The notes under the pieces were generated by a model. It had not been told where the DNA came from, ran no database searches, and worked only from the letters and a program-made list of their open reading frames with translations. Of a stretch of 64,000 nucleotides of DNA, positions 1-64,000 are shown piece by piece. The DNA lies in NCBI GenBank assembly GCA_016933335.1, contig JAFGBD010000025.1, positions 1-64,000 on the forward strand, written 5' to 3'. The stretch comes from Bacteroidales bacterium (GTDB taxonomy: Bacteria > Bacteroidota > Bacteroidia > Bacteroidales > UBA10428). Numbering within the stretch: position 1 is the first letter of the stretch; each line of letters starts with the position of its first letter. Position numbers and translations under genes: made by a program.

Positions 1-78
1 CTATAGTTACTCAAAGTGTAGCTTTTGTATTTCATTATTTTTATATTTTTTCTTTTTTAATTTCATCGCTGTGATTTG

Positions 79-1653
79 CTATATGACGTAAATAGTCTGA
101 TAAAAATCTTCTGTTACTTTAGAAAATTTTTCACGAAAAACTTTCATTGCAGCAGGTAGGTTCTCAATAATATCGCCGGCGATAAGGCCATCTTCGCCTT
201 TTTCTTTTGCCGCAAGGTCACCTGCAAAACCATGTATAAAAACACCCATTCGCACGGCATCGTCAATTAAAAAACCGAGACCGGCCATAGCGGCAATAAC
301 ACCAGTCAACACATCGCCACTACCGGCACTTGCCATTCCGGGATTACCACTAAGATTGATAAATACCTTTTTGTCAGGATAACCAATTAATGAATGTGCG
401 CCTTTCAATACAATTATGGCATTAAGCTTTTGACAGGTATCCTGCAGGATATGAATTTTATTTTTTAGGATATCATCCGTCTTTTGTTGGGTGATGGCAG
501 ACATTTCACCTGCATACGGGATTAAAATTGTGGGAGCATTCCTTTTTGCAATGCAATCCAAATCATTGGTCACAGCGGTTATTCCGTCTCCATCAATAAG
601 CAAAGGTTTATTAATCTCCCTGCATAACTCCCTTACCAGTATTTGGGTTTCATCGTTTAATGATAATCCCGGGCCAATAATCACCATATCCGCTTTTTCA
701 GAAAACTGAAGGAGTGAATGCTTGTTTTCAAGGCTTATGCTTCCTGAAACTGTATTCTTCTGAGGTACAAAAACAATTTCGGTTCCTCTATTACCAATAA
801 AAGCCGAGATATTGCCAGGAGTAGCTAAAAAAGACAACCCTCCGCCTGCTTTCAGAAATGATAATGCAGCAAAATAAGGCGCTCCCAGATAATTAGACGA
901 GCCCGCGATAAAAAGCGTTTTACCATAATCACCCTTGTGGCTGTCCTTTTTTCTTGCAGGAAGGGATTTTGGATCGTTTACGGCTATTTTTAATTCATCA
1001 GCGTTTTGGAGGGCAGGAGGGAATGAAATATGAGTAAGATAAAGTTTACCACACAGTTCAAAACCAGGATAGAGCAGGTTCCCTGTTTTTGGTAAACCAA
1101 ACGTTATAGTATAATTTGCCTTTACGGCTATACCCATCACCTGTCCTGTATCACCGTTAATACCTGAAGGAATATCCAGACTAAATACTGTCTTCTGGCT
1201 TTCGTTAATCAGTTTTATCGCATCTTTATATATCCCGGTAACGTCACGGTCAAGTCCTGTACCAAAGATTGCATCGATAATGGCATCTGCGCTTTGGATG
1301 AGCTCATTTACTATAGAAATATCCTGAAAGTCAAACACCTTCATTTGACTTTTATCAACAATATCAAAATTTTGTTTTGCAGCGCCTTTATACTTTGAAT
1401 GATCCCCTAAAACAATGACAGTCACCTTACCACCACTGGAGTGAATTTTTCTGGCAACTACCAGTCCGTCGCCCCCGTTATTACCGGCCCCGCAAAATAC
1501 TACAAAGCTCTTATTATTAATTCCGGCTTCTTTTAAAATAGTATAATAAGCAGCCTGTCCGGCATTTTCCATGAGAATTTCCTGTGGAATACTGTATTCT
1601 GCAGTAGCCAGATGGTCCAGATTTCTCATTTCATTTATATTACTGATTTTCAT
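79..1653 (-). CDS. nnr: Bifunctional NAD(P)HX epimerase / ADP-dependent NAD(P)HX dehydratase
   Basis: Repairs hydrated NAD(P)H: the N-terminal YjeF_N half (about residues 1-215) epimerises R/S-NAD(P)HX and the C-terminal ribokinase-like half (about 230-505) dehydrates it using ADP. Seen: the NNGGDGL loop near residues 58-64 of the epimerase half and the SAGSGDVLTG motif near residue 445 of the dehydratase half. The length of 524 residues is normal for the fused bacterial form. It is the last gene of a minus-strand run, 125 bases after the NifX-like gene; that gap contains the small palindrome AATGAATATTCATT near 1661-1674. Cytosolic housekeeping enzyme, nothing abnormal. Confidence 0.95.
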   Translation of the reverse strand: MKISNINEMRNLDHLATAEYSIPQEILMENAGQAAYYTILKEAGINNKSFVVFCGAGNNGGDGLVVARKIHSSGGKVTVIVLGDHSKYKGAAKQNFDIVDKSQMKVFDFQDISIVNELIQSADAIIDAIFGTGLDRDVTGIYKDAIKLINESQKTVFSLDIPSGINGDTGQVMGIAVKANYTITFGLPKTGNLLYPGFELCGKLYLTHISFPPALQNADELKIAVNDPKSLPARKKDSHKGDYGKTLFIAGSSNYLGAPYFAALSFLKAGGGLSFLATPGNISAFIGNRGTEIVFVPQKNTVSGSISLENKHSLLQFSEKADMVIIGPGLSLNDETQILVRELCREINKPLLIDGDGITAVTNDLDCIAKRNAPTILIPYAGEMSAITQQKTDDILKNKIHILQDTCQKLNAIIVLKGAHSLIGYPDKKVFINLSGNPGMASAGSGDVLTGVIAAMAGLGFLIDDAVRMGVFIHGFAGDLAAKEKGEDGLIAGDIIENLPAAMKVFREKFSKVTEDFYQTIYVI

Positions 1654-1778
1654 CTGTATAATGAATATTCATTCTGACACATCTTATTCCTGAAACCTAT
1701 AAACAGTTTTAGCCTTCACCGAAGATATAAATAAGGCAATAATTCAGATAAACACCAGTTATATACCTGAACCAATCT

Positions 1779-2333
1779 TTACATTCCTCTACCGCCGCCT
1801 CCTCTGCCTTTTCCACCACCCATTCCCTTGCCCATACCACCACCCATTCCTCTGCCCATTCCCTTGCCCATACCACTACCCATTCCTTTGCCCATTCCTT
1901 TGCTACCTTTCAACCCGGTTTCAAACCCCTTTCCTGTTCTACGGCCTTCTCCTCTTCCACCATAGCCATCGCCCGCTTTACGAGCTGAATGAATACTGGC
2001 TTTTAATGTTGGTTCCTTCAACACCTGAACACTACCACTCTCAACCTTTTTAATTGCTTCTAGAACAGACATATTGCGACAAAGATAAACTTTACACCCC
2101 GATGATGTCACTTCATTATATGCTGAAGGCCCGATATTACCTACAATAACCTTTTTAATACCCAGGTTAATGAATCTTCCGATACCTTGAGATTCATCAT
2201 TACCAATACCCGGAAAAGCATCAAATTCCATATTCTGAGGATTTACAACAAGAAAATATCCGGAATGTCCGAATCTTCCTGATACTTTTGAATCTAAAGT
2301 ATCGCCTGCTGATGCGATTAAATATTTTTCCAT
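1779..2333 (-). CDS. NifX/NifB-type dinitrogenase cofactor-family protein with Gly/Met/Lys-rich tail
   Basis: Residues 1-115 form a dinitrogenase Fe-Mo cofactor biosynthesis fold (MEKYLIASAGDTLDSKVSGR start, then RFGHSGYF where relatives carry the HFG motif). From about residue 117 to 184 the protein is a low-complexity tail of repeated GMGKGMG/GRGMGG units that resembles the tail of the DUF5320 gene at 44575. So a NifX domain and a DUF5320-like tail sit on one chain here, whereas they are separate genes at 44247/44575. Such domains bind or traffic Fe-S or Mo clusters in nif systems; no nif structural genes occur here, so the real role is unknown. The gene follows the ZIP transporter by 72 bases on the same strand. 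Confidence 0.8.
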   Translation of the reverse strand: MEKYLIASAGDTLDSKVSGRFGHSGYFLVVNPQNMEFDAFPGIGNDESQGIGRFINLGIKKVIVGNIGPSAYNEVTSSGCKVYLCRNMSVLEAIKKVESGSVQVLKEPTLKASIHSARKAGDGYGGRGEGRRTGKGFETGLKGSKGMGKGMGSGMGKGMGRGMGGGMGKGMGGGKGRGGGGRGM

Positions 2334-2405
2334 AATTTGTATCTTTTAAATTAATCATTCATTTTAGTTGTTATATTTTATATTTGATTCAGCTACTAAT
2401 CATTA

Positions 2406-3137
2406 TTAGAATAGTTTAGATAATACAATGAATATTGCCAGGCCTACACCGCTTAAAAAAGCAAAGCTGGAATGTTTTTTCTCTTCCCCCCTTGCTTCGG
2501 GTAAAAGATGAGAGGCCGAAATATATATCAACACACCTGCTACAAAGCCTAATATCAATCCCATATTGCTTTGGCTAAGCTTATTCACAAGAGGATAGGC
2601 TATAAAAGCCCCCAAAGGGGTAGTAAGACCAGAGACCAGAAAGGCATAGAACATAGCGGTTTTTTCTTTCACCCCTCCTTTTAAAAAAAGTGTGTAAGTT
2701 ATAATTCCTTCAGCAAACTCATGGATCACTAATCCTGTTGCTGCCAAAAAACCAGTAAGGATACTGATGCTGAAAGTTACCGTATAAATAATTCCATCAA
2801 TAAAAGAATGAATTCCTATTCCCTCTGCTGCAACTATCCCAAATGCAAGCACCTCTTTTTTAGTTATACGTTTTATAAACTCATTAGAGAAAAACATAAA
2901 CAAAAATCCCAACAAAGCCATAATTCCCGCATAAAAATTTTTTTGTATTGCCTGCGGCAAAGCTAACATCAATGGGGTTGATATTAGCACTCCGGCAGCA
3001 AAACACATAAAATAAGCTTTGGCTTTTTCAGCCCACTTTCTAAACTTATAAAGAATCAAAATGCCGAGAACATTTACTATTGCAGCCAGAATAGCAAACA
3101 CCGCTATCCAAAGAAAAGTATCAGACTGAACAGACAT
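2406..3137 (-). CDS. ZIP family divalent metal transporter
   Basis: Integral membrane protein of 243 residues with about eight hydrophobic helices. The two metal-site helices carry HSFIDG (residues 110-115) and HEFAEG (139-144), the hallmark His/Asp/Glu ligands of ZIP (ZupT-like) transporters that import Zn, Fe or Mn. It lies between the DUF1684 gene and the NifX-like gene on the same strand, so metal supply may be linked to that NifX protein. Substrate cannot be told from sequence. Confidence 0.9.
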   Translation of the reverse strand: MSVQSDTFLWIAVFAILAAIVNVLGILILYKFRKWAEKAKAYFMCFAAGVLISTPLMLALPQAIQKNFYAGIMALLGFLFMFFSNEFIKRITKKEVLAFGIVAAEGIGIHSFIDGIIYTVTFSISILTGFLAATGLVIHEFAEGIITYTLFLKGGVKEKTAMFYAFLVSGLTTPLGAFIAYPLVNKLSQSNMGLILGFVAGVLIYISASHLLPEARGEEKKHSSFAFLSGVGLAIFIVLSKLF

Positions 3138-3232
3138 ATTATTTACTTCCTTTTAAAATATATTATTTAATATAATGAGCAACAATGTTTTATGACATGG
3201 TTTCATTAGCATTAATTGTTTTTATAAAATAA

Positions 3233-3790
3233 TTACTCTTTTTTAGCTGAATAGTTTTTTTCACCGGCATAAACAGGTACTTGAAGCCAGTTTTCCGGAT
3301 CAATAAAAGGACAGGCATAAAAATCACTATATGCACACCATGGATTATATGCCTTATTAAAATCGAGAATCCATTTTCCCTCCGTTGTATAGTGTTCCTC
3401 ATAATCAAGATCTATATATCGCCCCGCACCGTATGTTTCTTTACCGCTGGTTTTATCACGAAAAGGAACAAACAAGCGATCCTCCTCCGGATTGCCTTTA
3501 TAAGCCTGAAGCGTACATTCCTTCCCTTCCACCCTAAATTGAAATTCACCCCATCTGATAAATTCCCTTTCATTTCCTTTCGTGTCTTCTATTTTCAATA
3601 TTTTTTTTTCTTCATGTTCATGGAGCTCAATCTCAAACCGAAAATTCGGATCAGGGGGATAATAGTCGAGCCCTTCGAATAACTGGCTTGCCTCAAAAGA
3701 AATTGGCGAGTTATCATTCCTGAAAAAAAACAGATCTTTCTGTTCACGTTCTTCTTGTATCATATTGGTCCATTCAGTAATCTCCATCAT
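3233..3790 (-). CDS. DUF1684 domain protein
   Basis: 185 residues with no signal peptide. Typical DUF1684 features are seen: FIRWGEFQFRV-type beta strands, a FVPFRDKTSGKETYGAGRY block, the RYIDLD segment, and the C-terminal FNKAYNPWCAYSDFYACPFI motif, the most diagnostic part of the family. The biochemical role of DUF1684 is not established. It begins 55 bases after the LarA-like gene and probably shares its transcript. The two adjacent ATG codons at the start make either possible. Confidence 0.85.
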   Translation of the reverse strand: MMEITEWTNMIQEEREQKDLFFFRNDNSPISFEASQLFEGLDYYPPDPNFRFEIELHEHEEKKILKIEDTKGNEREFIRWGEFQFRVEGKECTLQAYKGNPEEDRLFVPFRDKTSGKETYGAGRYIDLDYEEHYTTEGKWILDFNKAYNPWCAYSDFYACPFIDPENWLQVPVYAGEKNYSAKKE

Positions 3791-3845
3791 TTGTATTTTT
3801 TAATGAGTAAATAAACAGTAGTTAATAAATCGACATTTTATTTGT

Positions 3846-5243
3846 TTATGAAGCTTCATATTTTTTGATATCTTCAGTGTCCAACTGCAATAGTTGCTCC
3901 CAAACCTGTTCATCCGGTTCTTTTTCTTTCATAAGCTTTGCAAACTTCAGATTGGTATTCAGGGAATTAAGGAATTTTTCCCTGGCTGTCCACAGGCCTA
4001 AGCTTGGGGAAGGAATGAAGTAAATTTCTTCACCATTTATAATATTCAGACCATCTTTAAGCGTTTCAGGTTTGTAAATGTTTATTGCTTTCTGAATATC
4101 GACATAATCAAAACCAACTCCTGTAATTTCATCACGTGAAAGTTTCCCCGGTGCATAGGTGATTTTAAAACGTCCTTCGGAGGAGCCATGCATCAGATGT
4201 GCTGCTGCATGGCCAAGTTCGTGTAATTCCGGATCGCTGTTGTAAGCATTTAATGTATATGGTGTTCCTTTATAACCATACTTACGGATCAGGAGATCAA
4301 CCTCTTTTTGTTCTCCGAAACGCTCAACACCAGGTGCAATGATAAGAAGTTCCCCGCCATCGGCAATAACCTTGCGTGTCCGATAAATTGCTTTGTTTGC
4401 CACCCATGTGCTCTTAAACTCCTTTTGATCCATTATGCAAACAACTTTTTGGAGTGGTTTCTTAAATACATGGATTGTATGTTCCCGTGCATATTTTGCT
4501 GCATTGATATAAGTCTGGGTATCCTCCCCGACATATAATCCGGTCGTATGTGTTTCTCCTTCATTATTCCGGGTTTTAACGATCAATACATATACATCCG
4601 GAATATTCTTCAGATAATCTCTTTCAGCTAAAAAATAACATCCGCGCAAAGGAGTGATGATTTGCCCGAGATTATCCTCAATGCCATATGCAGCAGCCAT
4701 CATATGGGATGCACAAATCGTGGACTTACCAGCCAGTCCGATAAAATAGTTTTTATTTTGATTAGCAAAGCCAAGCACTTCATGAGGCACAATCTGGCCG
4801 ATATTCACTATCAGATCATATTCTCCTTCGATTACAGCCCGGTTAATCTCAATGGGAATTGGCCAGTCAGCATGATCATCCGAAACATATTTCACAAACT
4901 CTTTACTTATTTCTCCCAGCAGGGTGCATGAAGTCTGCCAGTCATGAACAATAAAACACCTATTGGGAATATTACCAAACATCCACTGGTTTTCACTTCG
5001 GGTATGCTTGACATGTTGTCCCAGCGTTGGAATAATATCAATATGACAACTGGAACCAAGTATATGATACAACATGTTTGTAATTTTACCCGCACCGGAA
5101 TGATAACGGGTAATGTCAGGCGGAAGCAATAACACTTTTCTGATGGGACGATTGAAACGCTTCCGGGCTTCTTCAACCAGCTGTTCCATCATTTCCTTTT
5201 GGGTTTCTTCGCCAATGAAATTACCTTCCCTGTAAAACCACAT
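3846..5243 (-). CDS. LarA-like (DUF2088) nickel-pincer racemase/epimerase family protein
   Basis: 465 residues. The N-terminal DUF2088 domain begins with LLLPPDITRYHSGAG. The region PHEVLGFANQNKNYF-IGLAGKSTICASH aligns with the LarA segment that holds the nickel-pincer cofactor: His154, Lys164 and His180 correspond to LarA His174, Lys184 and His200. His77 and His80 lie where LarA has its other catalytic His. By family knowledge it may racemise or epimerise a 2-hydroxy acid; the substrate is unknown and no larB, larC or larE is present in the window. It follows the KaiC-like gene with a two-base gap, so the two are surely co-transcribed. Confidence 0.8.
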   Translation of the reverse strand: MWFYREGNFIGEETQKEMMEQLVEEARKRFNRPIRKVLLLPPDITRYHSGAGKITNMLYHILGSSCHIDIIPTLGQHVKHTRSENQWMFGNIPNRCFIVHDWQTSCTLLGEISKEFVKYVSDDHADWPIPIEINRAVIEGEYDLIVNIGQIVPHEVLGFANQNKNYFIGLAGKSTICASHMMAAAYGIEDNLGQIITPLRGCYFLAERDYLKNIPDVYVLIVKTRNNEGETHTTGLYVGEDTQTYINAAKYAREHTIHVFKKPLQKVVCIMDQKEFKSTWVANKAIYRTRKVIADGGELLIIAPGVERFGEQKEVDLLIRKYGYKGTPYTLNAYNSDPELHELGHAAAHLMHGSSEGRFKITYAPGKLSRDEITGVGFDYVDIQKAINIYKPETLKDGLNIINGEEIYFIPSPSLGLWTAREKFLNSLNTNLKFAKLMKEKEPDEQVWEQLLQLDTEDIKKYEAS

Positions 5244-5245
5244 TT

Positions 5246-5998
5246 TTATATGTTTTTAATCTCTATTATTCTTGTCTTACGGGTAGACTCAGCTATTTTA
5301 TTTATTTCTATCAGCATTTCCTGCGGTATGGGAACTTCTTTTTCCTCCGCTGAAAATTCAACGCCTTTCATTCTTACAATTTTAAAAAACAACCTCATTG
5401 GTTTTTCCACTCTTGTAAACATTAAATTGTCAGCTACGTCTTCCAATACTTTAATTTCGTCTGCAAGTGCACTTATACTTACAGCAAAGACATAGGTTTT
5501 ACTTTTATCTTTTTGGATAACTTCCTTTAACTTGTTCAGCATCATGCTTTTATATGTCTTTGAAAAGAGCAGCAGGTTTAGTGCTGAACCAAAAACCATG
5601 GTGCCTATATCAGTTTTTTCAAGCATATCTTCCGCCTTTTCAATTGCTTCATCCCATATTTCCGGATTTACCATATTCGCTTTTAGAGTATCATCTTTTG
5701 TTTTTTCACATCCGGCAGCAGAGGGATCAAACTGAATATAAACAATTTTTCCATGATAATCTTTGAGATCCGTATTGTACAGCTTATTCATGGCAGTTCT
5801 TACCAGTTCTCCAGAAGGATATTGTAAGGGTATGCCAATTAAAGAACCTCCTGCTTTCAGCCATGCATCAACAAAGGCAAATTCTACCAATGGCTTTCCA
5901 GTTCCACCGGGACCGCTTATCAGGGTTGACGAAGGTACCAGTATACCTTCGGGTAACAACTCATCAAGCCATTTGATGTTTGTTTTTAATTTTGTCAT
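5246..5998 (-). CDS. KaiC/RAD55-like P-loop protein with degenerate nucleotide site
   Basis: 250 residues with the layout of a single KaiC/RadA-type domain: start MTKLKTNIKWLDELLPEG, then ISGPGGTGKPLVE (residues 27-39). The Walker A motif ends in GKP instead of GK[S/T], and the strand where Walker B is expected (TMVFGSALNLLLFS) has no Asp. This suggests nucleotide binding or hydrolysis is weakened or lost. The next gene (LarA-like) starts two bases later. It might be a scaffold or regulator of that enzyme, which is inference only. The sequence is otherwise intact, so it is a conserved gene and not a pseudogene. Confidence 0.7.
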   Translation of the reverse strand: MTKLKTNIKWLDELLPEGILVPSSTLISGPGGTGKPLVEFAFVDAWLKAGGSLIGIPLQYPSGELVRTAMNKLYNTDLKDYHGKIVYIQFDPSAAGCEKTKDDTLKANMVNPEIWDEAIEKAEDMLEKTDIGTMVFGSALNLLLFSKTYKSMMLNKLKEVIQKDKSKTYVFAVSISALADEIKVLEDVADNLMFTRVEKPMRLFFKIVRMKGVEFSAEEKEVPIPQEMLIEINKIAESTRKTRIIEIKNI

Positions 5999-6110
5999 GA
6001 TTGTATTCTGTAATTAAAAAGTAGATTGATGTAAGAAGATTTTTTATTTTTTTGTAATTATCCATAAAACTAATATTCAGATTACATTGTCTGAATTGTT
6101 GAGTTCTTTT

Positions 6111-7127
6111 TCATCCTAATCCCACACCGGGTATTTTAGTTCCGCATTCAGGGCAATGTCCGTCCTTAATGTGGTTTTTTGTGATACCAAAATTCAAACG
6201 TTCAATTAACAGGTAACCGCAATGGGGGCAATTGGTATCCATATCTCTATCTGATACAACATTTCCAACATAAACATAATTCAGACCTGCTTTAATGCCA
6301 ATTTCCTTAGCCTTTTGTAAGGTCTCTAAGGGTGTTACAGGCAGGTCTTTCATTTTATAAGCAGGAAAAAACCGGCTGATATGCCAGGGCACATCCACTC
6401 CCAGTTCGGCAGCTACAAAATTTGCCATATCGCTAATTTCTTTGGTATCGTCATTAGTTCCGGGAATAATCAAACTGGTGACCTCAAGCCAGATAGCCAT
6501 TTGTTTTATTTTTTTAAGATTATCGAGTACAGGTTGTAATCGTGCACCAATAATGCGCCGGTATGTTTCATCCCGAAATGCTTTCAGATCTATATTCACA
6601 GCATCGAGGTATGGATTGATCATGTCCAGCATCTCGGGTGTCATATAACCATTTGACACATAAATGTTTCTAAGTCCTGCTTTATGTGCTGAACATGCAG
6701 TATCGTAACTGTATTCAAAGAATACAGTTGGTTCGGTATAAGTATAAGCGATGCTTTTGCACCCGGTTTGTTTTGCGCTCCATACAATTTGGTCGGAAGT
6801 TGCACCATTTCCCGATTCCAATATTTCATTGCTGACTATTTGAGAAATGTCCCAATTCTGGCAAAAACGGCAACGAAAATTACATCCTGGCGTGGCAACA
6901 GAATAGACTTTTGACCCGGGATAGAAATGATATAAAGGCTTTTTTTCAATCGGATCAACATGTTGTGCAACGGAACGGCCATATACTTTTGTATAAAGAA
7001 TCCCGTCAATATTTTCTCTAACCATGCATATTCCGGCTTTTCCGGGATGAATCACACAAAGATGGGCACAAAGGTTACACCGGACTCTGTTGTTATCAAG
7101 TTTCTGATATAATAACGCTTCTTTCAT
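6111..7127 (-). CDS. amrS: AmmeMemoRadiSam system radical SAM enzyme
   Basis: 338 residues. An N-terminal Cys group (C17, C20, C24, C34) precedes the radical SAM motif CNFRCRFC (C82, C86, C89), followed by QNWDIS as in the AmrS/PflA-like branch. The C-terminus has two CxxC pairs (CPHC and CPEC) that look like a zinc ribbon. In other organisms this enzyme is linked with MEMO1 and AMMECR1 proteins; neither is seen here. Substrate unknown in the family. Its start overlaps the end of nadA by four bases, showing translational coupling. Confidence 0.9.
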   Translation of the reverse strand: MKEALLYQKLDNNRVRCNLCAHLCVIHPGKAGICMVRENIDGILYTKVYGRSVAQHVDPIEKKPLYHFYPGSKVYSVATPGCNFRCRFCQNWDISQIVSNEILESGNGATSDQIVWSAKQTGCKSIAYTYTEPTVFFEYSYDTACSAHKAGLRNIYVSNGYMTPEMLDMINPYLDAVNIDLKAFRDETYRRIIGARLQPVLDNLKKIKQMAIWLEVTSLIIPGTNDDTKEISDMANFVAAELGVDVPWHISRFFPAYKMKDLPVTPLETLQKAKEIGIKAGLNYVYVGNVVSDRDMDTNCPHCGYLLIERLNFGITKNHIKDGHCPECGTKIPGVGLG

Positions 7128-8041
7128 GAAACCGTCAGCATTTTATCCAGTGCAATTTCTGCTTTCTCCCTGGTTTCTTCAGGAACATGGACCTTATATT
7201 TCATTTTCTCCAGTGTGAATTTTACTTTTTCCAGGGTGATGGTATTCATGCCTTCACACAATGTATTAGCCGGGTAAAATAGTTTATCGGGATTATCTGA
7301 TTTTAACCGGTATATAAAATTATCTTCCGTGCCTACAATAAATTCTCTCAGTTGTGACTGTTTTACATATTTTGACATTTGTGAGGTGCTGCCTGTAAAA
7401 TCGGCCATATGCCTTACAGGAGTTGTACATTCCGGGTGGACAATAATTTCAGCGTAAGGATGTTTCTCTTTTAAATGTTTCAGTTTATCACTTATAATAT
7501 GTTCATGTACATAACAAAATCCTTCCCAGAGGCGAATATCTTTTTTCGTTTGTTCAGCCACATAAGAACCCAGATTTCTGTCAGGGACGAATAAAACAGG
7601 ATTGAAGGATAAGGAATTAACCACATTAACAGCATTGGCCGAAGTGCAACAGATATCGGACACAGCTTTAACACTTGCCGAACTATTCACATAACTGACA
7701 ACTCCTATTCCGGGATTTTGCTTTTTTATCCTGATAATTTGTTCATCCGTCGCCATATCTGCCAAACCGCATCCTGCATTTTTATCAGGTAAAAGCACCG
7801 TTTTATATGGATTCAGGATGGCTGCAGTTTCTGCCATAAATTGCACACCGCAGAAAACAATTACATCGGCTTTTGTGCAGACCGCTCTCCTGCTCAAATC
7901 CAATGAATCGCCAACAAAATCAGCAATATCCTGTACTTCACCCCGTTGGTAAACATGAGCCAGAATAATTGCATTTCTTTTCTTTTTAAGTTTATTAATA
8001 GACTCTATCAGAGACTCTGTCAGTTTTTTCTCTGCTGCCAT
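7124..8041 (-). CDS. nadA: Quinolinate synthase A
   Basis: 305 residues. Condenses iminoaspartate with dihydroxyacetone phosphate to quinolinate in de novo NAD synthesis. The three [4Fe-4S] ligand cysteines are visible: C91 (KNAGCGLADM), C205 (HPEC) and C262 (NTLCEGMN). HVYQRGEVQDIADFVGDSL near residues 29-47 is the usual substrate-binding stretch. nadB and nadC are not in the window. It overlaps the radical SAM gene and follows the PLP-protein gene by 46 bases. Confidence 0.95.
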   Translation of the reverse strand: MAAEKKLTESLIESINKLKKKRNAIILAHVYQRGEVQDIADFVGDSLDLSRRAVCTKADVIVFCGVQFMAETAAILNPYKTVLLPDKNAGCGLADMATDEQIIRIKKQNPGIGVVSYVNSSASVKAVSDICCTSANAVNVVNSLSFNPVLFVPDRNLGSYVAEQTKKDIRLWEGFCYVHEHIISDKLKHLKEKHPYAEIIVHPECTTPVRHMADFTGSTSQMSKYVKQSQLREFIVGTEDNFIYRLKSDNPDKLFYPANTLCEGMNTITLEKVKFTLEKMKYKVHVPEETREKAEIALDKMLTVS

Positions 8042-8087
8042 TTATGTTATTTTACTTTAGTGATTCCTAAACATACCTGCCAGTTGG

Positions 8088-8765
8088 TTAAATATTTCTT
8101 TCACCAAATAATGCAGTACCGATACGGACAATATTGGCTTCTTCTTCAATGGCAATTTTATAACTATTGCTCATACCCATTGACAAATAACGCATTTCCA
8201 CATGGGGTACTTTTGTTTTCTTTATTCGGTCAAATATTGCTTTGGTGGCTATAAAATAAGGCCTTGCATCTTCAGGATTTCCAAAACGAGGACCCATGGT
8301 CATCAATCCCTGAATCCGCAGATTTGTCAGACTATTAATGCGTATGATCAGTTTGTCAATATTTTCTGGCAAAACACCGGTTTTATTTGATTCCTTTCCG
8401 CTGTTGATTTCAATAAGAACAGGCATTACCTTACTTTCTGAAACACACTGCCTATTAACTTCTTCAGCAAGTTCGACAGAATCAATCGTTTCAATCATAT
8501 CAAACAGTTTAACGGCTTTTTTTACTTTATTTCGTTGTAAATGGCCTATCATATGCCATTGCACTGTGTTTCCGATAATATTGTGCATCCGTTCGGCTTC
8601 CTGTATATAGTTGTAGCCAATTGCCATAATGCCGGCATTTATGGCTGTCTTTACTTCATCCGGCAGCCTGGTTTTTGCAGCAGCTACCAGCAAGACTCCT
8701 GGTGGAAGTGAATGCTGTATACCGGTTACATTTTTTTTTATTGTGTATAAATAATCCTCACTCAT
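8088..8765 (-). CDS. YggS/PLPBP family pyridoxal phosphate homeostasis protein
   Basis: 225 residues from the ATG at 8765; a longer reading from a TTG at 8786 is less likely. Alanine-racemase-like TIM barrel without the second domain. The PLP lysine lies in LLVAAAKTR; HMIGHLQRNKVKKAV and the C-terminal LSMGMSNSYKIAIEEEAN-type phosphate loop are typical. The usual GENYVQE box reads GYNYIQE. The family binds PLP without known catalysis and buffers vitamin B6 and amino-acid pools. It heads the run with nadA and amrS. Confidence 0.92.
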   Translation of the reverse strand: MSEDYLYTIKKNVTGIQHSLPPGVLLVAAAKTRLPDEVKTAINAGIMAIGYNYIQEAERMHNIIGNTVQWHMIGHLQRNKVKKAVKLFDMIETIDSVELAEEVNRQCVSESKVMPVLIEINSGKESNKTGVLPENIDKLIIRINSLTNLRIQGLMTMGPRFGNPEDARPYFIATKAIFDRIKKTKVPHVEMRYLSMGMSNSYKIAIEEEANIVRIGTALFGERNI

Positions 8766-8943
8766 GTTTAAATTCTTATCGTACAAAGATTTAATTTATA
8801 TCGGTTCATGTTGCTTCCGCTGGAATACAGTTTTATTCGTGAGACTCAAATTTCAAAAATGCAGTGTATCGAAACTCATAAGTCGAACAACTAAGGACCA
8901 GCTTTGCCGGGACGATCTCATGAGGCCATTTGTCCGAATAATC

Positions 8944-9020
8944 TCGCCGAAGGCGAAAAGTTTAATACCCCGTAGCTCTGCTGCGGAATAAGTTTTCAAA
9001 GCTTGCTTTGAGATTTCATA
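8944..9020. repeat. Composite hairpin repeat, copy 1
   Basis: Three short hairpins in a row: TCGCC-GAA-GGCGA (8944-8956), CCGTAGC-TCT-GCTGCGG (8970-8986) and TCAAAG-CTTG-CTTTGA (8996-9011). The second and third recur in the same order and orientation at 28998-29111 with compensating base changes in the stems. It lies in the 317-base spacer between the YggS gene and the ferredoxin gene. It may be an interspersed repetitive element or an RNA structure; nothing in it is coding. Confidence 0.6.
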
Positions 9021-9082
9021 CCTGTGATTTTATAGAAGATCCCAGGTAATTATTTGTACATGTGTATATTTCGTCATATAAT

Positions 9083-9701
<619 letters not shown>

Positions 9702-10238
9702 TATGTTCCCTCCCTAATTATTAAAAAAATGATTATCGCCTGCGATAAATAAACATTATCTAAAAACAGCAGCAGCAGTATCAAAGATCCCTCCAAAGCA
9801 GAAATGTAAAATTCTCTGAATTAATGATTAAAGCTCAGTTTGAGTAATAATCATCACCTAAAGTTAAGGAGAATATTTACCTAATGCAAGCTTATTTAGA
9901 ATTATTTTAAATTAGATCGGGAACGTTGTTATGGATTGATATTAACGTCAGCGCTGTTGGTTTTGCTTATTTTACCTTTGTTAATAAAAGCAACTCTGTT
10001 ACTGGAATTGCATAAAAAAATGTTGAATCCCCAATACAGAATTAGCAAGTTCAGTTTGCACATAATGAGCCGCGCGGATATATCGATTATTTACCGGTTG
10101 GACACGTTCTGGAACAAGGGTTAAAATGGATGCATTTTCTACAACTTATAAATGCTGTTTTACTTTTGCAGAACTTGCATTTAATAAGCATATTGATAAA
10201 TAATTTTTATTTTATGGGTAAAAATCATATCTGTTTTT
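9702..10238. other. Intergenic spacer, no supported gene
   Basis: 537 bases between divergent transcripts. A 62-codon open frame at 9936-10124 is hydrophobic at its start and has no recognisable family or ribosome site; I do not call it. The right end holds the promoter of the plus-strand operon. No RNA gene recognised. Confidence 0.5.
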
Positions 10239-10271
10239 TTTGAAAATTCATTATTTATCAATATACCTTTG
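10239..10271 (+). promoter_or_regulatory. Bacteroidota-type promoter of the complex I-like operon
   Basis: TTTG at 10239-10242 and TACCTTTG at 10264-10271 match the Bacteroidota -33 TTTG and -7 TAnnTTTG elements with a 21-base spacer. Transcription would start near 10278, leaving about 50 bases of leader before the ATG at 10327. This argues against the longer reading of the first gene from 10240. Confidence 0.65.
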
Positions 10272-10326
10272 TGAAACAGATAACAATTGTTTATTATTCG
10301 CACAGGGTTTTTCAAAAATCAATTTA

Positions 10327-10848
10327 ATGAACAAACAAAAGCAGCATGAGAAGTATTCTGTAAGAAACTTTTTTTATTTGTTTATTATTCTCATGATTAT
10401 ATGGATGGCTCTTGCGTTGAGTTTGAATAAGCAGGAATTGTATACAGGAATTATAGTGAGTTTTGTTCTTTCCCTCGCATTATACAGGAGTTTTCAAATA
10501 ATAGGATTCCCAAAAGTCACTATCAGGAAGGTTGCTGCTCTCTGCATTTATATCATCGTCCTCTTCAAAGAAATAGTCATAGCCAATCTTGATGTAGCTT
10601 ATCGGGTTATACATCCGAAAATGCCTATAAAGCCGGGAATTGTTATCATTAAAACGGAGTTAAAGCAGGATCTGGCTAAAATGATTCTTGCCAATTCAAT
10701 TACCCTCACTCCGGGTACATTTACATTAAACATTGAGGAAGATCGCCTTTTAATTCACTGGATAAACGTAAAAACAGACGATATTGACGAAGCCACGCAA
10801 ATTATCGGAAAAAAATTTGAAAAATATCTGAAAATCATATTCAATTAA
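10327..10848 (+). CDS. mrpE: Mrp/Mnh antiporter subunit E-like protein (MbxA-like)
   Basis: 173 residues from MNKQKQHEKY; the upstream in-frame extension lies over the promoter. Two or three N-terminal membrane helices followed by a cytosolic domain with MILANSITLTPGTFTLNIE, the signature of MrpE/MnhE/MbhA. In Mbh/Mbx-type complexes this subunit is part of the ion-translocating membrane arm. It is separated from the other Mrp-type genes by a flavoprotein and an ArsR gene, an unusual arrangement. Confidence 0.9.
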   Translation: MNKQKQHEKYSVRNFFYLFIILMIIWMALALSLNKQELYTGIIVSFVLSLALYRSFQIIGFPKVTIRKVAALCIYIIVLFKEIVIANLDVAYRVIHPKMPIKPGIVIIKTELKQDLAKMILANSITLTPGTFTLNIEEDRLLIHWINVKTDDIDEATQIIGKKFEKYLKIIFN

Positions 10849-10863
10849 TCTTTTGAAATAATC

Positions 10864-12216
10864 ATGAAAAAGATGGGAAAGGAAATAGTTATTATTGGAG
10901 GAGGACCTGCCGGTGTAACAGCTGCCATTACGGCAAGAAGATACTACCCGGAGACAAATATTACTTTAATCCGTAAAGAAGAAAAAGCATTGATCCCATG
11001 TGGAATACCATACATGTTTGGAACTCTGGACTCGGCAGAGAAGAACCTGATTCCTGATCAGCTTCTTACAGGTAATAATATCAACCTGGTAATTGACGAG
11101 GCAAGTTCAATAGACAGAGATTCAGGAACCGTCATTACTTCAGCAGGTAAAAATTTTATTTACGATCGATTGATTCTTGCGTTAGGCTCATCTCCCTTGA
11201 TACCATCAATACCTGGGGTTGAACTAAATAATGTATATGCAGTCAGGAAGGATTTGGAATACCTTAAAGATCTGTCAAAAAAGCTGGATCAGTCAAAAGA
11301 TGTGGTAATAATCGGAGGAGGATTCATAGGGCTGGAATTTGCTGATGAATTTATGAAAAGAGGAAACCTGAAGGTTACAATTATTGAACTTCTTCCCCAT
11401 TGTTTGCTCCTTGCCTGTGACGAAGAGATTTGCAAACGCGTAGAAAACAAACTTTTAGAGAGAGGTGTGAATATCAATGTAGGGGCAAAGGCCGGAGCCA
11501 TTTCAGGCAAAAACCAGGTGGAGTATGTTGAATTGGAAAGCGGTGATAAGATTAAGGCAGATACTGTAATTCTGGGTATTGGGGTCAAACCGAATGTAAA
11601 TCTGGCGTTGGAATGCCACCTGGCTGCCGATGGAAGAGAGGGGATACAGGTAGATGATTTTATGCGGACCAGTGATGAAAATATATTCGCCATTGGTGAT
11701 TGCGCAAAGAAAAGGTGTTATTTAAGCGGACTGCCGAAAGGAGTCTGGCTGGCTTCTATGGGAACTACCGAAGCTCGAATTGCCGGTGCTAACCTTTTTA
11801 ATGTTCGCAGAAGGTCGGATTGTGCAATCGGCATCTTTTCTACCTGTTTTGGTGACTTGGCTGTTGGTTCAGCAGGACTAACCGAATCTGCAGCCAGAGA
11901 AATGGGAATGGATGTGGTAACAGGAGAATCTGTGGCTCCTGATAAACACCCTGGATCAATTCCCGGAGCTCAGGAATTGGGTATAAAACTGGTTTTTGAA
12001 AAGGATACTGGATTGCTGATAGGCGGACAAGTTTATGGTGGAGTATCGGTGGGTGAAAAGATCAACTTCATTGGAGCACTTATTCAACATAAAATGAGAG
12101 CTGATGAAGTATGTACCTTTCAAATGGGAACACACCCCCTTCTTACCGCTTCGCCTATTGCCTATCAGTTGATTAATGCAGCTCAGCTGGCCGTCATGAA
12201 ACTGAGAAAATCATAA
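10864..12216 (+). CDS. CoA-disulfide reductase / NAD(P)H sulfur oxidoreductase-like flavoprotein
   Basis: 450 residues. Two Rossmann motifs: FAD-binding IIGGGPAGVTAA (10-21) and NAD(P)-binding VVIIGGGFIGLEFADE near 143-158. The single redox cysteine C46 in IPCGIPY is that of CoA-disulfide reductase, NADH oxidase (Nox) and archaeal Nsr. Dimerisation domain at the C-terminus with FQMGTHPLLTASP. By family it reduces CoA-disulfides, persulfides or polysulfide, or O2, with NAD(P)H; which one is undecided. It sits 15 bases after mrpE, inside the operon for the Mbx-like complex, which favours sulfur or thiol redox. A paralog is at 38578. Confidence 0.85.
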   Translation: MKKMGKEIVIIGGGPAGVTAAITARRYYPETNITLIRKEEKALIPCGIPYMFGTLDSAEKNLIPDQLLTGNNINLVIDEASSIDRDSGTVITSAGKNFIYDRLILALGSSPLIPSIPGVELNNVYAVRKDLEYLKDLSKKLDQSKDVVIIGGGFIGLEFADEFMKRGNLKVTIIELLPHCLLLACDEEICKRVENKLLERGVNINVGAKAGAISGKNQVEYVELESGDKIKADTVILGIGVKPNVNLALECHLAADGREGIQVDDFMRTSDENIFAIGDCAKKRCYLSGLPKGVWLASMGTTEARIAGANLFNVRRRSDCAIGIFSTCFGDLAVGSAGLTESAAREMGMDVVTGESVAPDKHPGSIPGAQELGIKLVFEKDTGLLIGGQVYGGVSVGEKINFIGALIQHKMRADEVCTFQMGTHPLLTASPIAYQLINAAQLAVMKLRKS

Positions 12217-12240
12217 TGTTCGGAACAACCAGGATTATTG

Positions 12241-12510
12241 ATGAAAAAAAATTTTGAACAACTGGCAGATTGTATGAGAGCTTTAGGACATCCGATACGG
12301 TTGCAGATTGTGAAAGGTCTGATCAATAACGAATGCAACGTTACCCAGATTCAGCATAATTTAGGTATTCCGCAATCTACCATTTCCCAGCACCTGAAAG
12401 TTCTTAAAAATGCAGGAATTATTGAAAGCAGAAGAGAAGGAACAATGGTATGCTATAAAGTTATCGCTCATTGGGTCATAGAATTAATCACAGACATGCG
12501 AAAGAAATAA
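12241..12510 (+). CDS. ArsR-family winged-helix regulator
   Basis: 89 residues from the ATG at 12241 (the codon before is TTG, a possible but weaker start). Helix-turn-helix region IQHNLGIPQSTISQHLKVLK and wing ESRREGTMVCYKV. Three cysteines at 11, 32 and 71, none in a CxxC pair; C11 in LADCMRALGHP is at the site where several thiol- or sulfur-sensing ArsR proteins carry a Cys. No typical zinc-site His/Asp set was noticed. Between the flavoprotein and mrpF, so probably the local regulator of the operon. Confidence 0.9.
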   Translation: MKKNFEQLADCMRALGHPIRLQIVKGLINNECNVTQIQHNLGIPQSTISQHLKVLKNAGIIESRREGTMVCYKVIAHWVIELITDMRKK

Positions 12511-12515
12511 TTTTT

Positions 12516-12551
12516 TTGAATTCAATATCTGATAATTTGAATATACAAATT
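12516..12551. promoter_or_regulatory. Two palindromes between arsR and mrpF, possible operators
   Basis: TTGAATTCAA at 12516-12525 is a perfect palindrome and AATTTG-AATATA-CAAATT at 12534-12551 is a perfect 6+6 inverted repeat. They sit in the 67-base gap after the ArsR gene and could be its binding sites controlling an internal promoter. AT-rich sequence makes such repeats easy by chance. Confidence 0.35.
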
Positions 12552-12577
12552 CATAAATATAATTAAAACCGGTAGTT

Positions 12578-12829
12578 ATGACAACCTTGATTTTTATAAT
12601 TATCATCTGCATTGGAATTGTCCTCTGCATCATACGTATGGGGATTGGGCCTACAGCAGCAGACAGAGCAATCGCAGTGGATACAGCTACCACTGTTGTT
12701 GTTGCCTTGTTGGTATTACTCGGTTTTGTTTTTGACAGATATATATACCTGGATGTCGCTTTGGTTTATTCAATTGTCTCTTTTGTAGGATTAATAGCTA
12801 TTGCAAGATACTTAGAAAAAGGAATATAG
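12578..12829 (+). CDS. mrpF: Mrp subunit F-like protein (MbxB-like)
   Basis: 83 residues, three membrane helices, with the conserved RMGIGPTAADRAIAVDT stretch of MrpF/MnhF/MbhB. Part of the cation/proton-translocating module. One base separates its stop from the next start; the operon continues with overlaps. Confidence 0.9.
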   Translation: MTTLIFIIIICIGIVLCIIRMGIGPTAADRAIAVDTATTVVVALLVLLGFVFDRYIYLDVALVYSIVSFVGLIAIARYLEKGI

Positions 12830-12830
12830 T

Positions 12831-13157
12831 ATGGATATTTTCGGCATGATCATAACCGGTATTGGAGTTGTTTTTCTTTTCCTAGGCAGTTTGGGTATCC
12901 TCAGGATGCCGGATGTCTATAACAGGGTCCAGGTAGGAACGAAATGCACCACATTGGGTAATTTTTTAACCATTATCGGAGTTGGAATCATGCAACCGGA
13001 ATGGTTCTGGAAGACATTAATCATCGCGATATTTGTGCTTGTATCCAATCCTGTTTCAAGCCATGCACTAGGGAGAGCTGCCAGAAAGAACGGGATTTCA
13101 TTATGCGATAAAAGCATTGTGGATAAAACGGAAGAATTTAAAGAACATACTGAGTAA
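12831..13157 (+). CDS. mrpG: Mrp subunit G-like protein (MbxC-like)
   Basis: 108 residues, three membrane helices, with LGILRMPDVYNRVQVGTKCT and the PVSSHALGRAA motif, both diagnostic for MrpG/MnhG/MbhC. Membrane-arm subunit of the complex. Confidence 0.9.
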   Translation: MDIFGMIITGIGVVFLFLGSLGILRMPDVYNRVQVGTKCTTLGNFLTIIGVGIMQPEWFWKTLIIAIFVLVSNPVSSHALGRAARKNGISLCDKSIVDKTEEFKEHTE

Positions 13158-13159
13158 AT

Positions 13160-13399
13160 ATGGAAATAGTTATACTTATACTCGTCTTTCTTATGATTGT
13201 TTCGGCAATAGCAGCACTCATTTTTAAAGATTTGATGAATGCAGTAATTGCTTCTTGTGTAGTAAGTCTAATTGCAGCTGTTTTGTTTTATTTTCTTCAG
13301 GCACCCGATGTAGCCATGGCTGAAGCAGCTATTGGTGCTGCATTGGTAACGGGAATTTTTGTTATTGCTGTTAAAAGAACCAAAAGATTTGAAGAATGA
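13160..13399 (+). CDS. MbhD/MrpA C-terminal-like subunit
   Basis: 79 residues, three helices, with LMNAVIASCVVSLIAAVLFY and APDVAMAEAAIGAAL, the MbhD signature that also forms the C-terminal part of large MrpA. Stop overlaps the next start by four bases. Confidence 0.88.
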   Translation: MEIVILILVFLMIVSAIAALIFKDLMNAVIASCVVSLIAAVLFYFLQAPDVAMAEAAIGAALVTGIFVIAVKRTKRFEE

Positions 13400-14082
13400 G
13401 AAAGCTGATTAGCCTGATATTATTGGTAATAATTGCCGGAGGCATTGTATTATCATTAAAAGAAATACCTTTCGGTATTTCGAAAATAAAAATTGGTGAT
13501 TATTATATTAAAAAAGGAATAGAAGAAACGGGAGCCACAAACATTGTGACTTCAGTAGTGGTCAGTTACCGTGGATTTGATACATTGGGCGAAATTACCA
13601 TATTGTTTACTGCAGCCATAGGTTTATCAGCTGTTTTGGGTACCTACAGAAAGAGAAAAGCCGGTGAAAAAGTGGAACCGCCAAGTTTCATTGTTAAAAC
13701 CGGGTGCCGGTTTTTATTTCCAATTCTTCTTCTTGTTGGCGCCTACATCTTTATACACGGACATCTTACTCCCGGAGGCGGATTTCAGGGCGGGGCAATT
13801 ATTGCCTCTGCTTTCCTTCTCATGTATCTTGGATGCGAAGGAAAAAGGATCAATGAAAACACAAGCATAGTCGTTGAAGTTTTGGGGGCCTTAACATTTA
13901 TTGTATTAGGAATAATAGGCCTGACAATCGGAAAAGATTTTCTTTTCAATTTTTTACCCAAAGGAGAACCCAATACTCTGTTAAGTGCGGGTATTATTCC
14001 TGTCATATATATCGCGATCGGATTTAAAGTCGGTTCGGAATTAGCAGGCATTATTGATCACTTAATAGAGAAAAACCAATGA
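13396..14082 (+). CDS. mrpB: MbhE plus MrpB/MbhF-like fused membrane subunit
   Basis: 228 residues. The first 80 (IVTSVVVSYRGFDTLGEITI then an AAIGLSAVLG helix) are MbhE-like; the rest, with GHLTPGGGFQGGAIIASAF, is MrpB/MnhB/MbhF. In Mbh the two are separate genes; here they are one chain, as is also reported for Mbx-type clusters. Overlaps both neighbours by four bases. Confidence 0.88.
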   Translation: MRKLISLILLVIIAGGIVLSLKEIPFGISKIKIGDYYIKKGIEETGATNIVTSVVVSYRGFDTLGEITILFTAAIGLSAVLGTYRKRKAGEKVEPPSFIVKTGCRFLFPILLLVGAYIFIHGHLTPGGGFQGGAIIASAFLLMYLGCEGKRINENTSIVVEVLGALTFIVLGIIGLTIGKDFLFNFLPKGEPNTLLSAGIIPVIYIAIGFKVGSELAGIIDHLIEKNQ

Positions 14083-14438
14083 ATTTTTTAAGTGAATACA
14101 TCTATTATATTGGTGCTTTCAGCCTCATTTTTATTGGTTTGTTTATTGTACTGGCCAAAAAGAATCTGATCAAAGTTATTATTGGATTAAGTATTGTTGA
14201 TACAGGAATAAACCTGTTTCTTATCACCCTTGGCTATATCAGAGGAGGAACGGCTCCTGTATTTTCAAAACCGGGCCTGAAAGCGGAGAATATGGTTGAT
14301 CCGGTTCCGCAGGCCTTAGTTTTGACTGCCATTGTAATCGGAGTAGCTGTACTGGCCCTGGCACTGACTTTAGCTATCAAATTATACAAACATTACGGCA
14401 CCCTTAATCTGCGTAAAATAAAAGAACAAAAATGGTAA
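14079..14438 (+). CDS. mrpC: Mrp subunit C / NuoK-like protein (MbxG-like)
   Basis: 119 residues, three helices. IVDTGINLFLITLGYIRGG and DPVPQALVLTAIVIGVAVLA are typical of MrpC/NuoK, with the conserved acidic residue in the middle helix. Overlaps the next gene by seven bases. Confidence 0.92.
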   Translation: MNFLSEYIYYIGAFSLIFIGLFIVLAKKNLIKVIIGLSIVDTGINLFLITLGYIRGGTAPVFSKPGLKAENMVDPVPQALVLTAIVIGVAVLALALTLAIKLYKHYGTLNLRKIKEQKW

Positions 14439-15907
14439 ACCCGATACTCTTAATTGTCATACCATTAGGTCTTGCATTTGTTGTTCCGCTTTTCAGATTT
14501 ATTTCGAAGAAAATCGAAAAGTTTATTCCTTTTTTTGCCTTGCTCGCAAATCTTATCATATCCCTGACACTTTTTCCTCATGTTTTGGAAAAACCCATTC
14601 ATGTTTCCATAGGAGGTTTCCTTCCTCCCCTGGGCATTAATCTTGTTGCAGGACCGCTGGGAATTTTATTTGCCATGCTTATAGCACTGGTTGGTTTCCT
14701 GGTTTCGATTTATGCATTTGCTTATATAAAAGAAAAGGATCAGGAAAAATACCATATACTTTATCTGCTTTTACTAACCGGCGCTACGGGAGTGGTTCTT
14801 ACCGGCGACATATTCAACCTCTTTGTTTTTTTTGAAATTCTTTGTATTTCTTCTTATTCTCTGGTAGCTTATTTCGGAGATAAGCCCGGTATCGAATCTG
14901 CCGTAAAGTATCTCATTCAGGGGGCTGTTGGATCGAGTTTGGTACTTATTGGTATAGGTTTGCTTTATGGTCAGTTCGGAACACTTAATATGGCTGATAT
15001 TGCCAGCAATATCCATTCGGTTCATTCCATTTCAGTTTTTATACCGTTGGTTTTGTTAATTACCGGCTTTGGGGTCGAAGCAGCAATTTTCCCTCTCAAT
15101 GCCTGGTTGCCGGATGCACACTCTTCTGCTCCTTCATCCATAAGTGCCATTTTATCAGGAATAGCCATTGAAGTGGGCCTCTATGCAATTGTGAGAGTTG
15201 TGTTTACTTTATTTGGAGCTTCAAGTATCCTGACCTTCCTGTTATTTTTAGGGGTGATCACATTATTGATTGGTGAATTATGTGCTTTCAACCAGGAAAA
15301 CATCAAAAGAATGCTTGCCTATTCAAGTATAGGACAAATCGGCCTCATAGTGTTTGCCTTATCAATCGGTTCACTTTCCGGGATAAACGGGGGATTATTT
15401 CAACTGGTGAGTCATACGCTTTCAAAGGCTTTGTTGTTCCTGGCCGCAGGATACATGATATTCCGTAGCGGTTCGATGAATATTTCTTCGTTCGAAGGCA
15501 TGGGAAAAAAAATGCCTTATACTTCATTCGCTTTTACAATTGGTGCTTTCTCTATCGTAGGATTACCTCCATTCATAGGCTTTCCGGGTAAATTTATGAT
15601 ACTGAAAGCGGCATTATTCGAACAGGATATCTTGTTTACAATACTTGTTTTTCTCATCCTGCTGGCAACCATCATCGAGGGAGCCTATTTCTTCAGGGTA
15701 GTGCAGACTATTTATTTTAAAGGTGAAAAAAGCACCCCTGGCCAGGAACGGGAGATCGCCCCATTAAGTGTTTTAATACCTGTATTCATTTTTGTGGGAC
15801 TGATAGTGGTGATAGGAATATATCCAAAGCTGATAACAGAGATACTGGAATCATCCGCTTCAGAATTATTGAACAGAGCTGATTATATAAAAAACATTCT
15901 GCCATGA
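14432..15907 (+). CDS. mrpD: MrpD/MbxH-like proton-conducting subunit with Glu in place of two channel Lys
   Basis: 491 residues, about 14 helices. The conserved Glu of helix 5 is present (E135 in FFEILCISSY). In the following half-channel the usual Lys of GxxxKxAxFPLH is Glu (E216 in GFGVEAAIFPLN) and the Lys of LSxxxxKxGxY is also Glu (E247 in SGIAIEVGLY). The sister subunit at 15904 keeps both Lys. This may reflect a subfamily with different ion chemistry. Four-base overlap with the next gene. Confidence 0.9.
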   Translation: MVNPILLIVIPLGLAFVVPLFRFISKKIEKFIPFFALLANLIISLTLFPHVLEKPIHVSIGGFLPPLGINLVAGPLGILFAMLIALVGFLVSIYAFAYIKEKDQEKYHILYLLLLTGATGVVLTGDIFNLFVFFEILCISSYSLVAYFGDKPGIESAVKYLIQGAVGSSLVLIGIGLLYGQFGTLNMADIASNIHSVHSISVFIPLVLLITGFGVEAAIFPLNAWLPDAHSSAPSSISAILSGIAIEVGLYAIVRVVFTLFGASSILTFLLFLGVITLLIGELCAFNQENIKRMLAYSSIGQIGLIVFALSIGSLSGINGGLFQLVSHTLSKALLFLAAGYMIFRSGSMNISSFEGMGKKMPYTSFAFTIGAFSIVGLPPFIGFPGKFMILKAALFEQDILFTILVFLILLATIIEGAYFFRVVQTIYFKGEKSTPGQEREIAPLSVLIPVFIFVGLIVVIGIYPKLITEILESSASELLNRADYIKNILP

Positions 15908-17760
15908 ATCTGAGTATTATACTCGCAATTGCTTTTGGTGGTGCTTTATTAACTTATTTTTCAGGAAAAATATCGAAAAAGGCAAGGGATGTTTTAGCTG
16001 TACTGATTTCCCTGGTTATAGCAGTTATTCTTGCTTTCTTTTATAATACTTCTTCCCGGGAGATTTTTTATACAGGATTTTTAGATTTTCCACTTATTTT
16101 AAGAATAGACACATTTTCATGGTTTTTTGCTTTTACCATTGCTGTTATAGGTTCATTCTCAATAATTTTCTCCTTAAGTTATATAAGAAAAAAAGGAAAC
16201 ACAGACTATTACTACACCATGATGTTGCTGGTCATTGCAAGTATGATAGGAATTATATTGTCCGGCGACCTGGTATCATTCTATATATTCTGGGAAATTA
16301 TGTCATGGAGCACATTTCTTCTTATAAGCTACAATCGTGGCCCCGCGATTGCCGCCGGAATAAAGTACATCATAATGTCTGTGACTGGTTCTGTGGCAAT
16401 GCTTGTCGGTATTATTTCGTTGTATTCACATTACGGTACGGTAATATATACAGAACTCTCCGGACTTCTTTATAATGCTTCATCAGGATATACAATATTC
16501 ATTTTTGTTCTGTTTTTTATCGCACTGGGAATTAAGAATGCCATATGGCCACTTCATGTCTGGCTCCCTCCGGCACATTCAGAAGCGCCCTCTCCGTTCA
16601 GCGCTGTTCTTTCCGGCACCCTGATAAAAATAGGCACTTACGGTATCATTTTGTTGATATATGTAATTGTCAAAATCAATGTTTTTCTGAATCTGGGTGA
16701 AGGTATCGTAAGCGCCCGTTATATAATTGCCGTTACCGGAGCCATTACAATCCTCATTCCCACTTTTATTGCCCTGCTCCAGGATGATGCCAAAAGACTT
16801 CTTGCCTGGTCCACTATCGCACAGGCGGGGTATATCATTTTAGGAATTGCTTATGGTACAAGCGAAAGTGTGGCCAGTGGCATGTTTCACTTTTTTAACC
16901 ATGCCATTTTTAAAGCTCTTCTTTTTATGGTTGTCGGGGCAGTTGAATACCGGACAAACGGAGTAAGGGACCTGAATTCACTCGGAGGCTTAATTAAAAA
17001 AATGCCTGTCACTTTTGTTGGTGGATTGATTGGTATTTGCGGACTGATAGGGGTACCGTTAACGAACGGATTTGTTTCAAAATGGCTGATTTATAAAACG
17101 TTGATAATTAATAACTCTCCCTTCCTTGCATTTGCTGCATTATTGGGTACCTGGGGAACCATATTGTACAGTTATAAATTACTGCATAATATGTTCCTGG
17201 GTCAGCTGCCTGAAAAATACGAAAAGTTGGAAAGAGCCCCATTTTCTATGCAATTGCCAATTGTGATTCTTTCGCTTGCAATCATACTGTTTGGTATTCT
17301 TCCCGGATTACCGCTTAAGGTTATTAACTCCATTGAATCGGGTTTTGGTCTGGAACCTTTAACGATAAATATATGGGGAATTACCTCGGATACAGGTACA
17401 ATAAATATGCTTAACCTGTTCGTTGCTGTCTTTTTAATTGGTATAATGATATGGTTGATATTCAAAGGAAGTAAAAAATCAGCAGGAATTGGTCAGTACG
17501 ACAACTATGCCGCCGGAACAACAGTTCCGAAGAATAAATACCACTATTCAGTTGATTTTTATGGTCCTCTGCACAGAATGATCAGTCCGTATCTGAGAGA
17601 TTTCATCGATGATTTTTACATGAGCCTTGCACGGAGCATTAAAAATCTGGGCAATGGAATACGACGAATTTATACAGGAGATGTCGGATATTATGCAATA
17701 TATATCATGCTGTTTCTTGCATTATTAATTTTTATTCAAATAAAATGGAAGTTATGGTAA
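15904..17760 (+). CDS. NuoL/MbxH'-like proton-conducting subunit
   Basis: 618 residues, about 14 core helices plus a C-terminal extension ending in a further helix (YAIYIMLFLALLIFI). Channel Lys present in GIKNAIWPLHVWLPP and SGTLIKIGTYG; Glu in FYIFWEIMSWS. A second antiporter-like subunit after the MrpD type, as in mbx (H and H'). The stop TAA overlaps the ATG of the NuoH-like gene by one base. Confidence 0.9.
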   Translation: MNLSIILAIAFGGALLTYFSGKISKKARDVLAVLISLVIAVILAFFYNTSSREIFYTGFLDFPLILRIDTFSWFFAFTIAVIGSFSIIFSLSYIRKKGNTDYYYTMMLLVIASMIGIILSGDLVSFYIFWEIMSWSTFLLISYNRGPAIAAGIKYIIMSVTGSVAMLVGIISLYSHYGTVIYTELSGLLYNASSGYTIFIFVLFFIALGIKNAIWPLHVWLPPAHSEAPSPFSAVLSGTLIKIGTYGIILLIYVIVKINVFLNLGEGIVSARYIIAVTGAITILIPTFIALLQDDAKRLLAWSTIAQAGYIILGIAYGTSESVASGMFHFFNHAIFKALLFMVVGAVEYRTNGVRDLNSLGGLIKKMPVTFVGGLIGICGLIGVPLTNGFVSKWLIYKTLIINNSPFLAFAALLGTWGTILYSYKLLHNMFLGQLPEKYEKLERAPFSMQLPIVILSLAIILFGILPGLPLKVINSIESGFGLEPLTINIWGITSDTGTINMLNLFVAVFLIGIMIWLIFKGSKKSAGIGQYDNYAAGTTVPKNKYHYSVDFYGPLHRMISPYLRDFIDDFYMSLARSIKNLGNGIRRIYTGDVGYYAIYIMLFLALLIFIQIKWKLW

Positions 17761-18659
17761 TGACTACTATACTCGAAATCATATTCATCATTTTGTTGGC
17801 AGGTATCATCGGACTGTTTTTTCTTGGATTATCAAGAAAAATAATGGCAAGAATTCACTGGCGTTACGGGCCACCTATCACTCAGCCGCTTATAGATATC
17901 ATCAAACTGTTCAATCAGACAAGCATGAGTCATGGGTTCTTATTTAATTTCGGAATCATTTTCTCTCTGGCAGGCTCTGTTGTTGTGCTGTTATTTCTTC
18001 CTTTTGGAAGAATATGCCCTTTAAGCGACTCGGGAGGATTGCTTGTTATCCTTTACCTCATGCTTATTGCCCCTTTAGGATTGGCACTGAGTGGTGGTGA
18101 AGCCGCCAATCCCTATACAAGTATCGGAATATCCAGGAAGTTGCTGTTAGCCTTTGGTTATGAGCTTCCCCTATTGCTTATTCTTCTAACTGTAATGACA
18201 CATTATAATACCATTTCCATTGTTGAAATAGTCAACAAACAATTCCAGGCAGGATGGTCTTTTCAGCACCTTTCTTTGCTTTTGCCAGGCATTGCTTATA
18301 TTTTAATCCTTCCTGCCATATTGGGTTTCCGGCCTTTTGAATTGATCCAGGCACCGCAGGAAATTTCATCGGGGCCTATGGCCGAATACAGTGGTAAATT
18401 TTTGGCACTCACAACCATACAACATGCTTTTAATATATTTATCAGCATATCCCTTTTTACAAATCTATTTTTGGGAGGAGCTGCAAATCCGGGATATTTC
18501 TTTTTAAAAATACTCGCAGTATTTGTTATTTTTCTTTTTGCTAATGCTGTTTTTCCGCGCTTCAGAATAGAGCAGGCCATCAAATACCTGTGGAGATGGC
18601 CAAGTATACTGGCATTTGCAGGGTTGATTATTGTTTTAATAACCGGTAAGAATTTTTAA
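17760..18659 (+). CDS. NuoH/HyfC-like membrane anchor subunit (MbxM-like)
   Basis: 299 residues from the ATG at 17760, which overlaps the previous stop as TAATG; upstream in-frame ATGs at 17745 and 17754 are alternatives. Eight or so helices with ARIHWRYGPPITQPLIDIIK, SGGEAANPYTSIGISRK and PFELIQAPQEISSGPMAEYS, the conserved cytosolic loops that contact the peripheral arm and line the quinone-cavity region in complex I. Confidence 0.92.
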   Translation: MTTILEIIFIILLAGIIGLFFLGLSRKIMARIHWRYGPPITQPLIDIIKLFNQTSMSHGFLFNFGIIFSLAGSVVVLLFLPFGRICPLSDSGGLLVILYLMLIAPLGLALSGGEAANPYTSIGISRKLLLAFGYELPLLLILLTVMTHYNTISIVEIVNKQFQAGWSFQHLSLLLPGIAYILILPAILGFRPFELIQAPQEISSGPMAEYSGKFLALTTIQHAFNIFISISLFTNLFLGGAANPGYFFLKILAVFVIFLFANAVFPRFRIEQAIKYLWRWPSILAFAGLIIVLITGKNF

Positions 18660-18671
18660 AACTGATTGGAT

Positions 18672-19250
18672 ATGGATAGGAACAATCTAGGTAAATGGCT
18701 CAAATCGCCGGGCAAAATGGGACAAAAGTATTCGCTCCATGCCTTGTATTTTTGTACGGGTTGCGGAATCATTGAAATACCTCCAAGTATAACAACACGC
18801 TGGGATGCGGAGAGGTTTGGTGTAATTCCTGTTGCCACACCCAGGCAGGCAAACCTGTTTTTAATCACAGGATATGTTTCTGTTAAAACTTTAAGATATA
18901 TTATCCGTTCCTACGAACAGATGCCCGAGCCCAAGTTTACCGTCGGATTCGGATCATGTCCGATTAACGGGGGAATGTACTGGGACTCCTATAACACCAT
19001 TAAGCATCTGGACAAATATATTCCTGTTGACGGCTGGATTGCAGGATGTATGCCCAGGCCCGAAGCCGTGTTTGTTGCTGTAACCCATTTGTGGACATTA
19101 ATTGACAAGGGAATGGCAGATGGCTATAATAAGTACAGGGCTAATTATCAATATTACAGGGAAAACCAGGAAAAAATTCTGGGGAAACTGGAATGGCCGC
19201 CATTGTTTTCAAAAAATATAAAACATGAAGAATACAGGACAATTGCTTAA
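18672..19250 (+). CDS. NuoB-like Fe-S subunit (MbxJ-like)
   Basis: 192 residues from ATG 18672. The proximal cluster ligands are C28, C31 (FCTGCGIIE), C96 (GFGSCPINGG) and C126 (AGCMPRPE). A C-x2-C spacing for the first pair is the hydrogenase/Mbx form; true NuoB has adjacent cysteines. Passes electrons between the Fe-S chain and the NuoD-like subunit. Overlaps the NuoC-like gene by 26 bases. Confidence 0.92.
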   Translation: MDRNNLGKWLKSPGKMGQKYSLHALYFCTGCGIIEIPPSITTRWDAERFGVIPVATPRQANLFLITGYVSVKTLRYIIRSYEQMPEPKFTVGFGSCPINGGMYWDSYNTIKHLDKYIPVDGWIAGCMPRPEAVFVAVTHLWTLIDKGMADGYNKYRANYQYYRENQEKILGKLEWPPLFSKNIKHEEYRTIA

Positions 19251-19743
19251 GGAAAAACTGTTATTGTCATTTGAAGATATTCAGGCAGAGGTTTCTGATG
19301 AACACAGGCTGACTGTCAATTGCAGGAAAGATACGGTTATTACAGTGTTAAGTTTCCTGAATAACAGTGGATATGATCACCTGGCGCTCATATCCTGTGT
19401 AGACTGGATAAAAGATAATGTATTGGAACTTGTATATATTCTTACAGCATATGCCGAAGACAAAGGTAAAGCAAAAATGAATATACTGGTTAAAACAAGA
19501 ATAACAAGGGAAAAACCAGGATTGCACACGGTTATTCCTGTTTTTGAAAATGCCGAACCCTATGAACGCGAATTGCACGAGCTTTATGGTATACATTTTA
19601 TGGGCCACCCGAGATTAACGCCGCTTTTCCTTGAAAGGGAATATAAAATACCTCCGTTCAGGAAAGACTTTGATACACGAAAATATGTACAGGAAGTTTT
19701 TGATCAGATTCCTTTTGTTGAAGACAAAAAAGCGGAAAAATGA
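19225..19743 (+). CDS. NuoC (30 kDa)-like subunit (MbxK-like)
   Basis: 172 residues. ERELHELYGIHFMGHPRLTP and YKIPPFRKDF form the 30 kDa-subunit signature. No cofactor; structural partner of the NuoB/NuoD-like pair. Overlaps the next gene by four bases. Confidence 0.92.
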   Translation: MKNTGQLLKEKLLLSFEDIQAEVSDEHRLTVNCRKDTVITVLSFLNNSGYDHLALISCVDWIKDNVLELVYILTAYAEDKGKAKMNILVKTRITREKPGLHTVIPVFENAEPYERELHELYGIHFMGHPRLTPLFLEREYKIPPFRKDFDTRKYVQEVFDQIPFVEDKKAEK

Positions 19744-20837
19744 GAGAACTTGAACTATATTTTGGTCCGCAGCATCTCGGGATGGTAGGTAATTTCAGCA
19801 TTACCTTAAATGTTGAAGGAGACCGTATTGTCAAGGCAACTGCCAATCCCGGATTTCTTCATCGCGGCTTCGAAAAGCTCATGGAACAGCGGACATGGAT
19901 ACAGAATTTTCCTTTGGTCTGCCGGATTAATGTTGTGGAACCTGATCATATGGAATTGATGTATGCCATGGCAGTTGAAAAATTAGCCGGTATTGAGGTT
20001 CCAGAAAGAGCCCGGTTTATAAGAAGCATTTACCTCGAGCTTGCCAGGATCGGTTCTCACTTGTTTGGTTTATGGGCTTATGCCAATATGCTGGGATTCG
20101 ATACAGTGGCCAACTGGGCAATGTATCACCGCGATCTGGTACTGGATCTTTTTGAAGAACTTACGGGAGGCAGGGTTTATCACATATACATCTGGCCAGG
20201 CGGTGTACGGCGTGATTTCCCGGAAGGATTTAAGGATAGAATAATAAATACATTACATACCATCGGAAGTTGTGTACCCGATTATGATAACACATTTTTT
20301 AACAACCGTGTATTTTACAAGCGTGCCAAAAACATAGGAAAAATAACATGCGAAGAAGCAAAAAGGATGGGTGCTGTCGGACAGGTGCTCAGAGCTACCG
20401 GCATGAAACAGGATATCCGGAAAACAGAACCCTATGCAGCCTATGATCAGGTAGACTGGGAAATTCCCGTAAGAACTGACGGAGATGCTTACTCACGAAT
20501 CTGGGTTGTACGGGATGAAATGATTGAAAGCGTCCACATGATATTCAAATTGCTGGATAAAATGCCGGAAGGGGAAGTCTATAACAAGATTCCCAATCCC
20601 TTTAAATGGAAGATTCCGGATAAAGATGCTTATGTGAGATGCGAATCATCGAGAGGTGAACTGGGGCTTTATCTGGTGAGCAACGGCGGGGATAAACCAT
20701 ACAGGGCACACTTTAGGACGCCATCCTATAATCATGGTTTGACCATTTTGGAAAAAGCGCTTGAAAATGAAAGCATTGCCGATGTAGGCAATATCATGAT
20801 CAGTTTATATATAACAGCTCCGGAAATTGACCGGTAA
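19740..20837 (+). CDS. NuoD (49 kDa)-like subunit lacking [NiFe] ligands (MbxL-like)
   Basis: 365 residues. GPQHLGMVGNFSITLNVEGD and NPGFLHRGFEKLMEQR mark the family. Group 4 hydrogenases carry two CxxC motifs that bind the Ni-Fe site. Here the first reads LVCRINVVEPDHM, with one Cys (C61), and the C-terminus reads LYITAPEIDR, with none. So it is not a hydrogenase. The enzyme could reduce sulfane sulfur as in MBS, or simply link the Fe-S chain to the membrane arm. Followed after 18 bases by the fusion gene. Confidence 0.9.
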   Translation: MRELELYFGPQHLGMVGNFSITLNVEGDRIVKATANPGFLHRGFEKLMEQRTWIQNFPLVCRINVVEPDHMELMYAMAVEKLAGIEVPERARFIRSIYLELARIGSHLFGLWAYANMLGFDTVANWAMYHRDLVLDLFEELTGGRVYHIYIWPGGVRRDFPEGFKDRIINTLHTIGSCVPDYDNTFFNNRVFYKRAKNIGKITCEEAKRMGAVGQVLRATGMKQDIRKTEPYAAYDQVDWEIPVRTDGDAYSRIWVVRDEMIESVHMIFKLLDKMPEGEVYNKIPNPFKWKIPDKDAYVRCESSRGELGLYLVSNGGDKPYRAHFRTPSYNHGLTILEKALENESIADVGNIMISLYITAPEIDR

Positions 20838-20855
20838 AAAAATGGAGGAAGCAAA

Positions 20856-22706
20856 ATGACAGGCAACAGTATTCTGAGCCCTTTTAATGCAGTTAAATAT
20901 CTTTTTGTTAAACCAAAGACAATCCGGTATCCTTTTGAACCAAAAGAACCTGCTCAAAGGTACAGGGGATTTCATGTGAACGATTGGGAAAAATGCACAG
21001 GCTGTGGCAATTGTGCAGATATTTGTCCCAACCAGGCCATTCAAATGATAAAAATGCCTGAACTGGAATCCAAATCGGGTCAAAAAAATGAACGGCCCCG
21101 GTTGGATTACGGCAGATGCTGTTTTTGCGGATTATGTGTTGATATATGTCCTCCAGGTTCACTGAAACTTACGAGGGATTATTTTCATATTCATTTTGAC
21201 CCGAAAACCTTTGTGTTTATTCCCAAGGACCAAAAAACAGAACCCGGAAAATATATGTCTGCTGAAGATTATTCTGTTCTGAAAGCAAGCTTATCGCATC
21301 GTAAAAAAGATTATGAAGGCTTTGTTTCTGATCTTAAGTTTGCTTTATTTGAACCCGATAGAGTCACAATGCCCATGATTGATCCTGATGTACGGAAACT
21401 TTCATTTATTGAGCAGGTAGTGGGTTATAACCCGGAAGAAGCAAAGAAAGAAGCCTCCCGCTGTCTGGAATGCAGACTATGTGAAGAGGCGTGCCCGGCA
21501 CATCTGAAAATCTCCGATTATATACAGGCAATATATGAAGATAAACCGGAGGAATCCCTGAAAAAAATCTATGAAGACAATCCTATCCCTTCAATTTGTG
21601 GAAGAGTTTGTATGGCCTATTGCGAGCAGGCTTGTTCATTGAGCATCAGGGGAGAAGCGCTGTCAGTAAGATGGCTTAAAAGATATGCAGCCGATACAAT
21701 CAAAGATTTTATAACAGCCCTGGAATTAAAGCCGGGTACATCTACCGGAAAAAAGATTGCTGTCATCGGCGCTGGTCCGGGTGGTTTATCCGTGGCTTAT
21801 TTTCTCCGGTTAAAAGGACATGAGGTCAATGTATACGATGCTTTACCCGGGGGCGGAGGAACAATGAGAACCGGTCCGCCTGTCTACAGGTTGCCGCTGG
21901 AAAGCATTGATAAAGATGTTAATTATATAAGATCCCTGGGCGTTGAATTCATATTCAACACCCGTATAGGTAAAGATGTATTTTTTGAAGATCTTCTGAA
22001 AGAATATGATGCTGTTTTTCTTGGAACAGGAAATACAAAGAGTCGTTCCACCAAAGTTAAAAATTATGAAAAATGCGAACTGGCCTTCGACTTTCTGAGT
22101 GATAATAAAATTGGGAAGCAACGGAAGGTTGGAAAAGAAATAATAGTCATTGGAGGTGGAAATGTAGCTCTCGATGTTGCCCGGGAAGCATTGCGATTGC
22201 AAAATATACAATATCCCGGTGAAAATATTGCTGTTAAAACCGTTTCACTTGAAGACTGGCATGAAATGCCGGCAACAAAAGAGGAGATAGAAGAGGCCAA
22301 AGAAGAAAAAATCCAGTTCAATCCTGCCTGGGGACCTAAAGAAGTGGTGTTGGATAATGATGGGAATGTTAAAGGCCTTTTGTGCAAAAAAGTGAAATCG
22401 GTATTTGACAAGGAGGGCAGATTTGCTCCCACTTTTTATGAAGAAAATGAAATGTTTCTGGAAGGGGATATGATCATTGAGGCTGTTGGTCAGGCTCCTG
22501 ATTTTTCATTTATACCTGAAAACCTTTTTGAAAAACTTGAATTTACAGAAAGAAAAAAAGTAAAAGTAGATGAAAAGGGAATGACATCAATCCGGAAGGT
22601 TTTTGCCGGAGGGGATATTGTAAATGTTAACCTTGATGCGGTTACAGCCATAGCAGATGCAAAAGTTGCTTCTGTGGGCATAGATGCATTCCTGTCCGGA
22701 AAATAA
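20856..22706 (+). CDS. NuoI-like ferredoxin subunit fused to GltD/NfnB-like NAD(P)H oxidoreductase
   Basis: 616 residues in one frame with a strong ribosome site (GGAGG before ATG). Residues 1-115 are NuoI/MbxN-like with two [4Fe-4S] motifs (C47-C50-C53-C57 and C88-C91-C94-C98). Residues 195-265 match the GltD/NfnB N-terminus (C203-C206-C209-C213 and C248-C252-C256-C260). Then an FAD Rossmann motif (VIGAGPGG, 303-310), an NAD(P)H Rossmann motif (VIGGGNVALD, 431-440) and the final FAD segment AGGDIVNVNLDAVTAIADA. It would give the complex its own NAD(P)H site and four clusters leading to the NuoB-like subunit. Direction of electron flow is unknown. Confidence 0.92.
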   Translation: MTGNSILSPFNAVKYLFVKPKTIRYPFEPKEPAQRYRGFHVNDWEKCTGCGNCADICPNQAIQMIKMPELESKSGQKNERPRLDYGRCCFCGLCVDICPPGSLKLTRDYFHIHFDPKTFVFIPKDQKTEPGKYMSAEDYSVLKASLSHRKKDYEGFVSDLKFALFEPDRVTMPMIDPDVRKLSFIEQVVGYNPEEAKKEASRCLECRLCEEACPAHLKISDYIQAIYEDKPEESLKKIYEDNPIPSICGRVCMAYCEQACSLSIRGEALSVRWLKRYAADTIKDFITALELKPGTSTGKKIAVIGAGPGGLSVAYFLRLKGHEVNVYDALPGGGGTMRTGPPVYRLPLESIDKDVNYIRSLGVEFIFNTRIGKDVFFEDLLKEYDAVFLGTGNTKSRSTKVKNYEKCELAFDFLSDNKIGKQRKVGKEIIVIGGGNVALDVAREALRLQNIQYPGENIAVKTVSLEDWHEMPATKEEIEEAKEEKIQFNPAWGPKEVVLDNDGNVKGLLCKKVKSVFDKEGRFAPTFYEENEMFLEGDMIIEAVGQAPDFSFIPENLFEKLEFTERKKVKVDEKGMTSIRKVFAGGDIVNVNLDAVTAIADAKVASVGIDAFLSGK

Positions 22707-22730
22707 AAACAACATGATTACCAGCAGGAA

Positions 22731-23615
22731 ATGAGAGAATTAATTGGTGTGAAACAAAATTCAAAATCGCTTTCATTATTTTTCACATACCACAATAAAA
22801 AGGGTATCTTTATTTTATATGCTACAATATTTATCATGGGCCTTTTTTCTTTTTGTGCAGACAAAGACAAGGCGGAAAAAGCATCTCCTTTTTTTGTTGA
22901 ATCTGAAACCGAAAAACCGGAAATCGTTTTAATTTCTGTTTATGATAACTACATGGTAAATCCGGAACTAAAAACTTCATGGGGTTTTGCATGCGTTATA
23001 GAAACACCGGCAGAAAAATTATTGTTCGATACTGGAGGTGATCCTGTGATTTTGCTTTCCAATATGCAAAAAATGAATATTGATCCCGGGTCAATTGACA
23101 AAGTAATTATTTCTCATGTTCATGGAGATCATGCAGGCGGTTTAGAAGGATTTTTAGAAAAGAATAATGATGTTACCGTGTTTATCCCGGCTTCCTTTCC
23201 AGGTTCGATTAAAAATATGATCATCAATGAAGGAGCTGGATTTATAGTGATCTCTGAGGCTAAAAAAATTTCTGATTTTATATATTCTACCGGAGAACTT
23301 GAAGGCCCTCCCCAAGAGCAATCTATAATAATAGATTCGAAAAAAGGATTAATCGTGATTACCGGTTGTGCTCATCCCGGAATTGTAAAGATTGTAGAAA
23401 AGGCCAAACAACTGATGGAAAAAGACAGCTTATATCTTGTAACAGGAGGTTTCCATAATCCTCCCATGGCTGTGGTTAAAAAGTTCAGAGCACTTGGAGT
23501 AAAAAAAGTTGCACCGTCACATTGCACGGGTGATCGCGTCAGGGAGGCATTTTCACAAGAATATAAAGAAGATTTCATAGAATACGGAGTAGGGAGAAGA
23601 ATTGAGATAAAATAA
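22731..23615 (+). CDS. Exported MBL-fold hydrolase, likely lipoprotein
   Basis: 294 residues. After a basic N-terminus there is one hydrophobic helix (IFILYATIFIMGLFSF) ending in Cys, a plausible lipobox. Metal-binding motif SHVHGDHAGG, then TGCAHPGI and a late TGGFH and PSHCTGDR, as in the MBL group related to dihydropterin-methyl-aminobenzene phosphate synthase. It lies 24 bases after the fusion gene, so probably the last gene of the operon. A cytosolic paralog is at 40609. Substrate unknown. Confidence 0.82.
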   Translation: MRELIGVKQNSKSLSLFFTYHNKKGIFILYATIFIMGLFSFCADKDKAEKASPFFVESETEKPEIVLISVYDNYMVNPELKTSWGFACVIETPAEKLLFDTGGDPVILLSNMQKMNIDPGSIDKVIISHVHGDHAGGLEGFLEKNNDVTVFIPASFPGSIKNMIINEGAGFIVISEAKKISDFIYSTGELEGPPQEQSIIIDSKKGLIVITGCAHPGIVKIVEKAKQLMEKDSLYLVTGGFHNPPMAVVKKFRALGVKKVAPSHCTGDRVREAFSQEYKEDFIEYGVGRRIEIK

Positions 23616-23643
23616 GCATTTGTTATCCCTGACTTTTTTTATT

Positions 23644-23892
23644 CTACTGTAGACCTTTATTTATTGTACCGTCAGGAAGCATATTGTCAGGATGGGGCCG
23701 ACCGTTTTCCTCCATTTGATATCGTATACAGCTTTCCCAGTCACCTTTACAATACAATTCAATCCATTCTTTATCCAGCTTGCCTTCTTCAAAAAATCTT
23801 TTCATCGGGCAGACCGGGTACCATTTGCAATCCTCTCTGAAAAAATGCCATCTTTTCAATTTATTGTTGCATTGTTTCTGAAAAAATACCAT
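23644..23892 (-). CDS. Small cysteine-containing protein
   Basis: 82 residues as read from ATG 23892; core DCKWYPVCPMKRFFEEGKLD and YCKGDWESCIRYQMEE with four spaced cysteines and a tail HPDNMLPDGTI. I have the impression of similar small Cys proteins in anaerobes but cannot name the family. The first 20 or so residues come from a 41-base tandem duplication (see 23837-23909), so the true start may be further in, for instance the TTG giving LKRWHFFREDC. Last gene of the thiamine operon, 9 bases after tenA. Confidence 0.6.
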   Translation of the reverse strand: MVFFQKQCNNKLKRWHFFREDCKWYPVCPMKRFFEEGKLDKEWIELYCKGDWESCIRYQMEENGRPHPDNMLPDGTINKGLQ

Positions 23893-23909
23893 CTTTTTAA
23901 TTTATTGTT
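23837..23909. repeat. 41-base-period tandem duplication over the tenA stop
   Basis: Segments 23837-23868 and 23878-23909 match at 30 of 32 positions at an offset of 41 bases. The right copy contains the tenA stop codon and the start ATG of the small gene; the left copy lies inside the small gene. As 41 is not a multiple of three, the duplication changed the frame at the 5' end of the downstream gene. Confidence 0.8.
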
Positions 23910-24549
23910 TGGAAGCCTCTTCGAACACTCGCAATTCATGTTTTATAGCTTCGGTAAAAGCACTCTCCATTTGTTCCCTGATAGCGGAATCTGACCTTTG
24001 CCCCAGATTTTCCGTTATGCGGATAAATTTTTTGGTATATTGTATGTATTCGTCTCCTGAATAAGTATCTATCCATTTCCGGTACGGATTGTTCCCGATG
24101 GTATTCTTAAAAACATGTTCTCCTGTTTTATAGTAAAGCCAGAAACAGGGTAACAAAGCAGCTACTGCAACAGGGTAGGGTGAGTTAAAGGCATTGTTAA
24201 TCAAAAAATCTGCATACGCATTAAAAGCCGGTGATTTTTCTAAAGCTTCGGGAATACTGAATAGCCGTATAAATTCATCATGCAGGGCTCGTTCTATATC
24301 TAATCCGTCTTTCGCCAGTTGAAGAAAAAAATACATTTCATCAGGACTTGGAGCCCTGGCAGCAGTGACAGCCAGAGCTCTCGAATCATCAATAATATAT
24401 AATACATCCTGCGAAAGATAGTGAGTAAACCATTTGCGCGGCAGTGTTCCGTCTGTCAGGCGCCTGACAAACAAACAACTGATAATCTGTTCATAAAACG
24501 GCTGAACGGTCATCCATAACTTGCGGGTAAATGATCCGGCAGGTTCCAT
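23902..24549 (-). CDS. tenA: TenA family thiaminase II / aminopyrimidine hydrolase
   Basis: 215 residues. All-helical TenA fold with the catalytic Cys135 (ALLPCFWLYY), Asp48 in YLSQDVLYI and the C-terminal Glu in HELRVFEE. Hydrolyses amino-HMP from degraded thiamine to HMP, feeding ThiD. Its start overlaps the thiD stop by one base. Confidence 0.92.
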   Translation of the reverse strand: MEPAGSFTRKLWMTVQPFYEQIISCLFVRRLTDGTLPRKWFTHYLSQDVLYIIDDSRALAVTAARAPSPDEMYFFLQLAKDGLDIERALHDEFIRLFSIPEALEKSPAFNAYADFLINNAFNSPYPVAVAALLPCFWLYYKTGEHVFKNTIGNNPYRKWIDTYSGDEYIQYTKKFIRITENLGQRSDSAIREQMESAFTEAIKHELRVFEEASKQ

Positions 24550-25367
24550 TATTTCCAGTATTTGTAAAAGTGGTGCACAGGGCCATGCCCTTTCCCCAGA
24601 ATATACCTGGTACCGCTGGCAATAGCTCCCTTTGTAAAATCTTTTGCATGTCTTACGGCATCATTTAAGGATAAACCGTGGGCTAAAAACGATGCAATAG
24701 CCGATGACAAGGTACAACCTGTTCCATGTGTGTTCTTTGTGGATATCCTTTTTGAATTCAGCTCAAGAACAGAGCCATCCTCAAAATTATAAAAGATATC
24801 CGTCAGTTCGTTACCAGTCAGATGACCGGCTTTTAACAATACAGAAACGCCATGGTTCCTCGATAACTTCTCAGCCATTACAGTCAGCATTTCCTGCGAT
24901 TGTATTTTTTCTCCCAGCAGGATTTCTGCTTCCGGAATATTGGGTGTGACAATCCTGGCAACAGGTATCAGTTCTTTTTTTAATGTTTCAATAGCGTCAT
25001 CCTGCAAAAGCTTATCGCCTGATTTAGCCACCATTACCGGATCGAGCACAATGTTCCTGATGCGATAACCGGCAAGTGTTCTTTTTACCGTTTTGATGAC
25101 TTCAGATGAATGCAACATTCCTATTTTTACGGCATCTGCTCCTATATCATCAAGCACCGCAGAAATCTGTCCGCTAACTGCTTCAATCGGGATCGGATAT
25201 ACACCGCTTACAATGGTTGTGTTCTGAATGGTTATGGCTGTAATGGCAGACATTGCATAACAGCCGCAGGCCGATATGGTTTTAATATCAGCCTGGATTC
25301 CTGCTCCTCCGCCCGAATCGCTTCCGGCAATCGTCAATACTCTTTTATATTTATATTGTTTATCCAT
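24549..25367 (-). CDS. thiD: Hydroxymethylpyrimidine/phosphomethylpyrimidine kinase
   Basis: 272 residues, ribokinase fold. GSDSGGGAGIQADIKT near residues 15-30 and NTHGTGCTLSSAIAS near the C-terminus with the catalytic Asp/Cys loop. Phosphorylates HMP twice to HMP-PP. Follows thiL by five bases. Confidence 0.96.
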   Translation of the reverse strand: MDKQYKYKRVLTIAGSDSGGGAGIQADIKTISACGCYAMSAITAITIQNTTIVSGVYPIPIEAVSGQISAVLDDIGADAVKIGMLHSSEVIKTVKRTLAGYRIRNIVLDPVMVAKSGDKLLQDDAIETLKKELIPVARIVTPNIPEAEILLGEKIQSQEMLTVMAEKLSRNHGVSVLLKAGHLTGNELTDIFYNFEDGSVLELNSKRISTKNTHGTGCTLSSAIASFLAHGLSLNDAVRHAKDFTKGAIASGTRYILGKGHGPVHHFYKYWK

Positions 25368-25372
25368 ACTTC

Positions 25373-26377
25373 TTAAACACTAAAATGATCAAATCCATGT
25401 TTATTTAACACAACCTGTTGACTGTTTTTCATCCAGTTTATCCGGGATTCCCCCTCAATAATTCTACCAATTTGTATCAAATCCCGGCTAAAAACAGTTT
25501 TAAAACCGGCCTTTATTGATGCTAAAGAACCGGCCTCTACCGTACACAACAAAACATAATCTTCCCCGCCACAAGTGACAAGTTTATCAAGATCCCATCC
25601 TTTCGCGACCGTCACCTTTCTGAGTGTATCGGAAACAGGTATTTTATCAAGTTCAACCACGGCTGATTTTCCGGAAGCTTTTAAAATGTGCATCAGGTCG
25701 GAAGATATGCCATCCGATACATCCATCATGGCATGTACCCCTGATTGTTTTGCCAGCCATAATCCTTCTTTTACATGAGGTTCAGGCAAATGGTGGCTTA
25801 GAATCAATTGCAGGTTATCCTTTGTTTCCGGCAGATTGTTTAATAAAACCTCAAGTCCTCCGGCAGAATCGCCAAGAAAACCAGTTACACACACAATATC
25901 TCCGCTTTGGGCCATAGAACGTAAAAGGGCTTTACCTCGTCTGCATTTGCCGACTATTCCCACGTTAATTGTTAAATACTTCTTTGATTTTGTGGTGTCG
26001 CCACCCAGAAGCGGAACCTTGTATTTTTGAGAAAGCTTGTGGTAACCTTCCATTAGCGCATCGAGATACTCTACTTCGGTTTCAGCCGGAATTCCTATGG
26101 ACAGAAAAGAGCCAACCGGCTCAGCACCCATTGCCGCGATATCGCTTAAATTGACGGCAAGTGATTTATAGCCCAGCTGTCCGGGTGTTATGCGGTGTTT
26201 CAAAAAATGGATATCTTCTATTAATAAATCAGTTGTAATCACATAATCTTCTTTTTCATTGTATGGTATAATGGCGCAATCATCGCCAATACCCAAAAAA
26301 TCAGGTAACAACAAATGTCTGAACATACCCGAAATACGATCAATAAATCCGAATTCCCCTATTTCATGTATTTTCAT
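25373..26377 (-). CDS. thiL: Thiamine-monophosphate kinase
   Basis: 334 residues, PurM-like fold. FLGIGDDCAIIPYNEKEDYV at the N-terminus, the HRITPGQLGYKSLAVNLSDIAAMGA segment, and DVSDGISSDLMHIL. Phosphorylates thiamine monophosphate to the pyrophosphate. A 79-base gap separates it from thiE upstream on the strand; no separate promoter recognised. Confidence 0.96.
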   Translation of the reverse strand: MKIHEIGEFGFIDRISGMFRHLLLPDFLGIGDDCAIIPYNEKEDYVITTDLLIEDIHFLKHRITPGQLGYKSLAVNLSDIAAMGAEPVGSFLSIGIPAETEVEYLDALMEGYHKLSQKYKVPLLGGDTTKSKKYLTINVGIVGKCRRGKALLRSMAQSGDIVCVTGFLGDSAGGLEVLLNNLPETKDNLQLILSHHLPEPHVKEGLWLAKQSGVHAMMDVSDGISSDLMHILKASGKSAVVELDKIPVSDTLRKVTVAKGWDLDKLVTCGGEDYVLLCTVEAGSLASIKAGFKTVFSRDLIQIGRIIEGESRINWMKNSQQVVLNKHGFDHFSV

Positions 26378-26456
26378 GTCATACTATCATTGAGAGTTAA
26401 AGCGTCATAATCTGCTTATTGACGTAAAATGAGGCAAAAATAAATGATTTTGCAAG

Positions 26457-27131
26457 TTAACCAGGTTCACTTTTTCCGGCTGTTTTAAATTTATCTATTT
26501 CCTGCCTGATTTCGCGGGTTGCCTTCATGGGATCATCTGCAGAGACTATGGCAGAAACTACAGCTAAACCGTTTGCCCCCGCCTTTAATACTTCTGCTGC
26601 ATTCTTTGCATGAATACCACCAATAGCCACCATGCAGTGTTTTGAAAAAGAGGCAATCCTGCGCACTCCTTCAAGTCCCAATGAATTTGTAAGTTCAGGT
26701 TTTGTACCTGTCACGAATACGGGAGATAACCCGATATAGTCCACATCGAATTCATCTGCCACCTTTGCCTGCTCAATGTTTTCTACCGAAAGGCCAATAA
26801 TTTTGTTCTTTCCCAATATCTTACGTGCAATAGTGTATGGCATGTCCTCCTGGCCGATATGCAGGCCGTCTGCATCCGAAGCTAGTGCCACATCAAGCCG
26901 GTCGTTTATTATCAGCGGGATGTGATATGAATCAAGCAGTTTCTTAATCAGGATAGCCAGGTTAACAAAATCAAGTGTTGAACAATCTTTTTCCCTGAGC
27001 TGTACCATGGTAGCACCACCTTTAGCAGCCTGTTCAACAATAAACTCAACAGGCCGGCCTTTTGCAAGCATCTGGTCGGTTACAAGGTACAGAGTGGGAT
27101 CAAAGTTTTTCACACGTTTTAAATTAAACAT
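26457..27131 (-). CDS. thiE: Thiamine-phosphate synthase
   Basis: 224 residues, TIM barrel. VQLREKDCSTLDF, INDRLDVALASDADGLHIGQ and VAIGGIHAKNAAEVLKAGANG. Couples HMP-PP with the thiazole phosphate. Forty bases after thiM. Confidence 0.96.
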   Translation of the reverse strand: MFNLKRVKNFDPTLYLVTDQMLAKGRPVEFIVEQAAKGGATMVQLREKDCSTLDFVNLAILIKKLLDSYHIPLIINDRLDVALASDADGLHIGQEDMPYTIARKILGKNKIIGLSVENIEQAKVADEFDVDYIGLSPVFVTGTKPELTNSLGLEGVRRIASFSKHCMVAIGGIHAKNAAEVLKAGANGLAVVSAIVSADDPMKATREIRQEIDKFKTAGKSEPG

Positions 27132-27171
27132 TCAAATGTAAATACATCAATCAAAAATTCTGTGTGTTTCA

Positions 27172-27969
27172 TTATTTCACATCAAAAAGATCCGCTATTT
27201 CTTTATCTGAAAGCGTATACAATTCATCCAGAAAATGCATCTGCATCGTGCCCGGTCCGTCGGATTTTTTTGCTGCCAGCTCTCCTGCAATACCCATAAC
27301 AGTCATGGCATGGGCTGAAGCTAAAAGAAAATTCCTATTGACAGCGATAAAAGCACCAACAAGGGCAGTAGCCGAACATCCCATCCCGGTTACTTTTCCC
27401 ATCATGGGTGAACCATTTCTGACTTCAATTGCTGATTGATTATCAATGATGTAGTCAACAGGACCGCTAATAACAATCACCGCACCTGTATCTTTTGTAA
27501 GGAGTCTTGCGGCATGAAGGGCGGATTCAGAAGTAGCAATGCTGTCAACTCCTTTTGTATTTCCCTTTTCATTGACCAGCGCCATGATTTCAGATGCATT
27601 ACCACGAATTACTCGGGGCCGGCATTCTTTTATAATCTGAAGAGCGGTTTTGGTCCTGTAAGAAGTGGCCCCAGCGCCAACCGGATCAAAAACCATGGGA
27701 ATATCCCTTTCCCTGGCTGTCTTCCCGGCTTTTATCATAGCATCAATCCAGCTTTTGCTCAGCGTACCGGTATTAATAACAAGGGAGGATGCAATTTTTA
27801 CCATATCCTCAACTTCATTAACTGCATGGGCCATCACAGGAGAGGCTCCGACAGCCAGTAAAGCATTTGCAGTAGTATTCATCACCACATAATTGGTAAT
27901 GTTATGTACCAATGGTGATTGTGATTGAATCGCATGTAAATCCTTGATTACAGATTCTCTTGATATCAT
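27172..27969 (-). CDS. thiM: Hydroxyethylthiazole kinase
   Basis: 265 residues. SPLVHNITNYVVMN, ASPVMAHAVNEVEDM, DPVGAGATSYR and GMGCSATALVGAF with the catalytic Cys. Salvages the thiazole alcohol. With thiD and tenA and with no thiC or thiG in the window, the operon is for salvage. Starts three bases after the methyltransferase. Confidence 0.96.
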   Translation of the reverse strand: MISRESVIKDLHAIQSQSPLVHNITNYVVMNTTANALLAVGASPVMAHAVNEVEDMVKIASSLVINTGTLSKSWIDAMIKAGKTARERDIPMVFDPVGAGATSYRTKTALQIIKECRPRVIRGNASEIMALVNEKGNTKGVDSIATSESALHAARLLTKDTGAVIVISGPVDYIIDNQSAIEVRNGSPMMGKVTGMGCSATALVGAFIAVNRNFLLASAHAMTVMGIAGELAAKKSDGPGTMQMHFLDELYTLSDKEIADLFDVK

Positions 27970-27972
27970 AAT

Positions 27973-28677
27973 TTATTTGTTTTTATAAGCACAGATTGCA
28001 ACGTAATCACCGCAATCGAAACCTTCTCTTGGTTCTTCAAGGGTATTATCCGAATATACAGGATGTTTTGTAAGGGTTTGGGCATAAGCAAAATCAGTAA
28101 ATCCTGCATTCTTTAACAGGTTGGTTTTTTCACTGGTGGTTCTCCAGCGGGCAGCTTTTACAAATTCAATCGGGTAGGGATCTTGTGGCTGAATACCTTC
28201 AAGCAAAGGATGATTCCATGTTCCAAGCGCCTTTGCCAGGTTATAAAGCAGGGCATATGAGCTTTCTTTCGGAACATCTATAACAACAACCTTTCCTCCT
28301 ATACGTAAGGCTTTGTAAGTTTTATTAAATGCTTTTTGTAAATCATTGATATAACTTGTCGTACCATTGAAAAGTATGGTATTGTATAGGTCCTGTCCAA
28401 AATCCCCGTCTTCGGCTGTTTCTATTCTCACTATCATTCCGCGTTTGCCTGCAATTTCAGCCATGGATTTTGAAGGCTCCATGCCATATTTTACGGTTAT
28501 ATTGTATTCCTGCTGAAGAAGCATTTCAAATAACCCGCTTCCGCAACCCACAGATAAAATATCACCGGCATTTTTTAAAAAAAACGCTACCAGTTTTAAT
28601 TCAGAATACAACACATTTTTATTTTTCAGGAACCATGCGTCATATTTCTCTGCATACTGATCAAAATTTTCATTCAT
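27973..28677 (-). CDS. SAM-dependent methyltransferase heading the thiamine operon
   Basis: 234 residues, class I fold: motif I ILSVGCGSGLFE, then GMEPSKSMAE and a VVVIDVPKES post-motif. It is the first gene after the TPP riboswitch and lies three bases before thiM, so thiamine controls it. Substrate unknown; a role in thiamine or precursor salvage is inference. A shorter relative at 37941 shares the YxxWFxxN...SEL start. Confidence 0.85.
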   Translation of the reverse strand: MNENFDQYAEKYDAWFLKNKNVLYSELKLVAFFLKNAGDILSVGCGSGLFEMLLQQEYNITVKYGMEPSKSMAEIAGKRGMIVRIETAEDGDFGQDLYNTILFNGTTSYINDLQKAFNKTYKALRIGGKVVVIDVPKESSYALLYNLAKALGTWNHPLLEGIQPQDPYPIEFVKAARWRTTSEKTNLLKNAGFTDFAYAQTLTKHPVYSDNTLEEPREGFDCGDYVAICAYKNK

Positions 28678-28680
28678 GGC

Positions 28681-28720
28681 AATTAAAAATAAAAAACCGC
28701 TTCGTCGCGAACGAAACGGT
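28681..28720 (-). terminator. Riboswitch-controlled intrinsic terminator
   Basis: On the minus strand ACCGTTTCGT-TCGCG-ACGAAGCGGT forms a ten-pair stem with one G-T pair, followed by TTTTTTA. It lies between the TPP aptamer and the methyltransferase ATG. The 5' arm flank ATATACC (28718-28724) can instead pair with GGTATAT (28752-28758) of the aptamer P1. Confidence 0.85.
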
Positions 28721-28752
28721 ATATATTTTAATAATTAATATTTGAAATATGA

Positions 28753-28838
28753 TATACCATTTCCCTCCGCTGTTATTATACATATCAGGTTAAGGGGTAT
28801 TCTCTCAGCCTGTTTTTTTCAAGCACCCCCAACGGTAT
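28753..28838 (-). promoter_or_regulatory. TPP riboswitch (THI element)
   Basis: Minus-strand RNA with the conserved GGGGGTGC, CTGAGA (28803-28808), ACCC, ACCTGAT (28784-28790) and GGAGGGAAATGG blocks. P1 is ATACC (28834-28838) with GGTAT (28754-28758). It precedes methyltransferase-thiM-thiE-thiL-thiD-tenA and a terminator, so TPP binding should stop transcription. Confidence 0.95.
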
Positions 28839-28843
28839 GATTG

Positions 28844-28851
28844 CAAAATTA
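28844..28851 (-). promoter_or_regulatory. Possible -7 element of the thiamine leader
   Basis: TAATTTTG on the minus strand fits the Bacteroidota TAnnTTTG element just upstream of the aptamer. No clean TTTG was found 19-21 bases further up, so this is tentative. Confidence 0.4.
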
Positions 28852-28977
28852 ATAATTTTTGTATACCAACAGCATGGAAAAATCATATTTATTTTTAGTT
28901 TTTTTTAAACTTAAGTTTTTAATCAAGTGACAGAACTAACTGTTTTTTGAATCCCGGCGAGCGCATTACTTTCAGTG

Positions 28978-29120
28978 AGCTCCGCTTCGCTCCGGTTCTC
29001 CGTAGCTATACTGCGGAGTAAGCGAGCAAAATAATAAAAAAAATCCTTTACGGGATCGATGATTTCCGCCTGTGGCGGAGAGCTAAAGGTTCCTCGAAGC
29101 TTGCTTCGAGGAGAATCATT
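28978..29120. repeat. Composite hairpin repeat, copy 2
   Basis: Hairpins GAGC...GCTC (from 28978), CTCCGTAG-CTATA-CTGCGGAG (28998-29018), TCCGCC-TGT-GGCGGA (29065-29079) and CCTCGAAG-CTTG-CTTCGAGG (29092-29111). The second and fourth match hairpins of copy 1 at 8970-9011. Ends 17 bases after the stop of the TonB receptor gene. Confidence 0.6.
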
Positions 29121-29137
29121 GGCCGGTAAAAAATCAA

Positions 29138-31603
29138 TTACCGGTTAGGATTATTTCTCCCACGCCTGCGGTGAAATTGTCTTCCACGGGTTGGAAATTT
29201 TCTGACCTCTGTATTTACTTCGCGGTAGCTCATTGTATTTGCGATTTTAACACCGAAATATGCTGTACGTGGAGAAACCGGCCCGTACATGTAGGACGGA
29301 TCACGGTCAATTCCTTTATCAAAATCGGATTGCCAGGCATTGAAGATATTTTTTAAACCTGCAAACCACTGCAGGGTCGCACCATTTAATTTCACATTAT
29401 AAGTAAATTTCATTCCCATATCAAAGAAATTCTGCGATTTACGCAATTCTCCGGTTTCGGGATCTGTTTCAGTGCCAAAATAAGGGACTAACATGCTGCC
29501 TGTGTAATTACCTGTTGCCGACAAGCAAAAGTCATCGTTAAAATCCCAGTCGATGGCAAAATAGCCATACTGGTTTGGGGTGCGGAAGAAACGCTTATTA
29601 TCAAACTCCTGTGCAACATCATAATTGCCTGATTGTAAGGTAAAACCGGATGTCAATGAAGTAGATTTCAACAGCTTAAGTTTGAATTCCATGTTAATGC
29701 CCTGCACGGTTGCCCCATCTTCAGCGTTTTTCCTGGTATACAGCACAATGCCATTCTCATCAATTTCTCCGATTTCATTGACAAAAGGATCTTTCAGGCG
29801 GGTAAAGAAACCTTCAATCAAAAATCCGGTATATACTGTTCCGATAAGCCCGTTATAATCTAAGGATGCCATAACACTATGGCTGGTTTCCTGCTTAAGG
29901 TCTGGTTCGTTTACATTGATTACCTGTCGCGAGCCGGAGGTTTCAATATGCAAATCCTCGTCAAAAATCTGAGGTGCGCGGAACCCTTGTGAGTAACTTA
30001 CCCGTGCCTGTAATTCCTTGAATATTTCATACATCAGACTAATTCGAGGACTAAAAATATTTCCCGTCTTTGTTTCACCGCTTTTTTTGGCATGATCCTG
30101 CACTTTGTAATAGTCGTACCTAACCCCGGGGACAATTGTTACTTTCCTAAGTTTCACCTCATATTGTGCAAAAACACCCGAAATGAATGAAGATTGGTCG
30201 GCTACAGTAGTATTTTCTGTATGCGGTACTTCAACAATACTGTCGTTAATAATCACTGCATTTTTATAATCGGGATACCCCAGTTTTATGTCGGTAAGGA
30301 AACCACCGGTACTTTCAATGCCCGCAATCAATGACGAATTACCAAGAGTAGCTTTATACTGAACGCCGATATGAACCGTTTTATCTTTCGAATTTCCATA
30401 ATCGCTGAGCGACTTGTTAGCCCCGTAATAGGAGTCCCTGTTAAGGAATTGCCCGGATGCATAAATGGAAAGAAGATCGTACTGCCTGAAAAATTGTTCG
30501 TAGGTGACAGCGCCTGTCTTTAAATCATGCTTCACTGCTTCGGCTATGTCCCTTTCGTGCAAAGGCAGGTTCTGCTTATTTCCCCCGTCGCGTTGTTCTT
30601 TTATTGCAAAAAAGTCAACCGCCAGTTTACCCCTGTATCCGAAACGATGAAAAAGCCGTGTGCCCATGGTAAGGTTGTTCATTGGGGCAATTTCGGAGAA
30701 ACCATCGTTGTTGGCATCAAACATATCACGTTGCCGGGTAGAGCCATAGAGGACTATTCCGGTTTTGCGGTCGTCAGAAACCATCGAAGTATTCAAATTA
30801 GCCGAATAATCAGGTGCAGCGCCACCTGAGCCATTCAGACCAAGGCCGTTAAAAGCATAGTTTACACCAGCTTCATAGGAATTGGTAACAGGGTCTTTTA
30901 AAATGATATTGATTGTACCTGCAATGGCATTGCTCCCATACAGGACAGAACCACCGCCACGCACAACTTCCACTTTTTCAATCATATTGACGGGAATTAG
31001 TTCCATACCATATACACCGGCAAGGCTGCTGAAAACGGGACGGCTGTTAATGAGTATTTGAGAATAGGGGCCTTCCATCCCGTTCATGCGCACCTGTGTA
31101 AAACCACAGTTTTGACAGTTGTTCTCCAGGCGGAGGCCTGGTGAATAATTCAATCCTTCGCCCAGGGTCAGTGACTGCGAAGTGTTGAAAAGTTTTGGAG
31201 ATATTGTATTTATTATTACCGGGGCTTCAACACGTTTTTGTTCGCTCCTGCTGCCGGAAATCACAACTTCTTCGAGGTGGTGTATATCTTCTTCCAGTTC
31301 AAATTTTATTTCTTTTGTTTTATTTGCTTCAGCACTGATTATTTTTTCCTGGGTTTTATAGCCCAGCATGCTGGCGACAACCGTTATTTCACCCAAAGGA
31401 ATATCTATCAGCTGATAATGGCCAGTTTCATCAGTAACCGTGCCGATGGTTGTTCCTTTTATGGCAATACTGGCAAACGGTATGTGCTTTCCGCCACAAA
31501 CCACGTGACCAACAATATTTGCATCGGTTTTTGTCTTCTGCGGGTAACTTCCCTGATAAACAAATAATAAAGAAATAATCAATAAAATGTAGAACCTGTT
31601 CAT
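29138..31603 (-). CDS. TonB-dependent outer-membrane receptor with carboxypeptidase-like N-terminal domain
   Basis: 821 residues. Signal peptide (MNRFYILLIISLLFVYQGSY), a carboxypeptidase-regulatory-like domain (about 28-115), TonB-box region and plug (about 120-230) with GEGLNYSPGLRLENNCQNCG and GGGSVLYGSNAIAGTINIIL, then the beta-barrel. A CxxC (NCQNC) in the plug is notable. The C-terminus is extended by a basic Arg/Asn tail. 106 bases after the His-rich gene at 31710 on the same strand, so metal or metal-complex uptake is a reasonable guess. Confidence 0.92.
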   Translation of the reverse strand: MNRFYILLIISLLFVYQGSYPQKTKTDANIVGHVVCGGKHIPFASIAIKGTTIGTVTDETGHYQLIDIPLGEITVVASMLGYKTQEKIISAEANKTKEIKFELEEDIHHLEEVVISGSRSEQKRVEAPVIINTISPKLFNTSQSLTLGEGLNYSPGLRLENNCQNCGFTQVRMNGMEGPYSQILINSRPVFSSLAGVYGMELIPVNMIEKVEVVRGGGSVLYGSNAIAGTINIILKDPVTNSYEAGVNYAFNGLGLNGSGGAAPDYSANLNTSMVSDDRKTGIVLYGSTRQRDMFDANNDGFSEIAPMNNLTMGTRLFHRFGYRGKLAVDFFAIKEQRDGGNKQNLPLHERDIAEAVKHDLKTGAVTYEQFFRQYDLLSIYASGQFLNRDSYYGANKSLSDYGNSKDKTVHIGVQYKATLGNSSLIAGIESTGGFLTDIKLGYPDYKNAVIINDSIVEVPHTENTTVADQSSFISGVFAQYEVKLRKVTIVPGVRYDYYKVQDHAKKSGETKTGNIFSPRISLMYEIFKELQARVSYSQGFRAPQIFDEDLHIETSGSRQVINVNEPDLKQETSHSVMASLDYNGLIGTVYTGFLIEGFFTRLKDPFVNEIGEIDENGIVLYTRKNAEDGATVQGINMEFKLKLLKSTSLTSGFTLQSGNYDVAQEFDNKRFFRTPNQYGYFAIDWDFNDDFCLSATGNYTGSMLVPYFGTETDPETGELRKSQNFFDMGMKFTYNVKLNGATLQWFAGLKNIFNAWQSDFDKGIDRDPSYMYGPVSPRTAYFGVKIANTMSYREVNTEVRKFPTRGRQFHRRRGRNNPNR

Positions 31604-31709
31604 AATATTTATTTTAACATATGAAATTTGTTGTTGACAAACAACTCTGAAAATGCTTTGTACAGGCTTTGGTGGCCTGTAATTTATAATAAAACAATAA
31701 TATATGGTT

Positions 31710-32069
31710 TTATAAAACCGGGGGAGACCTGCCCTTGTGAAGGAGTATACTGGCAGGATAAATTTTTATGACATAATATATAAATAGCTTTGTCTTTTGC
31801 AGAATGTGTTTCAATACGAATAACAGGAAAACTAAAGGAAAAAGGATTTTCAGGTTTTCAAAGAAAAGCAATTCTGATTGTGTGTGATGGTGCGATTTGA
31901 AAGGTTCTGAATCGCTGCTTTTATCATAAGGGTGTGCATGGGAAATTACCTGTCCGTTTGCAAGTATATGAGAATGTGTGAATATGATTTTGTTGGCAAC
32001 CATCATCGACATAATACCTGCCAACAAAAAGGTAACATATAATATAATATTTCGGAAAGAATTTTGCAT
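31710..32069 (-). CDS. Small His-rich two-helix membrane protein (SHAHPY/KSHHHT type), copy 1
   Basis: 119 residues. Helix at about 8-28, then a His-rich segment HSHI (32-35), VISHAHPYD (41-49) and KSHHHTQSE (58-66), then a second helix about 73-90 and a basic tail with RSPP. The segment between the helices would face the periplasm if the first helix is an N-in anchor. Same layout as the protein at 52519, with motifs at nearly equal positions. Upstream of a TonB receptor. Likely binds a transition metal, probably zinc, by inference from the second locus. No family recognised. Confidence 0.8.
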   Translation of the reverse strand: MQNSFRNIILYVTFLLAGIMSMMVANKIIFTHSHILANGQVISHAHPYDKSSDSEPFKSHHHTQSELLFFENLKILFPLVFLLFVLKHILQKTKLFIYYVIKIYPASILLHKGRSPPVL

Positions 32070-32333
32070 TATGAGACAAAAGTAAATAAAAGGAACAATT
32101 GTTTAATACCTGTCTATGATTATTTTATCCACTGCTTTTTATATCCTTATATATCATGTTATCCATTTTCAGCGTATATGATAGGTATTTATAAGAAACA
32201 ACAGATATCAACAGGAATTATACGATTCATGCCAGGGGGAAGGAAGCTGTTTCCTGATATTGCAAGGTATAGACCAAATAATGTCATGACAGACGATTTT
32301 ATCAAAGTGATCAGTTAAAAAAACAGAATAGAA
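32070..32333. other. Spacer, no supported gene
   Basis: Divergent spacer between the His-rich gene and the NifX-feo unit. An 84-codon frame on the plus strand at 32064-32318 lacks any recognisable feature. GGAACAATTGTTTAAT near 32090-32107 contains the palindrome AACAATTGTT just upstream of the His-rich gene and may be regulatory. Confidence 0.4.
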
Positions 32334-32365
32334 TGAACTTATGCTCATTTAAAATATTATTTTTG
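32334..32365 (+). promoter_or_regulatory. Palindromic operator and -7 element before the NifX-feo unit
   Basis: TGAACTTATGCTCA at 32334-32347 matches TGAAC-N4-GTTCA with one change. TATTTTTG at 32358-32365 fits TAnnTTTG. The ten-base gap between operator and -7 element is exactly that of the site at 44187-44218. Confidence 0.65.
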
Positions 32366-32394
32366 TGCCGGCAATTAATTCTATAACCAACAAT

Positions 32395-32523
32395 ATGATT
32401 TCTGAAAAACAGGCAGTTGATTTGTTCTTCATAAAACACCATGAAGTGATTTTAAAAGAAAATAGCCTGAAAAATGCCTCAGAAGCAGATATCATAATAG
32501 TCTTTCAATTAAATTGCATTTAA
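32395..32523 (+). CDS. Small ORF before the NifX-like gene
   Basis: 42 codons beginning MISEKQAVDLFFIKHHEVIL and ending one base before the NifX ATG. Amphipathic and Lys/Glu-rich, no family recognised. Placed just after the promoter at 32358, so it would be translated if the ATG is used. Could be a short leader or a remnant. Confidence 0.35.
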   Translation: MISEKQAVDLFFIKHHEVILKENSLKNASEADIIIVFQLNCI

Positions 32524-32524
32524 A

Positions 32525-32863
32525 ATGAAGCAGATAATAGCCATTCCGACAAGCAAAGATTGTTTATGCGGGCATTTCGGGCATTGTGAGAAATTTGCAA
32601 TACTTGCGGTTAAAAACAACAACATTACAGAAGAAATATATATAACCCCTCCACCACATGAACCGGGATTTCTGCCTGAATGGCTTGCATCAAAGGGTGT
32701 TACACATATTATTGCAGGGGGCATGGGCTATCGCGCAATTTCATTGTTCAGCCAGCAGAATATACAGGTAATAACCGGGGCACAGGAAAAACCTGCCAGG
32801 ATACTGGTCGAAGAATTTATTAATAACCAACTCATAACTGGTATAAACACCTGCGATCATTAA
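32525..32863 (+). CDS. NifX-like dinitrogenase cofactor-family protein
   Basis: 112 residues. The N-terminal motif CLCGHFGHCEKFA (13-25) offers clustered Cys/His ligands, followed by PPPHEPGFLPEWLASKGVTH and HIIAGGMGYRA. Very close to the protein at 45064 (shared LASKGVTHIIAGGMG and a TCDH end), a likely duplicate. Family members bind Fe-S or Fe-Mo cofactor precursors. First full gene of a unit with feoA and feoB. Confidence 0.88.
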   Translation: MKQIIAIPTSKDCLCGHFGHCEKFAILAVKNNNITEEIYITPPPHEPGFLPEWLASKGVTHIIAGGMGYRAISLFSQQNIQVITGAQEKPARILVEEFINNQLITGINTCDH

Positions 32864-32889
32864 GTGAAGAAATGCATACTAAGCAGGGA

Positions 32890-32943
32890 CATGGGCAAAC
32901 GCCGGAAACCGGGTGGAGGTTAGAACAGGGACAAACGGTTAAA
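32890..32943 (+). pseudogene. Remnant of a DUF5320-type small gene
   Basis: Reads MGKRRKPGGG, a stop, then NRDKRLN. The intact gene at 49343 ends GMGKRRKSGGGEGRGKRLKF. Base-level similarity continues on both sides of the stop codon. It sits between the NifX-like gene and feoA. Confidence 0.6.
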
Positions 32944-32958
32944 TATAATTCATAACAG

Positions 32959-33186
32959 ATGATTTCACTTAATGATTTGCCTGTCGGCAAGAAAGCAACA
33001 ATTACTGCTATTAGCGGAGGATATGGTCTGATTCGAAAACTGGATATATTGGGTATCCGACCGGGAAAAGAAATTACCAAAATAAGCAGTCAGTGGATGA
33101 AGGGTCCTGTGATTATACGCTGGGGGAATACAGACATTGCAATAGGATATGGTATGGCACACAAGATAATGGTAGAAGTGAAATGA
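32959..33186 (+). CDS. feoA: FeoA
   Basis: 75 residues, SH3-like: SLNDLPVGKKATITAI, RKLDILGIRPGKEI and GNTDIAIGYGMAHKIMVE. Cytosolic accessory protein of ferrous iron uptake, 12 bases before feoB. Confidence 0.94.
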   Translation: MISLNDLPVGKKATITAISGGYGLIRKLDILGIRPGKEITKISSQWMKGPVIIRWGNTDIAIGYGMAHKIMVEVK

Positions 33187-33198
33187 GTTAATGAAAAA

Positions 33199-34917
33199 AT
33201 GAAGATTCTGCTTACAGGCAATCCGAATGTGGGGAAAAGTGTGATTTTTAACCGGCTTACCGGGGTTGATATCATCTCATCCAATTATCCCGGAACTACC
33301 ATCGATTATACCAAAGGTTATTTCAATTTAGAGGGCGAACGGGTTGAACTAATTGACGTTCCGGGAACGTATTCATTGGAACCCTCATGTAAAGCTGAGG
33401 AAATTGCCGTTCAAATGCTGCAGGAAGGTGATGTGTTTATCAATATCATTGATGCAACCAATTTAGAACGAAGCCTTAATTTCACGCTTCAATTGATTAA
33501 GCAAAAAAAGCCTATGGTAATTGCACTTAATTTGTTCGATGAATCTAAACACATCGGTATATCCATTGATGTTGAAAAGCTTGAGCAAATATTAGGTATC
33601 CCATGTATTCCGACCTGTGCTTTAACCGGTGAAGGAATAAAAAAACTTGTTATGAAGATTAAGGATGCCCGTATATCTGATATTGTTTTTAACAATTCAC
33701 AACGATGGACTGAAATCGGTAAAATCATTGATGAGGTGCAGGAAATCAAACACAAACATCATTCATTTGCAGAAAAATTGAGAGATGCATCTGTAAAACC
33801 TATGACAGGGATACCAATACTGATTTCAGTTCTGTTTTTAACATTTATTCTTATAAGGCTTATTGGAGAAAGTCTGATAAGATTTGTGTTTGAACCCTTC
33901 TTTGAACGAGTCTGGTCACCAGTAATGATAAAACTCTCCGGTTTTTTGATACAATCAGAGTTTTTTCACGATTTGTTGATAGGAGACCTGGTGAATGGCA
34001 ATATAGACTATGGAAGTTCTTTCGGATTACTTACCACAGGTTTATTTGTTCCTGTCGGTGCAGTATTGCCATATGTATTTGCATTTTATACGGTACTGGC
34101 AGTTTTGGAAGATCTCGGATATCTACCACGGGTAGCGGTTATGGTAGATAATATCATGCATAAAATGGGGTTGCATGGACTGGCAATCATTCCGATGCTG
34201 CTGGGATTGGGATGTAATGTGCCGGGGGCTTTATCCATACGGATACTTGAAACCCGGAAAGAAAGATTTATTGCAGCCACTTTGATGTCCATTGCGGTAC
34301 CTTGTATGGCATTGCAGGCAATGTTGTTCGGATTGCTGGGGCAATACGGTATTAAAGGCCTTTCTGTTGTTTTTGGCACCTTGATGTTGGTTTGGTTAAT
34401 ACTGGGCTTGCTGCTCAAAAGAATAATAAAGGGGACATCACCCGAAATGTTTGTTGAAATTCCCCCATACAGAATACCCTATTTTAAAGGAGTAATAAAA
34501 AAAGTCTGGATGAGGCTGAAATGGTTTATCAAAGAAGCAGTGCCCTTTGTGTTGCTGGGTGTTTTAATTGCCAATGTGCTATATACATTAGGTGTCATGC
34601 AGTTCATTTCCAGGGTAACCGGTCCGTTCTTTAATTGTATTTTAGGGTTGCCTGAAGAAGCTGCAGGTTCTCTGGTAATGGGATTTCTGCGAAAAGACCT
34701 GGCTTTGGGAATGCTTATTCCTTTAAACATGACTTTAAAACAGCTTGTGGTAGCATCAGTGGTATTATCCATGTATTTTCCCTGTGTTGCTACTTTTTCA
34801 ATATTGTTGAAGGAACTGGGAATACTGGATATGTTGAAATCTGCAACCATAATGGTTTTATCAGCTTTAATCACCGGAGGCTTGTTAAACCTGATTTTAA
34901 CAGTAATACTCAATTGA
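33199..34917 (+). CDS. feoB: FeoB ferrous iron transporter, short form
   Basis: 572 residues; many FeoB proteins are longer than 700. G-domain motifs GNPNVGKS (7-14), NYPGTT, DVPGTYSL and the NLFDE box (usually N-x-x-D), followed by membrane Gate motifs (GLGCNVPG; later LPEEAAGSLVMGFLRKD). The linker after the G domain is short. Inner-membrane Fe(II) uptake. FeoA, FeoB and NifX share the palindrome-controlled unit. Confidence 0.95.
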   Translation: MKILLTGNPNVGKSVIFNRLTGVDIISSNYPGTTIDYTKGYFNLEGERVELIDVPGTYSLEPSCKAEEIAVQMLQEGDVFINIIDATNLERSLNFTLQLIKQKKPMVIALNLFDESKHIGISIDVEKLEQILGIPCIPTCALTGEGIKKLVMKIKDARISDIVFNNSQRWTEIGKIIDEVQEIKHKHHSFAEKLRDASVKPMTGIPILISVLFLTFILIRLIGESLIRFVFEPFFERVWSPVMIKLSGFLIQSEFFHDLLIGDLVNGNIDYGSSFGLLTTGLFVPVGAVLPYVFAFYTVLAVLEDLGYLPRVAVMVDNIMHKMGLHGLAIIPMLLGLGCNVPGALSIRILETRKERFIAATLMSIAVPCMALQAMLFGLLGQYGIKGLSVVFGTLMLVWLILGLLLKRIIKGTSPEMFVEIPPYRIPYFKGVIKKVWMRLKWFIKEAVPFVLLGVLIANVLYTLGVMQFISRVTGPFFNCILGLPEEAAGSLVMGFLRKDLALGMLIPLNMTLKQLVVASVVLSMYFPCVATFSILLKELGILDMLKSATIMVLSALITGGLLNLILTVILN

Positions 34918-34959
34918 TAATACAATGGCTGTCTGAGACAATTGTTATCATAGACCGGT

Positions 34960-35112
34960 ATGATGGACAACTCATTCAAATATGATTATTGGTATCGGAT
35001 GGTTACCGGGTTTGGATTTTTTATGTGCTGTTTATTGGAAGACAAGAAATGTATTGATAAATCCGGAAATGAATGTAGAAAAAATGTACCCGTATTTTTT
35101 GATAGTCATTAA
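34960..35112 (+). CDS. Small Cys-containing ORF after feoB
   Basis: 50 codons from ATG ATG (either can start): MMDNSFKYDYWYRMVTGFGF, then FMCCLLEDKKCIDKSGNECR and a short tail. Four cysteines. 42 bases after feoB, same strand. Composition is protein-like; could play the part of FeoC-type or FeoB-associated Cys proteins but resembles neither closely. The spacer ahead, around the feoB stop, contains an imperfect inverted repeat (TGATAAtACAAT / ATTGTtATCA). Confidence 0.45.
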   Translation: MMDNSFKYDYWYRMVTGFGFFMCCLLEDKKCIDKSGNECRKNVPVFFDSH

Positions 35113-35149
35113 AAAAAATGTTTATACCGATTAATGAACAATTAAGAAC

Positions 35150-36346
35150 ATGAAAACAAGCGATTTTCTGATTATCGGTGCAGGCATTATCGGGTTGTCT
35201 GTAGCACGGGAAATAAGGAAAAAATACCCTAAAAGCTCAATTACTATTCTAGAGAAAGAACCAGAAATAGCATTACATTCCACCGGAAGAAACAGTGGTG
35301 TGCTTCATGCAGGTTTTTATTATTCTGCCGACTCACTGAAAGCAAAATTATGCCGGGATGGGAATAAGGCCTTAAAAGAATTCTGCGGGGAAAGAAAGCT
35401 TAGAATAAATCAGACAGGCAAAGTGGTAGTTACAAAAAACGAAAGTGAACTCGTATCGTTGTATGAGCTTGAAAAGAGAGGGATAAAAAATGGAGTTGAT
35501 GTCACTCTTATTGATGAAAAGCAGTTAAACGAGATTGAACCAAATGCCAAAACTTTTCAACATGCCCTGTTCTCACCAACGACAGCAACTGTGGACCCCG
35601 TTGAAATATGCACTGCCATAAAAAATGAATTATCTGAAAAGGGTGTCCTGTTTCTTTTCAATGCAGGATATCAACAAAGACTAAAAAACAATGTAATAAA
35701 AACAACAAGCGGACATAATATTCAGGCCGGGAGAATTGTCAATACCGCCGGACTATACGCCGATAAGATCGCACTCGATTATGGCTTTTCAAAGAAATAT
35801 ACAATCATTCCATTTAAAGGAATTTACCTGAAATACACCCTGCCTGAAGTACCGATAAGGACAAACATATATCCCGTACCTGACCTGAATAATCCTTTTT
35901 TAGGTGTTCACTATACCATCACTGTTGAAGGAACAATGAAAATTGGTCCGACTGCCATTCCGGCATTCTGGCGTGAGAATTACAAGAGTTTTTCACATTT
36001 TAAAATAAAGGAGTTGTTCAGTATTATGGGATGGGAAAGCCGGCTTTTCCTGACAAACGCCTTTGGTTTCCGAAATCTGGCTTTCACTGAAATAAAGAAA
36101 TACAATAAAAAGTATTTTATTTCTCAAGCTACGTCCCTGGTAAAGCAAATCAATCAAAAAGGTTTTACTGATTGGACACGTCCCGGAATAAGGGCTCAAT
36201 TGCTTCATAAAAATACCCTGGAACTCCTGGATGATTTCGTAATAGAAGGCGATGATAATTCAACACATATATTGAATGCAGTTTCTCCGGCTTTTACATG
36301 TGGATTTACTTTCGCAGAACTTGTAGTTAACAAATATATTGATTAA
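35150..36346 (+). CDS. lhgO: L-2-hydroxyglutarate oxidase family FAD enzyme
   Basis: 398 residues, DAO fold: IIGAGIIGLSVAREI FAD motif (7-21), HSTGRNSGVLHAGFYY, and TPYG-like GPTAIPAFWRENY segment. Oxidises L-2-hydroxyglutarate with electrons to the quinone pool in known members. Separate from the feo unit by 37 bases after the small ORF. Confidence 0.85.
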   Translation: MKTSDFLIIGAGIIGLSVAREIRKKYPKSSITILEKEPEIALHSTGRNSGVLHAGFYYSADSLKAKLCRDGNKALKEFCGERKLRINQTGKVVVTKNESELVSLYELEKRGIKNGVDVTLIDEKQLNEIEPNAKTFQHALFSPTTATVDPVEICTAIKNELSEKGVLFLFNAGYQQRLKNNVIKTTSGHNIQAGRIVNTAGLYADKIALDYGFSKKYTIIPFKGIYLKYTLPEVPIRTNIYPVPDLNNPFLGVHYTITVEGTMKIGPTAIPAFWRENYKSFSHFKIKELFSIMGWESRLFLTNAFGFRNLAFTEIKKYNKKYFISQATSLVKQINQKGFTDWTRPGIRAQLLHKNTLELLDDFVIEGDDNSTHILNAVSPAFTCGFTFAELVVNKYID

Positions 36347-36405
36347 TGGATTAATTATCTGTCCTAATATGATGCTGATTTTATTGTATATCCGAACAGC
36401 AGATT

Positions 36406-37068
36406 TCAGAGTGAACCCAATTCTGCAATCACATGTTTGTTTGCCTTTACCTTATCACCGGGCTTTACGATTATTTTTGTCCACATCGGCATCATTACAT
36501 CAACCCTTGAACCAAATAGTATAAATCCCAGTTCGTCACCCTGTCGCACCGTGTCACCTTCCTGAAGATTGCATATTATACGCCTTGCCACTATTCCGGC
36601 AATCTGACATACCATTAGCTGAATCCCCTGGCTATTTTCAACTACCACTGATGTTCGTTCGTTTTTTAAGCTCGCCTTGGGATTCCATGCTACCAGGTAC
36701 TTTCCCGGGTGATGTTTGAAATAAACCACCTTGCCGCTTACCGGTATACGATTTTGGTGCACATTGAAAACCGACATGAAGATGGATATTTTCTTACAAT
36801 TCTTATTTAAAAACTCTTTTTCATATACTTCATCGATTGCAACAATAGTACCGTCAGCAGGAGCATATATCAGGCTTTCATCCGGAACAAATCTTCTTTC
36901 AGGTATCCGGAAAAAACCAATGATAAAAATAAAAACCAACATACTGACTAACAATATCAGAATATGTATGATAATTGACCATGATATAAACAACAGAAAG
37001 CAATTCATTATCAAAAAGGCAATTCCAATCCGGAATAAAACAGGATATGCTTTTTTATAGATATACAT
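36406..37068 (-). CDS. psd: Phosphatidylserine decarboxylase, short type
   Basis: 220 residues. Two N-terminal membrane helices, YAPADGTIVAIDEV, FMSVFNVHQNRIP and the self-cleavage site FGSRVD near residue 190, where Ser becomes the pyruvoyl group. Makes phosphatidylethanolamine. Convergent with lhgO; pssA not seen nearby. Confidence 0.93.
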   Translation of the reverse strand: MYIYKKAYPVLFRIGIAFLIMNCFLLFISWSIIIHILILLVSMLVFIFIIGFFRIPERRFVPDESLIYAPADGTIVAIDEVYEKEFLNKNCKKISIFMSVFNVHQNRIPVSGKVVYFKHHPGKYLVAWNPKASLKNERTSVVVENSQGIQLMVCQIAGIVARRIICNLQEGDTVRQGDELGFILFGSRVDVMMPMWTKIIVKPGDKVKANKHVIAELGSL

Positions 37069-37132
37069 GCACTAATTAATCTAATTTTTTTTTCAATGCT
37101 GATAATTTTCTTTTTAATAGAATCCTGTGCAA

Positions 37133-37750
37133 TTAAACTTTATTGTCCCGAATTAATTGAAGTGCTGTTTTATAAGGAATGCCCATTACCACCTCGTCTT
37201 TTTCTATGCCTCCGCATTTTCTTGATTCAGGGCATCCGAATGAAACACTTACCAATTTGTTGATATAACAATTAGCAAATACATTTCCGCAAACCGATAA
37301 TAAAGAATAAGGCGGTATCGAAGGCATCGTACTATATTTTGCCAGGTTATGCATCACAGTTGTAACATTATCAGGCTTTACATATACGATATATAAATCA
37401 GGTTTTGTATCTTTTTCCATGTATTCTGTCAGACCCAGGTTTATATGGCGGATACTTTGCAGTTTTGATACATTGTTCAGGGCATCCTGGACAAATTGTG
37501 CAGGGATATTATTATTCCCGGAAATGGCTATGGCAAGTTGCCTGTCTTCATTATCAAAACCTATACAACGTCTTGCCCCTGGACATCCAAGGTTTTCGGG
37601 ATTAAGCCTTAATGGTATATTAAAGGAATAATCTACCGCTTCACAAAACTTCATCTGTTTGGAAGGAATATTTATAAATTCGTTGACTTCCCCGTTTATA
37701 TTAATGGCAGCGCATTTTGGACCAAATTTTTTTTTTAGTTTATCTATCAT
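37133..37750 (-). CDS. DUF169 family protein
   Basis: 205 residues from ATG 37750 (a GTG at 37762 would add four). CEAVDYSFNIPLRLNPENLGCPGARRC and the C-terminal FGCPESRKCGGIEKDEVVMGIPY are the DUF169 hallmarks. Conserved cysteines suggest metal or cofactor binding; the family has no proven function. Confidence 0.85.
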   Translation of the reverse strand: MIDKLKKKFGPKCAAININGEVNEFINIPSKQMKFCEAVDYSFNIPLRLNPENLGCPGARRCIGFDNEDRQLAIAISGNNNIPAQFVQDALNNVSKLQSIRHINLGLTEYMEKDTKPDLYIVYVKPDNVTTVMHNLAKYSTMPSIPPYSLLSVCGNVFANCYINKLVSVSFGCPESRKCGGIEKDEVVMGIPYKTALQLIRDNKV

Positions 37751-37872
37751 TTTGGATTGCACTTTGATTCATGACTGGTGAAGATACATTCAGGCAGATA
37801 AGCCTCTATGCCGTTTATCTCTAAATTAATCTTATTTATTGTTACAAATTAATGAATATTGAAAAACAGAAA

Positions 37873-37937
37873 TCAATCCGATGATTTGATTTCCAGTTTG
37901 AAAGCATATGTTTTTGATCCTGAAAGCCAGGCATTCG
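37873..37937 (-). pseudogene. C-terminal remnant resembling TrmO
   Basis: One frame reads NANAWLSGSKTYAFKLEIKS before a stop codon. The intact TrmO at 43592 has NIRIGWLSGSKHKF at its C-terminus. The fragment abuts the 3' end of the methyltransferase gene and has no start. The match is short. Confidence 0.4.
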
Positions 37938-37940
37938 CAT

Positions 37941-38573
37941 TCAGGATTTTATTGCTTTAATAACAATGAAACTTCCTTTTCCATAACCCTTTTCGGGAAC
38001 CTGAACTTCTCTTATGGCATCCAGCATTCCGAAAACAGTTTGCAAAGTGGTCTCTATTTTGAAACCGGTTTTACATAAGAAATTATATACCTCTTCGGTG
38101 CTATAAAAAACAGCGTCCCTGTAAAAAACGTTTTTATCTTTGTTTTCAAAGTAAATCTTTCCAACAGGACTGTTTTTATCAACGAATCCGATAATGAATG
38201 ATCCGTTTTTCTTTAATATCCGGTGTACCTCATGAAATGCTTGCAAAACATTATCAGCAAAGCATAGGGTGGTCACCATCAGGACATGCTCATAGCTCAA
38301 ATCAGGATAAGGTAATTTTTCAGCAATGCCGTTGATAGCATTTATAAGCCTTTCTTTTGCTTTTTCACGCATGATATGCGAAGGTTCAACACCGTCTTTA
38401 ATTCCTAACAAAGATGCAAAAACTCCACTGCCAACTCCGATTTCCGTGCAATTGCCTTTTACCGGCATTGCTTTTTTCAGAGCTGACAGTTCCGATTGAA
38501 AAGCAAAACGGTTATTAATAAACCATTGCTCATATTCGGCCAGATGTTCGTCGAATGGTTTTGTCTTTGGCAT
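37941..38573 (-). CDS. SAM-dependent methyltransferase
   Basis: 210 residues, class I: motif I CTEIGVGSGVFASLL, GVEPSHIMREKAKER, and a HRILKKNGSFIIGFVD post-motif. UbiE/COQ5-like group with unknown substrate; related to the riboswitch-controlled protein at 27973. Four bases after the flavoprotein gene, so co-transcribed. Confidence 0.85.
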   Translation of the reverse strand: MPKTKPFDEHLAEYEQWFINNRFAFQSELSALKKAMPVKGNCTEIGVGSGVFASLLGIKDGVEPSHIMREKAKERLINAINGIAEKLPYPDLSYEHVLMVTTLCFADNVLQAFHEVHRILKKNGSFIIGFVDKNSPVGKIYFENKDKNVFYRDAVFYSTEEVYNFLCKTGFKIETTLQTVFGMLDAIREVQVPEKGYGKGSFIVIKAIKS

Positions 38574-38577
38574 ATTC

Positions 38578-39945
38578 TTATTTCTGATCTTTCTTCAGTA
38601 CATTATAAATAATTTCTTCTGCCGCTCTGATTATCGGATTTACTACCGGTGAAGAGGTCAGTAACGGGTGTGTACCGATTTGAAAAGACACGAGTTCAAA
38701 TACAGTAATGGATTTCTGGATGGCCATACTGATGATATTAATGATCTCACCGGCCGATTTTCCACCCCATGCTTCACCGCCTATTATGCTTCCATCAACG
38801 GGCGAAGCATAAAGCTTTACTGTAAGATCAGATGCATCGGACAATGTTCCGGGATGCCTGTCCGGAGATGTGAATTTGGCCGATATGAGTTCAATCCCGG
38901 CTTCTTCAGCATTTTTTTCATTGGCACCTGCAGCCGCCATTGCCAGTCCGTTTATTTCGGTAGAAAATACTCCCAGTGTTCCTGCTGAACATTTCTTAAT
39001 TCTGACCCCGAAAATATTATGACCAAGAATGCGGGCTTCTGCTGTTGCGGTTGAAGCAAGTTTAATCATATCACTCCGGCCTGTCAGAAAACCAAATGTC
39101 TGGGCACAGTCACCAACTGCGCTGATATCTTTAATCGATGTGCGGCCATACTGATCTACATGAATATCACCATATTTGTTTAGTTCCAGCCCTGTTTTCT
39201 TTGCCAGTTGGGTATTGGCTCTGTAACCTATTGAAAGAATAACCGCATCAGCATCTATTCTTTGCCCGTCAGACAAAACGACCTGTTTAACTCTGTTGTT
39301 TTCACCGGCTATTTCCTTAACTAAAGAAGATGTAAGCACTTTAACACTCGTATTTCTCAGGGCTTCAGTTGCAATCTTACTCAGTTCGGGGGAGAATGCC
39401 TTTGAAAAGCATTCTGATTCGCTTTCTATTAATGTAACGGTCAAACCGGAAGCTGCAATTTGTTCAGCCACCTCAGCTCCGATAAATCCCCCGCCAATAA
39501 TGACGATGTTACTGAAGCCGTTTATTTTTGAGGCTAAATCTTTGATATACAAGTAATTCTTCTTAATGTAAAAAACATTTTCAAGTTCATGGCCTGGAAT
39601 AAAGTCAGGTATCTGCGGGAGAGATCCTGTTGCAAAGACCAGCTTTTTGTATCCTAACTGTTCACCGGTTTTCACGGTAACTGTTTTCTTTATTTTATCG
39701 ACAGCTTCTGCCATACTTATCAATACTTCTCCTCCTAAATCAACAAATGGCTTGGGTCCCATTTTATTCTTATCTGCATCGTTGCCAAGCAGGTGAAAGA
39801 TATAAGGAATCCCGCAGGGTACAAGTCCTTCAGTATCTTCCTTGATCATAAGCACCGATTTGTTCTTAGAGAATTTCTTTATGGTTATTCCGGTTACGAT
39901 GGCAGCCGGACCGCCTCCGATAATGATTACATCATAGTTTTTCAT
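38578..39945 (-). CDS. CoA-disulfide reductase-like flavoprotein, second copy
   Basis: 455 residues. FAD motif IIIGGGPAAIVTG (7-19), redox C44 in VPCGIPY, NAD(P) motif IVIIGGGFIGAEVAEQ, C-terminal FQIGTHPLLTSSP. Paralog of the operon-embedded protein at 10864 with the same end motif. Likely NAD(P)H-dependent disulfide, persulfide or O2 reductase. Followed by the methyltransferase. Confidence 0.85.
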   Translation of the reverse strand: MKNYDVIIIGGGPAAIVTGITIKKFSKNKSVLMIKEDTEGLVPCGIPYIFHLLGNDADKNKMGPKPFVDLGGEVLISMAEAVDKIKKTVTVKTGEQLGYKKLVFATGSLPQIPDFIPGHELENVFYIKKNYLYIKDLASKINGFSNIVIIGGGFIGAEVAEQIAASGLTVTLIESESECFSKAFSPELSKIATEALRNTSVKVLTSSLVKEIAGENNRVKQVVLSDGQRIDADAVILSIGYRANTQLAKKTGLELNKYGDIHVDQYGRTSIKDISAVGDCAQTFGFLTGRSDMIKLASTATAEARILGHNIFGVRIKKCSAGTLGVFSTEINGLAMAAAGANEKNAEEAGIELISAKFTSPDRHPGTLSDASDLTVKLYASPVDGSIIGGEAWGGKSAGEIINIISMAIQKSITVFELVSFQIGTHPLLTSSPVVNPIIRAAEEIIYNVLKKDQK

Positions 39946-39968
39946 ATACTTCTTTTATTATCTGATTA

Positions 39969-40085
39969 TTAACATATTTTAAATGAGTAATTGTCTTTGT
40001 AAAGCCGTTTATCTATATACATGAATGTACCAGAACCTGCTTTATTATCCAATGCAATGTGGAATTCCTCATCAAATTGATCCAT
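39969..40085 (-). CDS. Small ORF upstream of the flavoprotein gene
   Basis: 38 codons beginning MDQFDEEFHIALDNKAGSGT and ending SFKIC. The composition is protein-like and the frame stays open upstream of the ATG for some 15 codons, so it could be a short gene or the 3' piece of a lost one. No family recognised. Confidence 0.3.
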   Translation of the reverse strand: MDQFDEEFHIALDNKAGSGTFMYIDKRLYKDNYSFKIC

Positions 40086-40130
40086 ACAAATATCCTGACC
40101 AGCCAGCTTTCCGATTTTTTTATCTCCTGT

Positions 40131-40529
40131 TTATTCATTTCTTCCGGGTGTGTATTTGTTCATTTCTTTTATCTCAAACATGTTTCCGCTTTTATCCCAG
40201 ATGAAATAGGTCCTGCTGTCAGGATTATGCTTAATAATGGCTTTATAACCCAGTTTCAAAGTATTATTATATATGACTTCTGCATTGCGGAAAGCAAGGC
40301 AGACGTGAGAAAAAACCTTTTGTTCCTTTTCCGGGCTTATAAAAACTTCGAATTGTACATTCTGATTCTCCATGATATAAACATCAGTTGTTCCCTCAAC
40401 ATTAAAGATTTGCCGGATTACCTTTTCGTCAACAGAATGCTTATGTTTTATATTAAACAGCAGCACCTCTTCATAAAAATTGTTGACTTCTTCAGAATCG
40501 TTTACTGTTAATGCAATATGTCTTAACAT
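40131..40529 (-). CDS. VOC/glyoxalase superfamily protein
   Basis: 132 residues from MLRHIALTVNDSEEV; a longer reading to 40550 would run into the operator. VOC fold with His at residue 4, FSHVCLAF in the second half and FIWDKSGNMFEIKEM at the end, giving the usual metal-ligand pattern. Substrate unknown. Divergent from the MBL gene with two palindromic sites between them. Confidence 0.85.
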   Translation of the reverse strand: MLRHIALTVNDSEEVNNFYEEVLLFNIKHKHSVDEKVIRQIFNVEGTTDVYIMENQNVQFEVFISPEKEQKVFSHVCLAFRNAEVIYNNTLKLGYKAIIKHNPDSRTYFIWDKSGNMFEIKEMNKYTPGRNE

Positions 40530-40535
40530 TACTTT

Positions 40536-40571
40536 TGAATTTAAGTTCAAAATTAAATGAACTTTTGTTCA
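40536..40571. promoter_or_regulatory. Tandem palindromic operators, VOC/MBL divergent promoter
   Basis: TGAATTTAAGTTCA (40536-40549, one change) and TGAACTTTTGTTCA (40558-40571, perfect) match TGAAC-N4-GTTCA. Their centres are 22 bases apart, about two helical turns, allowing two dimers on one DNA face. TAATTTTG at 40590-40597 could be the -7 element of the plus-strand gene. Confidence 0.65.
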
Positions 40572-40608
40572 TTTTAAAACGATTTAAACTAATTTTGAAA
40601 AAAATAAA

Positions 40609-41388
40609 ATGAATATTTCAATACTCACGGATAATAGTCCCGGCAAAAATACCCGGGCTGAACACGGACTGTCATATTTGATTGAATACGACGGAAAAAG
40701 AGTATTATTCGATACCGGTCAGAGTGATCTGTTTTTAAAGAATGCTGAGGTTATGGGTATCGATATGACCAGTATTGACAGCATTGTACTAAGTCACGGT
40801 CATTTTGACCATGGAGACGGACTTCAATACCTTTCAGGAGGCAGATTGATTTGTCATCCGGATTGTTTTGTTAAACGTTACAGAAAGGCAGACCGTTTAT
40901 ATATCGGATTGAAGAACACAAAAGATGAACTGGCCGGAAGATTTGACCTGATTACATCATCTCAGCCATATAAGATTACAGGGAAGATAGTTTTTCTGGG
41001 CGAAATACCCCGTATTACCCCATTCGAATCGCAGACTACTTCTTTTATCCTTGGGGATGATATTCCCGATTATGTAACAGACGACAGTGCCATTGCCCTG
41101 CTTCATGATAAAGGATTGTTTGTCATAACAGGATGCGGTCATGCAGGAATTGTTAATACAATCGAGCATGCAAAGAAAGTTACAGGAACAAACAAACTGT
41201 ATGGTCTGATGGGAGGATTTCACCTGAAAGCAAATAACCGGCAAACAAAGGAGACCATAACCTACCTTAAAGATGGCCATATCACGCATGTTTACCCGTC
41301 CCATTGTACAGAATATCCTGCATTGTCATTGTTTTATGAAAACTTTGGAGCAAAAAAGGTCAAAACAGGTGATATATTTACTTTTTAA
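40609..41388 (+). CDS. MBL-fold hydrolase (dihydropterin phosphate synthase-related)
   Basis: 259 residues, cytosolic. Metal motif SHGHFDHGDG near residues 63-72, TGCGHAGI, LMGGFHL and PSHCTEYPAL. Same subgroup as the exported protein at 22731. First gene of a palindrome-controlled unit with a predicted metal exporter and panD. Substrate unknown. Confidence 0.88.
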   Translation: MNISILTDNSPGKNTRAEHGLSYLIEYDGKRVLFDTGQSDLFLKNAEVMGIDMTSIDSIVLSHGHFDHGDGLQYLSGGRLICHPDCFVKRYRKADRLYIGLKNTKDELAGRFDLITSSQPYKITGKIVFLGEIPRITPFESQTTSFILGDDIPDYVTDDSAIALLHDKGLFVITGCGHAGIVNTIEHAKKVTGTNKLYGLMGGFHLKANNRQTKETITYLKDGHITHVYPSHCTEYPALSLFYENFGAKKVKTGDIFTF

Positions 41389-41399
41389 AACCGGTCATT

Positions 41400-42422
41400 A
41401 TGTCTGAACTGATTATTTCGACATTAAAGCAATCACTGATGATAACAGTATTTGTGCTGATCATGATGGTTGTAATCGAATATATTAATATTCAGAGCAA
41501 GAACAGATGGGCTGAAAACCTTCAAAAGTCACCCCTGTTGCAGATCTTTGTTGCGGCTCTGCTTGGTATTATCCCCGGATGCATGGGAGCTTTCACGGTT
41601 GTCTCACTATATACTCACCGGATGATAGGCTTTGCTGCGCTTGTTACCGCAATGATTGCCACATCGGGAGATGAATCATTCGTTATGTTTGCTCTGTTTC
41701 CGGTAAAAGCGCTCATCATACATGTCGGTTTATTTGTCATGGCTATAACAACAGGATGGATTGTTCATCGTTTCAGCAGGCAGAAGAATATCAGCAGGCC
41801 ATACGGTTTTGTTGTCCATGAACATGAATACTGTGATTGTTTTTCGAAGTCATTGATTATTCCCCAGTTAAAGGCAATGTCATTTGAAAGGGCTGTTCTG
41901 CTGTTGTTTTCGCTGATTTTCACTGTATTATTGATTTCAGGAGTTATAGGGCAACCTGCATGGGACTGGAAAAAGATAACATTTCTGGCCGGCGTTTTGT
42001 TCCTTCTGTTTGTTTTTGTGACTGTGCCGGAACATTTCTTAAAAGAACACTTATATAAACATATCCTGAAAAAACACCTGCTAAGGATATTTTTATGGAC
42101 ATGGGGCACATTTTTACTTTTACACGTGATTCAGTCAAATTTAATTCTGAATGACGTGATGCAGAATAATAACTATGTGATTCTGCTGATTGCCGTTTTG
42201 ATCGGTCTGATTCCCGAATCAGGTCCTCATTTGGTTTTTGTGACCCTGTTTTCAAAAAACCTGCTCCCTTTCAGTATTATGTTTGCCAATTCCGTTGTCC
42301 AGGACGGACATGGGATGTTACCTTTACTGGCTGAGTCCCGAAAGGATTTTATAAAGGTCAAACTTCTGAATATGTTTGTTGGCCTGTTAACAGGCATGAT
42401 ATTATTACAGTTTGGTATTTAA
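41400..42422 (+). CDS. Predicted 10-TM heavy-metal exporter (DUF2899 / ArsP_2 type)
   Basis: 340 residues with two repeated halves, each bearing an IPGxxGAF-type or IPESGPH motif (GIIPGCMGAFTVVSLYTH; GLIPESGPHLVFVT). A cytosolic loop has a HEHEYCDC metal-binding patch. The family is annotated as putative Mn or heavy-metal exporter without proof. Starts 11 bases after the MBL gene. Confidence 0.82.
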   Translation: MSELIISTLKQSLMITVFVLIMMVVIEYINIQSKNRWAENLQKSPLLQIFVAALLGIIPGCMGAFTVVSLYTHRMIGFAALVTAMIATSGDESFVMFALFPVKALIIHVGLFVMAITTGWIVHRFSRQKNISRPYGFVVHEHEYCDCFSKSLIIPQLKAMSFERAVLLLFSLIFTVLLISGVIGQPAWDWKKITFLAGVLFLLFVFVTVPEHFLKEHLYKHILKKHLLRIFLWTWGTFLLLHVIQSNLILNDVMQNNNYVILLIAVLIGLIPESGPHLVFVTLFSKNLLPFSIMFANSVVQDGHGMLPLLAESRKDFIKVKLLNMFVGLLTGMILLQFGI

Positions 42423-42440
42423 CCTGATAAATGGTTTGTT

Positions 42441-42791
42441 ATGATGATTGAAGTATTAAAATCAAAAATACATCGGGCCAAAGTTACTGGTACCGATTTA
42501 AATTACCAGGGTAGTATAACCATTGATGAAGAATGGATACAAAAATCCGGTCTGACAGAGAATGAGAAAGTACATGTATTAAATATCAATAATGGTGAAA
42601 GGTTTGAGACATATGTCATGAAAGGGAAAAAGGGCAGTCATGATATTATATTGAACGGCCCTGCTTCACGGAAAGTCCAGGTTAACGATCTGGTAATTAT
42701 TCTATCTTATGCCTGGATTGACAGCAAGCATACTGAAGAACACAAACCCATCGTTATTTTTGCAGATGATTATTACAAACAAGAGATCTGA
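42441..42791 (+). CDS. panD: Aspartate 1-decarboxylase proenzyme
   Basis: 116 residues. Self-processing site Gly24-Ser25 in LNYQGSITID, and LNGPASRKVQVNDLVIILSY with the conserved Ala/Asn region. Makes beta-alanine for pantothenate and CoA. An odd companion for the metal exporter unless CoA supply matters to CoA-disulfide enzymes; inference. Confidence 0.93.
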   Translation: MMIEVLKSKIHRAKVTGTDLNYQGSITIDEEWIQKSGLTENEKVHVLNINNGERFETYVMKGKKGSHDIILNGPASRKVQVNDLVIILSYAWIDSKHTEEHKPIVIFADDYYKQEI

Positions 42792-42826
42792 CAATATTAG
42801 ATATTGACATAAGTTCAATTAAGAAA

Positions 42827-43576
42827 TCAATTGTTTTGATTGCTGATTTTCAGAATAACCTCCCTGATTTCACTGTTGCGAAAACCATATTGCTTTTTCA
42901 AACGTCCTATCCTGGAATCAGACTGACTGGAAGGAATATTCAAAGTTTCAGCCAAGGCTGTTACATCAACATTATATCTGGCGGCGATTTCATTTAGAGA
43001 CATATGGCCATAAATCTCGATTTCAGATTGCCTGTGTTCAGTACTTTTTTCAGTTCTGCCTTTGTTCACATCTTCAATTAACTGTTGTTCCTTCATTTGT
43101 GCTGGTTCATTCCCATGACCATTAACAGGTTTTTTCTCCGGGAACTGGTATAATGCTTTGCGGTGTATATGATTCCTTGATAAGGATACAACTTCAGGTT
43201 TCATGACCAGGGGTGCAAGCAGAAAAAGCAGGCATACCATTCCAAAAAAAACAGCTGTAAACCGGCGTATGGCTTCGTTGGAAAACATATTCCGGAAAAT
43301 ACAGACTATCGTATTCCAGTGGAGAATGATGTGAAGTAATAATAAAAACAACAGTATAAAACCAAGTATCAGATGAATTCTACCCCATTCATGCCGGGTA
43401 AGCCCCATGTAATAAAGTTCGACATCCTCCGGATATTTGGCGTTTCTTTTATAACCGGGGATAAGAACATATTTAATAAGAAATCCGAGGCCTGCTATTG
43501 CCATTAAGACCAAAAGCATCATCGCATCAATAACCAGATTGATCTTTGTTTTGTTTTTGTGCCAGTTAATCTTCAT
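42827..43576 (-). CDS. DUF4405-type membrane protein with C-terminal cytosolic domain
   Basis: 249 residues. Helices at about 16-36, 64-86 and 100-125; HEWGRIHLILGF and LLLLHIILHW supply paired His on helices, as in cytochrome b-like DUF4405 proteins, so heme binding is possible. After a polar linker the C-terminal 60 residues (SLNEIAARYNVDVTALAETL) look like a small helical domain. Convergent with panD. Confidence 0.75.
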   Translation of the reverse strand: MKINWHKNKTKINLVIDAMMLLVLMAIAGLGFLIKYVLIPGYKRNAKYPEDVELYYMGLTRHEWGRIHLILGFILLFLLLLHIILHWNTIVCIFRNMFSNEAIRRFTAVFFGMVCLLFLLAPLVMKPEVVSLSRNHIHRKALYQFPEKKPVNGHGNEPAQMKEQQLIEDVNKGRTEKSTEHRQSEIEIYGHMSLNEIAARYNVDVTALAETLNIPSSQSDSRIGRLKKQYGFRNSEIREVILKISNQNN

Positions 43577-43591
43577 CAGTTTGTTTATAAA

Positions 43592-44077
43592 TTAACAATC
43601 GAACCGGTCATCAGCCTGCGCAGATGAAAATTTGTGTTTTGATCCGGAAAGCCAACCGATTCGGATATTTTCATTCTTTTCAAAATCAGGAATATATGGT
43701 TTAATATCAAGCAGAGGAGTGTTATTGACAATATCGACTTTTTCAATATGCAGGATATTGTTATTAATCTTATTGAGCTTTACCACGGATAAACCAATCG
43801 GATTAGGTCTTCTTGGTGCCCTTGTGGCAAAAACTCCGCGTTGCTTGTTATCGAGAAAGGGTTTGACAATCAACTTATAATCGTCTGACAGGTGAAAATG
43901 ATACAAAAGGATGATATGTGAAAAGCCGTTAAGATCTTTCAATCCCCTGCAATAATCATCAAATATTTCAATTGTTCCCTTTATTCCTCTGGCCGCTGAG
44001 GGTTGAATAGGCATACCATGGATAGTATCATAAGGTGAATGAATGATTCCGATTGGCTTGTATGTGATATTTTTCAT
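43592..44077 (-). CDS. trmO: tRNA (N6-threonylcarbamoyladenosine-N6)-methyltransferase
   Basis: 161 residues from ATG 44077 (the TTG at 44089 is not needed). YKPIGIIHSPYDTIHGMPIQ, then ATRAPRRPNPIGLSVVKL and DIKPYIPDF, the classic TsaA/TrmO motifs. Methylates t6A37 with SAM. Ends GWLSGSKHKF; a fragment with this motif lies at 37873. A palindromic operator is 57 bases upstream. Confidence 0.93.
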   Translation of the reverse strand: MKNITYKPIGIIHSPYDTIHGMPIQPSAARGIKGTIEIFDDYCRGLKDLNGFSHIILLYHFHLSDDYKLIVKPFLDNKQRGVFATRAPRRPNPIGLSVVKLNKINNNILHIEKVDIVNNTPLLDIKPYIPDFEKNENIRIGWLSGSKHKFSSAQADDRFDC

Positions 44078-44133
44078 GGCGGAGCTCAATGCAGGTAAAT
44101 TATATCAGGCTAAAATGAATGTTTAAAGTTATA

Positions 44134-44147
44134 TGAACTTTTGTTCA
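44134..44147. promoter_or_regulatory. Palindromic operator upstream of trmO
   Basis: TGAACTTTTGTTCA, a perfect TGAAC-N4-GTTCA site, identical to the site at 40558. In the trmO/NifX divergent promoter. Confidence 0.65.
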
Positions 44148-44186
44148 AAATAATACAATTCTTATCATAAAAAAAATGAATTTAAA

Positions 44187-44218
44187 TGAACATAAGTTCA
44201 TTTAAATGATTATCTTTG
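44187..44218 (+). promoter_or_regulatory. Extended palindromic operator and -7 element of the NifX/MinD unit
   Basis: TGAACATAAGTTCA at 44187-44200 is flanked by TTTAAA arms, a near-perfect 26-base palindrome (44181-44206). TATCTTTG at 44211-44218 fits TAnnTTTG with a ten-base gap, as at 32334-32365. Confidence 0.7.
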
Positions 44219-44246
44219 CATTAACAAAACATAAAACATTAAGCAA

Positions 44247-44561
44247 ATGATAGTTGCTATACCATCATCTACTGATAAAAAAGATACACTCATAGACGAT
44301 CGTTTTGCGCGGTGTGCTTTTTTCTGTTTTTACAATACCGAAACAAAGGATATTCAGTTTATCGTGAACAACTTCAAGAATGCCACGGAAGGAGTAGGTC
44401 CCCAGGTGGTAGAATTCCTTGCCGGTAAAGGTATCAGTGCAGTTTATGCATCTGAGGTAGGGCCAAAAGCTCAAAAGATCCTGGATAAATTAAATATCAG
44501 GACAACAATTACAGGGAAGAAACAAACAATACAACAAATAATCAACCAGTTAGATAATTAA
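44247..44561 (+). CDS. NifX-like dinitrogenase cofactor-family protein, second type
   Basis: 104 residues. Starts MIVAIPSSTDKKDTLIDDRF, with RFARCAFF replacing the Cys/His motif of the 45064 type, then VEFLAGKGISAVYASEVGPKA. First gene of a long plus-strand unit, directly after the operator at 44187. Confidence 0.88.
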   Translation: MIVAIPSSTDKKDTLIDDRFARCAFFCFYNTETKDIQFIVNNFKNATEGVGPQVVEFLAGKGISAVYASEVGPKAQKILDKLNIRTTITGKKQTIQQIINQLDN

Positions 44562-44574
44562 ACAATTCATCATT

Positions 44575-44928
44575 ATGCCATTAGGAGATCGTACCGGACC
44601 AATGGGACAAGGTCCCAGAACCGGAAGAGCACTGGGTTTTTGCTCAGGATATGATTCGCCAGGTTATACAAAGGGATTTGGCGGCGGAATGGGCAGGGGA
44701 TTCGGATTCGGAAGAGGTATGGGAAGAGGCATGGGAAGAGGCATGGGGATTGGCAGAGGCCGTTTCTATGGCTGGCCTTATTCCGGTAACTATCAGGAAT
44801 CTCCCTGGATGCAGCCTGCAAGTAAGGACGATGAGATTAAGATGCTTAAGTCGCAGGCTGAAAGCCTTAAGCGTACCCAGAAGGATATTGAAAAAAGATT
44901 GGGTGAGCTGGAAAAGGAGGGTGATTAA
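44575..44928 (+). CDS. DUF5320 domain protein with Gly/Met/Arg repeats
   Basis: 117 residues. The N-terminus MPLGDRTGPMGQGPRTGRAL is typical of DUF5320, followed by GRGMGRGMGRGMG repeats (about 38-62) and a C-terminal coiled coil (LKSQAESLKRTQKDIEKRL). Often found beside NifX-like and MinD-ferredoxin genes; no known function. 13 bases after the NifX-like gene. Confidence 0.85.
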   Translation: MPLGDRTGPMGQGPRTGRALGFCSGYDSPGYTKGFGGGMGRGFGFGRGMGRGMGRGMGIGRGRFYGWPYSGNYQESPWMQPASKDDEIKMLKSQAESLKRTQKDIEKRLGELEKEGD

Positions 44929-45063
44929 TCCTGAAAGTTATCTGAAAGATTCAATATATTTAGGTATTCATTGCAGACAAATACTAACATCATACAGACT
45001 TACTTTTTGATGATGATAATTGTTGGTTTATACCATTATAATAAATGATTAAAAACAATATTT

Positions 45064-45402
45064 ATGAGATGGATCATCGCTATTCCTACAAATAACAGTT
45101 GCCTGTGCCAGCACTTTGGTCATTGTGAGAAATTTGCTGTCATTCAGATTGAAGACAACAAAATAACAAGAGAATCATACCTGGAGCCGCCTCCCCATGA
45201 ACCGGGTGTTCTGCCGGCCTGGCTTGCATCAAAGGGTGTCACACATATCATTGCCGGGGGAATGGGACACAGGGCTGTTTCATTGTTTAACCATCACAAT
45301 ATCCGGGTATATACGGGAGCTGAAGAAAAACCGGCAAGAACCCTGGCAGAAGAACTTGTGAATAACAGGCTGATTACCGGAGACAATACCTGCGATCATT
45401 AA
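45064..45402 (+). CDS. NifX-like protein, close paralog of 32525
   Basis: 112 residues with SCLCQHFGHCEKFA, EPPPHEPGVLPAWLASKGVT and GGMGHRAVSLF, ending TCDH. Strong resemblance to 32525-32863, including at base level, points to a duplication. The 135-base gap before it holds nothing recognised. Confidence 0.88.
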   Translation: MRWIIAIPTNNSCLCQHFGHCEKFAVIQIEDNKITRESYLEPPPHEPGVLPAWLASKGVTHIIAGGMGHRAVSLFNHHNIRVYTGAEEKPARTLAEELVNNRLITGDNTCDH

Positions 45403-45410
45403 TTCTAATC

Positions 45411-46256
45411 ATGCATAAAGACTGTATTCGATGTTTTCTTAAACAGGCCGATAAACTGTTTACCAGATATGGTGTAAAGGATGATATCGCGAATGATATC
45501 ACCACCCGGTTCAGATTATTCATTGATAAGCACAAAGAAAACAATCTGCTCGCTCCTGAAGCAGCCTGCCTGATGCACCGTCTTTTAAAAAAAGCAACAA
45601 GCATCGACAATATATACAGGAAAGAAAAAAAAGACTACAATGATTTGTTGTTGAGCCTGGAAGACGATGTAAGGGAAATAATTAACAAATCGGATGATCC
45701 GTTTCAAACAGCGTTACGATACGCTCTGGCAGGAAATATCATTGATTTTGGTCCGCCGGAGCCATTTGATGTTTTCAAAGCACTGTCAACGGCAGTTTCA
45801 AAAGAACCGGCTATAGACCATTCGCTGATATTGAAAGACGAATTAAAAAAAGCATCAACAGTTTTGTATCTGGGAGACAATGCGGGTGAAATTGTACTGG
45901 ATAAGTTGTTTATTCAAATCATCAACCATCCTGAACTCTATTTTGCCGTTCGCGGAGGAAATATCATCAATGACATTACAATGGAAGATGCTGAATATAC
46001 AGGGATAACAAAAACTACAAATGTAATATCGAACGGATATGATGCCCCTTCAACCCTGCTGAACCGATGCTCTGAGGAATTCAAAGAAATATTTGACAAA
46101 GCGGATATCATCATATCAAAAGGTCAGGGCAACCTAGAAGGCCTGATAGAAAATAAAAATAAAAGAATTTTTTTCCTGCTGATGGTAAAATGCAGTGTCA
46201 TGGCAGATATGGTTGGTGCAAAGGAGAAAGATGTTGTTGTATTATTTAACCGGTGA
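45411..46256 (+). CDS. DUF89 / ARMT1-like metal-dependent phosphatase family protein
   Basis: 281 residues. MHKDCIRCFLKQADKL at the start with a CxxC pair, and the core motif VLYLGDNAGEIVLDKL with metal-binding Asp-Asn; ISKGQGNLEGL and a final VKCSVMADMVG. DUF89 proteins are metal-dependent phosphatases for damage-prone phosphometabolites. Eight bases after the NifX-like gene. Confidence 0.87.
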   Translation: MHKDCIRCFLKQADKLFTRYGVKDDIANDITTRFRLFIDKHKENNLLAPEAACLMHRLLKKATSIDNIYRKEKKDYNDLLLSLEDDVREIINKSDDPFQTALRYALAGNIIDFGPPEPFDVFKALSTAVSKEPAIDHSLILKDELKKASTVLYLGDNAGEIVLDKLFIQIINHPELYFAVRGGNIINDITMEDAEYTGITKTTNVISNGYDAPSTLLNRCSEEFKEIFDKADIIISKGQGNLEGLIENKNKRIFFLLMVKCSVMADMVGAKEKDVVVLFNR

Positions 46257-46274
46257 AAAGGATTTTTACAGTAA

Positions 46275-47135
46275 ATGAAAATTGCCATTACCAGCGGAAA
46301 AGGAGGGACAGGTAAAACCACGGTAAGCACAGGTCTTTTTCATATCATCACCAGGTATCTGAAGTATAATGTACAACTCCTGGATTGTGATGTAGAAGAG
46401 CCGGATTGTCATATTTTTATAAAAGCTTCTGAAAATTGCCGATACCCGGTTACCATTGCAATACCTGAGATTGAAACAGAGAAATGTACTTTTTGCGGAA
46501 AATGCAAATCGGTCTGTGCTTATAATGCCATCATCATGCTCCCTCCGGCAGGATATATAGAAGTAGTGGAAGACATGTGCCATGGCTGCGGAGCGTGCTT
46601 GTATGTATGTCCTGAGAAAGCCATCAGGGAGAACATAAAATCTGTCGGTAAGATAACACACTATGATTATTATGTGCAGGATGAGTTTATTGAGGGAAGG
46701 ATGGATGTTGGCAGTGCATTGCAAACAAGGGTCATAAGGGAAACAATAAACCATGCCGGAGAAGATGGTATCATACTGATGGATTCACCGCCCGGAACTT
46801 CATGCCCGGTTATAGCAACAGCATCCAAAGCCGATTATGTAATCATGGTTACCGAACCGACACCTTTTGGCTTGTATGACCTGAAACTGATGGCTGATAC
46901 TGTCAGACAGCTTGGTAAAAAACATGGAATCGTGATAAATAAAGCAGGATTTGATTATGAACCCCTGTACAATTTTATCAATGAAAATAAAATTCCCATA
47001 CTGGGTGAAATACCTTTTAAAAGGGAGTATGCAGAGGCATATTCAAAAGGCATGATACCTGCAGACTCAGATGTGGAACTCAGGAAAATATTTATGGGTA
47101 TTATCAATAGCATCATAAATGGAAAAACCCTTTGA
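46275..47135 (+). CDS. MinD-superfamily ATPase with inserted ferredoxin domain, copy 1
   Basis: 286 residues. Walker A GKGGTGKT (8-15), then an inserted 2[4Fe-4S] ferredoxin (C71-C74-C77-C81 and C102-C105-C108-C112), then DSPPGTSCPV and TEPTPFGLYDL. By family an ATP-dependent Fe-S-handling protein. Overlaps copy 2 by 17 bases. Confidence 0.92.
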   Translation: MKIAITSGKGGTGKTTVSTGLFHIITRYLKYNVQLLDCDVEEPDCHIFIKASENCRYPVTIAIPEIETEKCTFCGKCKSVCAYNAIIMLPPAGYIEVVEDMCHGCGACLYVCPEKAIRENIKSVGKITHYDYYVQDEFIEGRMDVGSALQTRVIRETINHAGEDGIILMDSPPGTSCPVIATASKADYVIMVTEPTPFGLYDLKLMADTVRQLGKKHGIVINKAGFDYEPLYNFINENKIPILGEIPFKREYAEAYSKGMIPADSDVELRKIFMGIINSIINGKTL

Positions 47136-48015
47136 GATAGTCATTTTAAGCGGTAAAGGCGGAACGGGTAAAACAAGCGTGGCTGCATCCTTTGCTTCTA
47201 TGGCTGAAAACGCTGTTTTAACTGATTGTGATGTGGACGCTGCCGATCTCCACCTTATCCTTACACCTGAAATATACCGTTCGGAAACATTTGACAGTGG
47301 TGCAAAAGCGGTTATCAATACAGAAAAATGTACTTCGTGTGGTTTGTGTATGGAGTTATGCCGTTTCAAAGCTATTGAACTCATCAATGATGTTTATATA
47401 ATTGACGAATATGCCTGTGAAGGATGTGGATTATGTAAGGAGGTTTGTCCCGAAGGAGCCATTGATATCACAAAATACGAGCATAATAATATATATTTTT
47501 CCGATTGCCGCTTTGGCCCGATGATTTATGGCAGACTGGGAATTGCTGAAGAAAATTCGGGTAAACTTGTTGCTAAAATCAGGAAGTATGCCAAAGAGAT
47601 TGCTCAAAAAAACAATGCCGCATATATTATCACAGACGGTCCACCCGGCATAGGCTGTCCGGTAATCTCATCGGTAACCGGAGCTGACATGGTTGTGGCA
47701 GTTACAGAACCAACCCTTTCAGGCTGGCACGATCTGCAAAGGCTCATTGAACTCGTTGACCGGTTTCATACATCTGTCTCTGTTATTATCAACAAATTTG
47801 ATCTGAATCAGTATATGACAGACATGATTGAAAATAATCTTAAAGAAAAAGCAATAAAAGTAACCGGTAAAATCCCGTATGACGAAACAATGTTGCATGC
47901 CCAGCTGGAAGGAAAGACAATCAATGAGTTTGATCCGCAAGGACTTCCATCAAAAGAACTGAGTAAAATATGGAATACAATAAAATCTGTGATTTATGAA
48001 CCAAAAAGTATTTGA
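47119..48015 (+). CDS. MinD-superfamily ATPase with inserted ferredoxin domain, copy 2
   Basis: 298 residues. Walker A SGKGGTGKTS (11-20), ferredoxin motifs C71-C74-C77-C81 and C100-C103-C106-C110, DGPPGIGCPV and TEPTLSGWHDL. The pair probably form a heterodimer, as these genes nearly always occur in twos. Overlaps the Mrp gene by 20 bases. Confidence 0.92.
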   Translation: MEKPFEIVILSGKGGTGKTSVAASFASMAENAVLTDCDVDAADLHLILTPEIYRSETFDSGAKAVINTEKCTSCGLCMELCRFKAIELINDVYIIDEYACEGCGLCKEVCPEGAIDITKYEHNNIYFSDCRFGPMIYGRLGIAEENSGKLVAKIRKYAKEIAQKNNAAYIITDGPPGIGCPVISSVTGADMVVAVTEPTLSGWHDLQRLIELVDRFHTSVSVIINKFDLNQYMTDMIENNLKEKAIKVTGKIPYDETMLHAQLEGKTINEFDPQGLPSKELSKIWNTIKSVIYEPKSI

Positions 48016-48808
48016 AAAAATCGAACTGCCAGGTGTTAAAAACATCATCGTTATTGCTTCGGGTAAAGGTGGAGTCGGAAAATCAACAGTAGCGGCTAAT
48101 CTGGCGGTATCTCTGTCCAGGCAGGGATGCAAAACTGCCCTTGTGGATGCTGATTTGTACGGTCCTTCAATACCTATGATGTTTGGCGTACAGGATGAGC
48201 AACCTGGCGGAGTTGAGAAAAACGGCAAACAATATATCAGTCCCATTGAAAAGTATGGTGTTAAACTGGTTTCCATAGGTTTTTTTATCAAACCCGGACA
48301 ATCTCTTATTTGGCGGGGCCCTCTGGCTTCAAACGGCTTGCTGCAGCTTTTCAGAGACACTGACTGGGGTGAACTGGATTTCATGATTGTGGATTTTCCA
48401 CCGGGGACAGGTGATATTCAGCTTACAACCGTCCAGAAACTCAACCTGGCAGGAGCAGTCATTGTAACAACACCCCAGGAAGTGGCTGTTTCTGATGCAC
48501 GAAAAGCAGCCGGCATGTTTACCAATCCTGATTTAAATGTACCCATACTGGGTATCATTGAAAACATGGCGTGGTTCACTCCTGACAAACATCCCGATGA
48601 GAAATATTTTCTTTTCGGAAAAGGAGGAGGAGAAAAACTGGCAAAGGAATTCAAAACCCGCTTGCTGGGTCAGATTCCTTTGGTTCTGGAAATCGGTGAG
48701 GGTTCTGATAAAGGAAAAACCATTTATAATCAGTCTGACAAAACCATTATCAGTTCATTTGATTCTATCTCGCATATAATCAAAGAATTAACAAACACTA
48801 AAGTATGA
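47996..48808 (+). CDS. Mrp/NBP35-type Fe-S carrier ATPase, short
   Basis: 270 residues. Deviant Walker A ASGKGGVGKST (21-31), DLYGPSIPMMFG, DFPPGTGDIQLT and IENMAWFTPDKHPDEKYFLF. The usual N-terminal DUF59 domain is absent. The CxxC seen in many relatives is not present, as in other Bacteroidota. Fe-S cluster carrier by family. Starts within copy 2 and overlaps def by four bases. Confidence 0.92.
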   Translation: MNQKVFEKIELPGVKNIIVIASGKGGVGKSTVAANLAVSLSRQGCKTALVDADLYGPSIPMMFGVQDEQPGGVEKNGKQYISPIEKYGVKLVSIGFFIKPGQSLIWRGPLASNGLLQLFRDTDWGELDFMIVDFPPGTGDIQLTTVQKLNLAGAVIVTTPQEVAVSDARKAAGMFTNPDLNVPILGIIENMAWFTPDKHPDEKYFLFGKGGGEKLAKEFKTRLLGQIPLVLEIGEGSDKGKTIYNQSDKTIISSFDSISHIIKELTNTKV

Positions 48809-49320
48809 TTTTACCGATTATCAAATATGGTTCAAAGGTGCTTAGAAAAAAAGCCTTTGATCTGGACAAAGGAGATGATTTTGACAAAACAGCCCGGAAT
48901 ATGATGCTGACGCTGAAAAATGCCGATGGAATTGGATTGGCCGGACCACAGGTCGGGCTTTTAAAAAATATTTTTATTATCGATACCACTCCTTTTAAAG
49001 ACAAAGGTGTGGAGATCGTCGAGAAAGCATATTTCAATCCATCCATAATTCATTTAAGTGACAACAGTGTTTACTATAACGAAGGTTGTCTGAGTATACC
49101 CGGAATAAATGAAGACGTACTTCGGCCTGATAAAATAGAAGTGCGTTACAGGGATCAGAATTTTGACTGGCATGAAGAGGTGCTTGATGGTCTTGCTGCA
49201 CGGATTTTTCAGCACGAATTTGACCATCTGCAAGGTATCCTGTTTATCGATAAGTTAAGTCCCTTGAGAAAAAAACTGATTAAAAACAAGCTGCGGGAAA
49301 TCAGAAACAGTCAACATTAA
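48805..49320 (+). CDS. def: Peptide deformylase
   Basis: 171 residues. Motifs GIGLAGPQ (42-49; usual second Ala is Gly), EGCLSIPG (93-100) and HEFDH (137-141) supply Cys and two His for Fe2+/Zn2+. Removes N-formyl groups. Its usual partner fmt is not adjacent; here it is coupled to mrp. Confidence 0.93.
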   Translation: MILPIIKYGSKVLRKKAFDLDKGDDFDKTARNMMLTLKNADGIGLAGPQVGLLKNIFIIDTTPFKDKGVEIVEKAYFNPSIIHLSDNSVYYNEGCLSIPGINEDVLRPDKIEVRYRDQNFDWHEEVLDGLAARIFQHEFDHLQGILFIDKLSPLRKKLIKNKLREIRNSQH

Positions 49321-49342
49321 TATAAAATTAAAACAAAGAATC

Positions 49343-49525
49343 ATGCCAAAAATGAATGGAACCGGTCCTGAAGGCAAAGGACCAAAAACAGGCAGGGGAT
49401 TAGGAAAGTGCGGAAAGAAAATGTCACAGGAAGAATTACCGGAAAAAACGGACAAAGGTATGGGTAAACGCCGGAAATCAGGAGGAGGTGAGGGCAGAGG
49501 CAAACGGTTAAAATTCAATAAATAA
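49343..49525 (+). CDS. Short DUF5320-like protein
   Basis: 60 residues: MPKMNGTGPEGKGPKTGRGL start with GKCGKK and a basic GMGKRRKSGGGEGRGKR end. No coiled coil, unlike 44575. The remnant at 32890 matches its 3' end. Function unknown. Confidence 0.75.
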   Translation: MPKMNGTGPEGKGPKTGRGLGKCGKKMSQEELPEKTDKGMGKRRKSGGGEGRGKRLKFNK

Positions 49526-49545
49526 AATGATATTCTGTTTCAATC

Positions 49546-50058
49546 ATGGCTGTTTGCAGTAAGTGTCGAAAAAGGTTGATATTATGGACCACTCTCACTA
49601 CCATAAGTATTGGTATTGGTCTGTTTATGGATTTGATTCTTTTTAAGACACATGAATTTCCTGTATATTTAAGATTAACAGGGCTTGCAGGAATAATTCT
49701 TACTCATTTCCTTTTAAAAAGAACCGGCCGGCTACTCAGAGAGTTTGGAGAATGTGAACTTTGGGGATGGTCAACAAGGCTTATCATCAGGAATGTGTAT
49801 AAATGTGTCCGCCACCCGCATCATTTGGGAGTTGGTACATTCATGACATTTCTTGGTTTATTGATCGGCTATCCTGTAACCTTTCTCCTGATTGCTGTCA
49901 CTCAATGGTTGTGGGTTTTTCTTTTTGTGCTGGTTATTGAAGAAAAAGAATGTCTTGAAAAGTTCGGAGAGCAATACAGAAAGTATCAGGAGAGAGTACC
50001 CATGTTTTTTTGCAATCCTTTTTGTATTATCAAAGAATTAACAAAATCAATCGATTAA
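49546..50058 (+). CDS. ICMT/PEMT-type membrane methyltransferase family protein
   Basis: 170 residues with four to five helices and a CSKC start. CVRHPHHLGVGTFM and EEKECLEKFGEQYRKYQERV are the SAM-binding signatures of isoprenylcysteine methyltransferase-like proteins. Substrate unknown. Last gene of the unit; convergent with the barrel gene. Confidence 0.82.
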   Translation: MAVCSKCRKRLILWTTLTTISIGIGLFMDLILFKTHEFPVYLRLTGLAGIILTHFLLKRTGRLLREFGECELWGWSTRLIIRNVYKCVRHPHHLGVGTFMTFLGLLIGYPVTFLLIAVTQWLWVFLFVLVIEEKECLEKFGEQYRKYQERVPMFFCNPFCIIKELTKSID

Positions 50059-50074
50059 TACAAAAGAGCATATA

Positions 50075-51004
50075 TTATAAATCAATGTCTCTGGAAACTC
50101 CAAAGGTTAGTCCGAACAGAGTACCCAGTTGTATACCGTTCAGATACTGATAAACAGGAAAATCACACATAACTGAGATATTCCATGTCTCTTTGATGGT
50201 GCAATTGATTTGCGGGGATAAGAGAAACACGATTCCTCCTGAAGCTTCAACAGCTTCATTGTACCTTGTATTTTTTGCCCTTATCTCGTTTCTGATCTGA
50301 AGGATGGTTGTCCAGTCGCCCTTCAGCCACTGAAACATCAAATGTTTTGAGATGAATAGTGAAGTGTAAAAAGAATTTCCCAATTTAAAATCTTTGTGAT
50401 TCATACGGTTTGTTTCAAAACGGTTGGTTAAAAAAAGCCGCAAACCCCTTAAAGAATATTCCTTAACCAGAAAAGACTGAAATACCATTCCGTATGATCC
50501 GATGCTTGATTGAACTTCCTCAGGCAGCTCCACCCCGTCTGCTATCTGGTAGTTGAATGAAGAAGGAATTTTCAGGCCAGTACTTGCAGAATAGTAAATT
50601 CTTCGCTGATTATTGGTATAAATACCATACCTGGCAGAAACAATAAAATTAGAGAAACCATATCCCCGGACTTTCCGTGCGGGCTCAATATCATAGTGTT
50701 GCGTTTTATTTATAAAATAGCCCATTTCGGTTTCAAGGGTTAGTCTTGAAGTGATACCATATCCCAGGATGGCTCCCAGGTAATTGTAACTGGCACTTTC
50801 GATCAAATCAAAGTCAGAAGGCTTGCTCTTCTCAAAATACGTGTCTCCGTAATTATACTTGTAAAAAGATATTGCGCGGAGTGTTTTTGACGGAAGAGCC
50901 AGCAGGTTACTTGTTCCCCCAACCGGATTAACAGATGATAGACACTGAGAAAATATCAGTTGGGTATAGAATAATGCGAGAAGAAAAGATACCATCCTTT
51001 TCAT
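50075..51004 (-). CDS. Outer-membrane beta-barrel protein
   Basis: 309 residues. Signal peptide MKRMVSFLLALFYTQLIFSQ, then alternating amphipathic strands (RLTLETEMGYFINKTQHYD, YGIYTNNQRRIYYSASTGLK) ending in aromatic strands. No family recognised. Last of a three-gene minus unit; overlaps the lipoprotein gene by four bases. Confidence 0.65.
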   Translation of the reverse strand: MKRMVSFLLALFYTQLIFSQCLSSVNPVGGTSNLLALPSKTLRAISFYKYNYGDTYFEKSKPSDFDLIESASYNYLGAILGYGITSRLTLETEMGYFINKTQHYDIEPARKVRGYGFSNFIVSARYGIYTNNQRRIYYSASTGLKIPSSFNYQIADGVELPEEVQSSIGSYGMVFQSFLVKEYSLRGLRLFLTNRFETNRMNHKDFKLGNSFYTSLFISKHLMFQWLKGDWTTILQIRNEIRAKNTRYNEAVEASGGIVFLLSPQINCTIKETWNISVMCDFPVYQYLNGIQLGTLFGLTFGVSRDIDL

Positions 51005-51384
51005 TCAACAACAATATAGATTTCTTTCGCTTCAGATTTATCATTACCATCTTTCACTGTGCAGGTGATTTTATTCCTTCCGGCATGACAGGGGCCCGCA
51101 GCATAAATTACCTCTGCTCCTCCGGGACCCAGAATATCTCCTGCAGAGGCAGTCCAGTTAAATGTGATCTTATAACCTGATGCAACAGCAGTGATTCTGG
51201 TTGTTTCGCCAAACAGAATCGTATCTTTTTCTGCATCGAGTGAACTGAATATAAGTGGTTGTGACGGATCACCATTATTATTGTTTTTTTCACAGGAGGT
51301 AAAAAAAAGCAACAGGATCAGAATTATTCCTGCCAAGACCGGCAACAGATGATATTTTCTTTTAAGAAACCTCTGATTAATCAT
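51001..51384 (-). CDS. Small lipoprotein with Ig-like fold
   Basis: 127 residues. Lipobox LLFFTSC near residue 30; mature part (TTRITAVASGYKITFNWTAS; GRNKITCTVKDGNDKSEAKE) is like a PKD/Ig-type beta sandwich. Follows the FISUMP lipoprotein gene by four bases; probably surface or periplasmic. Confidence 0.65.
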   Translation of the reverse strand: MINQRFLKRKYHLLPVLAGIILILLLFFTSCEKNNNNGDPSQPLIFSSLDAEKDTILFGETTRITAVASGYKITFNWTASAGDILGPGGAEVIYAAGPCHAGRNKITCTVKDGNDKSEAKEIYIVVE

Positions 51385-51388
51385 TTGT

Positions 51389-52270
51389 TTATTGATCTTT
51401 TATACAACGTACTGAAAATGCATATGTTTTTGGAAAAGTATTCCATCGTCCAACCCTGCTATCTGTGGAGCTGAGACAGCGACGCCAGGCATAATCGCCG
51501 TATTCGGTGGAAGTCCAGATGTATTCAAACTTATCCAATAAACTATAATAGCCATTGTCTGAACGTCTTCCTGCCAGGATAGCCTCATAACCTGAATTGC
51601 CTCCCTTTATCAGCGATGTTCCGACACCTTCGCCCCTCCAGGTGTTAACCATATCGGCCTCTTCATTTGTCATACCGAGGAAGATTTCAAGTTCTTTCCA
51701 TTCACCGTCTGACGGTATATGCCAGCCATCCGGACATATTCCCTGAGCCATTTCAGTTACAGAACCGTTCATGATAACATCCCAGGTATAAAGCCTGCCA
51801 TAGGTTGAATGATAGTCAGGATTGTCATTATAGCAGTAACTTGAAATCGGACTACCTTGCGGTGATTTTGTAACCTTAAGATTCTCTTTCATCCATGTTT
51901 GGTCACCGATTTCTATAGTATGGTAAATGTTTCCTTCAATGTCGGATATCAGGGAGTCTGATCCGGGCTGAGTAATGAGAATATCTGCAGATGCCGATGA
52001 ATCAACAGCATCCATAACTGTAACGGAATAGATACCTGCACCCATGTTTTCAAGATCCTCTTTATCCGAACCATTTGACCAGGCAAAAACATAGGGTAAT
52101 ATGCCACCTGACACAGTGAGGTTGATGGATCCGTCATGCAAACCGTAGGATGAAACATGCCTGACCTCATAACTGATCTCAATAGGAACAGTTGAATCTT
52201 CCTGTTTTTTGCAACCCTGAAAAACAAGGCATATCAGACAAAAAAACACTATTTTCTCAGAGAAGTGCAT
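51389..52270 (-). CDS. FISUMP-domain lipoprotein with SprB-like repeat
   Basis: 293 residues. Lipobox CLVFQGC (about 14-20). Residues 35-105 resemble a SprB repeat (SYGLHDGSINLTVSGGILPY). The rest is a Fib_succ_major domain: GNIYHTIEIGDQTWMKENLK, CPDGWHIPSDGEWKELE, ending FSVRCIKD. Function unknown. Head of the three-gene unit; the -7 element TATTTTTG (52310-52303) follows the operator at 52330 by 19 bases. Confidence 0.85.
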   Translation of the reverse strand: MHFSEKIVFFCLICLVFQGCKKQEDSTVPIEISYEVRHVSSYGLHDGSINLTVSGGILPYVFAWSNGSDKEDLENMGAGIYSVTVMDAVDSSASADILITQPGSDSLISDIEGNIYHTIEIGDQTWMKENLKVTKSPQGSPISSYCYNDNPDYHSTYGRLYTWDVIMNGSVTEMAQGICPDGWHIPSDGEWKELEIFLGMTNEEADMVNTWRGEGVGTSLIKGGNSGYEAILAGRRSDNGYYSLLDKFEYIWTSTEYGDYAWRRCLSSTDSRVGRWNTFPKTYAFSVRCIKDQ

Positions 52271-52329
52271 TGAACCTGAAATACTGGCAGCTTAACATCG
52301 ATACAAAAATAAGGAATTCTTTATTAATC

Positions 52330-52343
52330 TGAACATATGTTCG
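52330..52343. promoter_or_regulatory. Palindromic operator between lipoprotein and zinc units
   Basis: TGAACATATGTTCG, one change from TGAAC-N4-GTTCA, in the divergent spacer 52271-52518. It could serve the minus unit, the plus unit or both. Confidence 0.55.
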
Positions 52344-52518
52344 TAATTTTACCGGCGATTAAAGTCAGATCCATAATCAGTATATTCATTATCAGGTTAA
52401 TTTCTTTTTATGGTTAAGGCAGGCATGGAAATCAGATTTCAAAATAAATAAACCGGTTATTTTCAGGTAAGGAATTCTGATTGTTTTTCTATATTTGTCC
52501 GATTAATTCAGAAAATAA

Positions 52519-52887
52519 TTGGAATTGATATTTGCAAGATACCGACAGTACTTCGCAGTGTTGCTTTTCATCCTGACCGGTTTACTGGTTACAAATGCTG
52601 CAATTAACAGGCATGTACATATTTACAAAGGTTATGTTGTTTCTCATGCACACCCGTACAGCAGAGATGATGTGAATCAATCACCCGTAAAATCGCACCA
52701 TCACACAGATGCCGAGTTTATTGTTCTGAACCTGATTACAAATCTTCAGGTCCTGGCCGGCTGTTTCATCTTTTTAACTGCAATAGTGATTCTCATCAGG
52801 TTAGTGGAAATCATACCTGCAAAAGTTTTTATTCAACTGCTTCCATATACATCGCAAAAATACAGAGCCCCTCCCAGGTTTTCTTAA
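52519..52887 (+). CDS. Small His-rich two-helix membrane protein (SHAHPY/KSHHHT type), copy 2
   Basis: 122 residues from TTG 52519; no ATG fits. Helix about 11-28, then HVHI (32-35), VVSHAHPYS (40-48), KSHHHTDAE (58-66), a second helix about 77-98 and a tail YRAPP. Colinear with copy 1 at 31710 to within one residue. Precedes an outer-membrane protein and ZnuA/ZnuB-like genes, so a zinc-binding periplasmic role is likely. Family not recognised. Confidence 0.75.
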   Translation: MELIFARYRQYFAVLLFILTGLLVTNAAINRHVHIYKGYVVSHAHPYSRDDVNQSPVKSHHHTDAEFIVLNLITNLQVLAGCFIFLTAIVILIRLVEIIPAKVFIQLLPYTSQKYRAPPRFS

Positions 52888-52981
52888 AACACATTTTGCA
52901 GTCTTTCGGATTCATTCTTATAGCCTGCTGTTTTATCAAAAAGAGTTCATATAATGATTTATATCTAATGCTATTTTTGTA

Positions 52982-54256
52982 ATGAAATATTTCTATATAC
53001 CATTCATATTTATCCCGTTCAATATTCACCTAACATTTCCCCAGCAGGAGACTGATTCTGTAAAAATGATGCTGGAAGACCGGATTGAGCAGCTTGAGAA
53101 AAAATTAGAGCAGGTAAAGGAAGCTGATAAATTGCAGGAACTGCTGGATGATGCCAACCGACTGGCAGTGATGAAGCAAGAAGAAGAAACCGGCATTTCA
53201 AAAAAGTTTTTCAGCGGAACCAGGCAGCAGCAGGGATTGAATCCAAATATCAGTCTGCTTGGTGATTTTTTTGGCGCGGTCAGCTCATCAGATAATATAT
53301 TAATCACAGAACCAGGCGAATTTTCATACGGGAGTAACGGAATGTTTATGAGGGGACTTGAAATGACATTTGAGTCGGCACTGGATCCTTTTGCCAGGGG
53401 TAAAGTGATCATGCATTTGCATCAGGATGAACTTGAAGTGGAGGAGGCATATATTGAGCTGCTGAATCTGCCGCTCAATCTAAAACTGAAAACCGGTATT
53501 TTTTATACCGAGTACGGACTGCTGAACAGGTATCATACCCATGCATTGCCACAATTCGACCGACCGCGTGTTGCTGCAAGGTACTTTGGTATTGAAGGGC
53601 TTGGCGGTGTCGGGGCAGAAGCTGATTTTATGCTACCCTGTTTATTGTTTGCCCATGCCACCTCCCTTGATATTTCAGTAACTGAAGGAAGTAATGATTT
53701 CATTTTTACAACCGGAAGAGACATCAACCTTTTATATACTGCTCATTTTAAAAACTACTATGATATTTCGGAAAGTAGTTTCATTGAATACTGTATAAGC
53801 GGAGCAGGGGGAAGGAATGATACCTCACTATATACCAATTCTTTTGTCGGTAGCTTCGGGGTACGTTATAAATGGATGCCTCCGGGCAGATCAAAATACC
53901 GGACACTGGACTGGAATACAGAGTTTTATCATGGTATTGCGGAAACAACCGGAAAAAGCATTCATAGCAATGGATTTTATTCTTCCATTCAGAATAAACT
54001 GAATGCACGCTTCTGGATATGCGGAAGAATCGGTTATGCCCAGATGCCATATGACAATAAGCAGTACGAATGGGATTATACAATATGTTTTGATTACTGG
54101 CAGAGCGAATTTGTCTTTTTCCGCTTGCAGTATCAATACAACCATCGTTACATCCACGACATACCGGCTGGATCGGGGGACAGATTACCAAGCGATCATT
54201 CACTGATTGTTCAGGTTTCATGGGCCATGGGACCACATAAACATGAAGCTTATTAA
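52982..54256 (+). CDS. Outer-membrane protein of the zinc-uptake unit
   Basis: 424 residues. Signal-like start, a coiled-coil segment (MLEDRIEQLEKKLEQVKEAD, about 29-62), then a barrel with NPNISLLGDFFGAVSS, LDPFARGKVIMHLHQDELEV and the YGLLNRYHTHALPQFDRP stretch. Similar proteins commonly lie next to metal ABC transporters; I rate it a porin-like or metal-related barrel. 94 bases after the His-rich gene and 75 before the znuA-like gene. Confidence 0.75.
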   Translation: MKYFYIPFIFIPFNIHLTFPQQETDSVKMMLEDRIEQLEKKLEQVKEADKLQELLDDANRLAVMKQEEETGISKKFFSGTRQQQGLNPNISLLGDFFGAVSSSDNILITEPGEFSYGSNGMFMRGLEMTFESALDPFARGKVIMHLHQDELEVEEAYIELLNLPLNLKLKTGIFYTEYGLLNRYHTHALPQFDRPRVAARYFGIEGLGGVGAEADFMLPCLLFAHATSLDISVTEGSNDFIFTTGRDINLLYTAHFKNYYDISESSFIEYCISGAGGRNDTSLYTNSFVGSFGVRYKWMPPGRSKYRTLDWNTEFYHGIAETTGKSIHSNGFYSSIQNKLNARFWICGRIGYAQMPYDNKQYEWDYTICFDYWQSEFVFFRLQYQYNHRYIHDIPAGSGDRLPSDHSLIVQVSWAMGPHKHEAY

Positions 54257-54331
54257 TGCAATACCAAAAAACAGCTACTGCATACGAATGAACAGGAATT
54301 ACATATCAATTAAACAAATAAAACAACTAAG

Positions 54332-55375
54332 ATGAATAAATCAGGCGCACCTGTTTTAAGATTATTATTTCTGACAGTATTAACTAATTTATTAATATTC
54401 AGTTCATTTGCCACTGAAAAAATAAGAATTGTCTGCTCGTTTTCCGACTATGCATCCATTGCAAAATACATTGCCAAAGATAAGGCTGAAATCGAATGTA
54501 TCTCAAAAGGCGAACAGGACCCCCACTTCGTAGCTCCCAAACCAAGTTATGCCATGATACTGAACAAAGCTGATATGTGGATAACCACTGGCATGGATCT
54601 TGAAATATGGTCGGCCACATTGATTGATAAAGCGCATAACAAAAAAATAATGGATGGTGCTGTTGGATTCGTGGCAGTATCGGATGGTGTTAAGGTACTT
54701 GAAAAGGTTGAAAAAGGAAACCGGACCGAAGGAGATGTTCATTTAATGGGCAATCCCCATATCAATACCTCTCCGGTCAACTGGAGGATTATCGCAAGGA
54801 ATATTACAACAGGTCTGATTAAGATCGATCCCGCCAATGAGTCATATTACAGAAAAAACAGGGATGAATTCATTGATAAGGTTGACAGGGCACTATTCGG
54901 AGACCGGCTTGTTGAACTGTTTGGCGGAGAGACACTTGTCAATCTGCTGGATAACAATACCCTTTTTACATTCCTGCAAAAAGACCACCAGGGAACCAGG
55001 CTTTTAAACCTGCTGGATGGCTGGCTGAAAAAAGCAATGCCGATCAGGGGAAAAAAAATCATTGCCTATCATAAAAACTGGGCCTATTTTGCCAAAGTAT
55101 TTGGTCTGGAAATTGCGGGATACATAGAACCGAAACCCGGTATTCCCCCTTCTGCAAAACATGTGCAGTACATGATCAACCTGATCAAGGAACAGGATAT
55201 CAAACTGATGCTGGTAGTAAGTTATTTTGAGAAAAAATCACCACAGATGATTGAAGCCAAAACCGGCATCAAAGCTTTGTATTTGCCTTTGTTTGTCAAT
55301 CCGGATTCGGCAATTAACGATAATTTTAAACTGATTGATTACTGGTTGGACCTTATAATCACAGGTATCAGCTGA
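54332..55375 (+). CDS. Metal ABC transporter substrate-binding protein, ZnuA-like
   Basis: 347 residues, cluster A-I fold, signal peptide to about residue 27. Candidate zinc or manganese ligands H65 (DPHFVAPK), H137/H143 (GDVHLMGNPHINTSP) and H247 (IAYHKNWAYF), plus the Glu in GYIEPKPGIPPS. No long His-rich loop. First transport gene of the unit. Confidence 0.9.
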   Translation: MNKSGAPVLRLLFLTVLTNLLIFSSFATEKIRIVCSFSDYASIAKYIAKDKAEIECISKGEQDPHFVAPKPSYAMILNKADMWITTGMDLEIWSATLIDKAHNKKIMDGAVGFVAVSDGVKVLEKVEKGNRTEGDVHLMGNPHINTSPVNWRIIARNITTGLIKIDPANESYYRKNRDEFIDKVDRALFGDRLVELFGGETLVNLLDNNTLFTFLQKDHQGTRLLNLLDGWLKKAMPIRGKKIIAYHKNWAYFAKVFGLEIAGYIEPKPGIPPSAKHVQYMINLIKEQDIKLMLVVSYFEKKSPQMIEAKTGIKALYLPLFVNPDSAINDNFKLIDYWLDLIITGIS

Positions 55376-55454
55376 CCGGAGTCTGAGATCGGATACCAGC
55401 ACCAACCAATTCCCGGCTATAAATTATTTAAATAATCAACCAAAAACCGGTCAA

Positions 55455-56294
55455 ATGCATGAAAATATAGTATTCCTTGCCCCACCTGTTTTATCCTGTA
55501 TTATTTCTGCAGGTATCCTTGGTTATTATGGCAACCATATTCTTTCCCGTGGTATCATTTTTATTGATATTGCAGTTGCTCAGGTTGCGGCCCTGGGTAC
55601 CATGATAGGACTTTTACTCGGATATGCTGAAGAATCAATGAATGTTCAGCTGATATCATATGTATTTACAATACTGGTGCTTCTGCTGTTCTCATTAATC
55701 AGGGTCAGGAAACAAAGATTACCGCGGGAAGCAATAATCGGTATATTTTACTGCATAGCACTTGGCATGGCATTATTACTTGCAGAAAAGATACCGGGCG
55801 GATCCAACTTTATAACAAAAACCATAACAGGCAATATACTATGGGTCACCTGGGGAAAAGTTCTTCACTGCACCATCCTTTTTGCAGTCATAGGTACTGT
55901 TCTGTTCATTTTTGAGAAAAGAATCCGGAACCTCACCCTTAATCAGGACAGAGCCGGGGAAAAACCATTATCTGAAAGATGGCCCGATTTGCTGTTTTAT
56001 GTGACATTCGGAATAGTAATTGTGAAGACAGTACCGATACAGGGAATTTTTCTTGTGTTTATCCTGCTTATCGCACCTGCAGCCATTGCCGGATTATTGG
56101 TTTCATCATGGCAGAAAAGAATCTTCTGGAGCTGGATCATTGGGGCAGCAGGATCTGTCATGGGCATTTCTTTGTCTTTTATGTTGAATATATCCAATGG
56201 CCCTGCTATCGTATGTATATTAGGTTTATCAACGCTAATCATTGCATTCCTGAAATTGCTGATGAAGAAAAGACCAGCCAAGGAAAAATTGTAA
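55455..56294 (+). CDS. Metal ABC transporter permease, ZnuB-like, copy 1
   Basis: 279 residues, seven or more helices, start MHENIVFLAPPV; GIIFIDIAVAQVAALGT matches the ZnuB/ABC-3 coupling region and the C-terminal half keeps FLVFILLIAPAAIAGLL. A second permease follows but no ATPase gene. Confidence 0.9.
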   Translation: MHENIVFLAPPVLSCIISAGILGYYGNHILSRGIIFIDIAVAQVAALGTMIGLLLGYAEESMNVQLISYVFTILVLLLFSLIRVRKQRLPREAIIGIFYCIALGMALLLAEKIPGGSNFITKTITGNILWVTWGKVLHCTILFAVIGTVLFIFEKRIRNLTLNQDRAGEKPLSERWPDLLFYVTFGIVIVKTVPIQGIFLVFILLIAPAAIAGLLVSSWQKRIFWSWIIGAAGSVMGISLSFMLNISNGPAIVCILGLSTLIIAFLKLLMKKRPAKEKL

Positions 56295-56350
56295 AACTCT
56301 GAATAATATTAAGTTTTATTTGAATGATTTGATAAAATAATCAGTTTATT

Positions 56351-57214
56351 ATGGCCACTATTGAATTCCTGCTAACTCCTTTCATTGCATGTCTTTTGCT
56401 CATACTCATCAATGTTTACTTTGGTATCCATGTAATCAAGCGCGAAATCATATTTATTGATATTGCCCTGGCACAAATAGCAGCACTGGGAAGTGCAGTT
56501 GCTATGGTTGTTTTTGTTTCCCTGCATCCTGAAATTGCCCACGATCATGAGCATCATAATGTTTTTTCATATCTCTTTTCATTGGCTTTTATTACAATGG
56601 CTGCATTGATTTTTACTTTTTTGAAGCACAGCAAAATAACCATCCCACTGGAGGCAATCATAGGGATAACCTATGCAATTGCCACAACCGGTACAGTAAT
56701 AGTTCTTGACAAGGGTGCCGGAGGAGATATCCATGTTCACGATATGCTTATTGGTTCAATCCTTTGGATCTCATGGCATCAGGTAACGAAACTTTTTATT
56801 ATCGTGTTGCTTGTCGGATTGTTCCATCTTATTTTCAGGCACAAATTCAGGCAGATCTCAGATCGTAGCAGTCCGGACACCATGACGGTTAAAAATCCGT
56901 ATCTATGGGATTTCCTTTTTTATTTAACATTCGGACTGGTGGTTATCGAAGCAGTAAACGTTGCTGGCATTTTAACCATATTTGCATTTCTGATACTTCC
57001 GGCATCAGTATCCATACTGCTTTCAAGGGACTGGAAAAGAAGACTGCTGACAGGGTGGGGAATCGGGCTGTTTGTTGTGGTGACAGGATTATACCTGTCA
57101 CTTAAAATGGATGTTCCATGCTCACCGGTTATTATTGTGCTTCTGGCTGCAGTTTTAACAGTAACCCTGCTGGCTTACAGGTTGAGTGGTAAAAAACGGT
57201 CAAAAGCTATCTGA
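56351..57214 (+). CDS. Metal ABC transporter permease, ZnuB-like, copy 2
   Basis: 287 residues. EIIFIDIALAQIAALGSAV as in copy 1, then a His-rich periplasmic loop (EIAHDHEHHNVF) absent from copy 1. The two permeases may form a heterodimer. Its 3' end overlaps the convergent hybrid kinase gene by eight bases. The ATPase must be elsewhere. Confidence 0.9.
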   Translation: MATIEFLLTPFIACLLLILINVYFGIHVIKREIIFIDIALAQIAALGSAVAMVVFVSLHPEIAHDHEHHNVFSYLFSLAFITMAALIFTFLKHSKITIPLEAIIGITYAIATTGTVIVLDKGAGGDIHVHDMLIGSILWISWHQVTKLFIIVLLVGLFHLIFRHKFRQISDRSSPDTMTVKNPYLWDFLFYLTFGLVVIEAVNVAGILTIFAFLILPASVSILLSRDWKRRLLTGWGIGLFVVVTGLYLSLKMDVPCSPVIIVLLAAVLTVTLLAYRLSGKKRSKAI

Positions 57215-60200
57215 TATGCCTGGACATCAATTTAAACAGTTTATTTCTGTCTATTGGTTTGGAGATGTAATCTGCAAATCCGGCACTCCTGATTTTGTGC
57301 TCTTCTTCAGGTAATGCATAAGCTGTATTTGCGATGATAGGCACTGAGCTATCAATTGATCTGATCTCTCCAGCCAGTCTGATACCATCATCGTTGGGTA
57401 ATTTAATATCCATAAGAATGATGTTTATATCAGACACGTATTCTTTAAATATTTGCATGGCCTGACGGCCATCCTGTGCCCATAAAACATTTATCCTTGT
57501 TGGCTTGAGTATGGCCTTGATTAACCGGTAATTTGAGATTTCATCTTCAACAATCAATACAAGCTTATTGTTCCAATCCGGTTTTGACGTTTTATTGTTA
57601 TTATACGCTGGTTCTTTGTCGGGATTTTCTTTAAAACTATTACAGGGCAGACTGAATATAAACTCAGAACCTTTACCAGGTTCAGATTCCAGCCATATTT
57701 TGCCACCCAGCATTTTTACCAGCTGTTTCGTAATAGACAATCCGAGACCGGCCCCGCGATATACCGACTGAGGTTCATCAATCTTACGGAACCGTTCAAA
57801 AATTATTTCAAAGTTCTTCCTCTCAATACCGATACCGGTATCTTTAACATATACATTAATAAATCCATCAACACCCGGTTTATAACCAATCTCGATATAT
57901 CCCTGATGCGTATATTTGATGGCATTATCCACAAGATTACTGATAATCTGTCTTAACCTTAACAAATCTGTTGTTAAGACAGGCGATTTTTTCATAGATC
58001 CAAGATTCAGTAAAAACCTGATATCTTTGACCTCTTTCGATTTCTTCATATCTTCTTTGAAGATATGATACAGTTCATGAAGTAAGGTGTTCAGATCAAC
58101 TTCAGTGAGAGTAGCGGTTAATTCTCCGGCTTCAATCTTGGAATAATCGATAATATCTGAAACAAGCTGTAACAATGAATTTGTATTATGTTCAATTATT
58201 TGAAATACATCTTCTTTCGAGATATCAAGACTTTCTTCCTGCACCAGCAGATTTGAAAATCCAACGATGGCATTCAGAGGAGTCCTGATTTCATGTGACA
58301 TATTTGCGAGAAATGAAGATTTAAGTTTATCACTTTCTTCTGCTTTGCTTTTGGCAGCTTCCAATTCTTTGGTACGCTCCTTCACCAGGCTTTCAAGCCG
58401 TGAATGATGATGCATCAGTTCATCTTTCTGAAGTCTCACTATTTCATATGCATTTGCATTATCGAGAGCAATTGCAAGATATGATGCGATGGTTTGAAGG
58501 GTCAGGAGGTCATTTTCGGTATATGCTTTCCTCTTATAGCTTTGTACTGTTATAATGCCAATCCTTTTATCCTTAACAGTCAGGGGCAGATATATAAGCG
58601 ATTCAGGGGTCCTGGATGAACGGGATTGAATTTTTAATATGTAATTCTTATAATCAGATTTGAAATCATTGGTGAAGATATGTTTTTGATGGTTGAAGCA
58701 CCAGGCTGCACAACTGGTCGGATCGTCCAAAGGACTCGAGAATTCAGCCACCGGTATCCCGTCTTCTATTAAGGATGTAAATACAATGCTCTCTGATTTG
58801 CTGTCATATACTCCTATTCCTAAAACAGAAGTATCAAGCAGGGAACTGACATATGAAAATATCATTTTGTTGATCTGCTCAAGGTTCAGAACGGCTGTTA
58901 ATTCCTGACCAAAACTGTTAAGTGTTTTTATCCGGTTATAAGCCTTCTCCAGTACTTCATTGTTTTTTTGTATTTCATCTCTTTGTGCCAGGATTTCTTC
59001 ATGCTGGGCTAATATCTCCTCCTGTTTTGATTTCAATTCATCAAAGGCCATCTTCAGTTCATTGGTTCTGATAGCTACCTGGTTTTCCAGTTCTGCTTTC
59101 TGCCTTTTGATCCGGTTTATTCTGAAAAAATAAAAAAGCACAGCACAACCGGTAATAAAAATTAGCAGAGATACCCTGAAAAAAACAGTTTTCCACCATG
59201 GAGGTAAAACATTTATCACAATATATGTATAATCATTATTCCAGACATTATCATTATTCGAGGCCATGACTTTAAAGACATATTTGCCCGGATTAAGATT
59301 GGTGTAGGTTACTTCACGCCTGTTTCCGACAAAGTTCCATTCTTTATCAAACTTTTCAAGCATGTATGCATACTGGTTTTTCTCCGGTATGGTATAATTC
59401 AGTGCTGCAAATAAGAGCGTAAAGACAGATTGTTTATGTGTAAGTGACAGTTCCTTTGTTCTTGTTATGCTTTGCGTTAATGGCGATCCTTTGGCTCCGA
59501 TCTCGACAGGTTTGTTATTGATAGAAAAGCCGGTTATGACAATTTGCGGCTTGTGGAGGTTTGTTGTTATACTATCAGGGTGAAATGTCGTAAAACCGTT
59601 GATACTCCCAAAAAACATCATTCCGTCAGAGGTTTTCAGACATGAATTCTGTTTGAATTCATTGCTTGGCAAACCCTCTTTCTTGGTGTAGTTCACAAAC
59701 TTTTGTCTTCCGGTGTCGAATCTTGATAATCCGTTTGAGGTACTTATCCAGAGATTTAAATGATCATCCTCAAGAATACCATATATGACATTGCTGGGTA
59801 ATCCGTCTTCCTCAGAATAGTTAATACAGGTTTTATCAGCAATATCCATACAGCATATGCCTGAACCTTCCGTACCTATCCATAATCTGTGTGCTTTATC
59901 CTCAAAGATTGTTTTGATATTGTTACCCGGAAGACTGGTCTGGTCATTGTCATGATGCCTGAATACAACGAAATCATCATTTGCACTGTCATAAAGGTTC
60001 AGACCTTCAGCCGTACCAATCCAGATTCTGTGTTGTGAATCAATATAAATTGTGGTTGCTTCATTATTGCTTAGGCCTGAATTTTCTTCTTTATAATGAA
60101 TAAACCTGCCCGTTGCAGGATTGAAGACGTCTACTCCATCTCTGAGTGTGGCGATCCACAAACAGCCCGAACTGTCTTCCTTAATATCCCAGGCATTATT

Positions 60201-61610
60201 GCCGGCAGGAGAATAAGGACTGCCGGAATCATCTCCCTGTGCCTTTAAGGAAATGCAGGTATTGTTATTTTTGTTATATTTTAATAATCCGTCATTATAA
60301 GTTCCTATCCAGATCAATCCCCTGCTGTCCTGCAATATTGATGTACACGTATAGGTATTCAGTCCGGACCGGTCCTTTATTCCGTCAGGAATTCTGATAA
60401 TTTTATCTCCGTATCTTTCAGGATTATAAAAGTTAATTCCTCCCCGATCTGTTCCAATGATTATATCTCCTTCTTTATCCTGAAAAAATGACCATACAAT
60501 TCTCTGGCTCAGGCTGTTTGGATTATTGGGGTTGTGTGTGTACGATTTGAATTTTTCCTTATGCTCGTCATAAACATTCACTCCGCCGTTGTACAGCCCT
60601 GCCCAGATAATATTATTATCATCCCTGAAGACACAGTGCGGTTTATTATTCTCTATCGATTTAGGATTTGACGGGTCTTTTTTAATGGAATAGAATCTTT
60701 TTGAATGATAAATAAAATAATTCAAGCCGCCCCCATCAGTTGCAATCCAATAATTTCCATACTTATCTTCAATGATATCAAAAACATCATTGTAGCTTAT
60801 TGAAAATTCATTGTTGTTGTTACTGCGAAAGTTTTCGAGCTTATTTGTTCTTTTATCATATCTGTACAATCCGTTTCTTACGGTACAAATCCATAATATA
60901 TCCTTACTGTCGATGTAAGAATTGCATCTCCAGATCAAAGGATCTGAATGCGAAGATGGAATAATATTTAATTGTGTAAAGGAAGCTTCAGCAATATTAA
61001 GTCTGAATATTTTTAACTGATCGGTAATGATCCACAGTTCATCTTTATAATATTCAATAATTGAGTTAATATTCAAATTTTTATCAGGCAGGTAGTACCT
61101 TTCAAATGATCCTTTGGTCTTATGGAATAAATTCAGTATATGTTCAGAACCAATCCATATATGGCCTGATTTATCAATATAGATTGCTCCAACGTGGTTC
61201 GATCCTAAAGATTTTTCATTATTTTCTTCATTCTGATAATGTGTTATCTTTTCTGTACGGAGATTGAGAATATCTATTCCTGTTTGATGGGTTCCGATTA
61301 ATAGTTCACCGTCAGCTGTTTCCACCAGTGCATTGATTCTATCACCTGATAAAGAGTTTGTATTCTTTGGATTGTGTTTATAAGTCTTAAATTCATAACC
61401 ATCATAGCGGCAAAGTGCATTCAATGCAACAAACCACATGAAACCCTGTCTGTCCTGGATGATGTGTTTTACTGTACTATTGGCTAAACCGTCTTCAATT
61501 GTAAAATGGTCAAATTTAATTTGTGATGGGTCAATGGGTTGAAGATAATTATTCTGAACCAATAAGCCGTTTGTAATAATAAATATGAGAAATGTAATTT
61601 TTATTTTCAT
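57207..61610 (-). CDS. Hybrid two-component sensor kinase with regulator-propeller input
   Basis: 1467 residues. Signal peptide; two beta-propellers of reg_prop repeats (about 30-690; repeats such as DRQGFMWFVALNALCRYDGY); Y_Y_Y domain (about 735-800); one helix (about 805-827); coiled coil with EEILAQHEEILAQRDEI; GAF domain (about 900-1050); HisKA (FLANMSHEIRTPLNAIVGF); HATPase (GAGLGLSITKQL); receiver (ILMDIKLPNDDG with the phospho-Asp). Unlike classical HTCS it has no C-terminal AraC domain, so it needs a separate output. Inner-membrane sensor of a periplasmic ligand, perhaps a glycan. Confidence 0.93.
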   Translation of the reverse strand: MKIKITFLIFIITNGLLVQNNYLQPIDPSQIKFDHFTIEDGLANSTVKHIIQDRQGFMWFVALNALCRYDGYEFKTYKHNPKNTNSLSGDRINALVETADGELLIGTHQTGIDILNLRTEKITHYQNEENNEKSLGSNHVGAIYIDKSGHIWIGSEHILNLFHKTKGSFERYYLPDKNLNINSIIEYYKDELWIITDQLKIFRLNIAEASFTQLNIIPSSHSDPLIWRCNSYIDSKDILWICTVRNGLYRYDKRTNKLENFRSNNNNEFSISYNDVFDIIEDKYGNYWIATDGGGLNYFIYHSKRFYSIKKDPSNPKSIENNKPHCVFRDDNNIIWAGLYNGGVNVYDEHKEKFKSYTHNPNNPNSLSQRIVWSFFQDKEGDIIIGTDRGGINFYNPERYGDKIIRIPDGIKDRSGLNTYTCTSILQDSRGLIWIGTYNDGLLKYNKNNNTCISLKAQGDDSGSPYSPAGNNAWDIKEDSSGCLWIATLRDGVDVFNPATGRFIHYKEENSGLSNNEATTIYIDSQHRIWIGTAEGLNLYDSANDDFVVFRHHDNDQTSLPGNNIKTIFEDKAHRLWIGTEGSGICCMDIADKTCINYSEEDGLPSNVIYGILEDDHLNLWISTSNGLSRFDTGRQKFVNYTKKEGLPSNEFKQNSCLKTSDGMMFFGSINGFTTFHPDSITTNLHKPQIVITGFSINNKPVEIGAKGSPLTQSITRTKELSLTHKQSVFTLLFAALNYTIPEKNQYAYMLEKFDKEWNFVGNRREVTYTNLNPGKYVFKVMASNNDNVWNNDYTYIVINVLPPWWKTVFFRVSLLIFITGCAVLFYFFRINRIKRQKAELENQVAIRTNELKMAFDELKSKQEEILAQHEEILAQRDEIQKNNEVLEKAYNRIKTLNSFGQELTAVLNLEQINKMIFSYVSSLLDTSVLGIGVYDSKSESIVFTSLIEDGIPVAEFSSPLDDPTSCAAWCFNHQKHIFTNDFKSDYKNYILKIQSRSSRTPESLIYLPLTVKDKRIGIITVQSYKRKAYTENDLLTLQTIASYLAIALDNANAYEIVRLQKDELMHHHSRLESLVKERTKELEAAKSKAEESDKLKSSFLANMSHEIRTPLNAIVGFSNLLVQEESLDISKEDVFQIIEHNTNSLLQLVSDIIDYSKIEAGELTATLTEVDLNTLLHELYHIFKEDMKKSKEVKDIRFLLNLGSMKKSPVLTTDLLRLRQIISNLVDNAIKYTHQGYIEIGYKPGVDGFINVYVKDTGIGIERKNFEIIFERFRKIDEPQSVYRGAGLGLSITKQLVKMLGGKIWLESEPGKGSEFIFSLPCNSFKENPDKEPAYNNNKTSKPDWNNKLVLIVEDEISNYRLIKAILKPTRINVLWAQDGRQAMQIFKEYVSDINIILMDIKLPNDDGIRLAGEIRSIDSSVPIIANTAYALPEEEHKIRSAGFADYISKPIDRNKLFKLMSRHIR

Positions 61611-62095
61611 GTGATAAGGAAATGATAATCTCAGGTCCTTTCAATTCTGATATGTTTATCTTAAGCTACTCAATTCGTTTCCCTGTATATCGAGACAGGC
61701 TCCCGGCAATACAGTTGAGACAGGATATGAGTTCACTTTGCCAAGCTATTCACTTTGCTTCCCGGTAAACCGGAGCAGACTAAAAGGTCGCTTTGTTAAC
61801 CCACTTTCCTTCGTGTTATGCCTTGAAAGTATAATTATAAATTTAATAAAATAATTAGATGCTGCAAACAATAAATTATTGTTTCTGTATGAAGGTTTTA
61901 GGATTTAAATCCTTTTTTGATATGCCGGAATAAATGAGCCGGCAGTTTTGAACTGAGATTTATTGCTTCCGCGATCAACACATACCTGGAAAATACACCA
62001 TTCATCGATAAATCAGGCTTCCTCACCGAAATTATGTTTTATCAGAGATCTGTATCAGTTATTTTTATCTTAATAAACATTAAATAGTTTTTAAA
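61611..62095. other. Spacer between divergent genes, nothing recognised
   Basis: 485 bases with no sustained reading frame, no tRNA-like or riboswitch-like structure noticed. It should contain promoters of both flanking genes. Confidence 0.5.
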
Positions 62096-62653
62096 ATGGA
62101 AAAGCATCTTTGTCCATACTGGGTTGGTTATTTTCTTATAAATCCTTTAAGAAAATTCAGGCATGATCCGGAAAGAATTTTAGGGGACTATTTAAAATCC
62201 GGAATGCAGGTTATCGACTATGGTTGCGCCATGGGATATTTCAGTCTGCCTATGGCAAAAATGGTTGGTGAGTCAGGTAAAGTATATTGTTTTGATGTTC
62301 AGAAAAAGATGCTTAACAGGTTAAGGCAACGTGCAAAAAAAGCAGGTGTCAGCCGGATCGTCGAACCCCTGTTGATAGAGAATGACACCAGAGTGAACCA
62401 TGATATGAATGTGATGGCAGACTTCACCTTATTATTTGCTGTTGCGCATGAAGTAACTGATAAGGAATTGCTTTTCAGAAACCTTAATAGCATGATGAAA
62501 AGCAAAGGACTGCTGCTATTTGCAGAACCTTCAGGATATGTTTTTCCGGGAGAATTTAAAGAATCGGTATCCATTGCAGATAACATGGGATTCAGACCGC
62601 TCTATCCGTTAAAGATAAAGAGCAGTCATTCAATGCTGCTTGAAAAGAGATGA
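62096..62653 (+). CDS. SAM-dependent methyltransferase
   Basis: 185 residues. Class I motif VIDYGCAMGYFSLPMAKMVG near residues 39-58, VYCFDVQKKML, and a late LLLFAEPSGYVFPGEF. Starts CPYWVGYFL. Substrate unknown; not related closely to 27973 or 37941. Confidence 0.82.
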   Translation: MEKHLCPYWVGYFLINPLRKFRHDPERILGDYLKSGMQVIDYGCAMGYFSLPMAKMVGESGKVYCFDVQKKMLNRLRQRAKKAGVSRIVEPLLIENDTRVNHDMNVMADFTLLFAVAHEVTDKELLFRNLNSMMKSKGLLLFAEPSGYVFPGEFKESVSIADNMGFRPLYPLKIKSSHSMLLEKR

Positions 62654-62721
62654 TAACACTGTTTTAGTGCTTTTGATTTACTTCCCAGGCTTTTAAATTC
62701 AACATATAATTTCTATATTTT

Positions 62722-62774
62722 TAACGGAAGTTTAACGGAGGATAAACGGAAGAAATAAAATATGATTATATTTG
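62722..62774 (+). promoter_or_regulatory. Triple ACGGA repeat and promoter -7 element
   Basis: TAACGGAAG (62722), TTAACGGAG (62732) and AAACGGAAG (62744) are near-identical units at 10-12 base spacing. TATATTTG at 62767-62774 fits TAnnTTTG, 17 bases before the ATG at 62791. The repeats sit at about -25 to -50, where an activator could bind. Confidence 0.45.
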
Positions 62775-62790
62775 CATTTATTTTGTTTAA

Positions 62791-63351
62791 ATGGCCAGGC
62801 TAAAAGAAAGGAATATCATAAAAGGATTAAGCGGAAGAGTAGGGAAGAATTTCATATTTAAGCAATACGGCAGTAAGACAATCATTTCTGTTTACCCGGA
62901 TATGAGCAAAGTGAGACTTTCAGCAAAGCAAAAAAAGGAAAATAACAGGTTCAGGGAAGCTATGGCCTATGCCAGGAGCCAGATGTCCGATCCTGATGCC
63001 AAAGCTGCATATAAGGCCAAAGCAAAAGATATGCAAAAGCCTCATAATGTTGCTATTGCTGATTTTTACAATCCTCCTGAAATTGATTATGTCGATGTTT
63101 CCATTTCAAAAGCCGGTCAGGCTGACAGGATATTCATTGATGCAAAGGATGATTTTATGGTGGTCAGGGTGGAGGTGGAGATCACAAGTGATGATGGAAA
63201 CCAGAAGGAGACAGGACAAGCTATGCAAATCAATGAGAACAGATGGTTGTATGTTGTCAGGGAAGTATATCATACAGCCGAGGGATTAACAGTTACCATA
63301 AGGGCATTGGATAAACCCGGTAACTGTACAGTGAAAGTACTGGAATCCTGA
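62791..63351 (+). CDS. Bacteroidota-type hypothetical protein
   Basis: 186 residues. Basic helical first half (LSGRVGKNFIFKQYGSKTII; ENNRFREAMAYARSQMSDPD) and a beta-rich second half (YVDVSISKAGQADRIFIDAK; NRWLYVVREVYHTAEGL). No signal peptide. I know similar hypothetical proteins in this phylum but no function. Confidence 0.75.
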   Translation: MARLKERNIIKGLSGRVGKNFIFKQYGSKTIISVYPDMSKVRLSAKQKKENNRFREAMAYARSQMSDPDAKAAYKAKAKDMQKPHNVAIADFYNPPEIDYVDVSISKAGQADRIFIDAKDDFMVVRVEVEITSDDGNQKETGQAMQINENRWLYVVREVYHTAEGLTVTIRALDKPGNCTVKVLES

Positions 63352-63422
63352 TTTAATCAACGCTTGCCGGAATCGGGTTATTCCTGATATGATCCTGAGC
63401 CAAAGAATATAATGCTGCCTTT

Positions 63423-64000
63423 TTATTTATGACTATTCTGTTCCATCCGGTCGCCGTATATGATCCCGCGGCCATGGGTACCCACATAAACCCTTTCGTA
63501 TTTTTTCGGATCACCGGTAATATGAAGCACAAGTCCCCATTGATGCTGATTGTCATTGATGCGCATCCAGGTTTGGGCAATGTCTTCGGAACAGAAAATT
63601 CCCCGTATGCCTTTGACCACTCCAACCAGGTATATTACCGGGTTATTGTTCCCGGGTGCTCCCTTACCGAATCCGAATGCATGAATCTCGCTCACATCAT
63701 CTGATTTCGTAAAAGCCATTCCTTCATCGGTTGAGTGATACAATCCGTCGAAAGCTGCAATCCAGAGATCTCCTTCCCTGCCGGGAGTTGCGTAAATACG
63801 GTCCTGTCCCCCGCGCGAATCACCACGATATCCATCATGCCGGGGCAAGCTGTCTGGCAAAATCAATGGATGTTCCGAGAAGCTGATTCCCCTGTCTGCA
63901 CTGATGAAAAGTTTTCCCTCAGGCAGGTTCATGCCATATAATTTCTTTGGATTGACACGGTCTGCAATGACACGGGTATTGTGGGGGATACCTTTGCATT
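63423..64000 (-). CDS. C-terminal part of a BNR/sialidase-like, GH74-type protein (5' end outside window)
   Basis: The frame is open from the window edge and stops at 63423. Repeats of the BNR type are seen: LFISADRGISFSEHPLIL, LWIAAFDGLYHSTDEGMAFT and IFCSEDIAQTWMRIND, with VIADRVNPKKLYGMN before them and a VYVGTHGRGIIYGD ending. This pattern fits sortilin-like or xyloglucanase GH74 beta-propellers. Secreted by family; catalytic part not visible. Confidence 0.8.
   Translation of the reverse strand, partial: CKGIPHNTRVIADRVNPKKLYGMNLPEGKLFISADRGISFSEHPLILPDSLPRHDGYRGDSRGGQDRIYATPGREGDLWIAAFDGLYHSTDEGMAFTKSDDVSEIHAFGFGKGAPGNNNPVIYLVGVVKGIRGIFCSEDIAQTWMRINDNQHQWGLVLHITGDPKKYERVYVGTHGRGIIYGDRMEQNSHK

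Follow-up and report, generated by a model that had tools for sequence, protein, structure and literature searches.

Results

Gene order at the locus

The window, by which we mean the whole 64,000-nucleotide stretch of DNA that we analysed, belongs to an assembly of 4.05 Mb (G000, contig C34). A co-directional run of genes extends from mnhE through an NfnB-type gene (10327-22706), and a gene for a metallo-beta-lactamase (MBL)-fold protein follows it. An earlier note on this DNA had placed a flavoprotein gene and an arsR gene physically inside an mbx-like operon. The coordinates, the shared direction and the mnhE and mnhF flanks confirm this placement: the ORFs lie at 10864-12216 (+) and 12241-12510 (+), and they form a co-directional insert (10864-12510) in an MBS/Mbx-type operon, with mnhE on one side and mnhF on the other. 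The gaps mnhE/flavoprotein, flavoprotein/arsR and arsR/mnhF measure 15, 24 and 67 bp, and the genes are probably co-transcribed. The features are as follows.

10239-10271, +, candidate Bacteroidota-type promoter TTTG-N21-TANNTTTG upstream of mnhE, in a block conserved with the sister species
10327-10848, +, mnhE, Mrp subunit E, first gene of the operon (PF01899 MNHE, 2e-39)
10864-12216, +, single-Cys FAD/NAD(P)H oxidoreductase, THP clade of the CoADR/Nsr superfamily (C46 in PCGIPY, T423-H424-P425)
12241-12510, +, ArsR-family putative repressor, 89 aa, C11/C32/C71 (HTH_5/ArsR)
12535-12550, no strand, candidate operator, palindrome ATTTG-N6-CAAAT between arsR and mnhF, conserved with the sister species
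12578-12829, +, mnhF (PF04066)
12831-13157, +, mnhG (PF03334)
13160-13399, +, mbhD-like gene (PF13244)
13396-14082, +, mbhE+mnhB fusion (PF20501, PF04039)
14079-14438, +, mnhC (PF00420)
14432-17760, +, two MrpD/MbxH-type antiporter subunits (14432-15907 and 15904-17760; PF00361)
17745-18659, +, mbxM (NADHdh; PF00146)
18666-19250, +, mbxJ, gap-free alignment to MbsJ (6u8y_J) including FCTGCG, GSC and AGC
19225-19743, +, mbxK (PF00329)
19740-20837, +, mbxL, closest solved chain MbsL (6u8y_L), without the NiFe Cys
20856-22706, +, NfnB-type flavoprotein with an N-terminal 4Fe-4S (NuoI/MbxN-like) region
22731-23615, +, MBL-fold protein, last gene

At the sister-species locus, no copy of the MBL-fold gene lies directly 3' of the NfnB-type gene. 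A TonB-dependent receptor with a CarboxypepD_reg domain is also encoded in the window; together with the TAnnTTTG promoter, it makes Bacteroidota the probable phylum.

The complex resembles MBS

Among solved chains, MbxL matched MbsL of the Pyrococcus furiosus MBS best (338 bits, compared with 234 for complex I and 155 for MbhL of MBH). MbxJ aligned to MbsJ without a gap through FCTGCG, GSC and AGC, the motif of the polysulfide-reducing cluster of MBS. The operon thus has the MbsJ-type shortened cluster motif and the L subunit without NiFe cysteines that mark MBS/Mbx complexes, and its Mrp module is complete, including two MrpD-type subunits. MbxL also lacks the equivalents of C85 and C385, two residual cysteines that MBS has kept and that mutagenesis showed to be dispensable (PMC7684303). 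In MBS, the shortened MbsJ motif provides no Cys ligand for one iron of the proximal cluster, and it is this cluster that reduces polysulfide (PMC7684303). Because MbxL and MbxJ match MBS, whose motif-bearing cluster reduces polysulfide, a polysulfide-type reaction by the complex of the window is plausible.

We found no separate gene for an MbxN ferredoxin-like subunit; the 4Fe-4S region is fused to the NfnB-type flavoprotein. With its N-terminal ferredoxin-like region, this protein (20856-22706) stands in for a separate MbxN, and a homologue lies 3' of mbxL in nearly all other related Mbx operons. A literature search on Mbx in Bacteroidota returned nothing on point.

The two inserts occur independently

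The arrangement of complex, flavoprotein and ArsR, whose conservation the earlier note had suggested checking, is not conserved as a unit, and each insert was found without the other. Nor is the insertion unique to this genome, as two Latescibacterota have the flavoprotein and a sister species has the ArsR. In the sister species (G001), the order is mnhE-arsR-mnhF, with an ArsR that is 82-83% identical and no flavoprotein; over the remainder of the operon, as far as the NfnB-type gene, identity is 74-95%. Elsewhere in G001 there is no orthologue of the flavoprotein, and the best match (40%) groups with the second paralogue of the window. Thus, the flavoprotein is not essential to the complex, because the sister species does without the gene. 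In the two Latescibacterota (L083/G410 and G424), the order is mnhE-flavoprotein-mnhF, with no ArsR. Here the flavoprotein is 72% identical, the subunits are 64-80% identical, and mnhF starts one base past the flavoprotein stop codon. A search for MbxL in 64 Latescibacterota genomes returned nothing; because one of the two relevant contigs stops within mnhG and the other within mbxM, this result reflects no more than truncation of the MAGs at these points. Genes for a Rex repressor and a sulfhydrogenase-beta/AsrA-like protein lie just upstream of mnhE in G424 (L218:4625-6397), and in G410 the corresponding place is taken by a gene with the same opening sequence.

In 17 other related Mbx operons from the same taxonomic order with a complete mnhE-mnhF junction, mnhE is directly joined to mnhF (26-104 bp between matches), and the best subunit matches to the window reach 35-60%. 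An arsR gene inside the operon was found in two genomes only. The operon looks horizontally transferred, judging from its 64-80% identity to Latescibacterota compared with 60% or less to the other related Mbx operons that we found. From the three arrangements, the simplest history would be that the flavoprotein gene was in the operon before it passed between the Latescibacterota and the genus, or before it reached both from a third source. The arsR gene would then have been added in the genus, and the flavoprotein gene would later have been lost in G001.

The flavoprotein belongs to a distinct clade

The 450-aa flavoprotein has Pyr_redox_2 and Pyr_redox_dim domains in a profile search. Its best NCBIfam model is CoA-disulfide reductase (CoADR; 246 bits, below the cut-off of 578.8), and the NOXase_Strep model gave 162 bits (below the cut-off of 600). 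Compared with the PDB, CoADR chains scored 186 bits, whereas NADPH/NADH oxidase chains of the Lactobacillus/Streptococcus type scored 116 at most. In a tree of 121 proteins, made by a short search under a simple model and with a long-branch warning near the root, the flavoprotein falls in a clade of 96 (SH-aLRT 100, stem 0.97) from many bacteria and archaea, mostly anaerobes. PhCoADR, Shewanella NPSR, Bacillus CoADR-Rhd, E. faecalis CoAPR and A. fulgidus NoxA-3 lie outside this clade, as do the rhodanese-fused enzymes of the window's relatives. Within it, the window and Latescibacterota flavoproteins group with an SH-aLRT of 100, independent of the root.

The alignment shows what marks the clade. 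Cys46 in PCGIPY, Thr423, Pro425, Pro431 and Glu303 are each present in 96/96 members, and His424 in 93/96. At the positions of Thr423, His424, Pro425, Pro431 and Glu303, rows outside the clade have Tyr, mostly Ala, Pro, a gap and mostly Gln, respectively. The Tyr of YAP is found in 24/24 non-clade rows that cover the site (the PhCoADR row ends before it). The flavoprotein therefore has the single redox Cys of CoADR/Nsr enzymes (C46, in (N/P)CG(I/L)PY) and lacks their C-terminal YAP(P) Tyr, with T423-H424-P425 where CoADR and NPSR have Tyr-Ala-Pro. The separate clade, the missing Tyr and the score below cut-off rule out orthology to Nsr or CoADR, and the label 'Nsr-type' in the earlier note does not hold at the level of the family. 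This separate, well-supported clade, mostly of anaerobes, is apparently uncharacterised.

The earlier note had named a grouping with O2-reducing Nox enzymes as a ground for refutation; the flavoprotein does not look like such an enzyme. We rejected a Nox identity on scores (162 bits compared with 246; 116 compared with 186 in the PDB) and motif, since no Lactobacillus/Streptococcus-type Nox sequence is in the tree. H2O-forming Nox enzymes carry a catalytic His in GxxHAG, where the flavoprotein has GGGPAG. The string THPxLTASP resembles HPTLSE of lipoamide dehydrogenase and glutathione reductase, in which the His acts on the thiol of the partner subunit; we take this resemblance as a lead.

Elsewhere, clade genes lie near MinD-type ATPase genes (29/81 loci) and also near NifX-like, DUF5320 and MBL genes. 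We take this neighbourhood to be an orange-protein-like setting (L083-L162, L035). Because many clade loci adjoin MinD-ATPase/NifX-like genes and not sulfur genes, the role of the flavoprotein may lie elsewhere. An arsR gene adjoins a clade member upstream in Peptoclostridium and downstream in a deltaproteobacterium. In Moorella, a CsoR/CstR-family gene (PF02583, L085:9482-9748) is directly upstream of a clade member, and its product has, by eye, no His at the copper-ligand position. The window encodes a second clade member at 38578-39945 (-), which shares 38% identity with the first. Several genomes of the family, that of the sister species among them, encode relatives of this second member, and MBL-fold, ArsP_2 and DUF169 genes are near it in the window.

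The ArsR protein is related to CoADR-linked regulators of Bacillota

The listed TTG start of arsR (12238) immediately precedes an ATG (12241), and the protein has 89 aa. It scored 86.7 bits with the HTH_metalloreg model, above the cut-off of 55. It contains three cysteines (C11, C32 and C71) and no CxxC, exactly as the earlier note had described. The parallel to SurR that was drawn there stands at the level of function only; by structure it fails, as the protein has 89 aa, one HTH_5 domain and no CxxC. BigR is the best PDB match, and the NCBIfam BigR model gave 62 bits compared with a cut-off of 155. K25 occupies the first position of the BigR/SqrR Cys pair, and the protein ends before the second. 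TsoR was a weak NCBIfam match, and we found no paper under that name.

Homologues past 1e-15 were found in 2 of 395 sampled genomes, the window itself aside. The closest relatives are mostly outside the phylum, in Bacillota, at up to 59% identity. In a genome of the same family and another genus (G006), a 48% identical homologue adjoins a DsrE gene. A CoADR gene is directly adjacent and co-directional to arsR in 21 of the 30 best Bacillota loci (L249-L278), a count that is inflated by near-copies since some loci come from close relatives. In 4 of these 21, the CoADR gene visibly reads into the Rhd-TusA-DsrE2 part of a fusion, and the Acetoanaerobium homologue adjoins a CoADR-Rhd-TusA-DsrE2 gene. 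None of nine distant ArsRs (32-43%) of the window's relatives adjoins a CoADR-type gene. The ArsR of the window is the nearest neighbour of the CoADR-linked Bacillota group in a tree, with weak support (86/49); it shares with this group up to 59% identity and an accompanying CoADR-superfamily gene, here 24 bp away. These neighbours support the suggestion of a second, independent link to sulfur or thiols. A literature search on ArsR with CoADR in Clostridia returned nothing on point, and the pairing of an ArsR group with CoADR genes in Bacillota is apparently undescribed.

The Bacillota relatives all have C22, nearly all have C40, most have C32 and some have C71. The ArsRs of the window and G001 have C11, C32 and C71, without C22 and C40. 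In an AlphaFold model (pLDDT 90), C32 is part of a short beta bridge that precedes the recognition helices, and C71 belongs to the last (second) wing strand. Because strands of these two types are neighbours in the winged-helix fold, a C32-C71 pair is plausible in the predicted structure.

Regulatory DNA

The 16-bp palindrome between arsR and mnhF, ATTTGAATATACAAAT, is identical in G001 (L066:8179-8194), where the flanks differ. It is the longest block common to the two arsR-mnhF intergenic stretches, and 0/500 shuffles gave a block as long. The next outer pair is A..T in the window and T..A in G001 and is complementary in both. The palindrome pattern alone has a chance expectation of 0.66 per window. 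The promoter pattern TTTG-N21-TAnnTTTG, with 2 matches in the window compared with a chance mean of 3.1, is not significant alone. In 9500-13200, scans for sigma-70 promoters and for terminators yielded no more matches than shuffled sequence did, and no -33/-7 promoter could be defined for mnhF.

Discussion

We propose that a sulfur-type flavoprotein and a thiol-sensing ArsR serve a polysulfide-reducing complex of the MBS/Mbx type. We give this explanation as a whole about an even chance (roughly 0.5). The product of the operon would be an ion-pumping, polysulfide-reducing complex. The flavoprotein would be a soluble enzyme that uses NAD(P)H to reduce sulfane sulfur or a low-molecular-weight persulfide or disulfide, a substrate that we guess from its superfamily. 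C46 would be the redox thiol next to FAD, and H424, by analogy from the partner subunit, may take the place of the CoADR-type Tyr. The enzyme would work beside the complex; one sulfur reduction would draw on NAD(P)H and the other on ferredoxin/NfnB. We propose that the ArsR is a repressor, related to the regulators adjoining CoA-disulfide/persulfide reductase genes, and that it binds the candidate palindrome at 12535-12550 and perhaps the mnhE promoter too. Sulfane sulfur may modify its thiols, most likely the C32/C71 pair, and so release it from DNA.

We favour a role in sulfane-sulfur or thiol-redox chemistry for the two inserts, given two associations that were found independently: the Bacillota neighbours of the ArsR, and the superfamily chemistry of the flavoprotein in an MBS-like operon of two phyla. 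Our results also suggest that in these organisms, as elsewhere, the complex has a link to sulfur chemistry. A larger reading would make the locus a self-contained sulfur-respiration cassette of an MBS-type complex, a new enzyme class and a new ArsR sensor of sulfane sulfur, with an undescribed family of CoADR-regulating ArsRs in Bacillota besides. The enzyme would then combine a single Cys with a His-Pro motif like that of GR/LPD at its dimer interface, and the sensor would use a cross-strand C32/C71 pair and not the CxxC of SurR or the pair of BigR. We regard this larger reading as doubtful.

It is possible that the ArsR senses a metal(loid) (Zn, Cd or As) in the ordinary way, that the operon it regulates just happens to be a Na+/H+-translocating one, and that the flavoprotein is unrelated to its signal. 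The protein passes the cut-off of the HTH_metalloreg subfamily, its three cysteines could bind metal, and ArsP_2, a putative heavy-metal exporter, is encoded elsewhere in the window. However, the CxC of the ArsR-type As site is missing, the close relatives adjoin CoADR and DsrE genes rather than metal exporters, and the operon has no metal-resistance gene. Thus, we consider a metal signal unlikely.

We think it quite improbable that the flavoprotein is an electron-input or redox-poise module that links NAD(P)H to the NfnB-type subunit or ferredoxin and reduces no sulfur. Its active-site Cys is invariant and its dimerisation domain is present, both traits of thiol/disulfide-type enzymes, whereas ferredoxin reductases, to our knowledge, have no active-site Cys. 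In addition, the NfnB-type subunit already supplies an NAD(P)H site, and other Mbx operons manage without the flavoprotein. Such a module would fit the Latescibacterota junction, where mnhF follows the flavoprotein stop codon so closely, and a superfamily that includes ferredoxin and rubredoxin reductases.

Neutral genome traffic, in which a flavoprotein gene hitch-hiked with the operon when it was acquired, arsR landed in it and neither matters to the complex, would explain why presence and absence vary inside the genus, and the operon does look horizontally transferred. Yet two phyla have retained the flavoprotein, 72% identical, at one and the same position, the ArsR was retained between species with its cysteines and the adjacent palindrome, and the two independently recruited genes each have a sulfur or thiol association, all of which makes mere traffic very unlikely. 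Least likely of all is an NADH oxidase that protects the complex by reducing O2 or peroxide, as the NOXase_Strep match and the superfamily membership would allow, but CoADR models and PDB CoADR chains score higher, most clade members come from anaerobes, and GGGPAG lacks the His of Nox/Npx.

The assignment of bacterial Mbx to sulfur metabolism rests mostly on its homology with archaeal MBS and on co-expression seen in Thermotoga. Because two independently recruited genes in one operon each carry a sulfur or thiol association, the substrate question for bacterial Mbx becomes testable. The locus also exposes a broad, apparently uncharacterised flavoprotein clade of anaerobes with a changed active site, and an ArsR group that is repeatedly coupled to CoADR genes and of which we found no description in the literature. 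New here are the physical linkage of the genes, the change in the active site and an unrelated regulator; the Thermotoga and Thermococcales precedents are not one operon.

In Thermotoga maritima, S0 induces nsr as well as mbxA (PMC9431562). There, as proposed for the window, a CoADR-superfamily NAD(P)H flavoprotein, NSR (TM0379), goes with an Mbx complex under S0, but the genes are separate, NSR is of the canonical family, and the described operon has no ArsR (PMC9431562). In Thermococcales, SurR controls nsr and mbs; it has about 220 aa and two wHTH domains, with a CxxC in the N-terminal one (PMC12162507). The Pyrococcus/Thermococcus system resembles our proposal in combining a sulfur-type flavoprotein, an MBS complex and a thiol-sensing wHTH regulator (PMC12162507, PMC7684303), and the motif layout of MbxJ is identical to that of MbsJ. 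That system is not one operon, however, and its two-wHTH regulator with a CxxC differs from the 89-aa ArsR with C11/C32/C71; the operon of the window also has the NfnB-type subunit gene at its 3' end. The persulfide sensors BigR and SqrR share the ArsR fold and the thiol sensing that we propose, but their Cys pair is absent from the ArsR of the window.

The Bacillota loci with ArsR and CoADR or CoADR-Rhd-TusA-DsrE2 are alike in that an ArsR (up to 59% identical) adjoins a single-Cys CoADR-superfamily gene. They differ in that C22 is present in their ArsRs, and C40 in nearly all of these, that the flavoproteins they encode match canonical CoADRs, and that no Mbx operon adjoins them. A likeness to the pair of inserts is seen in Peptoclostridium acidaminophilum (EAL2_RS12585-RS12590), where an ArsR gene (49%) is followed by a gene for a THP-clade flavoprotein (46%). 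We rejected a single mobile cassette for the pair, as the Peptoclostridium flavoprotein is not sister to that of the window and each insert occurs alone. In P. acidaminophilum, unlike the window, arsR comes first and there are no Mbx genes; DUF5320, DUF134, MBL and Mrp/NBP35 genes lie nearby.

Follow-up and report, generated by a model that had tools for sequence, protein, structure and literature searches.

The closest relative of solved structure for the core of the complex considered here is the MBS/MBX complex of P. furiosus (6u8y). Its proximal cluster is held by three cysteine ligands of MbsJ (C28, C93 and C123) with C25 non-ligating; the C25A and C85A/C385A mutants retain activity, and it has neither of the quinone ligands H38 and Y87 (PMC7684303). 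A 'dehydrogenase-linked MBX' was described in 2010 in Thermosphaera aggregans and its relatives, where an MBX-type operon includes a SudA/GltD-like gene and was proposed to pass electrons from NADPH to sulfur or protons (PMC3035292). In T. maritima, mbxA is up 4.4-fold with sulfur together with nsr, and MBX is modelled there as ferredoxin-dependent (PMC9431562).

The window, a stretch of 64,000 nucleotides from a Bacteroidales bacterium, contains an operon that shares some features with each of several known systems and differs from each in others. It shares with P. furiosus MBS the subunit set with two antiporter-like subunits, a three-cysteine proximal cluster (predicted in the window) and the lack of quinone ligands, although MBS subunit N carries no NAD(P)H module, whereas its counterpart in the window is a fusion protein with a GltD-like domain. 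The T. aggregans sudA is an operon gene replacing fdhA, while in the window the corresponding domain is fused covalently to the NuoI-like subunit and is predicted to be of NADH type. This C-terminal half has the fold of the NfnL, GltD and StnC-NfnABC flavoproteins, but it has no NfnS partner or GltB, is joined to a complex-I-family subunit and has the YRR motif replaced. Respiratory complex I likewise shares NuoBCDHI and antiporter-like subunits with the window, although the latter lacks NuoEFG and the quinone ligands and has an Mrp-type membrane arm and an MBS-type NuoB motif.

The operon and its fusion gene

The predicted genes, all on the forward (+) strand, are:

10240..10848, +, MnhE-like subunit (NCBIfam TIGR00942, below its cut-off)
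10864..12216, +, CoA-disulfide-reductase/NSR-like flavoprotein (TIGR03385, below cut-off)
12238..12510, +, ArsR-family regulator (NF033788, above cut-off)
12578..12829, +, MnhF-like subunit (gene order conserved)
12831..13157, +, MnhG-like subunit (gene order conserved)
13160..13399, +, MbhD-like small membrane protein of 79 aa (open reading frame, position and sequence by eye)
13396..14082, +, MbhE+MnhB-like subunit (Pfam MnhB and MbhE)
14079..14438, +, MnhC/NuoK-like subunit (position and sequence; order conserved across loci)
14432..15907, +, MnhD-like antiporter-like subunit (Proton_antipo_M)
15904..17760, +, second antiporter-like subunit in the MbsH' position (Proton_antipo_M; PRK08668 over its full length, below cut-off)
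17745..18659, +, NuoH-like membrane anchor (Pfam NADHdh)
18666..19250, +, NuoB/MbsJ-like subunit with the MBS-type proximal cluster motif FCTGCGxIExPP
19225..19743, +, NuoC-like subunit (Pfam Complex1_30kDa)
19740..20837, +, NuoD/MbsL-like large subunit lacking both quinone ligands and [NiFe] cysteine motifs
20856..22706, +, NuoI-like/GltD(NfnL)-like fusion protein of 616 aa (intact open reading frame, ATG to stop)

Within the fusion gene the following motifs are located:

20994..21026, +, NuoI-type [4Fe-4S] motif 1, C47-x2-C50-x2-C53-x3-C57 (invariant in 85/85)
21117..21149, +, NuoI-type [4Fe-4S] motif 2, C88/C91/C94/C98 (invariant in 85/85)
21462..21494, +, GltD-type cluster motif 1, C203/C206/C209/C213 (invariant in 85/85; Pfam Fer4_20 at residues 183-283)
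21597..21635, +, GltD-type cluster motif 2, C248/C252/C256/C260 (invariant in 85/85)
21768..21785, +, FAD-binding GAGPGG, residues 305-310 (Pyr_redox_2 at 300-600; G305, G307 and G310 invariant)
22152..22169, +, NAD(P)H-binding GGGNVA, residues 433-438 (G433-G435, V437 and A438 invariant)
22245..22253, +, S464-L465-E466 at the YRR position of NfnL structures (alignment to NADP(H)-bound 5jca_L)

The core genes are ordered MnhE-F-G, MbhD-like, MbhE+MnhB, MnhC, MnhD, second MnhD-type, NuoH-B-C-D, with the fusion last, and the window thus has the gene set of an MBS/MBX operon (MnhE/F/G/B/C, two MnhD-type subunits, and NuoH, B, C, D and I). The fusion is the final core gene, after NuoD, in nearly all loci with enough flanking sequence; the exception is L058, where antiporter genes lie downstream of it. 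The operon lacks any NuoE/F/G-like gene, as expected from the proposal in the earlier note that the peripheral arm carries its own NAD(P)H module with no NuoE/F/G. NuoE-family genes are found in 40 of 48 genomes that carry the fusion, but because this family includes hydrogenase subunits the count carries no weight in the argument.

The fusion protein consists of a NuoI-like region (residues ~4-125; Pfam, NCBIfam) and a GltD region (residues ~168-616), the latter combining a Fer4_20 domain with FAD and nucleotide Rossmann folds as in NfnL and GltD. The structure that AlphaFold2 predicts from 44 aligned sequences of the window and the loci has a mean pLDDT of 89 and a pTM of 0.84, with the linker mostly at pLDDT 65-90, and Foldseek matches its C-terminal part to NfnL (5jca_L; TM 0.87 by target), GltD and dihydropyrimidine dehydrogenase; the C-terminal half is 36% identical to 5jca_L. 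All 16 ligand cysteines, as well as C89, are invariant in the alignment of 85 full-length fusion proteins, in agreement with the two NuoI-type clusters, two GltD-type clusters, and FAD and NAD(P)H sites noted previously.

A frameshift or assembly artefact joining two genes is refuted and its probability is practically nil: the sister genome (G001) has an intact fusion frame at 87-88% identity within the same operon, about 80 others also have the intact frame, a catalogued family (NF010590/PRK13984) spans the full length, and no point speaks in favour of an artefact. The one continuous frame reported earlier is therefore real.

Two genes lie between MnhE and MnhF in the window. The best PDB matches of the NSR-like flavoprotein are CoA-disulfide and CoA-persulfide reductases, and a gene of this type has the same location in L040. 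The ArsR gene scores 62.5 bits against the BigR model, below its cut-off of 155. The ArsR gene is kept in the sister genome. The NSR-like gene is missing from it, so the local link to sulfur through this neighbour is weak. In four relatives of the window clade (L032, L033, L036 and L037) a gene of the Rex family, assigned on one member by Pfam PF06971 and PF02629, is situated directly upstream on the same strand. Rex proteins are NADH-responsive repressors, and this position fits NADH-linked regulation.

In the window a metallo-beta-lactamase-fold protein is encoded directly after the fusion (22731-23615), but is probably not part of the system since it is absent from that place in the sister genome. 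A two-CBS-domain protein (cluster c1) follows the fusion in 14 loci, including L033, L040, L052, L064, L066-L068, L080, L085, L087, L089 and L093, and is possibly a nucleotide-sensing regulator of the complex. Spirochaetota-type fusions (L046, L047, L050, L058, L079, L084, L092 and L104) have an extra C-terminal extension of ~145 aa that is helical in appearance and has no Pfam match in L050; a separate rubrerythrin-like gene (cluster c5) follows the fusion in six loci other than these.

Nucleotide site, family and genomic distribution

In NfnL-type structures, 5jca_L with bound NADP(H) among them, the nucleotide fold has YRR where its second strand ends. At this position the window has SLE, and the family (n=85) has predominantly SLE (62), CLE (15) or ALE (6). 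YRR itself is restricted to L011 and L107, two divergent members that group together in the tree, their shared stem measuring 1.75 changes per column. The loss of the arginines and the gain of a glutamate suggest that the fusion prefers NADH, a prediction from the motif. The nucleotide site claimed in the earlier note is thus present, but its 'NAD(P)H' can be narrowed to NADH as the probable cofactor, the YRR motif being replaced in 83 of the 85 proteins.

The same note knew of no described fusion, but the architecture is already catalogued. NCBIfam NF010590 (PRK13984, 'putative oxidoreductase') aligns with residues 3-615 of the fusion over positions 8-608 of 611, and among the control genomes its sole match, above cut-off, is in Thermotoga maritima, where this member is presumably part of the mbx operon. 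The window protein scores 711 bits, under the curated equivalog cut-off of 946, and is therefore classed as a relative outside the NF010590 equivalog. A scan of genome contigs recovered 80 full-length or near-full-length relatives of 41-76% identity in ~17-20 phylum-level groups. They include the isolates Halanaerobium kushneri, H. saccharolyticum, Prolixibacter denitrificans and P. bellariivorans; two archaeal-labelled matches sit on contigs of less than 5 kb and may be misbinned. In L078 (9989-11662 of a Marinilabiliales contig) the fusion is broken into three reading-frame pieces, which could reflect either sequencing errors or decay of the gene. Full-text searches of mostly open-access literature brought up no paper on the fusion or its role and no experiment on a complex that contains it, and the term 'PRK13984' does not occur in the full texts searched. 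The fusion thus belongs to a family that is catalogued and widespread and apparently uncharacterised. The functional idea is also not new, as an NADPH-dehydrogenase-linked MBX with a separate gene was proposed in 2010; what is added here is how widely the covalent fusion occurs, its SLE motif, and the finding that many natural complexes have lost the fourth proximal-cluster cysteine (see below).

Of 392 sampled genomes from the phylum of the window, only five match at E<=1e-100, two of them, the window included, over the full length. In the tree the window and its sister genome group with Cloacimonadota and Neomarinimicrobiota (starred clade, 97), while other members of the window's own order and family carry Bacteroidota-type fusions placed away from this clade, and this placement points to lateral acquisition of the fusion.

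On C77 the host genome also encodes a separate Mbh operon, whose NuoI is of the ordinary, unfused kind and whose large subunit reads RVCGICSTSH. The same cluster (L111, L112) holds HydABC-like genes, a soluble [NiFe] hydrogenase with maturation genes and, as read by eye, two Rex-like genes. In five loci of the window clade (L026, L028, L029, L031 and L040) an Mbh-type [NiFe] operon or its first genes are located downstream of the fusion operon, and where the Mbh-type large subunit is reached it reads RxCGICSxSH. Rnf genes are present in 43 of 48 fusion genomes, including the host, and in 52 of 60 relatives in general. This co-occurrence rules out the fusion as a replacement for Rnf, and there is no enrichment over the background.

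The MBS-like core

The NuoB-, NuoD- and NuoI-like parts are all closest to MBS, which bears out the kinship with mbx-type clusters suggested earlier; the NuoB and NuoD partners are thus of MBS type and not of complex-I type. The best PDB match of the NuoB-like subunit is 6u8y_J (218 bits; next 120), that of the NuoD-like subunit is 6u8y_L (338 bits; next 234), and that of the NuoI-like part is 6u8y_N. In the NuoB-like subunit C33, C98 and C128 are invariant in 52 of 52 sequences, and at C30, the equivalent of MbsJ C25, 22 of them have Cys and the other 30 Gly; Gly is also found in the YRR-type locus L113. An MBS-type proximal [4Fe-4S] site with three cysteine ligands is predicted in this subunit.

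The NuoD-like subunit has His at the Nqo4 H38 position in two of 76 sequences and Tyr at the Y87 position in none of the 76, the window having V and L respectively. The equivalents of MbsL C85 and C385, present in P. furiosus, are lost in the window (N and T), and both [NiFe] CxxC motifs that mark Group 4 (Mbh) enzymes are missing. The complex I signatures, a tandem CC in NuoB and H38/Y87 in NuoD, are likewise lacking. With the H38/Y87 and C85/C385 equivalents gone, no quinone site of known type is predicted in the core from these residues, nor any known type of [NiFe] site; it is MBS/MBX-like and not complex I.

Proposed function and alternatives

The fusion is proposed to be the NADH-input subunit of an ion-pumping MBS/MBX-type complex whose electron acceptor is polysulfide or a comparable non-quinone compound, and we consider the chances that this is correct to be about even. 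The electron input of the complex would be a GltD/NfnL-type NADH dehydrogenase that is built onto the NuoI-like subunit. Electrons would pass from NADH to the FAD of the GltD-like domain, and from there along four [4Fe-4S] clusters, two of GltD type followed by two of NuoI type, before reaching the three-cysteine cluster of the NuoB-like subunit, where polysulfide/sulfane or a comparable small non-quinone acceptor would be reduced; the NuoH- and antiporter-like subunits would couple this electron transfer to ion export. Reduced ferredoxin is probably a second donor at the NuoI clusters, as for the N-subunit clusters of MBS, and the complex may act as a reversible NADH/ferredoxin/sulfane junction.

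The energetics constrain this scheme, because the redox drop from NADH to polysulfide is small and provides too little energy for much pumping, making either ferredoxin input at the NuoI clusters or a confurcating flavin likely. A full flavin-based electron-confurcating/bifurcating pump, with NADH at the GltD-type FAD, ferredoxin at the NuoI clusters and sulfane reduced at the three-cysteine cluster, is a more speculative version that we regard as rather unlikely.

Among the alternatives, an Rnf-like ion-pumping ferredoxin:NAD(P)+ oxidoreductase, or its reversal as a gradient-driven NAD(P)H:ferredoxin enzyme, is possible but doubtful. Ferredoxin would then react at the NuoI-like clusters and NAD(P) at the GltD domain, leaving the NuoB/NuoD chamber a purely coupling role. 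Mbx of P. furiosus and of Thermoanaerobacter was initially proposed to work in this way (PMC3608648; PMC2678158). Electron transfer from ferredoxin to NAD+ is favourable in free energy, and NfnL relatives exchange electrons with ferredoxin. However, such a path bypasses the proximal cluster, the coupling site of the superfamily, and yet the MBS-type site is fully conserved; moreover, most fusion genomes already have Rnf, and the host has its separate Mbh with unfused NuoI. The two roles raised in the earlier note therefore fare differently: NAD(P)H:sulfur oxidoreduction is the better supported, by the three-cysteine cluster and the lack of quinone ligands, and an NAD(P)H:ferredoxin pump fits less well because a catalytic-type cluster is conserved and because Rnf and the plain-NuoI Mbh cover ferredoxin.

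Two further readings are each improbable. The Nuo-type order of subunits and the menA gene of the host would suit a complex-I-like NADH:quinone oxidoreductase in which NuoEFG is swapped for the GltD module, but the equivalents of Nqo4 H38 and Y87 are missing, NuoB has no tandem CC, and MBS is by far the closest relative; the scarcity of menA, above cut-off in 11 of 48 fusion genomes, is a weak point against quinone use, as the futalosine route was outside the search. The GltD domain might instead serve a separate cytosolic reaction, for example with a dihydroorotate-dehydrogenase-like neighbour, the complex acting as an anchor or ferredoxin acceptor. A DHO_dh-family gene indeed follows the fusion in 23 loci, mostly of Bacteroidota (e.g. 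L008, L009, L052, L061 and L069), and dihydropyrimidine dehydrogenase is a relative in fold, but this gene is missing in the window and in most loci outside the Bacteroidota, it scores 31 bits against DHO_dh, and the operon core is conserved without it. The fusion and its distant DHO_dh-family neighbour together recall dihydropyrimidine dehydrogenase in parts.

If the NADH-input reading is right, NADH oxidation joined a complex-I-family pump at least twice, by the unrelated modules NuoEFG and GltD/NfnL, and a confurcating pump, if true, would be an NADH module in the complex-I superfamily that is independent of and parallel to NuoEFG. The family also offers a natural test of the MBS mechanism, with more than half of the complexes examined lacking the fourth proximal-cluster cysteine. 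On the NADH-input reading, a large group of anaerobes, among them Halanaerobium, Prolixibacter, Spirochaetota, Cloacimonadota and Thermotoga, would possess an NADH-linked pump that is catalogued only as a 'putative oxidoreductase'.
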